NCBI GenBank assembly: GCA_015143295.1 | Contig: CM026563.1 | Span: forward strand, 3,162,001 to 3,226,000 | Length of the DNA stretch: 64,000 nucleotides | Origin: Tetracentron sinense | Taxonomy: Eukaryota > Streptophyta > Magnoliopsida > Trochodendrales > Trochodendraceae | Direction of reading: 5' to 3' | Shown: one piece after another, positions 1-64,000 of the stretch | How positions within the stretch are numbered: the first letter of the stretch is position 1 | Layout of the letters: every line of letters begins with the position of its first letter | The notes under the pieces: model-generated | What the model was told of the DNA's origin: nothing | Databases searched by the model: none | Seen by the model: only the letters and a program-made list of their open reading frames with translations | Position numbers and translations under genes: made by a program

Positions 1-1340
1 AATAAGGACGTAACTTCTCAGCGGAAAAGACAAGAGCCAGGCATACCTTTTCCACTCTGCTGTAGTTGGATTCTGCCTTGTGGAATGTTTTGCTGACGAA
101 ATAAACAGGCTTCTCTACGCCGTCGTGATTTCTGAGCAACACGGAACCAATGGCTCGTTCCGAGACGGAGAGATAGAGGTACAGTACTTCACCAGATTCA
201 GGTACAGAGAGGATCGGTGCGGAGCCTAAATACGTCTTCAAGGCGGCGAAAGATTGGGAACACTCCTCGGTCCATCTGAAGACGGAATCCTTTCTCAGCA
301 ATTCGAACAAAGGTCTGCATCGATCAGAGGACTTTGATATGAACCGGTTGAGAGCTGCGATACGTCCCGTCAGTTTTTGAACTTCTTTCCTTGTTTTCGG
401 TTCTGGCATATCTATCAGAGCACGGATCTGCGCGGGATTTGCTTCAATGCCCCGTTGGCTGACGAGATAGCCGAGGAATTTGCCCGAGGCGACGCCGAAT
501 GTACATTTCTCAGGATTTAACTTCAGATTGAAAGTACGTAAAATAGAGAACGGCTCCGCTAGGTCAGTCACAAGAGAGACCCGAGTTCGGCTTTTCACAA
601 CGATATCGTCAATGTACACCTCCACCGATTTACCGAGCAAGGGTCCAAACATCAGATTCATCAATCGTTGGTAAGTGGCTCCGGCATTCTTCAGGCCAAA
701 GGGCATGACCCGGTAACAAAACAGGCCACGCTCCGTTATGAAGGCCGTTTTCTCTTGATCGTCCCCCGCTAAGAGGATTTGATTATAACCTGAATACCCG
801 TCCATGAAGCTCAACATCTCGTGACCCGCGGTCGCTGTGATTAGTCTGTCGATTCTGGGAACCGGGAAGAAGTCTTTCGGGCAAGCTCTATTAACATTGG
901 TGAAATCGATGCAGACCCTGACTTTTCCGTTCTTCTTAGGAACAGCTACTACATTGGCTATCCACTCCGGATATTGGACTTCACGAATGAACCCGTGCCG
1001 AATTAACTTGTCGATTTCTTCATTGACGGCCTCATGGTACGCCGGAGCGAGTCTACGAGGTTTCTGTTTAACTGGATTGACCACGGGATCCACGTTGAGA
1101 TGGTGACAGATGATCTCAGGACGGATACCCGTCATGTCTTCATGTGACCAAGCGAAAACGTCGAGATTCTTCCTCAGAAAATTTACCAATTCCCGCTCTT
1201 CATCTGCAGTCAGACAAGTCCCGATCTGTAGCATTCTCGGCTCGTTCTCCGTCCCGAGGTTGACAAGCTTCGTGGGTTCAACAGAATGGTTTACCAGCGA
1301 TTCACCCGCGCTCTCCTCTTCCACGGATCCGACCTGTAAT
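1..1340 (-). other. Reverse transcriptase region of the Tat element (partial)
   Basis: Downstream of gag-protease on the - strand the DNA encodes recognisable reverse transcriptase segments. These include an FMDGYSGYNQI block, the MPFGLKNAGATYQR block and the catalytic YIDD motif (complement of 605-616). They are followed by the LGYLVSQRGIEANP and KTRKEVQKLTGRIAALNRF blocks that lead into the RNase H-like part near the left edge. These are hallmark Ty3/gypsy pol motifs. The region is a fossil cut by the window edge, so its completeness cannot be judged. Confidence 0.85.
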
Positions 1341-1342
1341 TG

Positions 1343-3730
1343 CTATTTGAGCGGGTTGGGAGAGGTATAATCACACTTCTGCGATGCCAGTTGGTCTCCT
1401 CTTATTTCACGCGGTCCATCCGGTGTGGGGAATTTCAATACCTGGTAATAAGAAGACGGAACAGCTCTCATTTCGTGAGTCCACCATCGCCCCAGGATAG
1501 CATTGTATGGGGACGGCGCATCGATAATGGAGAATCGGGTGGACAAGGTGATAGGTCCAGCTCTGACCGGTAAGACGACTTCGCCCAGGGGTTGCATCGA
1601 ACTTCCTTCGAATCCTATCAAGGGGGTCTGTGCGGGTACAAGAACCGCTGGATCCAACTCCATCTTCGTGAAAGCATGGAGGTACAGGATATCCGCTCCA
1701 CTCCCAGGGTCTATGAGCACTCGTCTGATGTCGAAATCGCCAATTCTCATGGACAGGACAAGAGCATCGTAGTGAGGTCTGACTACAGTTGCCATGTCTT
1801 GGTCAGTGAACATTAGGGCCTGCTCGACTTCCTTCGTCGTCGACCGCACTTGGTAAACTTCTGCCACGTGCGATAACTTCCTTGCTTTCGCTCGATACTG
1901 CTGCTCAACGTCGACTTCCGGTGCTCGAGCGCGATGGATGACGTTTATGACTCCTTTCGGAGCTTCTCCACCTCGGTTCATTTGACCAAATGGCTCTCCC
2001 TCGTGAGACCGAGTGGATGGCTCCGTTATATGCCCCTCTTTTCTTCCAGAATCCACGTATTCTCCCAGATAGCCCTCACGGACTAATCTTTCCAAGTATT
2101 CTCTCAGGATGCGACAACGATTTGTGAGATGCCCATGGCACTTGTGGTATTGACAATATTCGTGTGCCCTGGGTCCCGTAGTGACATCACGAACGGTCCG
2201 TGCTGGCCATTCGAAATATGGTTCGTCTTCCATCGTCTTCATGATCGTCGCCGGGCTTGCTGTGAAGTTAACTTGACCACCACGAGACGCAAAAGGACGT
2301 CTTTCTGTTGCTCGATTTTCCCTCTCCTTGTAATGCCCGGATTCCTCCCGTCCTCGATAGGCACGGTCGTCCCTCCGCCGGAGATTGGACCGTAGATCCG
2401 TTCTCCTTGACGAGTCTGCATCTTGGCGGATTCCCAGCGAGAGTCGATTCGATCCTCCTTGTCGTTCAACGTACACAACTTTTTCTTGTCGTATGCGTCT
2501 GCGTGGTTCCTCGTCACTGGAAGATGATTCATACTTCGATCTCTTCCCTCTCTTTGAGGAGGGTCTGCTTCCCCATTCCACAGCGTCTACCCCTCGTGCT
2601 CTAGGCCTCGTTGTTGCCGCAATATCTTCCTCCATCCTTCCGTACTTAGAGGCACGGACTATCAGCTCGTCCATCTTGATCGGACAGTCAAGGGCAAGAG
2701 ACTCGTAGAGTTTGGAACTCTTGGGTATGGCGTTCTTGAAGGCCGCTATGCAAGTGCAGTCCTCAATCTTGTCGATATTAGAGACTTCATCGGTAAACCG
2801 TTGAATAAAATCTCTAAGAGACTCCGCCGACTTCATTCTCATGGCGAAGAGGGAATCTGCACCAGCTTTCTTTTTCTTGTTGATGATGTACTGGTCAATA
2901 AAAACTGACCGGAGATCAGCCATGCACCTGATCGACCCCGCGGGGAGATTACGGAACCATCTTGCAGCCGCTCCAGTCAGGCTGCTAGGGAAGGCTTTGC
3001 AGAGGAGATTGTCATCCGGGTTACGGACAGCCATGGCATTTTTGAAGTCGGTCAGGTGGTCAATAGGATCCCTCCTCCCATCGAACTTAACAAAATTAGG
3101 CACCGTGAACTTTGACGGGGTATAAGATTCAACGATTTCCTTGGAGAAAGGGGACGTCTCCTCCTCGTCCTTGTACTTCTGAGCATACTGATCGAGAGAG
3201 GCTCCACCTGTCGTTCCTCTGACTCGAGCGTTAATCAAGGCTTCCACGTCTTTGAGAGTCAAACCCGTCTTCAACCCGCTGTCGCTGACGTGGAGATCTC
3301 GACGTTCAGCATGAGCATCAAGAGAACGGGGGCGGGTAGCTTCGTCAGCAGAAGGAGTGAGAGTGAATCTCCTCTCCAGATTCTCTGGTGCAGATGGCGA
3401 GATCGGGGCCGTTCCTCTGGGGGGAGGAGAAGAAGGGAAATTGAGTTTGCGAGCTGCAGAGCCCCCTCTAGGAGATTCGTCATCGATCTCCAAGTTTCTG
3501 TGCTCCAAAGCATCTAGCCGCTCCTGCAGTGACTGTTGCTGGCTGACTACTTGGGCCAGAGTGGCCTGTTGTTGTTGTAATAGTAGCAGGATGGGATCAG
3601 ATGTGGTCATGGGCCTTTCTGGTTGTCCAGAAGGTGGGCCTGATGCGAATGTTTGCATGGTAGAAGGGGTGCATGAAAAGGCTTGAGGGGGCTGGTGCTC
3701 GATGAAAGACTGGGGAGTTTGGTTTGCCAT
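1343..3730 (-). CDS. Retrotransposon gag-protease polyprotein
   Basis: This is a 795-codon open frame starting 74 bases inside the LTR. The N-terminal 170 residues are low-complexity with a Gln-rich stretch. The central part (about 200-350) is a retrotransposon gag domain (PF03732-like; FVKFDGRRDPIDHL and RWFRNLP patterns). A basic Arg/Ser-rich segment follows, then a CCHC-like cluster (CQYHKCHGHLTNRC), then an aspartic protease-like domain near 680-760 with a GSGADIL block and YNAILGR. In this family Gag packages the element RNA in cytoplasmic virus-like particles and the protease matures it. It belongs to the element spanning the left edge; there is no sign that the host has co-opted it. 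Confidence 0.88.
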   Translation of the reverse strand: MANQTPQSFIEHQPPQAFSCTPSTMQTFASGPPSGQPERPMTTSDPILLLLQQQQATLAQVVSQQQSLQERLDALEHRNLEIDDESPRGGSAARKLNFPSSPPPRGTAPISPSAPENLERRFTLTPSADEATRPRSLDAHAERRDLHVSDSGLKTGLTLKDVEALINARVRGTTGGASLDQYAQKYKDEEETSPFSKEIVESYTPSKFTVPNFVKFDGRRDPIDHLTDFKNAMAVRNPDDNLLCKAFPSSLTGAAARWFRNLPAGSIRCMADLRSVFIDQYIINKKKKAGADSLFAMRMKSAESLRDFIQRFTDEVSNIDKIEDCTCIAAFKNAIPKSSKLYESLALDCPIKMDELIVRASKYGRMEEDIAATTRPRARGVDAVEWGSRPSSKRGKRSKYESSSSDEEPRRRIRQEKVVYVERQGGSNRLSLGIRQDADSSRRTDLRSNLRRRDDRAYRGREESGHYKERENRATERRPFASRGGQVNFTASPATIMKTMEDEPYFEWPARTVRDVTTGPRAHEYCQYHKCHGHLTNRCRILREYLERLVREGYLGEYVDSGRKEGHITEPSTRSHEGEPFGQMNRGGEAPKGVINVIHRARAPEVDVEQQYRAKARKLSHVAEVYQVRSTTKEVEQALMFTDQDMATVVRPHYDALVLSMRIGDFDIRRVLIDPGSGADILYLHAFTKMELDPAVLVPAQTPLIGFEGSSMQPLGEVVLPVRAGPITLSTRFSIIDAPSPYNAILGRWWTHEMRAVPSSYYQVLKFPTPDGPREIRGDQLASQKCDYTSPNPLK

Positions 3731-3780
3731 GCTGACCGAGAGGTGGTGTGAGCGAAGGGTGGTTTCGGCTTAAGAAAAAA

Positions 3781-3799
3781 ATTCCCACAGACGGCGCCA
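3781..3799 (-). other. Primer binding site of the Tat element
   Basis: On the - strand this reads TGGCGCCGTCTGTGGGAAT, four bases inside the LTR end. TGGCGCCG is a common tRNA-primer complement in plant Ty3/gypsy elements. It fixes the element's orientation and the inner border of the LTR. Confidence 0.8.
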
Positions 3800-3803
3800 A
3801 TTT

Positions 3804-4753
3804 TGTGAGGGGAAATTACCGAAAGGACACGCGTCAGCAGCAGCTCCTCCCAAGTTCTGATTAGCTGGTAGAAGACTGGAGTGGAGGGTGTGATACCCTG
3901 ACCTGCACTCCGATGATTAAGTCAGTAGGTGTAGGAGATGATGAACAGCAAGAACATAATAGAGAGTTCGAAGGTCTTAGCTCTCCCAATCTTTTCGTCC
4001 CCCCTTACACTGTTCTTCACAGGGTTATATAGACCACCCTTGCCATGGCCATAGGCACCCATTGATGTCCATGCATACCTCGAATCCCTGATGTGTACTT
4101 CAGTAATCATTTTAGATAGATCTTCTGGTCATTCGTACTGCACGCGCATCTGCACACAAAAAGAGCAGGCAAAGAGTAGGAACTCGTCCGAGGTGACTGG
4201 CATTAAATGCAGCATTAAATGCCATTTAATGCCAAGACAATGTTACCCACCTACCATCGTAGAGGTAGGATCAGTCCCAGGCGACTGGGCAGCAACGCCA
4301 GATCTCATTACGTGTTTAGGATACGCGATCGTGGACAATAAGACGACGGGTACGTCGTCAGAATGAAGACGTGATCGTCGTTCACGAGACCACGGGTCCG
4401 TCGTCAGAGTGAAGACGTGATCGTCGTTCACAAGACCACGGGTCCGTCGTCAGAGTGAAGACGTGATCGTCGTTCATAAGACCACGGGTCCGTCGTCAGA
4501 GTGAAGACGTGATCGTCGTTCATAAGACCACGGGTCCGTCGTCAGAGTGAAGACGTGATCGTCGTTCATGGGACCACGGGTCCGTCGTCAGAGTGAAGAC
4601 GTGATCGTCGTTCATGGGACCACGCTCTCGTCGTTCATACGTCCACGAGCCCGTTGCCGAGGAGACGACGGAAATGAGCTCAAACGATAACACCACACTG
4701 AGGACGAGCTCGTTGTTACCACACTTAGGTTTTTACGAAATTTACCCATTACA
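3804..4753 (-). repeat. 5' LTR of the Tat element
   Basis: The 950-bp LTR has TG...CA ends: on the - strand it opens TGTAATGGGTAAATTTCG and closes TTTCCCCTCACA just before the primer site. The outer border was set from the TGTAA...CACA ends because no partner LTR is visible for comparison; the inner border is firm. The outer half is a minisatellite of 46-bp units. Confidence 0.7.
4365..4633. repeat. 46-bp minisatellite inside the LTR
   Basis: The word GAAGACGTGATCGTCGTTCA recurs at 4365, 4411, 4457, 4503, 4549 and 4595, an exact 46-bp period. The five full units are nearly identical and the sixth is partial. Each unit holds repeated CGTC/GACG words able to pair with one another. The array lies within the upstream (U3-like) part of the LTR. 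Confidence 0.9.
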
Positions 4754-5632
4754 GAAGGGATTCAAACATGGATTTCACGGAGATATTCTCGCCTTCTGGT
4801 GGATTATAGTGTGTTTTCGATTGAGATTCTTGGATTGGTTTAGATAACCTAAGTTACAGAGAAATTAGAGAGAAAGACCTACCAGATACTCTTCAGTGAT
4901 CGTTGCTTCCAATGTTATTTGAATTTAAACGTTTACTTTTCTCTCGTGTCTGTATTTTCTCGAGGGCGCATTTTAGAGGGTCTCCATCTTAACATAGCAA
5001 AATGAACCCACATTGTGCATTAATTAGATTGTGGCGCATGTAACCCTCTTTGGTGACACAATGACCGTTGCTTCCCTACGTTATTTGAATTTAAACATTG
5101 AGAAAAGAACACTTCAATTCTCTGTGTCTCATTTTATTCTATATCAATCATTTTACCCTTTTCATGTTCATTCCCATGATCCATCATCCCTTTGAAACAA
5201 ATGTAAGGAATTTTTGAGGTCCATGCATAAGACCTTCTGTTCATGGCATCAGAGGCAATCTTTTGCAGAGAAGCTTTCTCTGCTTTCTATAGAAGGCCGC
5301 CTTGAAAAAGTACATATTACTTAGATCCCATCATTCTCCAATTTAACCTTAGACCCCTATATAAATAAACAACTCATAATAAATAAAGTTTAATCCTAAT
5401 TCCAATTTATCCAAACTAACTAACAAGAAGTACATAATAAATTCATTTACCTTTTAAACTAGAGCCCTAGTAAACATCAAAATTTCCTTCAAGGTCTACC
5501 CTAGTTTTTTGTATGATGAAATCCAATTTTCTCATTTTGCTTGCGTGGAAGGTAAATTTCTGAGCATTTTGGTAGAAAATTAAGTATTCCTGTCAAGTAA
5601 TGTGATCTTCTGATTCCCTCGTATTAATGCAG
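4754..5632. other. Non-coding, nothing recognised
   Basis: The DNA between the LTR and the carrier pseudogene is AT-rich. Two near-copies of a CGTTGCTTCCNANGTTATTT phrase occur near 4900 and 5065. It may be former intron of the carrier gene, but no upstream carrier exons were found. Confidence 0.4.
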
Positions 5633-5789
5633 GTATTGTGACCCGTGATGGTTTAACCGGATTATATAGGGGTTTCATTCCCAAATCCCAATGCATTGAA
5701 AAATCAACCCAACAGGCAACAGCAGTCAGCAGGTCCATTTCCATTCCTTTTGCATCAGCTTGATTGTTTTGCGTGGTGTATTCCTTTTA

Positions 5790-6061
5790 GGCCTCGGATT
5801 GTCTCTGGCGAAGCCAGAAACCCCTCTCAGGTTCCATACATTGTGCGACAGTTGGCATAAAAATGGGGGGAGAAGTCATTTTATTTTCTCTCCATGATTT
5901 TGACTTCTCCCCCATTTGATATCTCTCCCCATTATTCTCACACACTTATCGTCACATGTCTTATTATGTGTGGGGAAATGAAAATCATGGACCCTATGAT
6001 TTTGACTTCCCCACCACTCCGAGACAAGCCCTTTCTGCTTCGCCAGAGACAATCCAAAGCC
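5790..6061. mobile_element. Mutator-like MITE, family B, copy 1 (272 bp)
   Basis: The ends are inverted repeats: GGCCTCGGATTGTCTCTGGC on the left, and on the right the complement of GGCTTTGGATTGTCTCTGGC. Homology continues through a GAAGCCAGAAA block. A perfect 9-bp target duplication, TTCCTTTTA, lies at 5781-5789 and 6062-6070. Long TIRs plus a 9-bp duplication are the signature of Mutator-like elements. The interior is itself partly inverted-repetitive (several GATTTTGACTTC words in both orientations) and has no coding capacity. It sits in an intron of the carrier pseudogene. A second copy lies at 15003-15919. Confidence 0.88.
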
Positions 6062-6243
6062 TTCCTTTTATACATTATTGCTTACTTGAAAACTTGGAAA
6101 GCCAACTGCAGCTAAAAAAATCCTCCTACTGCTGAGTTTTCTCAAATTTTTTCAAGTCAATAGTTACTTGGGCTATTTATATAGAAGAGAGTTCCAAACA
6201 TGGAGAACAGTTATCCAGGACTATTTATCCTCCCTTCAAGAAC

Positions 6244-6367
6244 AATAAATATTCATTACTATTTACAATCTTGACTCATCAAACACCAAGCTGACTTGCG
6301 CCCCCAATAAATATTCATTACTATTTACAATCTTGACTCATCAAACACCAAGCAGACTTGCGCCCCC
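6244..6367. repeat. 62-bp tandem duplication
   Basis: AATAAATATTCATTACTATT starts at 6244 and again at 6306, and the two 62-bp units differ by about one base. A C-run and T-run follow. It is local slippage or repair in the pseudogene intron. Confidence 0.9.
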
Positions 6368-6654
6368 CCCCCCTTTTTTTTTAAATGCTGGATGAGCTGA
6401 TTCCCCGGCATGAATTTCCTTCTTTCTACTCGGGGATCAGCTGGATCTTAGTATAACCTTATGTACTCCTTTTGTTTGTAGTTCCCCTTTCTCACACTTT
6501 TCCTGCTTTGTAAATTCATAAATCATTAATCTTTTTGCAGTATCAGGCTTACACCTTTGACACCGTTAAAGGTTTGATTGCGGCCAGTGAGAAAGAGTTT
6601 AAGAAAATTGTGGAGGAAAACCACGAGAAGCAAAACCAAAGCACCAGTACTTGA

Positions 6655-7688
6655 ACAATCCAGATTTTTGTTATTGGTTTGTATTGTTGATTTTTTTGCC
6701 ATTTCTCGTGGATAAGAAAATTCCATTTTCCACCAGGAGGCTGTGCTGTATTATATATGAGAATTCTATTGTAGCTAGCAATTCTTACTCCCTAGCTTTG
6801 GGGTTGTAGCTTTGTTAAGACCTGATCTTTTACTCTTTTAAGTTTTGAATTTTGCAGAGAATCTGAAATTAGATAGATTAGCACTCCCAATCCTTAGTGA
6901 TGAGAAGGTGATACATCTTTAATAAGCTCTGTGGATTGGATGCCCAAAATTCTGAGAGTCTGATTTCCGACATCATATATTTCGAGGGGATCCATCAAAT
7001 GGTGGTGTTCATCCATCCCCTTAATTTATCTCACAAGACCAGAGGTGGAAAAGGGTTTGGGTAATTTCATCCAGGTTTCATATCCTCAAACCGGACCCAA
7101 CCCGTAGTTCAAATACGGTGGGGAAAACCAGCGGATGGTTGAGGTCATACAGTATGGAATTTGGCTGGACAGGATTTTAGTTCAAAGACAGTTCATTTGA
7201 CTAAGACATCTCTTTTTTTTTGCTTCTGTGGCATTAGCCATTGAATGGTACTCCAATTCTCTTTCTGCTTGTACAAAAGTATCCACCACATGCTAAATAA
7301 AATTGAGGACACAAAAAATTATGGTTAGCCTTCTTGTTCATACAGCTTCTCCATTGACCATTTTAAGGTATGTCATTGGGGTGATTTTAACTGATCAGGG
7401 ATATGTCAAAACTGGTGAGATCTGCTCCATTGAATCGATCAAGGTCCATCTAGAGACTACAAATCATCCAATTACGAGACTCCTGTCACCCAAAACTTGA
7501 TTTGAAGATCGTAACCATCTTATCTTTTATATTTGTCTCATAAAATGATTACATTCATATTTCACATGATGGCTATGAAGTTGGCAATGTAAGTAATGGT
7601 CATCATGTGTAGGTATAGCTGATAGAGAATGTTCTCGGCGGAACTGAAGGTGGATTTTGGTTGGTCTAAGTGCTCTTGCGTTTTTTAC

Positions 7689-7722
<34 letters not shown>

Positions 7723-8202
7723 TAATTTTTTGGTCACAGAGTTACACTAACCATACATAGTCACAGCCCAAAAAGGAGCCTGGCTGAATGATCTCAGTTT
7801 CAATCTCAGGATTGTAACAAAATAAGAACTGGATATAATAAAAAAGGACATATAATGAGAATATATAGTATATATACCAATAATAAACAGGATCCATAGC
7901 TACTATTGCATTCAGCAAGACAACACAGAGAATGAAAGAAAGAATTGAAGCAGGATGTCACACAAAATACAAATTGCAGGGAATGGGATGTACAAAAACC
8001 TATATTGTTTATAAGGAAAGTCCCCACCATCAAATCAAAGCTATCTGTACAAGGTTGGCAGATGCAGAGTCTTCAAATTCCAGCTTATAAAAATTCACAC
8101 ACATTTAGGAAGATCACAAGGGACAACAAAGTGAATGGTAAAGGGAAATCAATAAACAAAAAGTAACACTTCTCAAGTTCTCATGCAGAAAAATAACAAC
8201 AC
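6655..8202. other. Non-coding DNA
   Basis: This covers the former 3' flank of the carrier pseudogene and anonymous AT-rich DNA. A (TA)n microsatellite lies at 7692-7720. Short open frames here have no recognisable domain. Confidence 0.5.
7692..7720. repeat. (TA)n microsatellite
   Basis: About 14 uninterrupted TA dinucleotides. Confidence 0.95.
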
Positions 8203-8207
8203 AATAG

Positions 8208-8568
8208 TGTAAGAGAATTAATCCCACATCGACTAAATAGAGAAATAGTTGTGGCTTTATATACATGTAAGGCCTCTCCACTCATAGCCAATTGGTTTTG
8301 AGTTGGACGCTTTCACATGGTATCAGAGCCCAAAATGCCCAACGGCCAAATTATGTTCACTCACGATGACAGACCCAAACAGAAAGGCTGTATGATTGAC
8401 GACCCAAAAAAAAGACGCACGTGACAGACCTAGAATTAGGGCTGCACGTGAGGAGGCGTGTAAGAGAATTAATCCCACATCAACTAAAGAGAAAAATAGT
8501 TGTGGCTTTATATACATGTAAGGCCTCTCCACTCATAGCCAATTGGTTTTGAGTTGGACGCTTTCACA
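8208..8568 (+). mobile_element. TRIM (terminal-repeat retrotransposon in miniature), looks whole
   Basis: Two 110-bp direct terminal repeats (8208-8317 and 8459-8568) open TGTAAGAGAATTAATCCCAC, close GACGCTTTCACA, and differ at only a few positions. TGGTATCAGAGC, the initiator-Met tRNA primer complement, directly follows the left repeat at 8318-8329, and a purine-rich GAGGAGGCG precedes the right repeat. A perfect 5-bp target duplication AATAG flanks it at 8203-8207 and 8569-8573. The 141-bp interior encodes nothing, so the element would depend on enzymes of an autonomous relative. The similarity of the repeats suggests a fairly recent insertion. Confidence 0.95.
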
Positions 8569-8573
8569 AATAG

Positions 8574-9805
8574 AACAACCTCCTCTCTGATAGTGCCTTT
8601 CCTACCAAATGACCAAAGCAAAAGTTTCTTTATGGCAAGTCAAAATCTTATAACTTTGGTTATTCAAAATTCAGTAAGCCCACTTTCTTGAATTTTTAAA
8701 CTTAACTAATGCAAAAAATAGAAATTACTACCAACTGGAACTTGTAAGCTGATTGTTGCCAGCACAATGCATTGAGTAATGTTGGCTTTCCACAACCCCC
8801 TAAACACCAATTGCTAACTTTATCCGCATTAAAATAAGTATCGAGTTTAAGGATTGTTAGATTGCCCCAGTAGATCTATTGAAACAGAGTTATTTGCACC
8901 ATAAGAGATACAATTAGGTTGTTCAGCTCGAGGTGGATATGGAGGTACGGATTAGCTCCTCGTTACAGAAAACACATTTAGCCGGATAAGTGTGTTCTCT
9001 GGAAATGATTATTTACTCCTACAGTGCAATAGCGAAAGGGTAACTACTGCAACTGAACGACTCACTAGGAAAATTTTGTTAGTTGGTTTTCAATTACATA
9101 GCATTTTCTAATGGTATGACTATCGCTTGTTTTTGTGTAGTTTGTACTACAAATAGGGTTGGGCAGCAACCCCGGTACGTTAGCATCTGATATTGATTAA
9201 TAGGTTAGGTTGACATATCAACTACCACAATCATAATTCAACAAAATGGATTATAAACTACTCATGAGAATTATCAGTCACTAGGGCTATACAATGGATG
9301 GGTTCCGAAAATCTCAATTTGAGGTTTGAAAATTTCGACATGGGTTCCGAAAATCTCAACCCAAGTTTCTCAAATTTCGAGATGAGTTCTGAAACCTCGC
9401 TACGAGTTTTTTTTTTCTTCTGATTTTATCGATTTAGCTAACAAAATTTTGAGAACACCCCAATCATTATTGATTTTTAATAAATCTCATGGATCTAAAA
9501 TGTTAGATCAAATCTCAAACAAAAATTTGATATTTTCAACAGAAAAATGAAACTCAAAATGTTAGATACTGTTTATACATATTCAACAATCCTCCCGAAG
9601 GTTTGATCTTAACGCACTGCATTTAAAAAAAAAAAATCAATTGAGAATCCTCGTCTCCACTTGGTTTCTTTCCTTATTTTTTTCTTTGGGATAGTTTAGT
9701 TTGGGAAGCTTCTTTCTCTTCGGTCCCCTCCTCTTCGTTCGAAAACATATTAAGCCAATACGTGCATCACCCATATAAGTACAAAAGCCTACAAAAATAA
9801 GAGTT
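8574..9805. other. Non-coding DNA
   Basis: No gene is recognised. Near 9300-9410 a phrase of the type GGTTCCGAAAATCTCAA recurs imperfectly three or four times. Confidence 0.4.
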
Positions 9806-10014
9806 TGTCTATGGGTACTCCCAAATATACTCTATAATCCTAACCGTCTATAACTAACCACTAAGGGTTTGGATTTAAATTGACTTATTTTGTTTTTGTC
9901 TAATACCACATTAGCTCTAATCCTAACTGTTCAATAATTGAGTACTTACCGTTTAATAATTGAGTTGAACTGTTAGGATGTAGGAGTTATATATTTGGGA
10001 ATTGAGAGTACACC
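9806..10014. mobile_element. Possible MITE with imperfect terminal inverted repeats
   Basis: The left side reads GGGTACTCCCAAATATACTC then ATAATCCTAACCGT. The complement of the right side reads GTACTCTCAATTCCCAAATA then ACATCCTAACAGTT. The ends are therefore about 45-bp imperfect inverted repeats, with a further inner palindrome around CAATAATTGAG. No clear target duplication was found, so the superfamily is open. Confidence 0.4.
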
Positions 10015-10082
10015 TTGAGAGTATTCATAAATTAATTGCAAAAACAAATGATAAAAAAATTAGGCTTTAAGAGTTTTTCAAA

Positions 10083-12821
10083 GGCTCAGGATCCTCTCGA
10101 GTTGAAATCGAGGAGACTCTCTCTGGTTTGAACCCCTAGAGGTCACCACGTGTCTCCTTTGACACCCCTTAACTATAACGACCCTAAAATCCTACAAGGC
10201 TAAAATAGAACTTTTGAATCGTCACATTTCCTTAACCTGCTTAAAACCTATACATACAAGGCATACTAACACGAGTCTCCAAAAATGAAGATAATAAAAT
10301 TCCGATATATAAACTCAAACCATCTTGCTCAAGTCTATGGTCAACATATACAACCCACTATAAACAAAATAGTACAATACACAACTATAAAGAAGTCTAA
10401 TAAACATCTTCTAGTATTACAATCCTCTTAAACAAAACAAAACATAAACTAATAGGGGTAACCTTCAAAACCCCTGACTCCCTCCTCTGAAGGTTCACCT
10501 TCTCCTCATTCCTCGACGTATATCTTCTCAATCCACGGCCCTGCCGTGTGTTACTACTCTAAACCTATAAAGACAAAAGTCTGGCTGAGTACAAAAGTAC
10601 TCGGTGTATATAAAATCCAACCAACAACATAGTATACTTGCACTTAGTTAGAACCATATCTAATAACATAATAACATAATCAGAGTGCGGAAGAACATGT
10701 GCTCATATACATCATATCATCACCTTGATTCGTGTACTTGTGAGAACCTTAGACTTAGAAGACAACATACTTATGAGATGTTTATGCTTATGAGATCACG
10801 TGCTTGTGAGATGCTTCTGCTTATGCACTTATTCAGATATCTCAATAGGCTTATTCAGAATGTCATACGTATGTCATGTTTATGCTTATGAGTCTTGAGC
10901 AGCTTATTCAGAACATGCACTTATTTAGATCCCTCATTAGACTTATTTAGAATGACAGACGTATGCAATGCTTATGCTTATGGTTCACATGTGTGACTTG
11001 TGAGACTCTTATCTTAACATACAGGTACATTTGTGCATAAGTGTCGCAATTAACATTCGAGTTGGTAATCATTTAGATTCCAATCTCCTACCATGAAAAC
11101 TCCATTATGATGTCTCATACCATATAATTAGAGAATTTCCGGTTTGAAAGATTTTCTTCTAAATTTTTGTTTTCCCGAATATCAATTACCATGCAAGTAA
11201 TTAAGCATAACTTAACAAGCAATCACACACACACACACACATATATATATCTTATTATGATTCTTAGCATAATTTATAATCAATTTCCAACAATTCAATA
11301 GTGTTAAATAAATATTTATTCTCTCAAACATTTTCACAAACACCTTGAGTACGTACTTTATGAATACTGTGTCATTTCACATATCCAATATTTCATCACA
11401 CTATAATCCATCCGCACAACCTAAATACAATCCATATCCACACATTCATCCCATCTTCCATAATATTTCCTATTCTCCATACATTCCATCTACATCCATA
11501 TTTTCATTCATAATAGCTTACTTCATATAAAATTGGGGAAAATACATCTAATCTCAATTTCTATCATATTAACATTCATAAAACATTATAATAGAGTTGG
11601 TTTGGATAGTATATTGACTTTAGGGATCATTTCCTTGGATCCAAATCGCTTCCAAGAAGCTTTGAGGAAGATCTTCAAGCTAATCTCCTTCCTCTTTAAG
11701 CAAAACTCTTCTTCTCAAAGCCAAAATCCTCTTAGAACCCTAGGTTCTTACTCTTCATTTGCTAAATTAGGTTTAAAATGGGTAGAATACCGTAAAACCT
11801 CGAAATAGGATTCCTATTTATAGCCCCAATAGATAACCCCCCCCCCCCCCCCCCAAAAAAAAAAAAAACACTGTTTTAAGAGAAAAACTGGGCGCGAGTG
11901 CGATTGATCGCACTATAGGCGTGATTGATTGCACTTAGACCGAAAAGGACTAAAAAAAACTCGTCTATATGCGATTAATCGCAGCTCCTCTGGATTCCGA
12001 CTGATTTTATCCTATTTTGGTATTTTGACCATAACTTTTGACTCGTTCATTGGATTTTGACGATTCAACTTGCGTTGGACTCATATTTTGAAGGGGAACA
12101 ACTTTGATGTTTTACAAATATCATAATTTTAAGTTTTTAAAGGTGTAATTAGGTTCTAAAGGTGATTGATCTGCAATTTCATCAGATAAAACATCGAAAA
12201 ACCCACTTTTGACTTAGCTTAGACTCAAAATTTGGAAAAACATTAAACATCAACTTTGAAGAGGGTTCCAATACATTTCTAATGGTTAAAGAATCACTCG
12301 ATTCCGATAAACGGTGACAAAACTAGAGCTTCCTAAAGTTCAGGGTGTGTTAAGGCCTCCCTCTCTTTACAACTTTGATTAAACCTAGATCACACCACAT
12401 TAATTAAATATAAATACACACACATTAAAACATGATAAAAGACTAAAATACTCTTAATACTTGCATAAAAAGCATGAAAAAGATTCAGGTCTCTACATTA
12501 ACCATAGGTAAGGTTCACCCACCCCTAGGGTTCACTCATCCATCATTGGTTTTGTTTAAAAAATATTAATTCTTTATTTAAAATTAAAAACTATTTTTAA
12601 TATTAAATAAACTCTAAAAACAGTATTTTTAATTTAAAAAATAATAATTAATATATAAAAAAAAAAACCAAGGATGGGTGGGTGAACCCTAGTGGTGGGT
12701 GAACCTTACCCTAGGGTTCACCCACCCATGGTTAAGGGGTGTCGAAGGAGACACGTGGCGACCTCTAGGGGTTCAAACCGGAGAGAGTCACCCCGGTTTG
12801 AACTCGAGAGGATCCTTAGCC
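10083..12821. mobile_element. Mutator-like MITE, family A, long TIRs, interrupted by a solo LTR
   Basis: Own sequence is 10083-10173 plus 12503-12821, about 410 bp. The left end GGCTCAGGATCCTCTCGAG is matched inverted by the right end. The inverted repeat continues through a GACACCCCTTAACCATAGG block and a TTCACCCACCCCTAGGGTTC block, giving arms of roughly 150 bp. The left flank is TTTTTCAAA (10074-10082). The right flank in the better-kept duplicate (14917-14925) is CTTTTCAAA, a 9-bp duplication with one mismatch; the flank at 12822 has lost a T. The arms can fold into a long hairpin, and there is no coding content. Confidence 0.82.
10174..12497 (+). mobile_element. Solo LTR (2.3 kb) inside the family A MITE
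   Basis: It opens TATAACGACCCTAAAATCC and closes TTCAGGTCTCTACA, with an exact 5-bp duplication TTAAC at 10169-10173 and 12498-12502. No internal domain or second LTR is present, so it is a solo LTR left by recombination. The ends resemble those of 46144-48393, and both share a GGCTGAGTA...TATA...AAAATCC region, so they belong to one broad family of long plant LTRs, probably Ty3/gypsy. The interior has a (CA)n tract at about 11224-11241 and a C15/A14 run near 11838. The short open frames inside are not genes. Confidence 0.83.
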
Positions 12822-13047
12822 CTTTCAAATTGTGGGCCTATTTAAGGAATTTCCCAGGTAAAGGCCATGCTCAAATTTTCTCGCGCTAAAAGCATGGGAG
12901 GGTGATTTGGTAATTATCGTATTGCTTGTAGAAATCCGTCGACGCGGGCGCTCGAAGCGGCGCATTTGCAACTCCCGGTCTCTTTGTAGTAACTGCCACC
13001 TCTGTACTCTGTAGTGAGAGAGAGAGAGATTTTTGCGATTTTTTCCT
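10960..13047. repeat. Tandem duplication, unit 1 (2088 bp)
   Basis: CGTATGCAATGCTTATGCTT starts here and again at 13051. From there the two units align to TTTTTTCCT at 13047 and 16073. The unit holds the right 1.54 kb of the solo LTR, the right part of the family A MITE, and about 220 bp of host DNA just upstream of the DUF6598-like pseudogene. Three extra bases (AGG) lie at the junction. Because MITE and LTR are in both units, they predate the duplication. Confidence 0.93.
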
Positions 13048-13315
13048 AGGCGTATGCAATGCTTATGCTTGTGGTCCACATGTGTGACTTGTGAGACTCT
13101 TATCTTAACATACACGTGCATTTGTGCATAAGTGTCGCAATTAACATTCGAGTTGGTAATCGTTTAGATTCTAATCTCCTACCATGAAAACTCCATTATG
13201 ATGTCTCATACCATATAATTAGAGAATTCCCGGTTTGAAAGATTTTCTTCTAAATTTTTGCTTTTCCGAATATCAATTACCATGCAAGTAATTAAGCATC
13301 ACTTAACAAACAATC

Positions 13316-13371
<56 letters not shown>

Positions 13372-15002
13372 CTTATTATGATTCTTAGCATAATTTATAA
13401 TCAATTTTCAACAATTCAATAGTGTTAAATAAATATTTATCCTCTCAAGCATTTTCACAAACACCTTGGGTACGTACTTTATGAATACTGTGTCATTTCA
13501 CATATCCAACATTTCATCACACTATAATCCATCCACACAACCCAAATACAATCCATATCTACACATTCATCCCATCTTCCATAGTATTTTCTATTCTCCA
13601 TACATTCCATCCACATTATTAAATCATATTTCTATCTATAATAGCTTACTTCATATAAAATTGGGGAAAATACATCTAATCTTTATTTCTATCGTATTAA
13701 CATTCATAAAACATTATAATAGAGTTGGTTTGGATAGTATATTGACCTTAGGGATCATTCCCTTGGATCCAAATCGCTTTCAAGAAGTTTTGAGGAAGAT
13801 CTCCAAGCTAATCTCATTCCTCTTTAAGCAAAACTCTTATTCTTCAAGCAAAAATCATCTTAGAACCCTAGGTTCTTATTCTTCCTTTGCTAAATTAGGT
13901 TAAAAATGAGTAGAATACCCTAAAACCTCGAAATAAGATTCCTATTTATAGCCCCAATAGATAAACCCCCTCCTAAAAAAACGCTGTTTTAAGAGAAAAG
14001 CTGGACGCGAGTGCAATTGATCGCACTATAGGTGTGATTGATTGCACTTAGACCCAAAAGGACTAGAAAATCCTCGTCTGTATGCGATTAATCGCAGCTC
14101 CCCTGGATTCCGACTGATTTTACCATATTTTGGTATTTTGACCATAACTTTTGACTCGTTTATTAGATTTTGACGATTCAACTTGCGTTGGACTCATATT
14201 TCGAAGGGGAACAACTTTGATGTTTTACAAAAATCCTAATTTTAAGTTTTTAAAGGTGTAATTAGGATCTAAAGCTGATCGATATGCAATTTCATAAGAT
14301 AAAACATCGGAAAACCTACTTTTGACTTAACTTAGACTCAAAATCTGGAAAAACATTAAACATCAACTTCGAAGAGGGTTCTAATACCTTTCTAATGGTT
14401 AAAGAATCACTCAATTCCGATAAACAGTGAAAAAACTAGAACTTCCTAAAATTCAGGGTGTGTTAAGGTCTCCCTCTCTTTACAACTTTGATTAAACCTA
14501 GATCACACCACATTAATTAAATATAAATACACACGCATTAAAACATGATAAAAGATTAAAATACTCTTAATACTTGCATAAAAAGCATGAAAAAAATTCA
14601 GGTCTCTACATTAACCATAGGTTAGGTTCACCCACCCCTAGGGTTCACTCATCCATCATTGGTTTTGTTTAAAAAATATTAATTCTTTTTAAAAAATTAA
14701 AAACTGTTTTTAATATTAAAAAAACTTTTAAAACAGTTTTTTTAATTTAAAAAATAATAATTAATATATGAAAAAAAACCAAGGATGGGTGGGTGAACCC
14801 TAGGGGTGGGTGAACCTTACCCATGGTTAAGGGGTGTCGAAGGAGACACGTGGCGACCTCTAGGGGTTCAAACCGGAGAGAGTCACCCCGGTTTGAACTC
14901 GAGAGGATCCTGAGCCCTTTTCAAATTGTGGGCCTATTTAAGGAATTTCCCAGGTGAAGGCATGCTCAAATTTTTTCGCGCTAAAAGCATGGGTGGGTGA
15001 TT

Positions 15003-15919
15003 GGCCTGGCTTGCCTCTGGCGAAGCCAGAAAGGGCTTATCTCGGGGTTCCATAAAATAGGTGACATGTGGTGGAGAAGTCAAAATCATGGGGCCCATGA
15101 TTTTGACTTCTCCACCTATAATAAGGCAAGTGGCGATAAGTGTGTGAGAATAAGGGTGTGAGATATCAAATGGGGAGAAGTCAAAATTATGGGGAGAAAA
15201 TGGAAAGACTTCTCCCCCATTTTTACGCCAAGTGTCGCACAATGTATGGAACCCCGAGAGCCCTTTCTGGCTTTGCCAGAGACAATCCGAGGCAGGGGCG
15301 GAGCCACATGGGGCCCAGGGGGGGCTGAAGCCCCCCCTCAACTTTTGGGAATTTTTTTTTTGCATAGTGTAATGTGGGTGTGGCCTAGGAGCAAGGGCAA
15401 AGCCGGGTGGTGGTGGGGGATCTAAGCCCCCCCTGAAAATTTTGAGAAGAAATTTTTTTTTTTTATATTTATATTATTTAATTTAAGATGGCGTAGGCAT
15501 ATGAAAATGCTTAAATTACCGGTGTTTTTCATCATTGAATGAAATGGCCGGTCCTCATTGGTCCATGCCCTTCTTTAACCCTCACCAATTGTGGTTAAGA
15601 TTCACTCACTCATAGAGTTAAGCAATCGAACCTAGTTTTTTAGAAAAAAAAATAATAAAAATCTTAAATTTAATTTTGATAAGCTTAACCAGGGTTAAAG
15701 GAGTAATAAAAGGGACACGAGGACACGACGGTAAGTTAAGCAGTGGGTTTGCTAATCATCACTACTCAAAACTATATTCTTTACCAACGTACAAAGAGAC
15801 GAGATGACCCACAAACTTGGCACTAAATTTTTTTTTGGGGAGCGTAGCCCCCGAACCCCCACGTCTCACCATTAGCCCCCCCCGGCCGAAAATCCTGGCT
15901 CCGCCCCTGATCCGAGGCC
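15003..15919. mobile_element. Mutator-like MITE, family B, copy 2, split by a hAT insertion
   Basis: The left end GGCCTGGCTTGCCTCTGGCG and the right end (complement of GCCTCGGATTGTCTCTGGC) match copy 1 at 5790-6061 in reverse orientation, including the GATTTTGACTTC interior words. Flanks GTGGGTGATT and GTAGGTTATT form a 10-bp target duplication with two mismatches. Unit 1 near 12900 reads straight through (GAGGGTGATTTGGTAATTATC) and is the empty site. The last bases of the right TIR are separated by the hAT element at 15293-15909. Confidence 0.9.
15293..15909. mobile_element. Non-autonomous hAT element (617 bp), CAGGGGCGGAGCC family
   Basis: It opens CAGGGGCGGAGCCACATGGG and closes GGCTCCGCCCCTG, a 13-bp perfect TIR, with an exact 8-bp duplication ATCCGAGG at 15285-15292 and 15910-15917. 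TIR form and 8-bp duplication identify the hAT superfamily. The G/C-rich ends (GGGGGGCTGAAGCCCCCCC and AGCCCCCGAACCCCC) flank an AT-rich core with no transposase. It landed inside the right TIR of a family B MITE, so it is the youngest layer of this stack. Confidence 0.95.
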
Positions 15920-16254
15920 GTAGGTTATTCGGTAATTATCGTATTGTTTGTAGAATACCGCCGACGCGGGCGCTCGAAGCGAAGCATTTGCAACTCCCGG
16001 TCTCTTTGTAGTAACTGCCACCTCTGTACTCTGTAATGAGAGAGAGAGAGTGAGATTTTTGCGATTTTTTCCTCACGCAGAGTAATGAACAAACTCCCGA
16101 GAGCAACTCTCGCCGTTCAAATTGCCGGCGTTCGCCTGATTCCAGAACGGTAAGTCCCCTTCCTCATGTAAGTCTGCCGTTCAACAGGTTCGGCCGCTTC
16201 TCTTCTCAAAAACGCAAGCCCTAATATTCTCTGAAACTAGATCTATGCTACGAC

Positions 16255-17165
16255 ATGTCGACAATCGACGGGCAAGGTGGCAACAAACTCGAGTCCAGTC
16301 GTCCAGATGAGGTATGTATTTTCAAATATCAAAGTATCCTCTCATTTCTGTAGAAATGTCCACACATTTATTTATTTATAATTTATATGAATCTCAGATG
16401 ATTTTCCTTATTTTAGATGGATCCCGAATTCACAGAGGGGTTAAACGTTGAAGAGGTATCGGAAAGGGTTATGTGCAACCAGGGACTTTATGGAAAGTGC
16501 TTACGACTTGAGTTGTTCTCGATGCGCAACATGAACATCAGCCGCGACATCTATTACAATACATCTAGAACCGAAAAAGGGAGGAATCCAAATCCATCCG
16601 CCCGACCAATAATGATTTGCTTTTGACTGGCCCAGATCGAGCCATCTCAGCCTATGGGGATTGCACCATCTGTGTGGATCTCATCGATAAGGACAGAGAC
16701 CTGCCCCTGGTCAGTCGTGGTTGAGGGCGACTATGGTGATGGTTATGATTCTGGTTCCGTAAGAGTGAGCTACATTGTGTTAACTGATGCGGTGGAGGCT
16801 GCTGTGAAGGTTACGCTTATAATTGGAGGTGGGGAAGATCCCTCCCTTGTTTATTGACGGATTACTGCTTGCAATTACAATTATTCAGAAGAAAGTGTGC
16901 TTTTCCGAAAGCGATCGAAGGAGCACATAGATTTAAGGTCCAGCTCGTTCCGTTGTCAAGATAAGTAGTAGCTGTGCCATTGAACTCCCTCCTCATAGTT
17001 CGAGTGGATCTGTGGGATTACTACTCCATTTCTTCTGATGTGATTGCCAAGGGCACTGCAGAGTTCCTTGCAAAATTCTGCGGTACATTCAAGAAGCGTA
17101 TTCGTGGCCAGTGCAGTGAGATCCAAGTGAAGGTGAATTTTGGACCTGAGATATATGATACTAGG
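16255..17165 (+). pseudogene. DUF6598-like gene, broken
   Basis: A short first exon (16255-16311, 19 codons, MSTIDGQGGNKLESSRPDE, GT donor) is followed after a TTTTAG acceptor by a large exon from 16417. That exon encodes LRLELFSMRNMNISRDIYYN, LLLTGPDRAISAYGDCTICV, VLTDAVEAAVKVTLII and VVAVPLNSLLIVRVDLWDYY. The LTGP.RA block, the (V/D)AVEA.V.V block and the RRVV.V-type strand follow the pattern I recall for the plant DUF6598 family, whose function is unknown. The blocks lie in different frames (at least three changes) and one in-frame TGA follows PSLVY at 16857, so this copy is probably not functional. The tandem duplication ends about 180 bp upstream. The DUF assignment is from memory. Confidence 0.5.
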
Positions 17166-19310
17166 TACTATAGTAGGAGGCGCAGTAATTATTTTTTGTG
17201 TTGGATGCAACTTGGATTTGTTTTGTTATGTTACTATGTTACATCTATGGTGCTAGACTGTTTTCCCTCCTAACCATTGATTGGATCTGTTTTGTTATGT
17301 TACATAACTTACATCTATCGTACTAGACTGTTTTCCTTTCTAAGCATTGATTGTGTTCTTTGCAATTCAGTCTATGATTTGTTTCAATTGATCTGTTAAT
17401 GACTCTTATCCCTATAGAAACATGTATGTTATCCACGTTCAGAAACCTTAGATCTCATTGAAAAACTATCGTAGTGGTAATATTTCAGCATTTCTAAATC
17501 TTTTGATTCCATGACAATCTTTTTTTGCACTTGGATGAATCTATGGTTTTCTGGAGTATTTGTTATTTGGAAGTAACTGCGAGTCTTGATGAATTCTAGA
17601 GTTCTGATTTAATTTGTTGTCGAGAAATGAGGGCATTGATAGTATGGAGTTAAGAGAACCGAGATTTTGGAACAAATATTGGAGCTTCTTAGGGTTTTGA
17701 GTGATCGATGTGTTTGTGTTTCTCTTGAAAACATCATTACATGCAGATAATTATGGTTTTAGATGAATGTAGGAATCTGTTTTCTTTACTCTGTTTCGCC
17801 TTTTGAAACTTACAAAAAAAAAAGGTGTGATACAGGATATGTCGACAGGATTTCAGATGAATTTCTGAGTGTTTTACAGTCTTTCTTAGGGTTTATGATC
17901 GAGGTTTAGCACTGCCATTCCTTCACTAGATCTAAGGTTTGTAGTGAAGCTTGAAGCCCCTTGCAATCATTATGCTTATGGTTTACAGAGAGATGGTGAG
18001 GAAGAAGCCAAGGGAGAGCCTATGATTCTCAATTCAGTGTTGAAGAAAAGAAAGAGGAGTGATGGATAGTAGAAAAGGCAAAAATTATGCAGAACTAAGA
18101 AAAGTGAATGAACATAGACTAAACACACTATAAACTTATGAGGGTTCCTTCACTGGATACAAGTCATCAGTACTACTGAGTACTGACATCTCAACCATAG
18201 GGTGCCATAACTCGTCACTAGAAGCAATTTCTGACAACATACATTCGGAGTAGATATTCATACCAGCCTAGCTTAGAGGAATTCACATCTTTAGCGAGAT
18301 GCATAAAGCTAAGCATGTCCTGCCCCTGAAATCAAGCAAGGTATTTTTTTTTTAAATATGTAGCAAGGTAAAAGATTATTGCTCACCAGTAATATTACAC
18401 GCAAAAAAAAATTACTCGAAAACAACCCACCAAGACTACAATTAAGCAATGACAGTGGTACTCTATCCCAATAATATCTTATGTATTAGAACATGTTTCC
18501 CATTGGTCCAAGTATAGGGTTTATAAAATAATCTCCTCTGTAGCATATACAACTATACAAGATCATTCCTCAAATTCTTTAAGATACGATCAAGTGATAA
18601 AACCATATCAAGGCAACTTTGTAAAAGGTAATATACACATGTACATCCGCTTCGAAACTTGCTGACAATGGTCAACAAGTTAAATAGATCAAATATACAT
18701 CCAAAAAATCCACTCTGAAGACACCTCTCTTTACATCTAAAGAACTCCCTCCCTTAATAACAATCATGGATTGGCAACCCCAGTCATCATCTCGTAAGCT
18801 ATCTGCTTTCGAAATTTACTGACATCGGCCTAAAAATTACAGAATTTATTAATAAGTACCATAGTGAATATAACTAGTGAGGCGGATCAAAATATAGCTT
18901 ACTCTTGAATTGAATGTGTAAATCAACACATAGGAAGTCAACATATTTCATCAAGGAAATCCCGCAATCCCAGCTAATATAAATCAACAATTGAATTATG
19001 AATACATTGTAACTAAACAGGTACTGAAATACATTATAAGTAAATTTCTTACATTAGACTTGCACATTCTTTTGCTTCAATAAGTACGAGCTGCATCGCA
19101 TTACTTGGGATATTATATTCCCACTTAGCTCCTCCAACTGTAATTGCATTCCCCCGTGTCATGCGTTGGAGGAATACCTCTTTTACTAGCTACAAGACGC
19201 TAGCAAAAAAGGTATTTAATTTAAAATAGGTACAAAATTATATCCATTTTCTTAGTTATTATATCTAATTTCTTAGTTATAACTTTACTTTTATGTTCAT
19301 AGCTTAGAGT
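17166..19310. other. No recognised gene
   Basis: Non-coding DNA follows the pseudogene. A TTGGATCTGTTTTGTTATGT phrase near 17282 echoes 17215. No domains, repeats with target duplications, or RNA genes were seen. Confidence 0.4.
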
Positions 19311-20750
19311 GGTACGTATACATCCCACTGCTCATGATAAGGAGCAGCAAGTGGTTAGGGATGTGTTTCATGCACTGTGAGTCTTTTACTTATGTGTGTT
19401 TTATTTTTATGTCTATAATAATTGTCTAATCTAACAACCTCCATTCACTTATGTTCATCGTCTGTTCTACAGGTTATTTGTTCGAGCTTTGCCCCACGTG
19501 CAAGGAGAGACCATCAGGTGGGAGGAGAGGAGGATGAGGAGGAGGAGCAGGGAGGAGGACGATGATGATGATAGTGAGGAGCAACTAGCAAGAGAAGCTG
19601 GATGTTAGTCCCTCCCTTGAACCCTCCAAAAAGCTGAAGACTGAGTAGGAGTCAAAAAAGGTAAGCAACAACCTGCATTTTCTTGTTAGCTAATGTTTAC
19701 CATTATTTAAGGTTCATGATTTTCTATGTTTAAGCAACTCACCAGGTATATTAGTCGAGAAGTTGGCCATTTATCACGAAAAGTTGATCACTTATCTGCA
19801 AAAGTGGATCAATACACGAGTTGCATATCAAAAAGAGAGAGCATTTAGAATTTAAACTAAGTAAATAAAAATTAAAAAACCATGACCAATTAAACTAAAA
19901 AACATAGTCAATGAAATGAAATACCTGAAATGTAATATATCATCCATAGATATTGTAAGTTTTCATGTCTATCTGGGCAGATAAAAGACCTTTACATCGC
20001 TTGAAAACCAACTGTGCCCCAAGGTGTTGAAGGAATCGAGGTCGTCCACTAAGCACAAATAATCCATCTCGATGCCTTTGAAAGTATCGTTTGCAACGAT
20101 CAGCAAGTCCACATATAGGATGAGCACAAGCCCGACAATGTCCAAATCATCGCTACACGCGTCGAAAGCTATAATCAGGTCTGTCTTCCTGATCAACTTC
20201 AACTCTTCAAACTTCCGGACCCTTAGAGAGGAAGGAGGTGCTTCATGCACTATGACTACCCATAATCAGTATGAAGTTCAACTTAAGGAACTTCTGATTT
20301 TTTATATTAAATGCAGTTTATATCTCAAGTTCACTAGTCTTTTTTTTCATATGGTCTCGAACGGTTAAAGAAGAATTTGTGTGGGTATGTGCATGGAGAA
20401 TGATAATGTGGTGCAACTCACCATTTGCTTTATTGAGATGATAGGGATCTCTTTACCTGCCAGAGAGAATGGTGCCATTTTTGTAAGATTAAAAGAAACC
20501 CTTGCACTTTGCTTGGTTTCAAATAAAAAATCAATTAATATCGAACATCTTGCAGAGAAAATCTTGCTTCTGTACAGTAAATCTTTTCTATTTTGTGAAA
20601 TTTGGAATTTAACACACACACACACACTGTTCCAGCTCTTAGGGATTCTGTCGCCTATCTTTAAGCGGACGGTTTATAAGACTCTTAATTTGCAGCAGGA
20701 ATTCCACATTATTGTTAAATCTTATGTTATTTGGGAGGTTGATTCGTGAA
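19311..20750. other. Possible unrecognised gene fragments
   Basis: About 19311-19380 reads VVRIHPTAHDKEQQVVRDVF before a GT-like site. After an AG near 19472 a stretch reads LFVRALPHVQGETIRWEERR and becomes very rich in Arg, Glu and Asp. On the - strand 20250-19969 is an open frame of 93 codons, and on the + strand 20381-20749 one of 122 codons (LPARENGAIFVRLKETLALC). I recognise none of these families. They could be exons of a decayed gene or chance frames. Confidence 0.2.
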
Positions 20751-23700
20751 CCGGTTTCCACCTGATACTCTGGAAGGAATCCCTGGAATCATAAATGATA
20801 TCTGACAGGTGTGGATTCTTTAACAAGTCTTGCTCTGGTCTCCAAAATGCAAGTAAAAGATTTGCTGATGATAGGTACAACCCTAAACCCGAATATAAAA
20901 CATTGATTTTGAAGATAAAACTGGTATACTTGTCAATTCAATGATATTGGCAGATGCAAATTTAAACTACAGAAGAAACCGCTGTTTGAAATTGTCAAGG
21001 ACTCACTATCAAAAAAATAAAATAAAATTGTCAAGGACTATTACATGGTAGACTTGAAACATATACTTTCCAAAGTATCTATGATGTGATTAAAGTGCAA
21101 TTTCCTGAGCTATTTACTGCGCTTCTTATTGCAATTCAAGTTATAGGTTGGACTGTTGACATTCTCCCATATGCTGATTTGTGGCTATGCCTCAATTAAG
21201 AGATGCCCCCTCTAGCATGATATCTAATGCTCTTAACAGGTATTGTATGCCACTTTTATTGGTTTCTTTGTTTTTCGGTGCTTTTGTGGTATCACCAGCT
21301 CATTGGTGATTCCCTTTTAAGTAATCAATTGTGCTTAGATGATTGAGTTCCTTTGTTAGTACCATCATCTGCCTTATTCCTGCTGTATTGCTTTTGCCAT
21401 GGCTAACTGATGCATGCATTGGAGTTGCAGATTTACAATTAATGGAGCCTCTTACCATGCAAGGGTAGAATTTTGTTGTTTATTTTCTTTTTTTGTCCAG
21501 AGTCAAATAATTACCATGGCCCAGAGGCCGACACTGTACAGAAGCTTCTTTGGGTAGCATGGGGACATTGGGGGTCGCTTGGCTTCAAATCTGGCGATTT
21601 TCTCATTCTGAAAATGAATTAAATCTCATAAGTTTTGGTTTGTATAGTTAATTTTGTGCAAAGAAGGCATTTAGCAATTGTTGGTCAAAATCAATTATGA
21701 AGAAAAGAAACAACAAAATTATGTTTGGATGGAAAAAAGAAACAAGATTAATGTAAGCATTAAATATGGCTATATTAATCAACACATTTGTAAGTGATAG
21801 AAAAGATCCAAAATTCTATTATGTCTCATCTATCTCCATTTTTATGCTTATCTCAATTGTTTTAAGTGCATTTCTCCAATTTAATTTTGAGGAGCATCTT
21901 TTTTTATTCTGCTAAAATTGTGCCAAAAACAGAACGATTCTAAAAATAGTTCCTTAAAAATGAGTTGTCTAATGTGTGTACACCGCATCTATTCCATGGA
22001 AAAGGAACGATTTCCTTTCGAGGAACAATAAGTCAATGACAAACAGCCCCTTAACTTCTTTTGTTTCCATTTAGATTTCCTCTCTAGGTTTACATTAAAC
22101 ATGGATGACAAATTATCTGAGAAACCTTTAGAAGATAATGGGCGCATTAGAGACGATGATAACTTAGTAGCTCTTTGAGAAACTTTGCCGAAGCTTGATT
22201 ATAGATACACAAAGGTACAATTAAGTGAGGGGCTTGGGACACTACTTCCCGGGTGGCTAATTGGTGGCAGCCATCCCTGGACAACCCAATCGACAGTTTC
22301 TGGATCCATGACTGCATTTCAGTGCTCTGAATGCTACATAGGTTTGTCAAATGAGTTAGGCTGGCCTGACAGGCTTATGGAAGCTACTGTGTAGTTGGCG
22401 GCACCATATGAAAATAGATCATATGAGCTCACGCTACTGGGCACCTAATAGGAAAATAGACTATATGAGTTTAGAGGGGATGTTCAAGCAGAAGAGCTAA
22501 TAGTCATGCCATTGTCCATATGTGAGCAGCAGGGAGCAAAGTCATGTTAAGTCATTATCAGATCGTCGGATTTTGCGAATTTCTTGCTTGGCTGCAAACT
22601 TGACGCAACCCTTTACCCGTGCCTGGGACCGGCAAATGCAAATGCATCGAAAATAAAGACTATTTGGAGGAATGCACGCTTGGTTAGAAGACGTGGTCCA
22701 GAGGTTGACAAGCCACTTGGGAGGTAGTGGTGGGATCGGATTTTAACCATAGGTTGCATGTGGCCTAACTATTTCCACCCCAAATGGTGTCTGGAATCGG
22801 CCTGGCAAGGGTCCCGACTTGCATAGAAAAACTACTACTGTCCAAGATTAGATTCTGGGGAGGTACTTTGATTTGATTATATTGTTGACAGCCATTTTAG
22901 GCTGTTAGCTCTACATCAAAGCCTTGAGATGCACTCATCACTCACCTCAGCCATGCTTTCGTGTCTATATACTTTCTTGCAAAGATGTTGGACCCAAATC
23001 CTTGAATAGATTTTGGTCCACAAATTGAACACTTTGTACTGACCAAGATATTCATAAAATCTCTTGTAAATGGGCCGGGCCCGGCCGGGCTTGGGTTAGG
23101 CATATGCGAAAAATCATTGAAAATGCAAGCCAGAGCCCAGCCCATTCACACCCCTAGTTTGTACAACAATAGGAGAACCTGTACAACTAACAACTGAGTT
23201 GGAATTTGGACCCGAATGGCAGGAAAAAATGGCTTAGATTTGAGTGGATTTTGTGGTCCATTGAGATTTGTGGTGTTGGATTTCTCTGAAATATTTAGGA
23301 TAAGGTTTGGGTGATGGTTTTGATTTTCAGGAATGAGAACTGATAATTGATTAACAGAATCAAAAGAGGAAAGTCTTGAAGAGTAAAATGGCCTGGACTC
23401 CGTCTAAATACGGTAGGTAAGCTATTACATTATGAGCTATCTACAGGTATGGTTTGGTTATATTTCATCTTTCCAACAAGTTTAGCAACTAGATTGATTT
23501 GTAATGAAATCTTTTAATTTCTTATATTATAGATTAGATTGATGGAATAATAGGGCATAACGGTAATGCCTACTCCAATGATGGGCCGAAATTCCCATAT
23601 TAAAAAGCATCGTCGACGAAGGAAAAAGTCGTTAGTGACGTCAAACGACTACCTGTCATCGATTCTATTATGTTTCAGAACAACTAACCTACCAAGAACA

Positions 23701-25674
23701 AAATCCTACTAATCTAATCCTACACAAAATTCCCTTCTCGTGAATGGTTGATGACAAGGTTCTTGGATTTAAATACAAGATTTGAGACATAATTCCTCAG
23801 ATTTAAGAATGTTTGATATGGTTTTTATAGAGCTTAAGTGAATGGAAAGCTGGATGAGGGGGCCCAAACACATGATGGGATTCTCTCATAAAAAGGATTA
23901 TTATATTCTAAAAACTTTGAGGGGTTACTCTTTAGGGTGCATTATTTTATGGATTGTCTAGTGGGTAGAGGGCTAAATGGGCCTTAAAAGGGACCATGTG
24001 GATGAGATTACTATCATCACCCCTCATACAATACTAACCCTATTATTGTTTTGTACTTCTCATCATTTGGTGACGTGGCAATCTGTTAAGCTGGCTTAAA
24101 GCTTCATTTTGGGAAAACCCACCCTTCTTAGATTAACTTAGAATCTAATTTGGGGTTTCTTTCTCTCCTAAAACAAATTCAGTTGACCCTCTTTTTTGGG
24201 ACGAAAATGTCCTCACGTTCTTATAAAGACGGGAGAACTAAACAATTACAAGTGAGGCTTGCTTTTGTCTTTTTCCCAAAGCCACGAGGTTGGGAGAGGT
24301 TGAGGGCCTAATATTATCGTGACAAAATTATCCTCCCTAGATCAGTAATAACAAGTAGACAATATATGTAGACCATCTTAGAATCTTACTCGAAATCATG
24401 TTTTGAGGAAATCTTACATCTAGTGCTGCAGTATGATGATGAAACAATATGGTGGCAGTACAGTGCTCAGTTTGATCAATGGTTAAGATTGTGGGATCTA
24501 CAGATTTGTGGGTCCAACTTTCAAAACATCTGCCAGTTTAAATATGAGGGGGAGCTTTGGTTAAGCACCATGAGGAGGAGCTCCCATTTTAGTGTAAAAT
24601 TGGAGGCAATTTAAGAATTTTCTTTATAAAATTCACTCTCAATAATTACAATATAATTTAAAAGATTGTCATCTTCAAATGCTTTACAAAAATATGCTCC
24701 ATTCATATCAACACATTATGAATTAGACTGTCGGTTGGGGGTATAGTGACTAGAAAATTAAAATTCATTTATTTTTGGAGCTGTGCTAGCCAGATGACAT
24801 TTTCTACAGAACCAAAAATTTGCCGATAGGGCATTTTTATACTTAACCAGAAATTAACATTGTCCTTGCTTTCAGCTAATAACCAACACCTATCATTACT
24901 TTAAGAGGAGCTCGGGTTCTAATAATCCAAGCACAACTCTGAAGTTAAAATCTTTTTTAAAAAGAACTGACTCCAAAAAAAACAAGGGGAAATATTTAAC
25001 TTATTGCAGCAACAGACTATCTATTTTAATGTACAAACCTCATTGGTCAATGCCAACCTTTTATCACTTCAACTATAGTTAAAGATTCACTCACTCCTAT
25101 AATTAATCATATTTAAAAGAGTGTTAAAAGGGACACGTCGTCATGACATCAGACTACCTATTCTAATAGGGGTGTGCTAATCACTATTATAACAAAAAAA
25201 AAAAGAAAAAAAAAGAGGGGGAATGCTAACAAAACTCTTCAGCTTTTCCTACTGTCGGTCAGACCCAACCAATAGTCCATAAAGCACATACATGTGGTTG
25301 GCTCGGGATGAGTGTAAGAAAGGCCTCAGAGTAGGGATAGCACTCCTTAAAAAATACGGCATTTTTATCTTTGAAAGTTTTTAATTCATAAAATACCCCC
25401 CAATGTCATAGGAATGTTTTGAGAGCTCCGATTATATCCTGAACCTCAGCTCTTTTCATATTATTATTATTTTTCTGAGATTATTTTCTTGAGGTCCTTA
25501 TCCTTATTATTATGTGGAGAAAGGAGAGAGAAGTTAAATACGGAAATATCCGACATTTATTATCCTCCCACGCATTCACCTCTTTTAGATTCGCTGCAGA
25601 TATCCCCGTGCGCTCTCCAACCTCCATTAATGGCGACCTGAACCCCTCTCTCTCTCTCACACTCACACAATTCC
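20751..25674. other. No recognised gene; scattered MITE-like debris
   Basis: The only structured pieces are a GGGCCGGGCCCGGCC-containing fragment near 23070-23153 and a MITE-like segment at about 25035-25190. The latter has a TATAGTTAAAGATTCACTCA core and a TTAAAAGGGACACGT tail also seen inside the hAT at 15293 and in the duplicated unit at 41542/51569. The final few hundred bases are upstream sequence of CYP90A, with a CT-rich leader immediately before its ATG. Confidence 0.4.
23062..23153. mobile_element. hAT-like MITE fragment with GGGCCGGGCCCGGCC motif
   Basis: The right end CACACCCCTA and the inverted GGGCTGGGCTC / GCCCGGCC words resemble plant hAT MITEs that begin TAGGGGTGT...GGGC. Related phrases (CCTCTTGTAAA then a GGGC-rich run) occur near 30440 and 58815. 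No clear target duplication was found. Confidence 0.3.
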
Positions 25675-29456
<3,782 letters not shown>

Positions 29457-31880
29457 ATTATGATTTATGAGGAGTATCAGCCCCTACTCTCTGGCATTTC
29501 CTACTTACTCTCAGCGTGATAGTAGAAAAGGCCCGAGAGTAGGGCTAGCAATCCTCATAATATTATTTATATAACAAATAATAAAAGAAATGGAGAATAT
29601 ATATGAGAGAGTAGAAGAGGCGTTCGTGTATTTTAAATTCTAATCATATTTAATTATATATCCTTTTACTCTCTCAACGGAGGAGGACTCGTTAGTCAAA
29701 GTCAATTTCAAGAAACAATAAGCATCGTTTGATTACTTACTCACTCGCAAATGCTGCGAAACCGTACGGTCATATGGCAAACAGCAACTCCAGATAGTTT
29801 GTACACCGTCCTTCCCGTCTATCAGCGGGCCACCACGGATTGACAAAACTACCCATTTAGAAATTGAGGGGCAAATTCGTAAAGTAGAAACCGTAAGGTT
29901 AGATTGTGACTAGGAGGAGGAGGAGTGAGTATGTGGGAGGGGATTGTAGTTTGGGAACTGGGTACTGCGGAATCTGGTGGTCGTGGTCATACGCGAAACA
30001 CGAGGTCTGAGGCACACGTGCGTACTACATGGTTGGGAAGTGTACGATTTGACCTGGTACACGTCCCAATGTCTCATCTTCACACAGACGAGTAGGATTG
30101 TCCGTGGGGGTTACAGATTATTAAAACACACACGTAGGTAGATAGATAAAGAAGAGTCAGACTTGGCAGCAACTGACGTTTCAGCTCAAGGCTGCAACAC
30201 TAAAGGGAATACTGCCACATCAGTCTTTCCAATCAACACTTTTATTAGAATACAAAATGATTTAAAAAGTGATACACATTTTGCGGGTTTTCACAAACGG
30301 TTCTAAAATTGCATGCCTTAAGTTCGATTTGTGTGAGACAGACGTAAATGGTTTTGACCAAAACATTGTTTTAACATATGATTTTGAATATCATTGTAAA
30401 TTTATTTTGAGGTATGCTTGTCTTACACCCATGCATAGTCAAAACCTCTTGTAAATGCGTCGGGCTCATGCCAGGCCTAAAAAAAATCAATAAAATTCAA
30501 GCCCAAACTCGGCCTATTGCTACCCCTAGCTATGCATTGCATTTCCTATAGGAGAAGGAAAGCCTGAAACTAGGGCATAGGACTAGCAGGGCTCTCTATA
30601 TTTTATTTTGGTTGGGTTTAATAATAAGGATTAAGGCATTGGATCCAACAGATCACATTTTTCCTCTAATTTGTTGTGAATGAATTATTAACTTGTGTTA
30701 TTAATAAGGATTAAGGCATAAGCATAGCTAAGAGTTCTAACAAGGAAAAGTACTTTTTTTTCGACTTTTATTTGTTAAGTAAACGGTCATTAAAATAAGT
30801 TACTACCATGAATCCCCAAAAATCAAGGCCTTTGGATCCTAGTCCATGCTATAAGTGTCCTTTTGATTTCACACTCCCTGAAAATGTTTCACTAAAACAT
30901 TTCTAAAGAAGCACATGGAACCATATGCCGCATAAATATTTATTTTAACCTAATCATTTACTTATTAATTGGGTTAGTGGAGAGGGAATATCAATCGAAC
31001 ATCTCCACCCTTGCCACCGAAAAGTAAACATCTCCATTAGCTTGATTTTTATATTACTTTATTTATTTTATACTCTGATGGATATAAAGTGTTCTCTCAA
31101 TTTCACACTTAATTTCTCTCTCAGGTGAGAATTGAAGGGTTGAATTTTGTTGAAATTGGCGGCCAAATTCCCTTTGACTCTTAGTGTTAGGGTTAGGTTT
31201 GCCTTGTCTATAATAATGTTGCATCGACATAGCCCACTTTAAGTCCATAATTGTTGTCTTCTGTTCCCTCTTCTCTTGCTCTTGTATTGCAGCATTTGAG
31301 GACTTTCTTTCGCCTCCACCAATCATTCTCTAATCGACTAAGTTATCTTCTAAGCAATTTGTCTTAAAATAATCAACCAAGTAATCTTTCTCCCTTGAAA
31401 AAAGGAGTGTGAAAAGCAGAATTATAAGTGTGTAACCCCACTATTAGTGTCTAGCATTGATTCAGAGAGGACATTTTGCTGTTTATGGCTTTGAAAAGGA
31501 AGACAAAGCTACCTAATTATATAGACTAAGTTTGATTAGGAGTCACTAATCTCTTGAGTTGATACCCTATAAACTGTGATGAAAGTAAACAAACCAAAGT
31601 TCATGTAATGTAAGTGAGTAAAAGTGTGGGTCTCTATCTTCTACAATTTATGTTCATTTTATTATTTTATGCAGATGGGCTTTTGAGTATTTTAGTTGTT
31701 CTCAAGTTCTAGGGCTTCTATTACATTGCCCATTGATCTTTTTTTTTTCCTTATTTTTTTTAGGGGTGGGGTGGGATTAAAACATCATTGAAATGGAAAA
31801 AAAAAAAAAAAAGCAATGTGGCAAACATGAAATAAATTCAAAAGCTACTATTGTGTGATAAAGAGGATACCAACCATACA

Positions 31881-31932
31881 TACTAACCGGGGTTGCGGCC
31901 TAACCGTATGTCTTGAACCGAAAAAAAAAAAG
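31881..31932 (+). mobile_element. SINE-like 3' end
   Basis: CTAACCGGGGTTGCGGCCTA then ACCGTATG... ends in an A-run of 11. The same tail pattern occurs at 39712 and 61364, which suggests one SINE family. Only the 3' part is recognisable here. Confidence 0.4.
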
Positions 31933-32356
31933 AGGTGATGCAGCAATGTATATTGATGATATACAATTTAGGGCATGTTGATTATTTTAGAATTACAAAT
32001 TCCCAAGAGTTTCAATTTCTGATAGTTGAGAGTTTTGGTATTTGGATGCAATTGGAAATTGAACTTTAAATCCTGAAAATTCAGATTTTGCTGTTTAGAT
32101 TACACCAAATGGCTGACTTTTCTATTGGACCAGCTCAATTAAATTGGGATTCTGGAATTTTGCTAGAAATAGCTTCTTAGGTATATTTATTCATTCCTCA
32201 GGGTTTTCAATACTTGCGGTTTATACTTCATGTACTTTCTCCCAATATCACTAGACATATTTAAAATAATTTACTAGTAAAATCTAATTATAGGAAGATT
32301 GAATTATTTTGGTTTAAGTCTGTAATTGTTGTGAATTAAATTAGTGTATTTTCACA

Positions 32357-32556
32357 CCTCCCTGGTTGTTTCAGTGGTAGTAAAGATGTGTCCCCAGGGA
32401 GGACTCAAGTTGAGTCTCTTAATGACGAAGTAGTTGAAAAGCTCTCAATTTACTAACATATTAACAGGTGTCAAATGTCAGGAATCAACTAACATAGCTT
32501 AATAATGTCGTGTAATCTACTAACCATCTAACCCCGACCTGCCCAAAAAAGGTTAT
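32357..32556 (+). mobile_element. SINE-like element, tRNA-derived head
   Basis: The head TTTCAGTGGTAGTAAAG resembles a pol III A box. GGACTCAAGTTGAGTCTC about 30 bases later resembles a B box. The end CTAACCATCTAACCCCGACC is followed by an A-run. Target duplications were not clear. Confidence 0.4.
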
Positions 32557-35500
32557 ATTATAATCCATTAGGAGGGTAATATTCATGTATTATTACATCA
32601 TAAAGCACATTTTACGTAACCTTCAGACATGGAAATATTTCATTTTAAAAAAAAAAATTAAACATTTTTTTGATCGGTCGATCGAAATATCGAATGATCA
32701 GGTGAAATGGAAGTCTCATAATCGCTACTCTGTCTTTAAGAGACATGGTAGAATCTGGACACAGTGATGTGCAAAGCAGATTCACACTCATAATAGAGAC
32801 TTTAAAACTTTTGGTTGAACTGACAATGAGAATGATTAATTCTTGGAGATTCTTCAGCAGAATAATAAAATTTCATTTACACGTTAAATCATGATTAATG
32901 GAGAAAAGAGAAAGGGGAGATTTTCTTCTTCTTCATGTAGGGGTTGTGGTAAGGTCATTGGGGGAGAGGGAGGAGAAAGGGCCCCCCTTCCATTGCTTTT
33001 CTCTCTTTAACTTTTGAGGCTTTGTAGTCCACTTGAGTGTGTCCCTAGCGACCATGTGACCATCACTTACTTGCCTTTCGGCGACATGTCCCGACATTTA
33101 CACATGTGGGTCGTTTTTAAGCACTGCTACCACTCAAAATCTGCTAATATATTTTTTCTATTAAAATTTCATCCCATTCCCTGTAGGGTTAAGTATATGG
33201 AAAGTGAGGGTTGTATGGGAGCTGTAGCTTGTGCTACAGGGTGTGTGCCCCGTGTGTGTTATATCTCAACTAATCAAGGAAAAAAAAAACGTATATGGAA
33301 AGTGATTGCACTTTGGCCTCAGCAATGTAAAGATCAATATATACACACACACAGAATGAGAGGACCATGGCAAATAATAGGACTCTACAGAACCCCACAT
33401 CCAGTGTGATCAAGGTTCTTTGTAAAAGCTTCCTCAACACATGCTAACATGATACAATCTATAAAGCAAAGCCAAGCAACATTATGTTTCAAATTACTAT
33501 CGGACAACAGCGTCATCCTTAATTAATCGACATGTGCACCTTTAAAAAAAAAAAAAAAAACTTGAAACAGCCATTGGAAATGATGGAAGGTGTGATGAAA
33601 CTGAATGAAGGAAACTGTGGAAATAGCATTCTTATGGGAGCCACAAAAGATTCTTCTGGAGAACAAATCAGAAGCAAAAAAGACCTGGACTAGGACTCCC
33701 AGTCACAAATCACAGCTTTGTGGAAGTACCCATTAAAAAAAAATCCCCAAAGGAGAGCCTCACACTACCAAGTATAAGAGAAGCAAAGGTGATGAACTGC
33801 GAGATGTGTCTATTTTGAAATTGTGGCATGAAACAAGTAGAGAGCAGATGTAAGTTGGATCCAGGCGAAAAATGTCTCAACCGACTAGAAGTTATACCAT
33901 GGTGACTTAATCAACCATCACTGTTTGAACAGGTAACAACTAATGAGGTGGTTGGCCTTTCCAGGTCAAGTTATTCATAAAAAAGAAGCAAAGTGATCCT
34001 AGAACAGCAGCAGATAATTCACCTGATCAAATCCTCATCACTGATTCTTCTGAGTAAGGTATGCGCCTTTCGCTTCGTTTTTTTAGAATCATGGTGTCAA
34101 GCAAGCTAGTTAACATATTGATTGTGAAAAGATAATGCAAGATTACAACAGAGAAAGAACAGATAATTACAAAATGAAGAAGTAAGGACAATATAAAGGA
34201 CAGTAACATTACAAATGAGGGCATTACCAAAAAAAAAAGATGACGGAGGCCAGTGGTTAATCCACAGCATACAATAGGTTATTAATATGTAATTCCTTCT
34301 TACTGTTAAGTCGTGATATCATCTACAGTATTCCCATCAGAAAATTTTGATTTCATTTTGGTCATAAGAAAATATTTAGATAGAAAAAAAAAGGGGGCAG
34401 CATCACCATTCATAAAGCATGAAATGAAGTATCAGGAGTTCCTATTAAATGGCAAAATCGCATTAAAGGAAAGAAAATTAAATGGCAACAAAATCATATC
34501 TAACCTTAACGCCCGTTGAACCATCAGATTGAAACATGGTACTTTAGTATGGAAATTATCATCAGGAGTTGAAACCTTTTGAAGTCTGTAGCAGTCACCT
34601 TCCTTAATCCAGCTTTTGTAGGTGGTGGAAATACAACATCTGATACACTGATATTTCAAGCATTCTTTCCTCATTTCCAAAACAGGCTAGTTGAAAGGTG
34701 ACTTCTGTGGAAGAATTTCACAGTGGTCTTCTCCACTCTTTCTTCAATCCTCTTCTCCTACTTTTGGAAACAACAGATATTAAAGTGATTTTTTTATAGG
34801 GTACATGCATCTATTTCATATTCACACAACTTACTCTTAATTACATTCCATTTCTTTCATTCCTATTCTTGTTCTCAGAAAAAGGGACTCTTAAAAAAAA
34901 GTAAAGGATTACTTCGTTCCAAGGCCTCTAGACAATTTTCTTGGTCCACTTATTCTCGTTGAGTCATGAAAAGTCCGTCAGATAAAATCGAATACAAGTA
35001 ACTGAGCTCTTCACAACAGATCTTGATCCCTCCCTCACTCCACTTTTTGATAATTTATCTAGGAACATACTCGCAGGAGGGAGATTCACAAAATACTATA
35101 GTTCCTCTAAAGCCAACCAGATCTTATTCTATGGTGGTCAATCCCCTCGACACTAAAAAGTCCACTAGAGTATACTTCCTATAGTTCTAGTCTCCTAAAC
35201 CAGGGGATAATTGTCATTCCAACACGATCAAGCAATTCAATTCCCCAACAATCACAAGAGGTTTCCAAGATCAATCAAGAAAGAAATATAACCCCACAAT
35301 GGAAACATTGAAATTACAACTTCCAGGTTTGGATTCTCCAAGACATGACAGTTCAGTCTTCCTCAACCAAGCCACTCTCAGATCAAATAGATTTCCTAGC
35401 ACTACAAGTCTACAATAAAGGAATCCACATGCACTAATAATATGTCTGATAAAAAAGGCAGCCTGATATTGATTAATGATTGCCATTTTTCCTTCCCTCA

Positions 35501-35727
35501 TATTCCTATCTAAAATTGAAACTTTTCTGTTGCATTAACAATCATCCAAGAACACTCCTTAACATCCTCCACTAATCATTTCGAATGCAAAAACAGGTGC
35601 CATTGTTAATGGTAGCCACACTTTTGGCACAACCATATCTTTATGCTTGTCTATTGAACTGCATATCCCTACCTACCATATCCCATAGGAGTTGTAATCA
35701 CACATTCAACACCTTTCACCAACAAGG

Positions 35728-35822
35728 CTTGGTGGTTCAAAAGTCTTGACCAACAAGGGTTGGGTGTAAATCCCACTTGCAAGCAACTTATCTACCATCC
35801 CCACCCCCACATTAAAAAAATG
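35728..35822 (+). mobile_element. SINE-like element, tRNA-derived head
   Basis: TTGGTGGTTCAAAAGTCTTG resembles an A box, and GGGTTGGGTGTAAATCCCAC resembles a B box with stem. A C-rich stretch and A-run close the element. It is not a tRNA because the cloverleaf and acceptor stem are missing. Confidence 0.45.
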
Positions 35823-36919
35823 ACATAATTCAAATATTGGGTTTTACTCTAAACAGTGACTCAAGCATAGACAAGCGCAGACTGACAAAGCAACAGGGGG
35901 TCAAAAATTTAAATACTGCTGATTGTCTAACTTAGACATTGGTCACAACTCACAAGTACTAATTGACTGACACACTGATCCAACAAACCCCAAAACCACA
36001 ATACTTTGTATGGCTTATTCCATATTATCTGAAAATTTTAATATAATTCAATTCATGTAAGTTTGCAACTTATAAGTAACCTTAAACAAACCGAGATAAA
36101 TGGAAGTTAAATAATAAAGATCTGCTTACCAAATAATAAATGTGAAAAACGTGAGATAAATGACAGCTGGATACAAGAAATATGTGATAAATTAACATTT
36201 GAATAGAAATATTGGCAATAGAAGGGTTGTCGTGGCATTGCACATTCAAGTTACATTTCCACAATCTCTAAAGTTACTGAACACATACTCAAGTAGGCTG
36301 AGATACCCATCAAATTCTATAGTTCCCACCAATTCCAAGTGTAAAGCTACGCTAGCCACACTTTGAATTTCCATTACCCAACTATAAAACCTCAGGCATA
36401 AGAATTGAATGCATCTTAATAAAAACAAGTAATATGCTTAACATATGTAGAAGCCTATGAATCTACTAAGAGTTACCAATATCTCTATAAGATAATATTA
36501 TGCTTGAACCCATTACCCCATTCTACAAGTCTTTTCATTTATGAAATTATAGAAGGATGTGCCATTAATAAGCTTAAGCTATGGTCAAGGTGTGAATCAC
36601 AAACAAGCTAATCACTTCTAAAATTATACAAGTCATTTCATTTCTATAATTACAGAAGATGGGGGGTTTATAAGCTTAAGCCATCATGCTAGGTCAAGGT
36701 GCACGTGGCGAGCAAGCTATATTTTCAACTGAGAAAGGGAATACATATCCTGAGTAAATACACAAATACTAACATGAAAGCATGATGATAGTGGAAAGAA
36801 CTGCTTCTTTTCCCATCTCGAAAGGCAACCATATATATAACCTAAGGGTATGATTATACAAAATCCAGAAATGATGGCCTGGATCAACCATAGCGCCCAA
36901 GTCATAAAGCACACCTATT

Positions 36920-39900
36920 TCAGTCTTCATCATCGTCATCCTCTTCCTCCTACATGTAGGCAACTCAATTTATTTAGTACTGACCATAGAAACATAAGAG
37001 AAAGATGGGATTGAAACTTAGTCGGGAAATTGAACAAGCCTTCGAAGGTTGACCAAAGACAGTTTTTTTACTTGAAATAAAAGCGGCAGATTGAAACAAA
37101 TGCCCCATAGAGTTGTTATTAGTCAGCAAAAATTACAAGTTCACGAAATTTCTAATTTTCGCTGTACATTGGGAGTGATCATATACCTCCTAGGTAATAG
37201 GAGTATTAAGTATAGGACTCAGCATATTCTCTTGAGTCAATGCTAAAAGAACAAAGTTTTTTCATAACCAACATCAATCCCAGTGATTTGAGATTCCTGG
37301 TAATTCCAAGCAATGTCTAAGGAACAATAGCAAGACAAGTAATTTTTCCCAAGAAAATCAAAAGGATATTGGGAGGGAGGGCACACAGAGCCAGAACCAA
37401 CAGCATTTTCCCAATGAGGTGAAAATTTTCAAAGTTTGCAAGTCTCTAATTTGACCCAAATGTGATCATATGAATGGTGGCAGAGGTAAGAATGCATCAT
37501 CCATGTGGATGTCAGATGCTCTATGAAGAAACAATAAAGATAAATGGAGCAACTTGAAACTCTGTCCACCCATATGGAATCAGAACCAAATCTGAACCAT
37601 CTTTGAACACGAGGTTCAACTCAACAAATAACTGGACTGGTAGACACAAATATACAAATTATGACATAAATCCTTTCTTCTCAGAACTACAGAAAAACCT
37701 GACCTCCCAAGTCCAAAAAGTTTTTTTTTAAATTACTTCAATCCATATTATTATGATGCTTCCAATTTTTTTATTTTTGTTTCGACAACATATGCAGTAT
37801 CCCATGCAATAGCAAGAAGGATACCGTATATCATGCGCAGGGGCGGAGCAAGGATTCACTTGTAGGGGGGGCGAACAATGGGGTTCAGGCTGTAGCCCCC
37901 GCCCCCCCAGCTCCGCCCCTCTCACAGGCTACACCCCTATTAATAACTATAAGATTTCATTTCCAACATTTCAGGGGGTGCTTCAGCCCCTCCTGGGCCC
38001 CATGTGACTCCAACCTTGGTCATGCAACACTAGCAACAGTGCAAGAAATAACAAGAGAAAGTTAAGAAGTTACCTCCCCACTTTCCTCATCATCATCATC
38101 ATGCACTTCCGATTTTGACCTATCAGACTCCTCATCACCATCATCAGGGATACTTTCCTGTGAGTGATAAAGAGACAAGTAAAAAGAGTAAACAAGCCAT
38201 CTAGGAAAATTAAGTTTGGTCTGGAAAAAGGCTAGTGCAATGCACTCACTTGTTTCTTGTTGTATGCTGCCATAACCTTTTCATACTCGGCCTTCCTTTT
38301 TGCTGCTTTGGCCTCATATGGAGCTTTCTCCTGCGAAACCGAGACATAGAATACTCAGGTCAGTGATCCAGAGTGCAATTACTCTTTCCGTGCAAAAAGA
38401 TGGAAAAATGTAGAACTCATAAAGCACTAAAAGCTTAAACTACACCTTGCTTAACTAATTATATCAACTTCATATTGGCATTGGCTTGGCCAAGCCACAG
38501 AAAATCCAGGATACACAAACAAGCTAATTGTGCATAGCCAAATCAAACCACAAAACTAAATTTTGGGGCACCTTTACAAACAGAATTCGTTACATTTTTT
38601 TTCCTAATTAATCAATTTTGAAACCCTTCATCTTCTATCTTTAACATATGCCAACAGGTTCTAGTTATTTTTAATTTATGTTTGACACAGAAAATCCAGG
38701 ATACACAGACAAGCATCCTGTGCATAGCCAAATCAAACCACAAAACTAAATTTTGGGGCACCTTTACAAACAGAATTCGATATATTTTTTTTCATAATTA
38801 ATCAATTTTAAAACCCTTCATCTTCTACCTTTAACATATGCCAACAGGTTCTAGTTACTTTTAATTTATGTTTGAATACTTACTGCATTAGACAAGGACT
38901 TCCACTTCTCTCCTCCAGCTTTCCCAACCTTCAGATGCAGCATCCAGTGAAATCAAATTTTCATTCCAAAAAGTAACTTATTATCATACTGAATCACAAA
39001 TAGTTCCTTAAAAAAAAAACTTAATGCCCCAGTAATTGCTTACAGCTGAGACGGCCTTCACATTAGGATGCTCTTGTTTGTATATCTTTCTGAAGTCTTC
39101 TCTGTAACATTTGCACAACAATAATCAAGGGAATCCTCAAAGTAGAATGAAACCCCTTGAATATAACATATCCTGATTTTCCAAACAACAAAAAACGAGA
39201 CACTTACAGGAACACAAAAAAAGCACTAGGAGGCCTCTTCGGTTTGTTAGGATCCTTGGCCAATTTTACCTTCTTGGCATTCTTTTTGCTACTCTTGTCC
39301 ACTTTAACAGCAGCCTTTCGCTTCCCAACCTTTCTGAAAATAAGAGACATACATGATTCAACCAAGGATTAGTTACAACATTTCTGAAAACAACAGACAT
39401 ACATGATTAAAACTTCCCAGCCTTTCTGAAAATAAGACTGTTCACCAAACCCCTATACCCTCCAGTCAGGGGCAGAGCCACATTCAGCCCCCGAACCCCC
39501 TTGAAATTTTTGGAAAAAAAAATCTTATACTATTAGTAGGGGCGGAGCCAGGGGACAAGGCTCTAGCCCCCAAACTTCTGACAAAAAATATATTCGTTAC
39601 AAATGGAAAACAGAGGCAATGACCCATGAACTTGGCCCTAAAAAAAATGGGGACTAAGCCCCGAACCTCCATTATGACAATTGAGAGGCCCACCATGTAT
39701 CCTAACCTAAGTAATAACCGCGGTTGCGGTCTAACCCTATGAATTATACCCCAAAAAGAAAAAAATCCATGTACCCTCTACTGACCTGAACAACAGATAT
39801 AAATAGCAATCATGAACCTAAAAGCTAAGATCGTAATATTTGAAGCCAGAAAACATAAGGAAATTCAAACAAGGATTAGTTACAAAATTAAACGAAAAAA

Positions 39901-39991
39901 CTACCTAACTAGTAACCAACCTGTCTTCAACAGGCTTCAACGCTTCTTTTGTGTCCTTCCTCGCTGCTCCTTTACTCTTGGCAGGCTTCAT
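36920..39991 (-). CDS. HMGB-type chromatin protein, HMGB1/2/3-like
   Basis: Seven coding exons on the - strand (39991-39921, 39333-39208, 39101-39044, 38928-38884, 38330-38250, 38157-38074, 36949-36920) give 164 residues with all GT-AG borders in phase. The protein has a basic N-terminal tail (KEALKPVEDRKVGKRKAA), one HMG box at about 51-125 (DPNKPKRPPSAFFVFLEDF ... KAVSAVGKAGGEKWKSL ... KAEYEKVMAAY) and an acidic tail (EEEDDDDED at the end). The box bends DNA in nucleosomal chromatin, and the acidic tail tempers binding and contacts histones. Arabidopsis HMGB1 has the same order and a very similar start. A 552-bp intron interrupts the 5' leader. Introns carry hAT copies and a 190-bp duplication, but the coding frame is undamaged. 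Confidence 0.95.
37838..38018. mobile_element. Short hAT copy (CAGGGGCGGAGC family) in HMGB intron 6
   Basis: It starts CAGGGGCGGAGCAAGG and ends with the decayed TGGGCCCCATGTGACTCC...CCTTG, the counterpart of the element end at 15293. Flanks ATCATGCG and GTCATGCA are an 8-bp duplication with two mismatches. G/C-rich inner arms (GCCCCCGCCCCCCCAGCTCC) match the family. Confidence 0.75.
38497..38876. repeat. 190-bp tandem duplication in HMGB intron 4
   Basis: ACAGAAAATCCAGGATACAC starts at 38497 and again at 38687. The two 190-bp units differ at about ten positions. The upstream-in-transcription unit stops only about 7 bp short of the exon 4 donor (38883), so the duplication lies entirely inside the intron and leaves the splice site intact. 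Confidence 0.92.
39467..39690. mobile_element. Decayed hAT copies (CAGGGGCGGAGCC family) in HMGB intron 1
   Basis: CAGGGGCAGAGCCACATTC at 39467 is a family end. AGGGGCGGAGCCAGGGGACA near 39539 is a second end or inner arm. The stretch ATGACCCATGAACTTGGCCC near 39620 matches the interior of 15293-15909. A right terminus and target duplication were not found. A SINE-like tail follows near 39712. Confidence 0.65.
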
Positions 39992-40710
39992 CGTTAGAAG
40001 AAAGATACCTGAAAAGTAGCTTAAAAACAAGATAATTAATTTGAAAAATTCGACACAAGATCAAGTTGCCGAACGCCAGAAACAATTGTGAAGGAGCTTC
40101 ATTACTAATAATAGAAACCTAGAAAAACCAGAGATAATGAGGGGGAAAAAACAATTTACAAGAGCATCTGATCTCATTGCCATAAAGATACTGAAATCAT
40201 AGCAAAACAAAGCGATCAAAGCACTTGCAATTCTCCAGATGGAACCATAAAACTTACATAGTGAAAAAGAAAAATACAAATTACCCTGAAACGAAGAACA
40301 AAAATCGATTGAACACTCAGCAGCAAAAAAAAAAATTAATAACAAAAATTAGAGAAATACCGATACATATCAGGTTAAATTTCCAAGAAAAAATAACGAT
40401 TGAAATCACCGAATTTCAGGAAAAAAGAATTGACCAAAAGCAAAAGATATCCCGAGGAACATACGCAGCTTCAAGATCAATTATTCTACAGAGAAATTTA
40501 AAAAAAAAAAATCAACGGAAAAAAAGATCAGATCCAAAACGGAAAGAGAAAAAAACATACCTTATAAGGGAGGGAAGCGAACAGCAATCCCTCTAAGAAA
40601 GAAGAAACGAAGAGCAAAGCAAAGCGATAAGAAAATAAAATAAAAGCTAAAACAGAGACTGAGAATATGTGTACGACCGGCACAAATAGAAACAGAATAT
40701 ATAGAGCCAC
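39992..40710 (-). promoter_or_regulatory. HMGB 5' leader with intron and TATA box
   Basis: Upstream of the ATG, a 5'-leader intron is predicted at 40560-40009 (donor AAG|GTATGT, acceptor TTTTCAG|GT, read on the - strand). A TATATATTC box on the - strand (40704-40697) lies about 140 bp upstream of that donor, a sensible place for the core promoter. Leader introns are common in highly expressed plant genes. The transcription start itself is inferred. Confidence 0.5.
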
Positions 40711-41414
40711 CGGACAAACCAGTAGACATATGTGGTATTTGCTGCCACAAAGCTCGGAAACGATAGCGTTGAAACCGGCTATAACCAGTGTCACTGGTTC
40801 GATCACAAACCTTATCATACGAGCGACGACAAGGAGATATTTGAGGAGGTTCTAGAAGCCAACACGTGGCCATATGATGTTGACAACGTTGATTGTCTGG
40901 CTCTGTATTTAGGATTAGTTCGCCTTCGTTGGATTTAAATTAGTCTACTAGACTACGACTACATGTCTAGACTGTCTAGCCTGCTTTTCTTCGCTATCGT
41001 TTTATGGCCTTGGAAATTACACCATGCTTCGCGGCAACATATTACTCTATGACCCGTCCAAGCCTAGTCCATCGGTTGCTAATCATATTAACCAGTAGTA
41101 GGAGAGGGTCGAATCAGGCCGTCAAACTGGTGTGTTTGCGAGATGGGCCACATGTGAAAGTAATATGGTACACATACTATAATTTCTTATCATAACCAAC
41201 CTAACTAGATAAGATTGAGATTTTAGGTATAGAAAGATTAGCCTAGTCAACATAAAGCTAAGTGGTAAGAGACACAAGTGAAAAGCCATTAAAATCTAGT
41301 TTTATACTTTTATTGTTGTGTCTGCTGTTGCTGTACAATGAAATCAAAAGGGGGTGTTTGGAGCAAAATTATGATGATGGGAAATGGGTTAAATGATATC
41401 GCATTAGTGGTTTA
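40711..41414. other. Upstream flank of HMGB; nothing recognised
   Basis: No gene or clear element is seen. It includes upstream promoter sequence of HMGB; short open frames are not supported. Confidence 0.4.
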
Positions 41415-41451
41415 CTAGCTAAGGCTGCACGTGCAAGGCACGTGCAGTGCA
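41415..41451 (-). mobile_element. Helitron-like 3' terminus
   Basis: Read on the - strand: CTGCACGTGC, CTT, GCACGTGCAG (a perfect 10-bp stem with a 3-base loop), then CCTTAG and CTAG followed by T. A GC-rich hairpin about 10 bases before CTRR, with T after it, is the standard Helitron end. The element would extend to the right on the + strand. Its 5' TC end was not located, so its length is unknown. Confidence 0.55.
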
Positions 41452-42769
41452 TTTAAAATAATAATATGATATTAAAAATTTATTAATGGATTGATATTAG
41501 TTTTCTTATGGTTTGTATAAATGACACGGATCACATGCATTCTCACATAATGTAAAGAGTAGTGATTAGTTGATCCCACATTTGGTTAGCTAGTCCACTG
41601 ATTTCTCATTTCATCTTATTTTAATTGTGATTAAACTTGGTTAAGCTTAATTAATTTAAAATTAATATTTTTTTAAAAAAATTTAAGATTAAATGAATGA
41701 ACTTTATGAGTGAATGAATCTTAATCATAATTAGTGAGTATTTAAAAGGACACATGACAGCATGTGAACCACACATTCAGCTACTTAGCCGAATGCAGGT
41801 CCTATATCAATTTCTAAGGTAAAAGAGAGCAACAAAGTATTACATTCAACGACAAAATCCTAGATATTTTTAAGGGTGGCAGTAGCACAACAGTGAGAGG
41901 TCCCATTCCTTGCGGATCCAACTCAATTAATATTTTCTTTCTTGTCCTTCATCATCCTTAAGAGAACCTTACCGCAACTAAGTCTAATCAATGAAGGTAC
42001 ATTTTAATTGAAGTATGCTAAACAAATTTATCCCACCAACTTCATTCATATTTTTTAGGCATTTTTTTTTACAACATTCAATTTGTAACCAACTCATCTT
42101 CAATATTATAGTTCGGGTTTTATCCAAACTAAGTTAGCCCGTAGTTCAATTTTGTCCAACTGGATCAAGCCAAACTTGAGCTCGAAAATTAATCTAGCCG
42201 AGTTAAGCTGATTATTTGAGTTTGAAAATGTGTTCAAACCGAGCTCGAGCTAAAGCATGTTTGATTCAGCTCAGCTCGAAGAAGCTCGACTTGATTGAGG
42301 CTTGATTCGACTCGAGCTCAGCTCGACTTGAATGTTAATTAAAAAAAAAATATATATATATATATTGTGAGCACAGGTTTTGGTGTACCCACAAGAAATA
42401 GATTTTTGAGGTTGTTGAGAGTTGTCACTTATTAATTCTGAAGGGATAAGTCTCACATTATGGATAAGGTCTTATGGTCAACTTGAGAGTTTAGGTAAGA
42501 GGTTCGATTAAGTCGCAGGGGAAGTGTTAAGTATCCTATGACCCCCATTTTGCAATGATTACATACTCCCTAGGTATAAACCAAGCTAAAGTCAAAATTT
42601 AATCAAATGCCTAAGTTTTTAGAGTATATTAACCTAAGAAATGAAAAGTCCTAACTAGGGTTGAACCTGGGTTGGGTTGCCTACGTATTCACAAGGGGGT
42701 GAGATCAAACCGAGCATAGTTCTGGCACATGAATCAGTGCAAAGATTAGGGGAGTGTATGTGTGCATCG

Positions 42770-43040
42770 GGGGGCTAAGGGTCTAGCCCAGAGGCTAAGG
42801 ATGGTTGACCGGGTTGGTTAAGTGTATGGTTTAAAGGGTTTGGGCCCAGGGGCTAAGGGATTTGAGCCCGGAGGCCAAGGGTTGGGCCCGAATGCCAAAG
42901 ATTTAGTCCAATCGACTAAGATTGGGCCTGGAGGCCAAGGGTTAACCTGGTGGGTTAAAGGTTTAGTCCGGTAGAGTAGGATTGGACCCGGAGGCCAAGA
43001 ATTAGCCCAGTAGGCTAAGGGTTGCTTAACCGGAGCTAAG
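42770..43040. repeat. Degenerate short tandem repeats
   Basis: A phrase of roughly 22-28 bases (GGCCCGGAGGCCAAGGGTT and variants) recurs about ten times with much drift, inside the reverse solo LTR. Confidence 0.7.
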
Positions 43041-44714
43041 GGGAGAGCTAACCATGGTTTATAAGGTCCAAGGTTAGATTTTTGACTCCTTTGTATTTTT
43101 CATATATTTTAAAAAAATTTCTAAGTTTTTCAAGATTAAATGGTCTTAACAATGGTTGAAAGTTAATTGCGATTAAGTTTAACCTCGGTTAGAGGGTCTG
43201 GTCTAGTCTAAGGTGGGCTCAGATAGTATGACAGAGCTTAGAATGGCCTCCTACCTAGTTTGAGTCCAGTGCAAGGTCACTATTATAAAAACAGCAGAAT
43301 TGGCGGTAGAATAATTATCGTCAATCTCATTTGTTTGCAAAATGAAATTGACAGTAGAATAACTACCGCTATTGCTGCTATTTTTGCAACAGTGGATTTG
43401 TAACCAAATGAGAATGGTAGGGAAGATGCCCAAAGGATCCTAGACCCATGAGGGTGTTCCAAGGGACTGGTTACAAGTCCTAAGCTTGGTCTGGGCCTTG
43501 GGCCTGGCCTAGGGTGGGCCCACAGTGGTCATTCACAGTGAAAACCAGAAAACCCAGAATGTTGGTAAACTGTTTATCGACATTCTGGACAGTTTTCACA
43601 AAAGATGAAATTAACCATAGTTAAGCTAAGTAGGGAGCCTGGAAGGATAAGAGAAGATGAAATGAGATCTTAGGAACCTGAAACAGACCAAAACGTAACC
43701 AAAATGAGTCTAGAGCCAATGTATTGGGAAAACCCAGAAATGGTAGTACTGTGTTTTCCGTCATTTCTGGATTTTTTCAGAAAATGATTTTCTCCCTCTG
43801 GGACTGAACCAAAATACTTCCAAGAGATCTCTCATGAACTGAGGGTTCCCTAAAAGTTCAGGGCAGTGACCATGTACGATGTGAGGCTACGAGGCCAGAG
43901 CTTGATCCCTTGAGAGGGTCCCCCTGCCTATGAAGAGGCAAAAAGACCTCTGTCCTTGGGTTTGCAACAAAACAAGGCAATAAAAAAGTCATCTGGAATA
44001 GAACCAAGGACAAGGGGGTAGGGAAGGGCCTACCTACTCCGCTTACAACGGTGGTAGAGGTGGAGCTATACGGTGGTGGAGGACTGAGAGAGGCCTGGGG
44101 TAATCCTTGGGTGCTCTTAAGAAGTTTAGGATCTCTTGAGGTGGTGGACAAGGATAGGAACAGGGAAACTCGGATTGGGTAAAGGCTTCTATAAGAATTC
44201 CTACATAGCTTTTAGGTGGACTTTTTAGAATGGGTTTAAGCTTGGTGATGACTTGTATTATAGGCTAGAGGAGACCTAATGTATTTTAGGGTATTCAAAA
44301 ATGGGTGTAGGACACAAGGGAGGCACAGATGAGGAGCTTAGTGGGGTGTCAACTTGGTTTTTACGTAAACTCCAGGAATGACGGTAATGTCTGTACCGTC
44401 ATTCTTGTTCTTGGCTAAATTCTTAATAGCGGTAGATGTATTACCGCCATTTAGAGGTTTTTGCCCAAACAGGCCTAACTCAGCTATTATTGGTCAGGGG
44501 CACTGTAGCTTTTGCCAAATCCAGTAATGACGGTAATTTTATTACCGCCATTATCTGAGTTTTCAAATTTCAAGCATGGTCCCCCCACCCACAGTCATCT
44601 AAGGCTTGTGGGCCCATGCTTGGGCCTACAGGGTGGTCTGATTCTAGTTTTTGGGTCTCTGAACCTGGAAATGGGCCTTGGGCCCATGGGACAAGCTAGG
44701 GGCTTCCCTAGGTT

Positions 44715-44885
44715 TTAACTTAGGTTGGACCTAGGGTTTGCTTAAGTTTGACCTAGGGTATGACTAATGTTTGCTTAAGTTTGACCTAGGGTTTCACTAG
44801 GGTTTGCCTAAGGTTTGACTAAGGCTTGACTAGGGTTTGCCTAGGGCTTGTTTATGTTTGACATAGGGTTTGCCTAGGGTTAAAG
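44715..44885. repeat. Telomere-like degenerate minisatellite
   Basis: Words such as GACCTAGGGTTTGC, GACTAGGGTTTGCC and GACTAAGGCTT recur about twelve times. The CTAGGGTTTG core resembles the plant telomere repeat but is not periodic at 7 bp, so it is a minisatellite of the LTR and not an interstitial telomere. Confidence 0.7.
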
Positions 44886-45477
44886 AGATTAACTATGGTT
44901 AAGATAGTTAACCATGATTAAGAAGTGGTGTAAAAATTGGGTTCTTAAATATATCATTATTGTACATATAATATTATAATTGTTATTTATATATATATAA
45001 TATAAAAATATCATTATTTTATTCAATTTTTTTAAAAATCAAGCTGAGCTCGATCCACGTCGAGTTCGGCTCGAGTTTGAATCAATTTGAGCTCAAGCCA
45101 AGTGAACTAATTTCGAGCCAAGCCGAGCTCGAGCCTAGATTTTTACATTTCCAGCCGAGCCGAGCAGGGCCATGCTCGGCTCGAATACAACCCTAATTAT
45201 AGTCCCACAACGGCTAAGTACTAGACTTCGTGTTGGATTTACTTGCTAAATCCTTACACACAAATTAGACAATTAAAGCAATTGAATAACAATAAATATA
45301 AAAACATATACATAAAACAATCACACAAGTTGAGAGACAATCGAAAGAGAGTCTTTCTTAAAGATAGTCGAAGCCTGCCACGTGTAAGAGAAAAACAACC
45401 CTATCTCCGGAATACAACTCAACTCGGATTCAACTGATCAATCCCTACAAGCTTGCACTCTTCGGCGGATTGTGGTG

Positions 45478-48400
45478 TGTAAACACCCCATTTTTACACC
45501 CTTAAAACTTTATTTTTATTATTTTATTTTTGTATATTTTAATTCAATTTAATTTAATTTTGTTTGCTTGTGCGAGCGTTGTGAGTCTTGATAGAGAAAG
45601 GAAGAGTTTAGAGAGAGAAAAAGAGAGAGAGAGAGAGCATATCCATTTCTTAATCCATTTCACCAAACCCATATCTTGAACCCGTTCAGCTAGCCCAAAA
45701 TCCAAATCCTTGATTATCACTCATTCCCTAAAATCCAACCCATGTGCACAACCCTAACAGCCTTACCCATTGTTCAAAACCCTCAAGACTATAGGTCCAA
45801 AGGCCCAAGCCCATGAATCTTTAAGCCAGCCCATCACTGTTGCCTACATAAAGAATAAGATAGGGTTTAAAAAACCCAAAGCTCATTCGATTGAAGCAAC
45901 AGTTCCCCTCCAACCTCCATCTCCAAGGCAGCATCTCCCCCGATTTCTTCTTCTTACCTTGGTGAAACAGTGGAACACCAACCTCCATCTCCAAGGCAGC
46001 ATCTCCAGTTCCCAGTCTCGTCCTCGGCAGCACCATTGGACCTTAGGCAGCATCATCTCAGTATTTCAAGCCGAATCCAATGGCTCCTATACTTGATTGT
46101 GGAGAACCAAGAGGATCCATATTCACTATCTCCGGCCAGTTCTTGTCGCGCCCCAAAATCCCACCTAACTTAATGTGAGACTTTGGCACGTGACTTAATC
46201 ATTAATTCCATAACTTCTTATCATAAACATTTAAGGCAATTCTAAAAACATGGACCAAAAAAAATCTTTTTTTTCTTTAAATAAATGCAATCAAGTCCAA
46301 TATCTGAAATAAATACTAAGACCTCATAATCAATTTAAAATCAACCTCTATGAATCTCCAGTCATAAACTCAAACTAACTATAAATCCATAATTTGTCTA
46401 TTACAATTCTAAAATTCAAAATCCAAATATACTAGTGATCTAGTGTCCTGTGTATGGCCAGCAATCCAAGTTCCATTCTCCATCAGGATAGTCACCTGCT
46501 GGCTCTTCCTGCTCTTCCTCGTATTCTTCCTCTTCCCAAGGTCCTGGGGCACAAATGTCAAATCTAGCACCTACCGACAACAACAGTCATCGGCTGAGTA
46601 ACAAGTTACACAGCGTATATACAAAATCCTGCCTAACAATATACGAGATTTGATAACAATATATTTTAAGATTCAACATCACAAGTGAACTCACAATATT
46701 TCAAAGTGCGGAAGCATAATTAAATTTGATTCTTACACCTGATTACTCATGCTTATTTCTCTTATTTATCTTGCCTATTTTTGTTCATGAATTTATTCAA
46801 CAACATGCAATTGCAATAACTTAAAATAACTCTACCCCATATATCGGGTAGAGACTAACATATACTCTACTTTCCGAGGTACCACACAATATACACATTA
46901 TCCGGTGTACACGGCTTGTCTACATATTATCCGGTGTATACGGCTTGTCTACACATTCGCCGGTGCATACGGCTGGTTTTGCCTTGATCATAGGCCTGTG
47001 GGTACTCGGTCAGTGCAAAACTCAATCATGCATAATGCTTGTGTCCTTGTGTACTTGCATATTACTTGTCATCTTGTTTATTCTCATGCTTGTTCATGTA
47101 TAGATTTCGTGAATCCGTGTGAATGAAATAAAATACTTGTAAATCATGCATAGATTTAAACATGCAAGAGTTCTCCTAAGTGATCAATATAAAGCATAAT
47201 TTGTCAAATAAAATAAGGGATAATTTTATTTACCGCGTCTAAATTTTTAATACGCATCTATAATCAAATAAGTCTCACAGGGCCTTAGTTTTCACAACAC
47301 ATAATGATCTCAAACAAACTTATAATAATTTCATCAATTCTGAACATCATCCACTTCCTCCATTCTCATCATTCATACACCACAAAATCAATCCCATTCC
47401 CCTTGTTGATATAGAATAAAAAAAATCATAAACAACATCTTTTTCAAATAATTATCACAAGGAAATTACCATCTAAAATGTTCTCTATTCATCATATATA
47501 TATTATCCATCAGATAACCAAGATCTAAAATTTTCTAACATCGTCTATAGATTTTTCAAGGGAAAATCTTGATTTAGAACATTACAAAAATCATCATATA
47601 TAATTTTCCATGAGAAAATCTAAGTATAAACATCATAAAATCCTCATATATAATTTTCATCATAGTTTAAAACAATAAAAACATATTTACTATTGTCGTT
47701 CTTACTTTAGATCTATTTCTTCATCATATTTGTATCAATAATCCCTATATTGAGAGGAAGGAAGTCGTATTTACCTCTCACGATCGCTTCCCTACGATCA
47801 AACGTTTGCGAATGAGATGGATCTAAGCCTTTTTGTACTTTTTCCTTGCAACACCTTTGATTTCTCCTCTTGGATCTCTCCAAAACCCTTTTCTCTCACT
47901 CTCTTTAATGAGAACTCATAGGTTTTTCTTCTATTTTTCTCTCTAATAAGTTTTAGAATGATGAAATACCTAAAATCCATGAGTTAGGGTCTTTATATAG
48001 GCAATACCAGAGTTAGAAAGTGATAAGAACTGCTAAAACACTATTCACGGTTACTGTTCATGTGGTTACTGTTCATCGTATTTACAGTTTTGCCACTGCA
48101 CTTTGAATAATTCTATAGAGCTCAATTCTTATCGGATTAACCTGAAATTTGAACCATAGCTACTTTAGGTCATATAGAATCTACATTAAATTTTCATAAA
48201 TTTTGGATTGCACAAAATGCCCCTCTTATGATAAAGGAGATTTCTTCTATTTTTCACTTGATTAATTTATAAAACACCCTCATGCTACTTTAATTGTTCC
48301 AATTTTAAACTTATGTAATAAATTAATCATGACAACCAAGAATATTAAAATAATTGATACAAATACCAAGAAATTAAATTTCGGGTCTCTACAGTTCCCC

Positions 48401-50979
48401 TCCCATATTCTCATCGGATCTGAGATTTATTTCAGATTTGATCCACATTTGGTCGCGCATCAGTAGCAATTCCGGCAAGATCACACCTCGCCGGCGGCAA
48501 CATCCACCTTTGATCATCTTCAACTGCCATTTCCAGCTCAGCAATGGACCAACAGCTCCATCACCGCCAAAGCTCTCTCGGCTATCCCTGGTTCACGCCA
48601 TTTCAGTCCTCTATTAAATATTGAAGAATCTCTTGGTGGTGATCCATTTCAGTCCAGTTTGCGATTCCACTGTAGCCATCCTCAGCTCGCCTCTTCTCTC
48701 TAATCAGTTCAGTCCAGCTCATCGTTGGCCACCACCACGGCGGCATCTCCCATCTCTTGATCTATAGAAGATCAGCTCGTACCATCAGCTTGCAGCTCTG
48801 ATCACCATTGTCTCCAGCGAAGCTTGATCAGTTCCGGCCAGCTGTTAGTTCGCTAGATTAGTCCAGCGGCTAACTTCGAATCCGATCATCTCCATCTTCT
48901 CCGATTGTCTTCCCCAGCGAGCTTTGATCCTTCCAAGGTTAGTCCTCTATCTTCCTGTTCTTTATTCCAATCTTGATGTTCGTTTCCCTGGTTTTGGATT
49001 TCTAGATCTAGATTTCTAGATCTAGAAATCCAGATCTAGACTTCTGTAGTCCCCTCCATTCTTAACTTCTTATTTTATTTTTTTTTGTTTTATTGTTTAT
49101 TTTATTTATTTTTACCTTTGCTATTGTTCCAATCCGAGTACCAGTTCTCTCTCACCATGCTCATCAGCTCCAAACAAGCAACCAGAGGCAGTAACTCATC
49201 TATGGTGGTCGCAACCCAACACCGGTGATGGTAGAAGTTTCTCTTCTCAATCACCAGATCTCTTCTCTGGCTTCACACCAAGTAGCCATCATCAACTTCC
49301 CTTCACGCCATACACGGTCAGGTATGTTTCTTTTCTCACTCTTTATTTCTTCTCATTTCATGATATGTTTTAAGAATTAATTTGTGAGATTTGAGTTGTC
49401 TCAAATTTGAAAAGCAGTGAGGTTGGCCGGATCCTCATGTTCATGGCCTGTTTTTTTTTATTTTTATTATTATTCATTCAAAAACCAGGGAACTAGTTGG
49501 CCCCTGTTCTTCTTTTCTCATGTGAGAGGGGTTTTACACAGAGACCAGTGGCTAAATTTTTGAATAAACCTAATCCTGATCATTCCATTTGATTAGGGTT
49601 AGGCTTGTTCCATTTTGTTAGAATCTGGAATCTGAGGCATTTGTAAAATCAGAAAATTATCATGTATGGAGCCTTCCTCTCCCAGTATATATTTTATTAT
49701 TCTGTGCTTGTTCAAGTTTGGCTTAAACTGAGATCTCTAATGGCCAAATTTCCAAAAGCAGATTTGTTTCAATGGATTTAATGACTGAGGTCAAGGAAGT
49801 TTGGCCAAAACTTGCTTGTTTGTCTATGATCTGGTAGAAGTTTGAAACCAGTGAGATTGGTTGAAATCTTTTGGCTACAATCTCTAGACCAGTAGGGTAG
49901 GGGCGTACTTCATCCAACTCTGAGTCAGTTGCTAAACTGAAGTGGGTTGACCAATATTAATGGTCGGCTAGCCTTAGTCCAGTAGCTGTATTTTGAACCC
50001 CTGGACTATGTATGATATTTGTTTTGAAACCCTAGTTGTCACCGTGTACTTTGTACCTTTTAATAATCCATCTATAAATCTTACGGCCATTGTATAAAGA
50101 GAAAATGAAGGTCACTAGTTTAGGCCTAGCTAGCCCGATTCTCGTTTTGGTCTTTGTTTATAATTTATTCCATGTGTGTATATGCAAATCATAGGATTAG
50201 GTAGGATTAGGCCGTAGTTTATTTTTCCTTTTTGCCTACCTTAGGCGCTTAGGTGGATTCTAACCCTAATCAACTTGCCTACCTCGTTAGTTAGTCCTCC
50301 GAAATGAGGTTATAAACTACCATTAAAAAATATAAAAAAATCAAAAAATACAAAATAACAAAAACATTAAAAAATTCTAAAATGAAAAAGGACTTACCCT
50401 AATAAATGAACGCCTCCTAGCGCTCCCCCATGAGCACCTAGCTACGTAACCAACTCCCGGAATGAGATTCATAAATCTCAATTCCGTATCCCCCAACTCA
50501 AGCACGAGTTGGAAGTGACCACACTCCGAAACGAGTATAAAAACAGTCACCCCCCCGCGAACTACTATTAGGGTCTGATTCCGACTATCCGGATAAGTAG
50601 GCAACCCAAACCAGGGTTCGACCCCAACCAAAGATAAATTTTTTACACCCCATATTAATTGGTGTTTGATTAGCAAAATTAATAACTGTTTAGGAAATTT
50701 TAAGTGATTTTAAATGTTTAGCTTAGACCTAATGAGTAGGTTACCATCATTGGATGGAGGTCCTGGGGTGCCTAACCCCTTTCCCAGGACCTAAATGGAT
50801 CTCTTACCTAAACTACTCTGGACCGTAGACCCCTTATTTTGGATTTATCTTGGGATCCTACTTCCCCTAAGTAGGTGGCGACTCTTAGAATAAATTTAGC
50901 GTTATTCCTCTACTCTCGGACCTTATCTCGACACTTAGAGTTGAGAGAGGAGGAAATGCGGTAAATTTAGGCGTTTACA
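45478..50979 (+). mobile_element. Solo LTR, Tat/Ogre-like, with a second LTR inserted in it
   Basis: It starts TGTAAACACCCC and ends AGGCGTTTACA with an exact 5-bp duplication TGGTG (45473-45477 and 50980-50984). Unit 2 gives the empty site. Own length is about 3.25 kb once the inner LTR is removed. The 3' part, with GTAGGTGGCGACTCTT and a late TAGGCAACCCAAACC motif, is typical of long plant Tat/Ogre LTRs. A 31-base phrase (CACCAACCTCCATCTCCAAG and on) is repeated near 45910 and 45976. No second LTR or internal domain was found, so a solo LTR is the simplest reading. Confidence 0.72.
46144..48393 (+). mobile_element. Solo LTR (2.25 kb) nested in the Tat/Ogre-like LTR
   Basis: It opens TGTCGCGCCCCAAAATCCC and closes TTTCGGGTCTCTACA. 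Flanks GTTCT and GTTCC form a 5-bp duplication with one mismatch. It shares end types and a GGCTGAGTA...TATA region with the solo LTR at 10174-12497. Three imperfect 31-base repeats (TATCCGGTGTACACGGCTTG) lie near 46897-46975. There is no coding content. Confidence 0.75.
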
Positions 50980-52190
50980 TGGTGCACCAAACCTCTTTTA
51001 GAGTATGCCTGAAAAATTAATTTTAAAAGCCCATTAAATCAATAAAGTCCCACAATAGATTAATTGAATTTATGAAAAATTCATTTCAAATAAATAAGTT
51101 AATCTAAAACACATAAAACATGATTTTTAGTCCAAAAAATCATTTTAGAAATAAGTCCAATTAATTAAACTCATTTGTTTAATTAAAACAATCATTTAAT
51201 TGAAAATCAATTAATCCATAGGTTAAATTCATTTTATTTAATAAAATTGATTAAATCATTAATCTGTTTTAATCCAGAGTTTAAGCCAACCATACAGTTT
51301 TCTACCATAATATTGGCAGAGTAACGGTATATAAACCGGAGTGGTTCAATTGGATGAGTTCGTTTGGACCATCTCAATTCAATCAATCAAGTTGGTTTAG
51401 CCCATAGACCAACCAGTTAGATTATTTGTTAGAGGGGTTCATTAGGACGATTTAAACAATCTGATTTAGCCATCTCATGTCGATATGTCAGATTGGTTTA
51501 GTTCAAAGACTAACCGGTTAGACTGATCTGTTTGAGTGGGTCAATCGAATGATTACCAACAAGCTAGCCTCACATAATGTAAAGAGTAGTGATTAGTTGA
51601 TCCCACATTTGGTTAGCTAATCGAATGATTTCTCATTTCGTCTCACTTTAATTGTGATTAAACTTGATTAAGCTTAATTAATTTAAGATTAATATTTTTT
51701 TCTTCTAAAATTTAAGATTAAATGAATGAACTTTATGGGTGAATGAATCTTAATCATAATTAGTAGGTGTTTAAAGGGACATATGGCAGCATGTGAACCG
51801 CGTACTACATTCAGCTACCTAGCCGAATGGACGGTCCTCAATCTATTTCCCTTAGGTAAAGAAAGCAACATAGTACTACATTCAACGAGTAAATCCTAGA
51901 TTTTTGTAAGGGTGGCATTAGTGCACAACAGTGATAGGTCCCATTCCTTGTCCAACTCAATTAATATTTTCTTTCTTGTCCTTCATCATCCTCAAGAGAA
52001 CCTTACCGCAACTATTTTGATTGGGCAACATGAATCGTGCACATCCATTCTAGTATATCAATGAAGGTATATTTTAATGGAAGTATGTTAAACAAATTCA
52101 TCCCACCAACTTCATTCATATTTTTTCGGCATTTTCTTATTTTTTTTTATAACATTCAATTTGTAACCAACTCATTTTTAATATTATAGT

Positions 52191-53424
52191 TAGGGGTGTA
52201 TCCAAACTGAGTTCGCTCAATTCAGCTTGGCTCGATCAAGCTGAACTTGAGCTTTAAATTAGACTCAATCAAGCCGAGCTGATTTTTTGAATTTGAAAAT
52301 GTGGTCAAACCGAGCTCGAGCCAAAGCTTGTTTGATTTAGCTCGACTCGAAGAAGTTCGACTTGATTGAGGCTTTGACTTGACTTGAATGTGGATTTTTA
52401 AAAAATATTATAATTGTTATTTATATATATATAATCAGGGCAGGGGCCAGAAATTTTTGTTTGGGGGGGGGGCCAATGTACATGTATTAAATAAAATTAA
52501 TTGTTTTGTGAAAAAAATCAAGGGTATTCTAAATATTGTGAGGTTGGGGGTTCGGGGCATAGCCCCCGAAATTTTTTTATTTTTTTTGGATAGAGCCATT
52601 ATATAAATAAAATTAACTAGATTTTTAATTTTTTTTTATTATACATATAAAAAATTTATAATTTTGTTTGATAGAGCCAACACTTGTTCTTTTTAACCTC
52701 AGTTAACTGTGGTTAAAATTTACTAGCCCTTGGGACTTGGGATTCAATAATATATTAGAAAAAAAATTAATTTTTTTAACTTTGGTTAACAATTTTAACT
52801 CATAGGGTTAATATTTCTTTTTAAAAACTAAGGTTATATTATTGAATCCCAAGTGTTAATAAATCTTAACCATAGTTAATACGAGTTTAAAGGGACGTGT
52901 ATTGGCCCGTGGATGTGGGGGGTGCGATTGAACTCGTGGCTAGTTATCGCAATTGGTTGTGATCCGACCTGATTTCAGTTCTTCTACCTATTTACTAAAA
53001 GGTGAGATTCAGAACAATTGGGGGCCACTAAAAAAATTTGAGGGCCATTAATAAGACTAAAAGTTTGGAGGGGCCATTATATAAGTATAAGACCGGGGGG
53101 GGGGCTACTAATGAAAAACTTACAAAATGTTTGGACCCCACTATATAGTACTAGGAAGGGAAGGGATTTCAAAAAATTTGGGGGGGAGGGGGGCATGGGC
53201 CTTGCCCGCCTCAGGCTTCGATCCTATATATAATATAAATATATTATTAATTTATTCAATTTAAAAAAAAAATCAAGCTGAGCTCGATCCACGCCGAGCT
53301 TGGCTTGAGTTTGGATGAATTTGAGCTCGAGTCATGCGAACTAATTTTGAGCCGAGCTCGAGCCTAGAATTTTACATTTCAAGTTAGGCCGAGTAGGGCC
53401 ATGCTCGGCTCGAATACAACCCTA
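52191..53424. mobile_element. hAT-like element rich in GCTCGAGC words (unit 2 copy), interrupted by another hAT
   Basis: This is the ortholog-by-duplication of 42113-45195. It starts TAGGGGTGTATCC and ends GAATACAACCCTA, flanked by ATTATAGT (52183-52190) and the decayed ATTGTTGT (53425-53432). The TAGGGKTGTATYC inverted repeat is better kept here and supports the hAT call. Confidence 0.8.
52436..53226. mobile_element. Non-autonomous hAT element (791 bp), CAGGGGCGGAGCC family, decayed ends
   Basis: It interrupts the unit 2 copy of the GCTCGAGC-rich element; unit 1 lacks it. The ends CAGGGCAGGGGCC and GGCTTCGATCCTA are decayed versions of the 13-bp family TIR. The 8-bp duplication TATATAAT flanks it, though in TA-rich DNA. 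Interior phrases (GGTTCGGGGCATAGCCCCCG and G-runs near both ends) match 15293-15909. Confidence 0.7.
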
Positions 53425-54291
53425 ATTGTTGTCCCACATCGGCCGAGTACTTGACTTCATGTTGGATTTACTTATTAAATCCTTGCACACAAGTTAGACA
53501 ATTAAAGCAATTGAATAGCAATAAATATATGAATATATATATAAATGAATCACGCAAATTGAGAGACACTCGAAAAAATCTTTCTTCAAGATAGTCGAAG
53601 TCTGCCACGTGTAAGGAAAAAAAAACATTATCTCTGGGATACAATTCAACTCGGAGTCAACCGATCAATCCCTACGAGTTTGCACTCTTCAACGGATTGT
53701 GGTGCAACAAACCTTTTTTAGAGTATGCCCAGAAAATTAATTTAAAGCTCATTAAATCAATAAAGTCCCAAAATAGATTAATTGAATTTATAAAAAATCC
53801 ATTTCAAATAAATTAGTTAATCTAAAACACGTAAACATGATTTTTAGTCAAATTAATCATTTTAGAAATAAGCCCAATTAATTAAACCCATTTGTTTAAT
53901 TAGAACAACCATTTAATTGAAAATCAATTAATCAATAGGTTAAATTCATTTTATTTAACTTAATAAAAATTGATTAAATCATTAATCTGTTTTAATCCAG
54001 AGTTTAGGCCAATCATATAGTTTTCTGCCATAATTTTGGCAGCGTAACGATATATAGACCTGAGTGGTTTAACTGGATAAGTCTATTTGGACCATCTCAA
54101 TTCGATCGATCAAGTTGGTTTAATCCGTATACCAACTAGTTAGATTATCTGTTAGAGAGGTCCATTAGGACAATTTAGATGATTTGATTTAGCCATCTCA
54201 TGTCGATATGTCAGATTGATTCAGTTCAAAGACTGACCGGTCAGACTGATTTGTTTGAGTGGGTCAATCGAACGACTACCAACAGTCTAGC

Positions 54292-56722
54292 TTTTTTGGG
54301 CTTGTCACTTTGATTGAGCTACTTGTAACACCAATCTGTGATTAACCATTTTTAGAATCACAATCAGTTCTATTCAATTGGATTTGGTCCAATTTGAATC
54401 ACAAACGGGCTTATGGTTCGACCTTTTTAGGTTGGACTGGGTATGAAAGTCTTTTTCCTCATTGGACTGGTTTGTCTTCTTCCTTTAGACAGACTAGATC
54501 TCTGATTCTAGACTCTTCTATCAATTCGGCAGAGTTTTTGTGCTCTCTAATTCGTCTGATAGGTTTGAGCATTGTCAACCCCTCCTTATATAGAGCCCCA
54601 AGTGTATGGCACCCTTTCGTTGAGTCTAACCACTCTAACTACCCACGGTCTATATTTAATAAATCTAACCACTCCAATTGCCTACCGATGAGTTGCATGG
54701 AGAATCTAGGTCTGCAAACCCACATGGGTTGCCCGAACCCACCCAGATTCAAGTGAATCACACCCACATGACCCATCTAACCGATAGCCTCGATTAAATA
54801 TGATAAAAGAAGAAGCGATCAATCGTGATGGTGCGCACGTGCAAAGTGTAAAGTGCGCGTCATAACGCCCAAAGCACATTATCCTTTACACGCCGCTCGC
54901 ACAATCACTGCACGAGTTGCGCTCACGCCTAAGATATGGTGTAAAGGTTGAGAAAATGGAAGTCTTCTATACCATATGAGCTTCCTACACCAGAAGATTA
55001 CACTCTAGTAAATTTTTAATGCATTTAAAACTTTTGTAAGTTTCTGATGTGGGGCTATGTTTTAGAAAGAAAAACACATAAGTGAAATGAGCTTGTCTCA
55101 CAAGGAGACGAAGTTTCAAGTCACCCCAAATACAAAAATAAACTATTCTTAGATTTAAATAGGAATATCTTTGAAATAAATCAAAACCACTTTAGGGACT
55201 AGAACCTAATATTTAAAATCAAAATAACTCATTTTAAATGTATTTTAAACATTAGAATCAACACTTCACAAAAGTGTACAAGGGTCTACAACTCTTCCAT
55301 TAATCAGGCCCTTTTGGAGTGAGTGCTTGAGTTTACTCTTATGACACCTTGGTGGTTACCTTAGGCTTGATCGTGTGTGTGTTTAGTGTTACCTTACCTC
55401 TAACAAAAAAAAAAAAAAAAAAACTCTTCTTGACATTTATTTGAGTAATTTTCACATTTTCTTAGTGAATCCATTTGATGCACAACAAAATCATCAAGTA
55501 GCGAAGGCGATCAGAAGAAAATTTTCAAATATCCAATCCTAAGATGTTTATATATTAGGCAAAGAGGGAAATATCTAACCATTGAACATCAAGCATGTGA
55601 GAAGCTAGCACATTAGATAGCCATAACCTTAGAATTTTTTTCTTATTAGACATGACTAATCAAACGAAAGCAACTACCAACCTAAGCATCATAAATCCCT
55701 ATTCCCTACCTACCGCTTATAGCTAAGGTAAGGTGTCTCCAATCATGAGGGTGACATTGGATGAAGTATTATAGAGAAAAATATCTCTCGGTGATGTGGG
55801 AATAACCGCTCCAAGTAGTAAGAATCCAAATGTGAGTGCTTGCGTTAAGTAGTTAAGTGATATACTATAGTTATAGTAAGAATCCAAATGTGAGTGCTTG
55901 CGTTAAGTAGTTAAGTGATATACTATAGTTATAGTAATGGTAAAAACTAAGAATTCTACATAACCTTCTTTTCGTTTTGAGTTGAGATCCTTTTAATCTT
56001 ATTGGAACATATCAACTGGGGGCAAGCCGGGGAGTGCTTAGTAGGTAGGGGATTCAAAAGATGGAGATCAATACCAAGAAAGTGTAGGATTGGAATGGGA
56101 CTAGGGCTGACTCTCAACCACGAAATGCAGGCTTGCTTCCTTAGGCCAAGAATGATGCCACTACAAACTCCAACCAAGAATTTGAAAGAAGAACAAGAAA
56201 ATGTGCAAAATCTAGAGAAAAATCACAACATAGACTTAGGACCAGTCTATAGTCAGAGATGTCCTCTCTAGCTTTTTTGGCCTTCCTCTGTCCTTCTTCA
56301 TGACCACATTGATTTGGATTGATATGATACATTGAGTTCTAGGGAACACAGAGCTCAACTTGGAGAAAAGGTTGTAACCAAGCATAATTACCAAGTACAG
56401 GTACGAATATAATACGGTAATAATTTGTTTGAGAAGTACATATGTTATACGGTAAAAACATGACAGAAGTATAGAAAATTAAAAAAAAAAAATTAATAAT
56501 TATAAATAAATAGAAATCATTATACTAACTACTAATAGTCATTTAATACAAATTATGCTTTTAACACGACAAAAATATATTTATTATACGTGTTTAATAT
56601 AGAATCCACGTATTAAACGTGTTTCATACAATAATACCCATACAATATATAATACAACAAAAGTATGATGTTTTAAACAATGACCTCATACAAGTATTAT
56701 ACAGGTACAATACACGGATTTG
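54292..56722. other. No recognised gene
   Basis: An open frame at 54394-54756 (+, 120 codons) is Ser-rich and matches nothing I know. A perfect 58-bp duplication is listed separately. 56400-56720 is an AT-rich stretch with many TATTATAC/GTATAAT words in both orientations. Confidence 0.4.
55816..55931. repeat. Perfect 58-bp tandem duplication
   Basis: TAGTAAGAATCCAAATGTGA starts at 55816 and 55874. I see no difference between the units, so the event is recent. Confidence 0.95.
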
Positions 56723-57270
56723 ATCACTGTAACGGATAAAATTCGTTAAAAAGAGCAAAAAGAAGGGGTAAAATAGGAATTTCTCACTCTGGCAAATTGT
56801 AACAATTTAGCCGACATAAGCCCACTTGGGCTATGTGCTGGCGCTCTTGAGTGTTGTCTGGCAGGTGACCTCATCATGACTACACAAGTCATGATGACTC
56901 AAAATGCCTATAAATAAGCAAGAATCACCAGAGAGAAGGGATGGATGGTGCGAAAGGCAAGAGAGGAGAGAAAGGGAAGAAGAGGAAGAGGAAGAGGAAG
57001 AGGAAGAGGGAGATCTGAGAAACTTGAGTCATTCACACCCCTACCCCGAAGTGCTATGCAGGCGGTCATTCACCTGATTCTCTCATCTTCCTTTGGTGTT
57101 ATCCAGTTACTTGATGCTCTTTATGGTCTCACAATCGATTGTGGCCACCTGATTCTCTCAAATAGGCCATGTCCGTCAGGTGCCCTCCCTGAATGGTCAC
57201 ACTGCCATTTGCAGGGGCTTGCAATTGATTAGCTGTTGAGTGCAATCACACTTGAACTTGTGTCTGCCGA

Positions 57271-57655
57271 TGTGAATAGTGCCAAATCCGTTGTCGCGTT
57301 GTGTAGTGAATAGTGCCGAATCCGTTGTCACGTTGTGCTGTGAATAGTGCCGAATACGTTGTGCTGTGAATAGTGCCGAATACGCCTGCTGTGAATAGTG
57401 CCGAATCCGTTGTCACGTTGTGCTGTGAATAGTGCCGAATACGCCTGCTGTGAATAGTGTCGAATCCGTTGTCACGTTGTGCTGTGAATAGTGCCGAATA
57501 TGTTGTGCTGTGAATAGTGCCGAATACGCCTGCTGTGAATAGTGCCGAATCCGTTGTCACGTTGTGCTGTGAATAGTGCCGAATCCGTTGTCACGTTGTG
57601 TTGTGAATAGTGCCGAATCCGTTGTCACGTTGTGTTGTGAATAGTGCCGAGCTCG
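57271..57655. repeat. Minisatellite, GTGAATAGTGCCGAATNCG units
   Basis: About a dozen GTGAATAGTGCCGAAT words are spaced by variable combinations of CCGTTGTCACGTTGTGCT and ACGCCTGCT, giving units of about 24-34 bp and a higher-order pattern. The open frames on the - strand here (HYSQHNVTTDSALFT repeats) are by-products of the array. Confidence 0.9.
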
Positions 57656-57697
57656 TTGTCCGTTGTCTGATGTACAAACGTACCCGTCGTGAGCTAT

Positions 57698-57790
57698 ACA
57701 ACGTACACGTTGTTTGCTAGACAACGCACACGTTGTTTGCTGTACAACGTACACGTTGTCTGCTGTACAACGTACCCGTTGTCTGATGCA
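57698..57790. repeat. 23-bp repeat of near-palindromes
   Basis: ACAACGTACACGTTGT and close variants start at 57698, 57721, 57744 and 57767, an exact 23-bp period. Each 16-bp core is almost its own reverse complement and contains ACGT cores. Confidence 0.9.
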
Positions 57791-57825
57791 CAACGGATGC
57801 ACAACGTATACGTTATCCGAGTTAC

Positions 57826-58035
57826 GTTGCCAGTGCCTTGTCCGAGTTACGTTGCCAGTGCCTTGTCCGAGCCACGTTGTCTGTGCCTTGTCTGAGCTAC
57901 GTTGTCCGAGCTAGAGCTACGTTGTCAGTGCCTTGTCCGAGCTGCGTGGTCAGAGCTACGTTGTCTGTGCCTTATCTGAGCTACGTTGTCAGAGCTACGT
58001 TGTCTGTGCCTTGTCAGAGCTACGTTGTCTGAGCC
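57826..58035. repeat. Minisatellite, GAGCTACGTTGTCTGTGCCTT units
   Basis: About eight units of roughly 25 bp (GAGYTACGTTGYCNGTGCCTT, some shortened) run head to tail inside the same solo LTR. Confidence 0.9.
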
Positions 58036-58333
58036 ATATTCTTTGTGCCTCCTGAGCTACAATCTCCAGAGCATAGCATCAGAGCTCGTCCTCAAGTGCA
58101 TATGCCCAGTGACCTCACGATAAGTATCTCTATACTATTATGTTCATGTGCTTGTGCCTTATACTGACTTTATCATGTGCTTGTGCCTTATACTGACTTT
58201 ATCATCGGAGCTTATTTCAGGGTGCACACCCGCCCCCTCAGACTCATTCACAGGTGGAGTTTTGCTATTATTCCTCTACCAGCTGAGCAGCTATAGACGC
58301 GTGGCATGTACGGGATTTTTCCCTTTCAATCAC

Positions 58334-59164
58334 TATGTCCCCAAGTGGAAAGTTATTCGACCCCCTTGGCTTGGCCACTGATCCTAGAAGAAGACCAGCC
58401 TTCAGTTGGCCTAGATCAAGCACACTGGGCTTGACATGGTTGCTCTTGGCTTCGCCGTCCAAGTGGCTGCTACCAGCAAAGGCCCACTGAACAATTAGGC
58501 CACCCATTTGAGTGATCCACTTCACACAACTATCTTTGGCATCTTCTTCTCCGCTAAAGGCCCTCTCTTTAATGCAAACCACGTTTTACCCAAATTGTAT
58601 TGCTATCAATATTTTCTTCTTGTAAAAATGTTGACATAAAGTTTACCAATTACCTCATAATTCTCAAAATTGCAACAACTGCTCATGGGTTTTAATTCTA
58701 AAGAGTTGAGAATTTTTGTTGTTTTTGAACTTGGAGTCTTGAAAATTCAGATTGTGCTGGCGGGCTCCCTGAGGGTTAACACAAGGGATGTTAACGCCCG
58801 GCCCCAAAACCCTCTTGTAAACAATGTGCCAGGCCTATTAAAAAATTAAAAAAGCCTGGCCCATTGACACATGAGTTATCACGGGAGGTGATTTGCTTTG
58901 CCTTCTGTTTACTTAACCCTAGCCACTTGCATCGCCAATTAACCTTTGAAGAATGAAGACTCTTCAACGACTCAACATATGAGATAAGAGACGGGCTTGA
59001 AGTTCACACCCTGGTGGCCCAGTAAATGGTAGATGCCGATATTGGGCCGGACCGATATAGGGCCCAAACATATCAAATTAAAGGACTTTATAGTTGTAAA
59101 GATGCAACCGATCCTATAATCACAGGTAAATTGCAAATCAATATTCAATCAATTACATTCAAAA
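58334..59164. other. No recognised gene
   Basis: Nothing coding is recognised. Near 58790-58870 lies a GGCCCC...TGCCAGGCC...GCCTGGCCC fragment akin to that at 23062. Confidence 0.4.
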
Positions 59165-59172
59165 GCCTACAT

Positions 59173-59325
59173 TAGGGATGGCAATTACCTGCCCCGCCCC
59201 TATAGGGGTGGTTTTTTTCCAAAAAAATCGGGGCGGGGCGGGGATGGTATAAAAAAACAAAAATCCGACTCGGGCGGGGCGGGGCGGTTTTAGTATACCC
59301 CGCTTCGGTGCCCCACCCTGCTTGC

Positions 59326-59362
<37 letters not shown>

Positions 59363-59515
59363 GGTTGGCGGGGCGGGGTGGGGATTTTCTACGTGGGGCG
59401 GGGGCGGTTTCACCATATGTATTCCCCGGTCGGGGGCGGGACAGGGCGGCTTTATAATCAGGGCGGGGCTGGGTTGGCAGAAAACCGCCTCCGCCCTGCC
59501 CCGTTGCCATTCCTA
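59173..59515. mobile_element. hAT MITE (343 bp), G/C-rich
   Basis: It opens TAGGGATGGCAATTACCTGC and closes CCGTTGCCATTCCTA, giving a TAGGRATGGCAA inverted repeat. An exact 8-bp duplication GCCTACAT lies at 59165-59172 and 59516-59523. GGGGCGGGGCGGGG words alternate with their complements around a central (TA)n tract. There is no coding capacity; a hAT transposase elsewhere would be needed. Confidence 0.93.
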
Positions 59516-60340
59516 GCCTACATCTAAAGTTGACATCAATGGATCTGAACAATTCAATCAATTGCACCCCGTTGCCCGACCTAACGCAGCCACTGGGCGC
59601 AAGGCAAAGAGCGGTCTGGTGGAATTATGACTATACCACCATAAAATTAAATACTATAGCCATTGAAGGAGTTCTTTGCGGATATTTTGGCATAATTTAT
59701 TTGATCATCCAAATCTTGCCATTGATTGGATGGTTTTGGGATCAATAAAAATTAATGTAGGATATAATCTTACTTTTTCTATAAATATATGAACCTAAGT
59801 AATCAGAGTGCATAGCGGGAGCAAGAGCTTGAGAGGGTCAAATTTCAATTTAAGATAAGGTTGAGAATGCCTCCGGAGCGGCAATATATATACTCAATGA
59901 TTTTTTGAAAATTACTTGTAAATGAAAATATATCATTTTTACTTTTTAAAGTATATGAAAGAATTAATAAATTCATTTGCCATTCAAATTTATAGTCACA
60001 ATAAACAAGATAACTATTAATATATTAAATGTATTGTGTCAAATTCAATTATAAGATCACTAATAATTAACAAATCTTACAAGAATCTTGTATTCTATAA
60101 AAAAAAATGATAAAATACACCACATTTAACATGAAAAGTGGGAATAAAAATAAAACTTCATACAAACTGTGCTTTCTATAAACCATAAACCGCGTTCTAT
60201 AAAAGTTGAAACCGGACTCCTAAGATGAGAGCAAGGTTTGAGAGCAGGAGCAATAGCAGGTTAGGAGGTTTGTGTTGCTAAGGTATTAACTTAGAACTAC
60301 TACTTACATAGAGAAATGAATATTCTACAGGATCTAATCG

Positions 60341-60475
60341 GGTACCCAGTGGTAGTGTATTCCCTCCTAAGGAGGGTGAATCCGGGTCGAGTTCTGTAGC
60401 TGGGCGTTGTTGATTTCCCCACATTTGTGTTGAGCATATACTAACCCCTAACCCCGTGACTATGCCCAAAAAAAA
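60341..60475 (+). mobile_element. SINE-like element, tRNA-derived head
   Basis: CCCAGTGGTAGTGTATTCCC resembles an A box and GGGTCGAGTTCTG, about 30 bases on, resembles a B box. The end CTAACCCCTAACCCCGTGAC leads to an A-run of eight. The spacing and A-tail fit a plant SINE; target duplications are not clear. Confidence 0.5.
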
Positions 60476-60695
60476 TATCTCTATTTCATTCAATGATATT
60501 AATGGACAAAATTTGAGCTACACTCAAGCCAGGTTGTCTCATCAGCTCTTTTCGTTTAAGCCAAGTTTAGGCTGGCATTTTAAGTCGAATAAACCTAGCC
60601 AAGCTTTTATTTAAGCTTGGATACTTAAAGAATTCAAACTTGAGCCAGAGCTTGTTGAGAACTTGGTTTGGCTCGAAACTTGGCTTGTTTATAGT

Positions 60696-60840
60696 CAGGG
60701 TGGAGCCACATGGGGCTAGGGGTTGATGCCCCCCTAAAATTTTGATTAAAAAAAATTCTATAATATTAATAGGGATGTAGCCTAGGAGAGGGGTGGAGCT
60801 GAGGGACGGGGGCTCTAAGCTCGACTCATATAATAATTTA
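60696..60840. mobile_element. Truncated hAT copy (CAGGGGCGGAGCC family)
   Basis: CAGGGTGGAGCCACATGGGG, a CCCCCCTAAAATTTTGAT block and a GAGGGGTGGAGCTGAGGGAC block follow the left end of the family. No right end or target duplication was found. Confidence 0.5.
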
Positions 60841-61234
60841 AGACTAAAGAAGTACATGAAATATTGACTATACTAAGTTTAATGTTGGAATTTGTAAAAT
60901 GCAACAAAACAGTAATTAGTATCAATGGTTTGCAGTTAGAATTGGGGGTCGAAGCTCTTGTTACGCATCTCTAAGGGAATGGATCGTGAGACTTCGATTG
61001 ATTGAGAGAGGCAACACCCTCACCATTGAAGCAAGACGAAATGGCGAAAGAGGAGGGAGTGTTTGTTCTTCCACTTAGGAGCACCCTTTATTTTTATTTT
61101 TTTAAAGTTGGGCCCTCAAATCACTTTTCAAAAATTGGCAAGCTTGCTCCACTGGTAGTGTGTCCTAGTTACTACTCTTGTGTTTCTATTACCAGATAAT
61201 AGAGAATTGTTCTGTGAGAGTGATGCCAAATGAG

Positions 61235-61404
61235 CCTGAAACTTGTCCCATTGGTAGCGTATGCTAGTCACTACCCGATTGGCCCGGGATCTTCCTGAGA
61301 GAGTGTGAGTGTTGTATCTCGACCCGCATTCTAACTCAGAGCAGATATTAACCAACTAACCGGGGTGGTGACCTAACCGCGTATCGGTTAGCCAAAAAAA
61401 AAAA
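61235..61404 (+). mobile_element. SINE-like element
   Basis: CCCATTGGTAGCGTATGC resembles the head of 60341. The tail CTAACCGGGGTGGTGACCTA then ACCGCG...GGTTAGCC ends in an A-run of 11, matching the tails at 31881 and 39712. A related CCACTGGTAGTGTGTCC phrase just upstream (61150) may be a second partial copy. Confidence 0.45.
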
Positions 61405-61794
61405 GGACATTCTCTCGGGGACAAATAACGCGGTTAATTGTATCATTCCCTTTTCCCCAAAGTATTTATCCTGTTAGACTCAGTTTAGAATTCTTCTCGT
61501 TCTGGGACTCTCTCATATATATCTGAAGAACTACAGAGTGATTGATATATTATCGCTGCTTTGTGCTCATTGTTGATTTGTTTTTTGTAACTGCTGGTAA
61601 TATCCTCAGTTCTCTGCCTTTTCTTCTCTTTCGTATTCATGAATGCATCGGTTTCAATCTCTCATTCATCTTTTATTTGTTGGATTATAGATCGATTTTC
61701 TGATTTTTTTTCTTTCTTTATGGGGTTTGTTCCTTTTCATCTTTTGGATTTCGATGTGGCAATAGATCGATAGAAAAGAGTGAGAAGAGGAGAC

Positions 61795-61890
61795 ATGGGT
61801 AGGCTCTTTGTGATCACTCTTGAAGGCAGGATCTACAGCTGCAAGCACTGCCAAACCCATTTCGCTCTCTCTGACGACATCGCTTCCAAG
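61795..61890 (+). CDS. Yippee-type zinc-binding protein, exon 1 (gene continues past the right edge)
   Basis: The exon encodes 32 residues, [20 protein letters not shown] then [12 protein letters not shown], and ends at AAG|GT in phase 0. The MGRLF start, YSCKHC with the first zinc Cys pair (residues 16 and 19) and the (D/E)DI.SK end are the standard first exon of plant Yippee-like proteins, which are about 100-130 residues. Yippee proteins are small conserved zinc-binding proteins of the Mis18/cereblon fold group; their role in plants is poorly defined. Later exons with the second Cys pair are not seen in the following 2 kb, so intron 1 is long. It holds a LINE remnant. Confidence 0.85.
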
Positions 61891-62224
61891 GTTTCAATCT
61901 CCTCTCACTGTAATCCTGTAATCCTTTTTTTTTCTTCTACTGCTATAAAAATTTTAATTGGGATATTTAAATGTGCTTTATTAGGTCATCCGTTCGTATT
62001 TTGCGACTTTGTTATAAAAAAAAATTAGGGATTACCCAATCAATCATGGGATCAGTCTGCATTTACGATTTTATTTGGGTATTTTGTTTATTATTATTGC
62101 CAAAGATGAGGAATTAAAGGAAAACACATTAATTATAAAATAAAAAACAGATGCAATACCCATTTGGATTTCTATCCTTTTAAAGTAAATTTCATTGTGA
62201 GTACTAGCTTATAGCTGAATTGTT

Positions 62225-62891
62225 GTTGGATTGCCCTTAGAGTCATACCCTCCTACACCTTTCCCCCATAGGATTGTGTGGAATCTCGGTATTCCCTCCA
62301 AGGTATCTTTCTTCCTTTGGAATGCGGCGTTGAATAAAATTCTTACTAGTGATCACCTAAAATCTAGAGGCTGGAGGTTGGCCAATCGTTGTTTTCTATG
62401 CCTTCATGTGGAAGATACAGTGGACCACTTGCTCTTGCATTGCCCTATGGTGGGGGCGGTTTGGGGATATTTCTTGTCCCGCGTAGGGGTGGATTGGGTC
62501 TTTCCTTCGTCCTTCCAAAGCTTCTTATCTTGCTGGGTCTTGATGAGTGAGGATAGTGCTCGGAAGGCTCTTTGGGCTATGCTACCCCGGACCATCTCAT
62601 GGGTTATATGGAAAGAGCGCAACAAGAGAGTTTTTGAGAACTCTCATTCTTCCCTTATCCATATATGCTCTCGTACTCGACTATTGGTCCTAAAGTGGGC
62701 AAGCATTCGTCACGAGGAAGAAGAAGTGCACTCTCTCTTGGAGGGTCCCTAATATCATAGGACCATTTTGCTGTTTTGGTTTGTCATTATGCTTGGTTTG
62801 CAATTTTTGTGTTCTCTTGGGTTTACTTTCTTGTAAACTTTGTATTTCTCTTCTTTGATTAATATAAGTCTCTTATTGATCAAAAAAAAAA
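62225..62891 (+). mobile_element. 5'-truncated LINE (L1/RIL-type) 3' end
   Basis: A 173-codon open frame (62231-62752) matches the reverse-transcriptase zinc-binding domain (zf-RVT, PF13966) at the C-terminus of plant LINE ORF2. The blocks are IVWNLGIPSKVSFFLWNAAL, the Cys/His cluster CFLCLHVEDTVDHLLLHC, then ISWVIWKERNKRVFEN. A 3' tail of about 130 bases ends in an A-run at 62882-62891. The endonuclease and reverse transcriptase parts are missing, as expected for truncated target-primed insertion. The remaining frame is undamaged, so it is probably young. It lies in sense orientation in intron 1 of the Yippee gene. A target duplication was not identified. Confidence 0.88.
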
Positions 62892-64000
62892 GGAGCTCTC
62901 TTCACCAAATTGGAGAGGCGGAAGCAAACGCAAAATCTTTCTTCCATCGCCATCGCTTTGTTTAATATTTTTTTTTAAAAATGACCGTTAAGAGAAAGTG
63001 GATACTGAGAGTATGGGGAAGAATTAGGATGGGTTGGAGTTGAACCTGAAGATTAGGCTCCCTATCTGTGAGTTCCTCTCCATTTTAGAGAAAAAATAAG
63101 GAATTTTTAAAGATAGGGTTAGAGTCTTTGTCTGACCAGTCCAATGATGTTTTTATTTTTATTTTTATTATTGGCAAATTCCCCCCGCCCCCCCACCCGA
63201 GATGAGGAATTACCCTCCTCAGAGATGAGGAATTAAGTTTTTGAGATTTTTCCTTGAAATCAATGATGCTTCATATTTTATGCTATCTAGCTTCTTTGTT
63301 TACAGATGAGATGTTATCACCTGTGCTTCGTATTAAAATATGGATACTATTACTTCTGATATGTTGTGGGGATTTTTTTGTTGGGGCTTCTATAAGTTGT
63401 TGATAGAAATCTGTCATTTTGTTGTTCTTCTTCAATTTGGTATAATTGGAGGGACCCTTTTTAAGTAAGAGGAATTAAGGGAAAAATCAGATTAGTCTGT
63501 CAATCTTGATTGGGCTTCTGTTTTTTTTCCTGGTTATTTCGTTTTTGCTTATTAGCTTATCTAGTTTGCGATCATATTCTCTTAGTTTGGATTTGAGGTG
63601 GATGCCAGGGCTCTGGGTTTTTTTAGGTCCTTGAATGTAAATATGATAATCCCAACTTTTTCTTCGCGGCGAGTATAAACTTTTGATTCTTTCTAATTTC
63701 TAAGTCATAACGATATCAAATTTGATTCTACACATTTTTCTGATGTTTGGATTGGGGTTGTATCCCCTTTTTTCGTTAGACAAGAGAGATCATGAAGGAA
63801 ATTGGACAACTTTTGATTCTTTCTAATTTCTAAGTCATAATGATATCAAATTTGTTGCTACACATTTTTCTAATGTTTGGATTGGGGTTGTATCCCCTTT
63901 TTCGTTAGACAAGAGAGATCATGAAGGAAATTGGACTGGGGTTGTATCCCTTTTTTTGTAACTGTGTTCTTAGAGGCTCAATTCCAGGTCTCCATTGCAA
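62892..64000. other. Intron 1 of the Yippee gene (presumed), non-coding
   Basis: There are no recognisable exons. A 130-bp tandem duplication lies near the right edge. Confidence 0.5.
63678..63935. repeat. 130-bp tandem duplication
   Basis: AACTTTTGATTCTTTCTAAT starts at 63678 and 63808. The units differ at about five positions. A further partial repeat of GGGGTTGTATCCC follows at about 63938. Confidence 0.92.

Follow-up and report, generated by a model that had tools for sequence, protein, structure and literature searches.

To our knowledge, it has not been settled whether plant Mutator-type elements multiply through cut-and-paste followed by repair or through a copy-out route. The transposases of the IS256 family are described as similar to those of eukaryotic Mutator-like elements, and the circle joints contain spacers derived from the flank of either end, 5, 6, 7, and 19 bp long for IS256 and 6–8 bp for ISCth4, in the account of PMC7780238. 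IS256 is reported to form tandem dimers and circles according to a title cited in PMC9333248, where IS30 is also described as dimerizing site-specifically, the copies of its tandem dimers lying head to tail at a short, constant spacing. Circular forms of eukaryotic Mutator-like elements were reported for maize Mu1/Mu1.7 and Kluyveromyces lactis alpha3, and circles were proposed as a possible unifying trait of the superfamily (PMC3942029). Extra tandem TIRs were described in Mutator-like elements (MULEs) of tomato, rice, maize, and Arabidopsis (PMC3310237).

The MITE family B of Tetracentron sinense, one copy of which lies in the window analyzed here (a stretch of 64,000 nucleotides), can be compared with these systems. 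IS30 has a spacing of 2 bp and a different transposase family; its dimers, as described, and family B share head-to-tail copies with a short fixed spacer. The circle joints of IS256 and ISCth4, as far as the published account goes, resemble the family B joints in their short flank-derived spacer and in the use of either end as donor, whereas family B is a 292-bp plant element without room for a transposase, and its joints are seen here in genomic DNA. Its joint is 5 bp long at most loci, while the lengths given for IS256 and ISCth4 are variable. Mu1/Mu1.7 and alpha3 are described as circular molecules, whereas family B shows chromosomal joints with a 5-bp half target, of which the relevant sections of PMC3942029 give no description. 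The MULEs with tandem TIRs resemble family B in carrying extra tandem ends, but their extra TIRs lie inside one element with one target duplication; slippage or recombination was considered, and the relevant sections of PMC3310237 do not describe a fixed flank-derived spacer. No paper on the 5-bp half-target joint was found when titles and abstract openings of the open-licence literature were searched for tandem or circular MULE/MITE joints.

The copy of family B in the window belongs to a nested stack. In nested transposon stratigraphy in plants, the insertion order is obtained from nesting and target duplications, and divergence is used for relative dating; the stack is read likewise, but here a tandem duplication provides both an empty site and a clock within the locus itself. 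PMC2686159 reconstructs end joining, recombination, and transposition for a maize region, and fragments left behind by later insertions are a topic of PMC2672092. Stratigraphy of this kind is ordinary and the stack contains no new type of event; by itself it is a clean teaching example, with a built-in clock, of how transposon layers are read. Greater weight falls on the family B joints.

Layers of the stack

The stack lies upstream of a DUF6598-family gene. Every layer listed in the initial annotation was located at about the same coordinates. The outer layers are a MITE of family A and a solo LTR in its left arm:

10074–10082, unstranded: left target-site copy of MITE A, TTTTTCAAA
10083–10173, + strand: left arm of MITE A, ending with one TTAAC copy; ends common to 7 other genomic copies
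10169–10173, unstranded: left target copy of the LTR, TTAAC; other MITE A copies are uninterrupted at the same place
10174–12497, − strand: solo LTR, Ty3/gypsy, complete, 2,324 bp; recognized from genomic relatives with paired LTRs
12498–12502, unstranded: right target copy of the LTR, TTAAC; copied in unit 2 at 14611–14615
12503–12821, + strand: remainder of MITE A in unit 1, from alignment with unit 2 and other A copies
12711–12726, + strand: 16-bp insertion in unit 1 only, reverse complement of 12677–12692; found neither in unit 2 nor in the 7 other aligned copies of MITE A
12822–12829, unstranded: MITE A, right target copy (unit 1), CTTTCAAA, lacking one T
14616–14916, + strand: remainder of MITE A in unit 2, from alignment with unit 1 and other A copies
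14917–14925, unstranded: MITE A, right target copy (unit 2), CTTTTCAAA

MITE A has terminal inverted repeats and a target duplication of about 9 bp, as Mutator-type (MULE) MITEs do, and the 9-bp duplication annotated before is found between the left copy and the right copy of unit 2 (8/9). The right target copy is imperfect in both units. Five of the 7 other copies have 9-bp target copies matching at 8/9 or better (by eye), and the remaining 2 fit loosely.

The TTAAC copies on either side of the solo LTR match at 5/5, in agreement with the earlier placement in the left arm of MITE A. Two complete LTRs of the same family are present at locus L072, while locus L073 has one complete LTR and part of a second at the edge of the stretch examined. 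The domains between these LTRs are gag, RT, RNase H, and integrase-associated domains: gag and RT at L072, where an integrase zinc-binding match falls below the curated cut-off, and RT, RNase H, and then the integrase zinc-binding domain at L073. With gag and pol enclosed by long LTRs, and with integrase preceded by RT and RNase H, the family is assigned to Ty3/gypsy.

A stretch that starts inside the LTR is tandemly duplicated, and the inner layers are confined to the second unit:

10957–13047, + strand: unit 1, 2,091 bp
13048–16073, + strand: unit 2, 3,026 bp including MITE B and the hAT element
12830–13047, + strand: single-copy host leader within the duplicated unit; only 3 genomic matches were found, which are the two units here
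12898–12907, unstranded: unoccupied target of MITE B (unit 1), GAGGGTGATT, in a single copy
14993–15002, unstranded: left target copy of MITE B, GTGGGTGATT
15003–15292, + strand: MITE B as far as the hAT insertion; 14 other copies fetched are 98–99% identical
15285–15292, unstranded: target copy to the left of the hAT element, ATCCGAGG
15293–15909, + strand: non-autonomous hAT-type element, 617 bp, with ends CAGGGGCGGAGCC and 8-bp target copies
15910–15917, unstranded: target copy to the right of the hAT element, ATCCGAGG
15918–15919, + strand: last two bases of MITE B, CC; other copies end in CAATCCGAGGCC or near variants
15920–15929, unstranded: right target copy of MITE B, GTAGGTTATT; 10-bp duplication, 8/10 against the left copy (by eye)

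MITE B also has the features of a Mutator-type (MULE) MITE, terminal inverted repeats and a target duplication of 9–11 bp. Among the 14 other copies fetched, 13 were measurable by script, and in all of them the target copies span 9 or 10 bp and differ at one base or none. Those in the window have two mismatches in 10 bases, which exceeds what the low private divergence of the element would suggest. The hAT assignment follows from the 8-bp target duplication, the short terminal inverted repeats, and the ends of the element, which at 617 bp is too short to hold a hAT transposase. Its family comprises 39 other scored copies (97–99% identical) and one further fragment (73%); target copies match at 8/8 in 13 of 15 copies, the window included, at 7/8 in one, and at 3/8 in one. 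As the initial annotation had proposed, MITE B is present in the second unit only, unit 1 retains its exact empty site, and the hAT element lies in the right arm of MITE B with identical target copies (8/8); neither element occurs in both units.

The nesting, the target copies, the empty site, the divergence, and the sister relation of the units are direct observations. Chance is an unlikely explanation of the stack, since the ends recur with target duplications (8 bp for hAT, 9 bp for A, and 9–10 bp for B) in most other copies examined. The stack is very probably the product of separate, ordinary mobile-element events: A, the LTR, the duplication, B, and hAT.

Order and age of the events

The order A, LTR, duplication, B, and hAT follows from the nesting and the empty site in unit 1. 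The Mutator-type MITE A would have been inserted first, followed by a Ty3/gypsy retrotransposon into A; at some time, presumably through recombination between its two LTRs, only a solo LTR of this retrotransposon was left. Next, a blunt non-homologous join would have produced a tandem duplication of 2.1 kb, which starts within the LTR and ends shortly upstream of the gene; the Mutator-type MITE B would have entered unit 2, and the hAT-type element the terminus of B. A five-event order readable without an outgroup, as first claimed, is thus upheld by nesting, empty site, and private changes, but the LTR-LTR recombination is a sixth event that had been missed, and the anatomy gives it no order relative to the duplication.

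The duplication had been described as containing both A and the LTR. Its length of 2.1 kb is right, but the unit starts inside the LTR, of whose 2,324 bp it therefore holds 1,541, and it includes no more of A than the right part. The joint CCT|AGGCG at 13047/13048 is blunt, and we infer end joining as the cause of the duplication; among 16 other LTR copies inspected, 8 have AGGCG at the equivalent position. A homeologous or haplotype copy of the locus, which could have shown an intermediate state, was not found for the host leader in this assembly.

Alignment of the two units, a check already suggested with the annotation, revealed 113 differences at 2,057 aligned sites (K2P 0.0573 ± 0.0055), and the direct flanking repeats were present on realignment. 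The units are sisters with a support of 100/100 against 13 other LTR segments, which are those passing the coverage filter among 20 loci searched. Derived changes in the LTR part are balanced, 31 in unit 1 and 28 in unit 2 (30 unresolved, 1 with too few rows), and the use of the duplication as a clock is fair. With plant substitution rates of 1.3e-8 or 6.5e-9, the duplication would be 2.2 or 4.4 million years old.

MITE B has private changes at 2 of 279 sites and the hAT element at 7 of 611, the most among 15 copies compared (the other 14 have 0–3). If present since the duplication, about 8.0 would be expected in B and 17.5 in hAT, and the observed counts have probabilities of 0.014 and 0.004, respectively. 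With the lower non-LTR divergence the same tests are weaker (0.053 for B, 0.039 for hAT, and 0.005 together). The counts agree with the nesting order. Against this, the share of private changes is higher in hAT (1.1%) than in B (0.7%), though nesting makes hAT the younger. The mismatches between the target copies of B and the imperfect right target copy of A also count against the reading.

It is very improbable that B predates the duplication and that exact excision or conversion subsequently removed it from unit 1. Such a precise loss would likewise leave a clean single target, but B would then be expected to carry about 6 to 8 private changes rather than 2. Moreover, both target copies in unit 2 read T at the position of an A in unit 1, as though the units had diverged there before B arrived, although the ancestral base could be either. 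A retrotransposon still full-length at the duplication, with LTR-LTR recombination as a later, unlisted step, is a tenable but less favored course. Since the unit starts inside the gene-nearest LTR, a full-length element to its left would stay untouched by the duplication, and divergence is slightly higher in the LTR (0.062) than in the rest (0.045). However, this difference is not significant (p = 0.19), and no significant change point of divergence, a sign of late LTR-LTR recombination, was found along the units (p = 0.33) or within the LTR (p = 0.22).

Head-to-tail joints of family B

Family B also forms head-to-tail chains elsewhere in the genome. In a scan allowing spacers of 0–30 bp, 8 of the 11 loci have a joint of 5 bp, and its sequence differs between loci. 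One locus from outside the scan brings the five-base loci to nine, and at eight of these the joint bases equal one end of the adjoining 9-bp flank in the same orientation. The ninth, C1436, is uncounted, as its spacer fits the flank only as the reverse complement. The joint at C4:4717 fits the left flank but not the right, and the right flank of the C3 array fits the joint at 4/5. The full 9-bp target lies between B copies at two joints (C5 and C2).

The fixed 5-bp joint was found at none of six places with inverted B pairs, right end to right end, where the spacers are 15, 9, 9, 7, 16, and 14 bp. It was also absent from the three places with adjacent MITE A copies (spacers 9, 9, and 18 bp), whose ends are alike so that orientation is indistinguishable, and no adjacent hAT ends were found within 30 bp when exact ends were searched.

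Origin of the joints and arrays

Head-to-tail joints with a spacer of a few base pairs from the flank of either end, as in IS256, are seen in family B among genomic joints. By this analogy, the fixed 5-bp joints suggest, rather than prove, a copy-out step in a plant Mutator-type element, and hint that family B may be copied through circles like its bacterial relatives. One end of B would attack the flank exactly five bases beyond the other end, of the same or a sister copy, and this would yield circles, or dimers arranged head to tail, with half of the target duplication retained in the joint. Whether family B passes through an IS256-like copy-out step, with the 5-bp half-target joint as the trace left in the chromosome when a eukaryotic Mutator-type system transposes replicatively, is in our judgement evenly balanced.

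A second B inserted beside the first, with the terminal GGCC and five flanking bases as its 9-bp target, would predict a flank-derived 5-bp gap, and 4 + 5 gives the usual target length. This is nevertheless highly unlikely, as it also predicts a doubled outer GGCC, whereas a single GGCC is present at C247 and C1:716, where the outer end was read. A more serious candidate, to which we still incline less, is end joining of excised B ends with staggered cuts, or the origin of tandem copies by slippage or unequal exchange. The hAT and Transib elements are cut-and-paste systems. MULE transposition is said, from the title of Liu and Wessler 2017, to resemble theirs; the full 9-bp target at C5 and C2 could come from unequal exchange or an ordinary second insertion, and the array L074 probably grew by unequal exchange following the first dimer. 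However, end joining or slippage predicts neither a single constant length at 8 of 11 loci that differ in sequence nor the absence of the joint from the inverted pairs scanned. The 5-bp half-target joint is scannable in any plant assembly, which makes the question of how plant Mutator-type elements gain copies testable from sequence alone.

Dimers produced by copy-out would then seed tandem arrays, and a dimer of MITE B could start a satellite-like array. One locus has 18 B copies in a tandem array. Outer ends of B were absent from the stretches examined to the left of C1:716, C3:353, C2:352, and C1246 and to the right of C19, C5, and C1436; a further B joint takes the place of the outer end in the stretches left of C1:2374 and right of C1246. 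Along C1246 the array changes orientation, and parts of C1246 and C1436 resemble one another in reverse.

The insertion stack and its tandem duplication

The layers were checked by reading, by self-comparison of the window (C13 3162001-3226000), and by unit-to-unit alignment, and the whole assembly (1.16 Gb, 1,479 contigs) was searched. All layers named in the initial annotation were confirmed, as was the order of the five insertion and duplication events. The observation is correct and its interpretation nearly so. The stack is an ordinary kind of event series; the joints of the family B MITE are the part that deserves specialist attention.

10174-12497, minus strand: complete solo LTR inside MITE A
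10957-13047: unit 1 of the tandem duplication
13048-16073: unit 2, which also holds MITE B and the hAT element
Left target copy of MITE A: TTTTTCAAA
Right target copy of MITE A: CTTTTCAAA in unit 2, CTTTCAAA in unit 1

The target copies listed for MITE A bear out its proposed 9-bp target duplication. Its ends (GGCTCAGGATCC...) and arms are recurrent in the genome, with matches in all 40 sequences scored, window included (the best 40 of 919 first-look candidates). In the alignment with seven other copies and their flanks, 9-bp target copies of at least 8/9 identity were seen by eye in five, while L002 and L007 fit only loosely. A 16-bp insertion private to unit 1 (12711-12726) is the exact reverse complement of 12677-12692, and looks like a small template switch postdating the duplication. 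To the left of MITE A lies a further palindromic, repetitive element (about 9792-10037), whose matches are mostly 84-90% identical among the best 40 of 2,699 candidates scored. Two adjacent MITE A end pairs at C4:41330083 and C4:41331651 have 9-bp spacers alike in sequence and lie 1,568 bp apart, perhaps as a larger repeated unit.

The LTR was recognized as complete through comparison with two other loci: L072, in which two complete LTRs of the same family start about 7.1 kb from each other, and L073, with one complete LTR and part of another. It is flanked by TTAAC on either side, and other MITE A copies are uninterrupted at this position. Between the LTRs, Pfam matches to gag and reverse transcriptase were found in L072, with an integrase match below the curated cut-off, and reverse transcriptase, RNase H, and then an integrase zinc-binding domain in L073; this is the Ty3/gypsy order. 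The window LTR is assigned to the minus strand because the frames between the family LTRs run opposite to its orientation. Recombination between LTRs probably adds a hidden sixth event, which the anatomy does not order relative to the duplication and on which the divergence is not decisive. With the left edge of the unit inside the LTR nearer the gene, the duplication may have occurred while the retrotransposon was full length.

The duplication was initially described as containing both MITE A and the LTR. Parts of each are indeed included, but with its start inside the LTR, the unit takes in 1,541 of the LTR's 2,324 bp and only the right part of MITE A. The duplication joint is blunt, with CCT directly followed by AGGCG, and 8 of the 16 further LTR copies read have AGGCG at this position; we infer that end joining made the joint. 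The divergence called for initially is K2P 0.0573 ± 0.0055 (113 differences in 2,057 aligned sites), with no change point found along the units, and the LTR part (0.062) and the non-LTR part (0.045) do not differ significantly (p 0.19). A tree was built with 13 further LTR segments, drawn from 20 searched loci by a coverage filter and including both LTRs of one element; in it, units 1 and 2 are sisters with support 100/100. The 90 differences in the LTR part comprise 31 derived in unit 1, 28 derived in unit 2, 30 unresolved, and one with too few rows; the 31 versus 28 changes indicate that the clock runs evenly in both units. A genome search with the host leader within the unit returned no match beyond those in the window units.

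Late insertions and surrounding sequences

MITE B is confined to unit 2, and unit 1 retains the single, empty target, as initially described. All 13 of the copies measured (14 fetched) have 9- or 10-bp target copies that differ at no more than one base, which sets the element ends at GGCC...GGCC; in the window, the duplication is 10 bp long (8/10, by eye). The hAT element (617 bp) does lie in the right arm of MITE B, within its last bases, with 8/8 target copies on either side. Across 15 copies, window included, 13 show 8/8, one 7/8, and one 3/8. Compared with 14 relatives each, the window MITE B carries 2 private changes over 279 sites (relatives 1-5), and the window hAT has 7 in 611 (relatives 0-3), the most changed of 15; because the comparison used the closest matches found, the counts may be biased. 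Presence since the duplication would predict about 8.0 changes for MITE B (P 0.014) and about 17.5 for hAT (P 0.004). With the lower non-LTR divergence, P becomes 0.053 and 0.039, and 0.005 jointly.

Downstream of the units (16417-17273), a DUF6598 domain was found in three pieces; the gene looks broken because the pieces are in two reading frames and two are below the Pfam cut-off (one is above), and introns are also possible. The 92 matching stretches related to DUF6598 (40 scored of 93 first-look candidates), many of them on C13, suggest that this gene family has expanded on a single chromosome. On the minus strand, 1343-3730 is an open frame of 795 aa that encodes a retrotransposon gag domain; no other closed frame listed for the window both reaches 200 aa and has a usual start codon.

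Head-to-tail joints of MITE B

MITE B forms head-to-tail arrays elsewhere in the assembly, including 18 copies with a 297-bp period at L074 (C3:49291010-49296354) and 2.8 copies at L075 (C7), and arrays or dimers with 5-bp joints also occur at C1:23741409, C1246, and other places. The genome was scanned for a right end, a spacer, and a left end. When 1-25 bp was allowed for the spacer, 29 of 30 matches had 5 bp and one had 9 bp; with 0-30 bp and decayed ends, 33 of 36 have 5 bp, two 9 bp, and one 29 bp. Counted per locus in the latter scan, with C1246 and C1436 grouped because they share a spacer, 5-bp joints are present at 8 of 11 loci, and the spacers there have eight different sequences. 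Under an even spread of lengths over 0-30 bp, at least 8 of 11 loci would fall at one specified length with a probability of about 2e-10, or 31-fold higher when any length counts. L075, from outside the scan, is the ninth 5-bp locus.

At eight of the nine 5-bp loci, the spacer is the first or last five of the nine bases of at least one flank, in the same orientation; at C1246/C1436 it matches only as reverse complement. Of 12 readable flanks, nine are correctly oriented 5/5 matches; the three exceptions are C1436 and the right-hand flanks of L074 (4/5) and C4:4717 (no match). The whole dimer at C247 reads ACGGGAGTA, element, ACGGG, element, ACGGGGGTA. By eye, the two 9-bp joints hold the full target, the script having returned no row for either: at C2 the spacer TTACTTATT equals the right flank, and at C5 the spacer TTTACACAA matches the left flank GTTACACAA at 8/9.

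With exact ends only, 5 bp is seen at 7 of 8 head-to-tail loci versus none of six places with inverted, right-to-right pairs (Fisher p 0.005, unchanged after dropping one duplicate place). Adjacent MITE A ends at three places have spacers of 9, 9, and 18 bp, none of 5 bp, and no adjacent hAT ends were found within 30 bp.

Other arrangements were also observed. The array at C1246:9514-12480 and C1436:20275-20925 has an orientation flip, with joints on both strands. One copy at C1436 seemingly has left ends on either side, and one at C4:47175770 seemingly has right ends on either side.

Origin of the 5-bp joints

Family B may pass through a copy-out step, giving circles that later recombine back in, or dimers formed between sister copies; this reading, built on one assembly and pattern scans, is given an even chance. 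In an IS256-like step, one B end would attack the flank of the other end, which would leave five flank bases, from either end, in head-to-tail order. IS256-type transposases are similar to Mutator-like ones, and spacers of 5, 6, 7, and 19 bp (IS256) or 6-8 bp (ISCth4) are donated by either end (PMC7780238). Both maize Mu and an element of K. lactis have reported circular forms, and circles have been proposed as a possible unifying feature (PMC3942029); tandem P-element joints of target size are described in a review (PMC9659126). Family B resembles the bacterial elements in drawing joint bases from the flank at either end, although their spacer lengths vary more, and its half-target joint is a different signature from the P-element joints.

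End joining of excised B ends, or slippage or unequal exchange, could instead have made the 5-bp joints, which is a somewhat doubtful explanation. It gains a little because C1246/C1436 is not counted as a flank match and because the title of a 2017 study by Liu and Wessler reportedly likens MULE transposition to hAT and Transib elements. The same title, the more variable bacterial spacers, and two or three unfitting loci are why the copy-out step is rated no higher than even. A second insertion of MITE B into GGCC plus five bases was rejected, since it predicts a doubled GGCC, and GGCC is single at C247 and C1:716.
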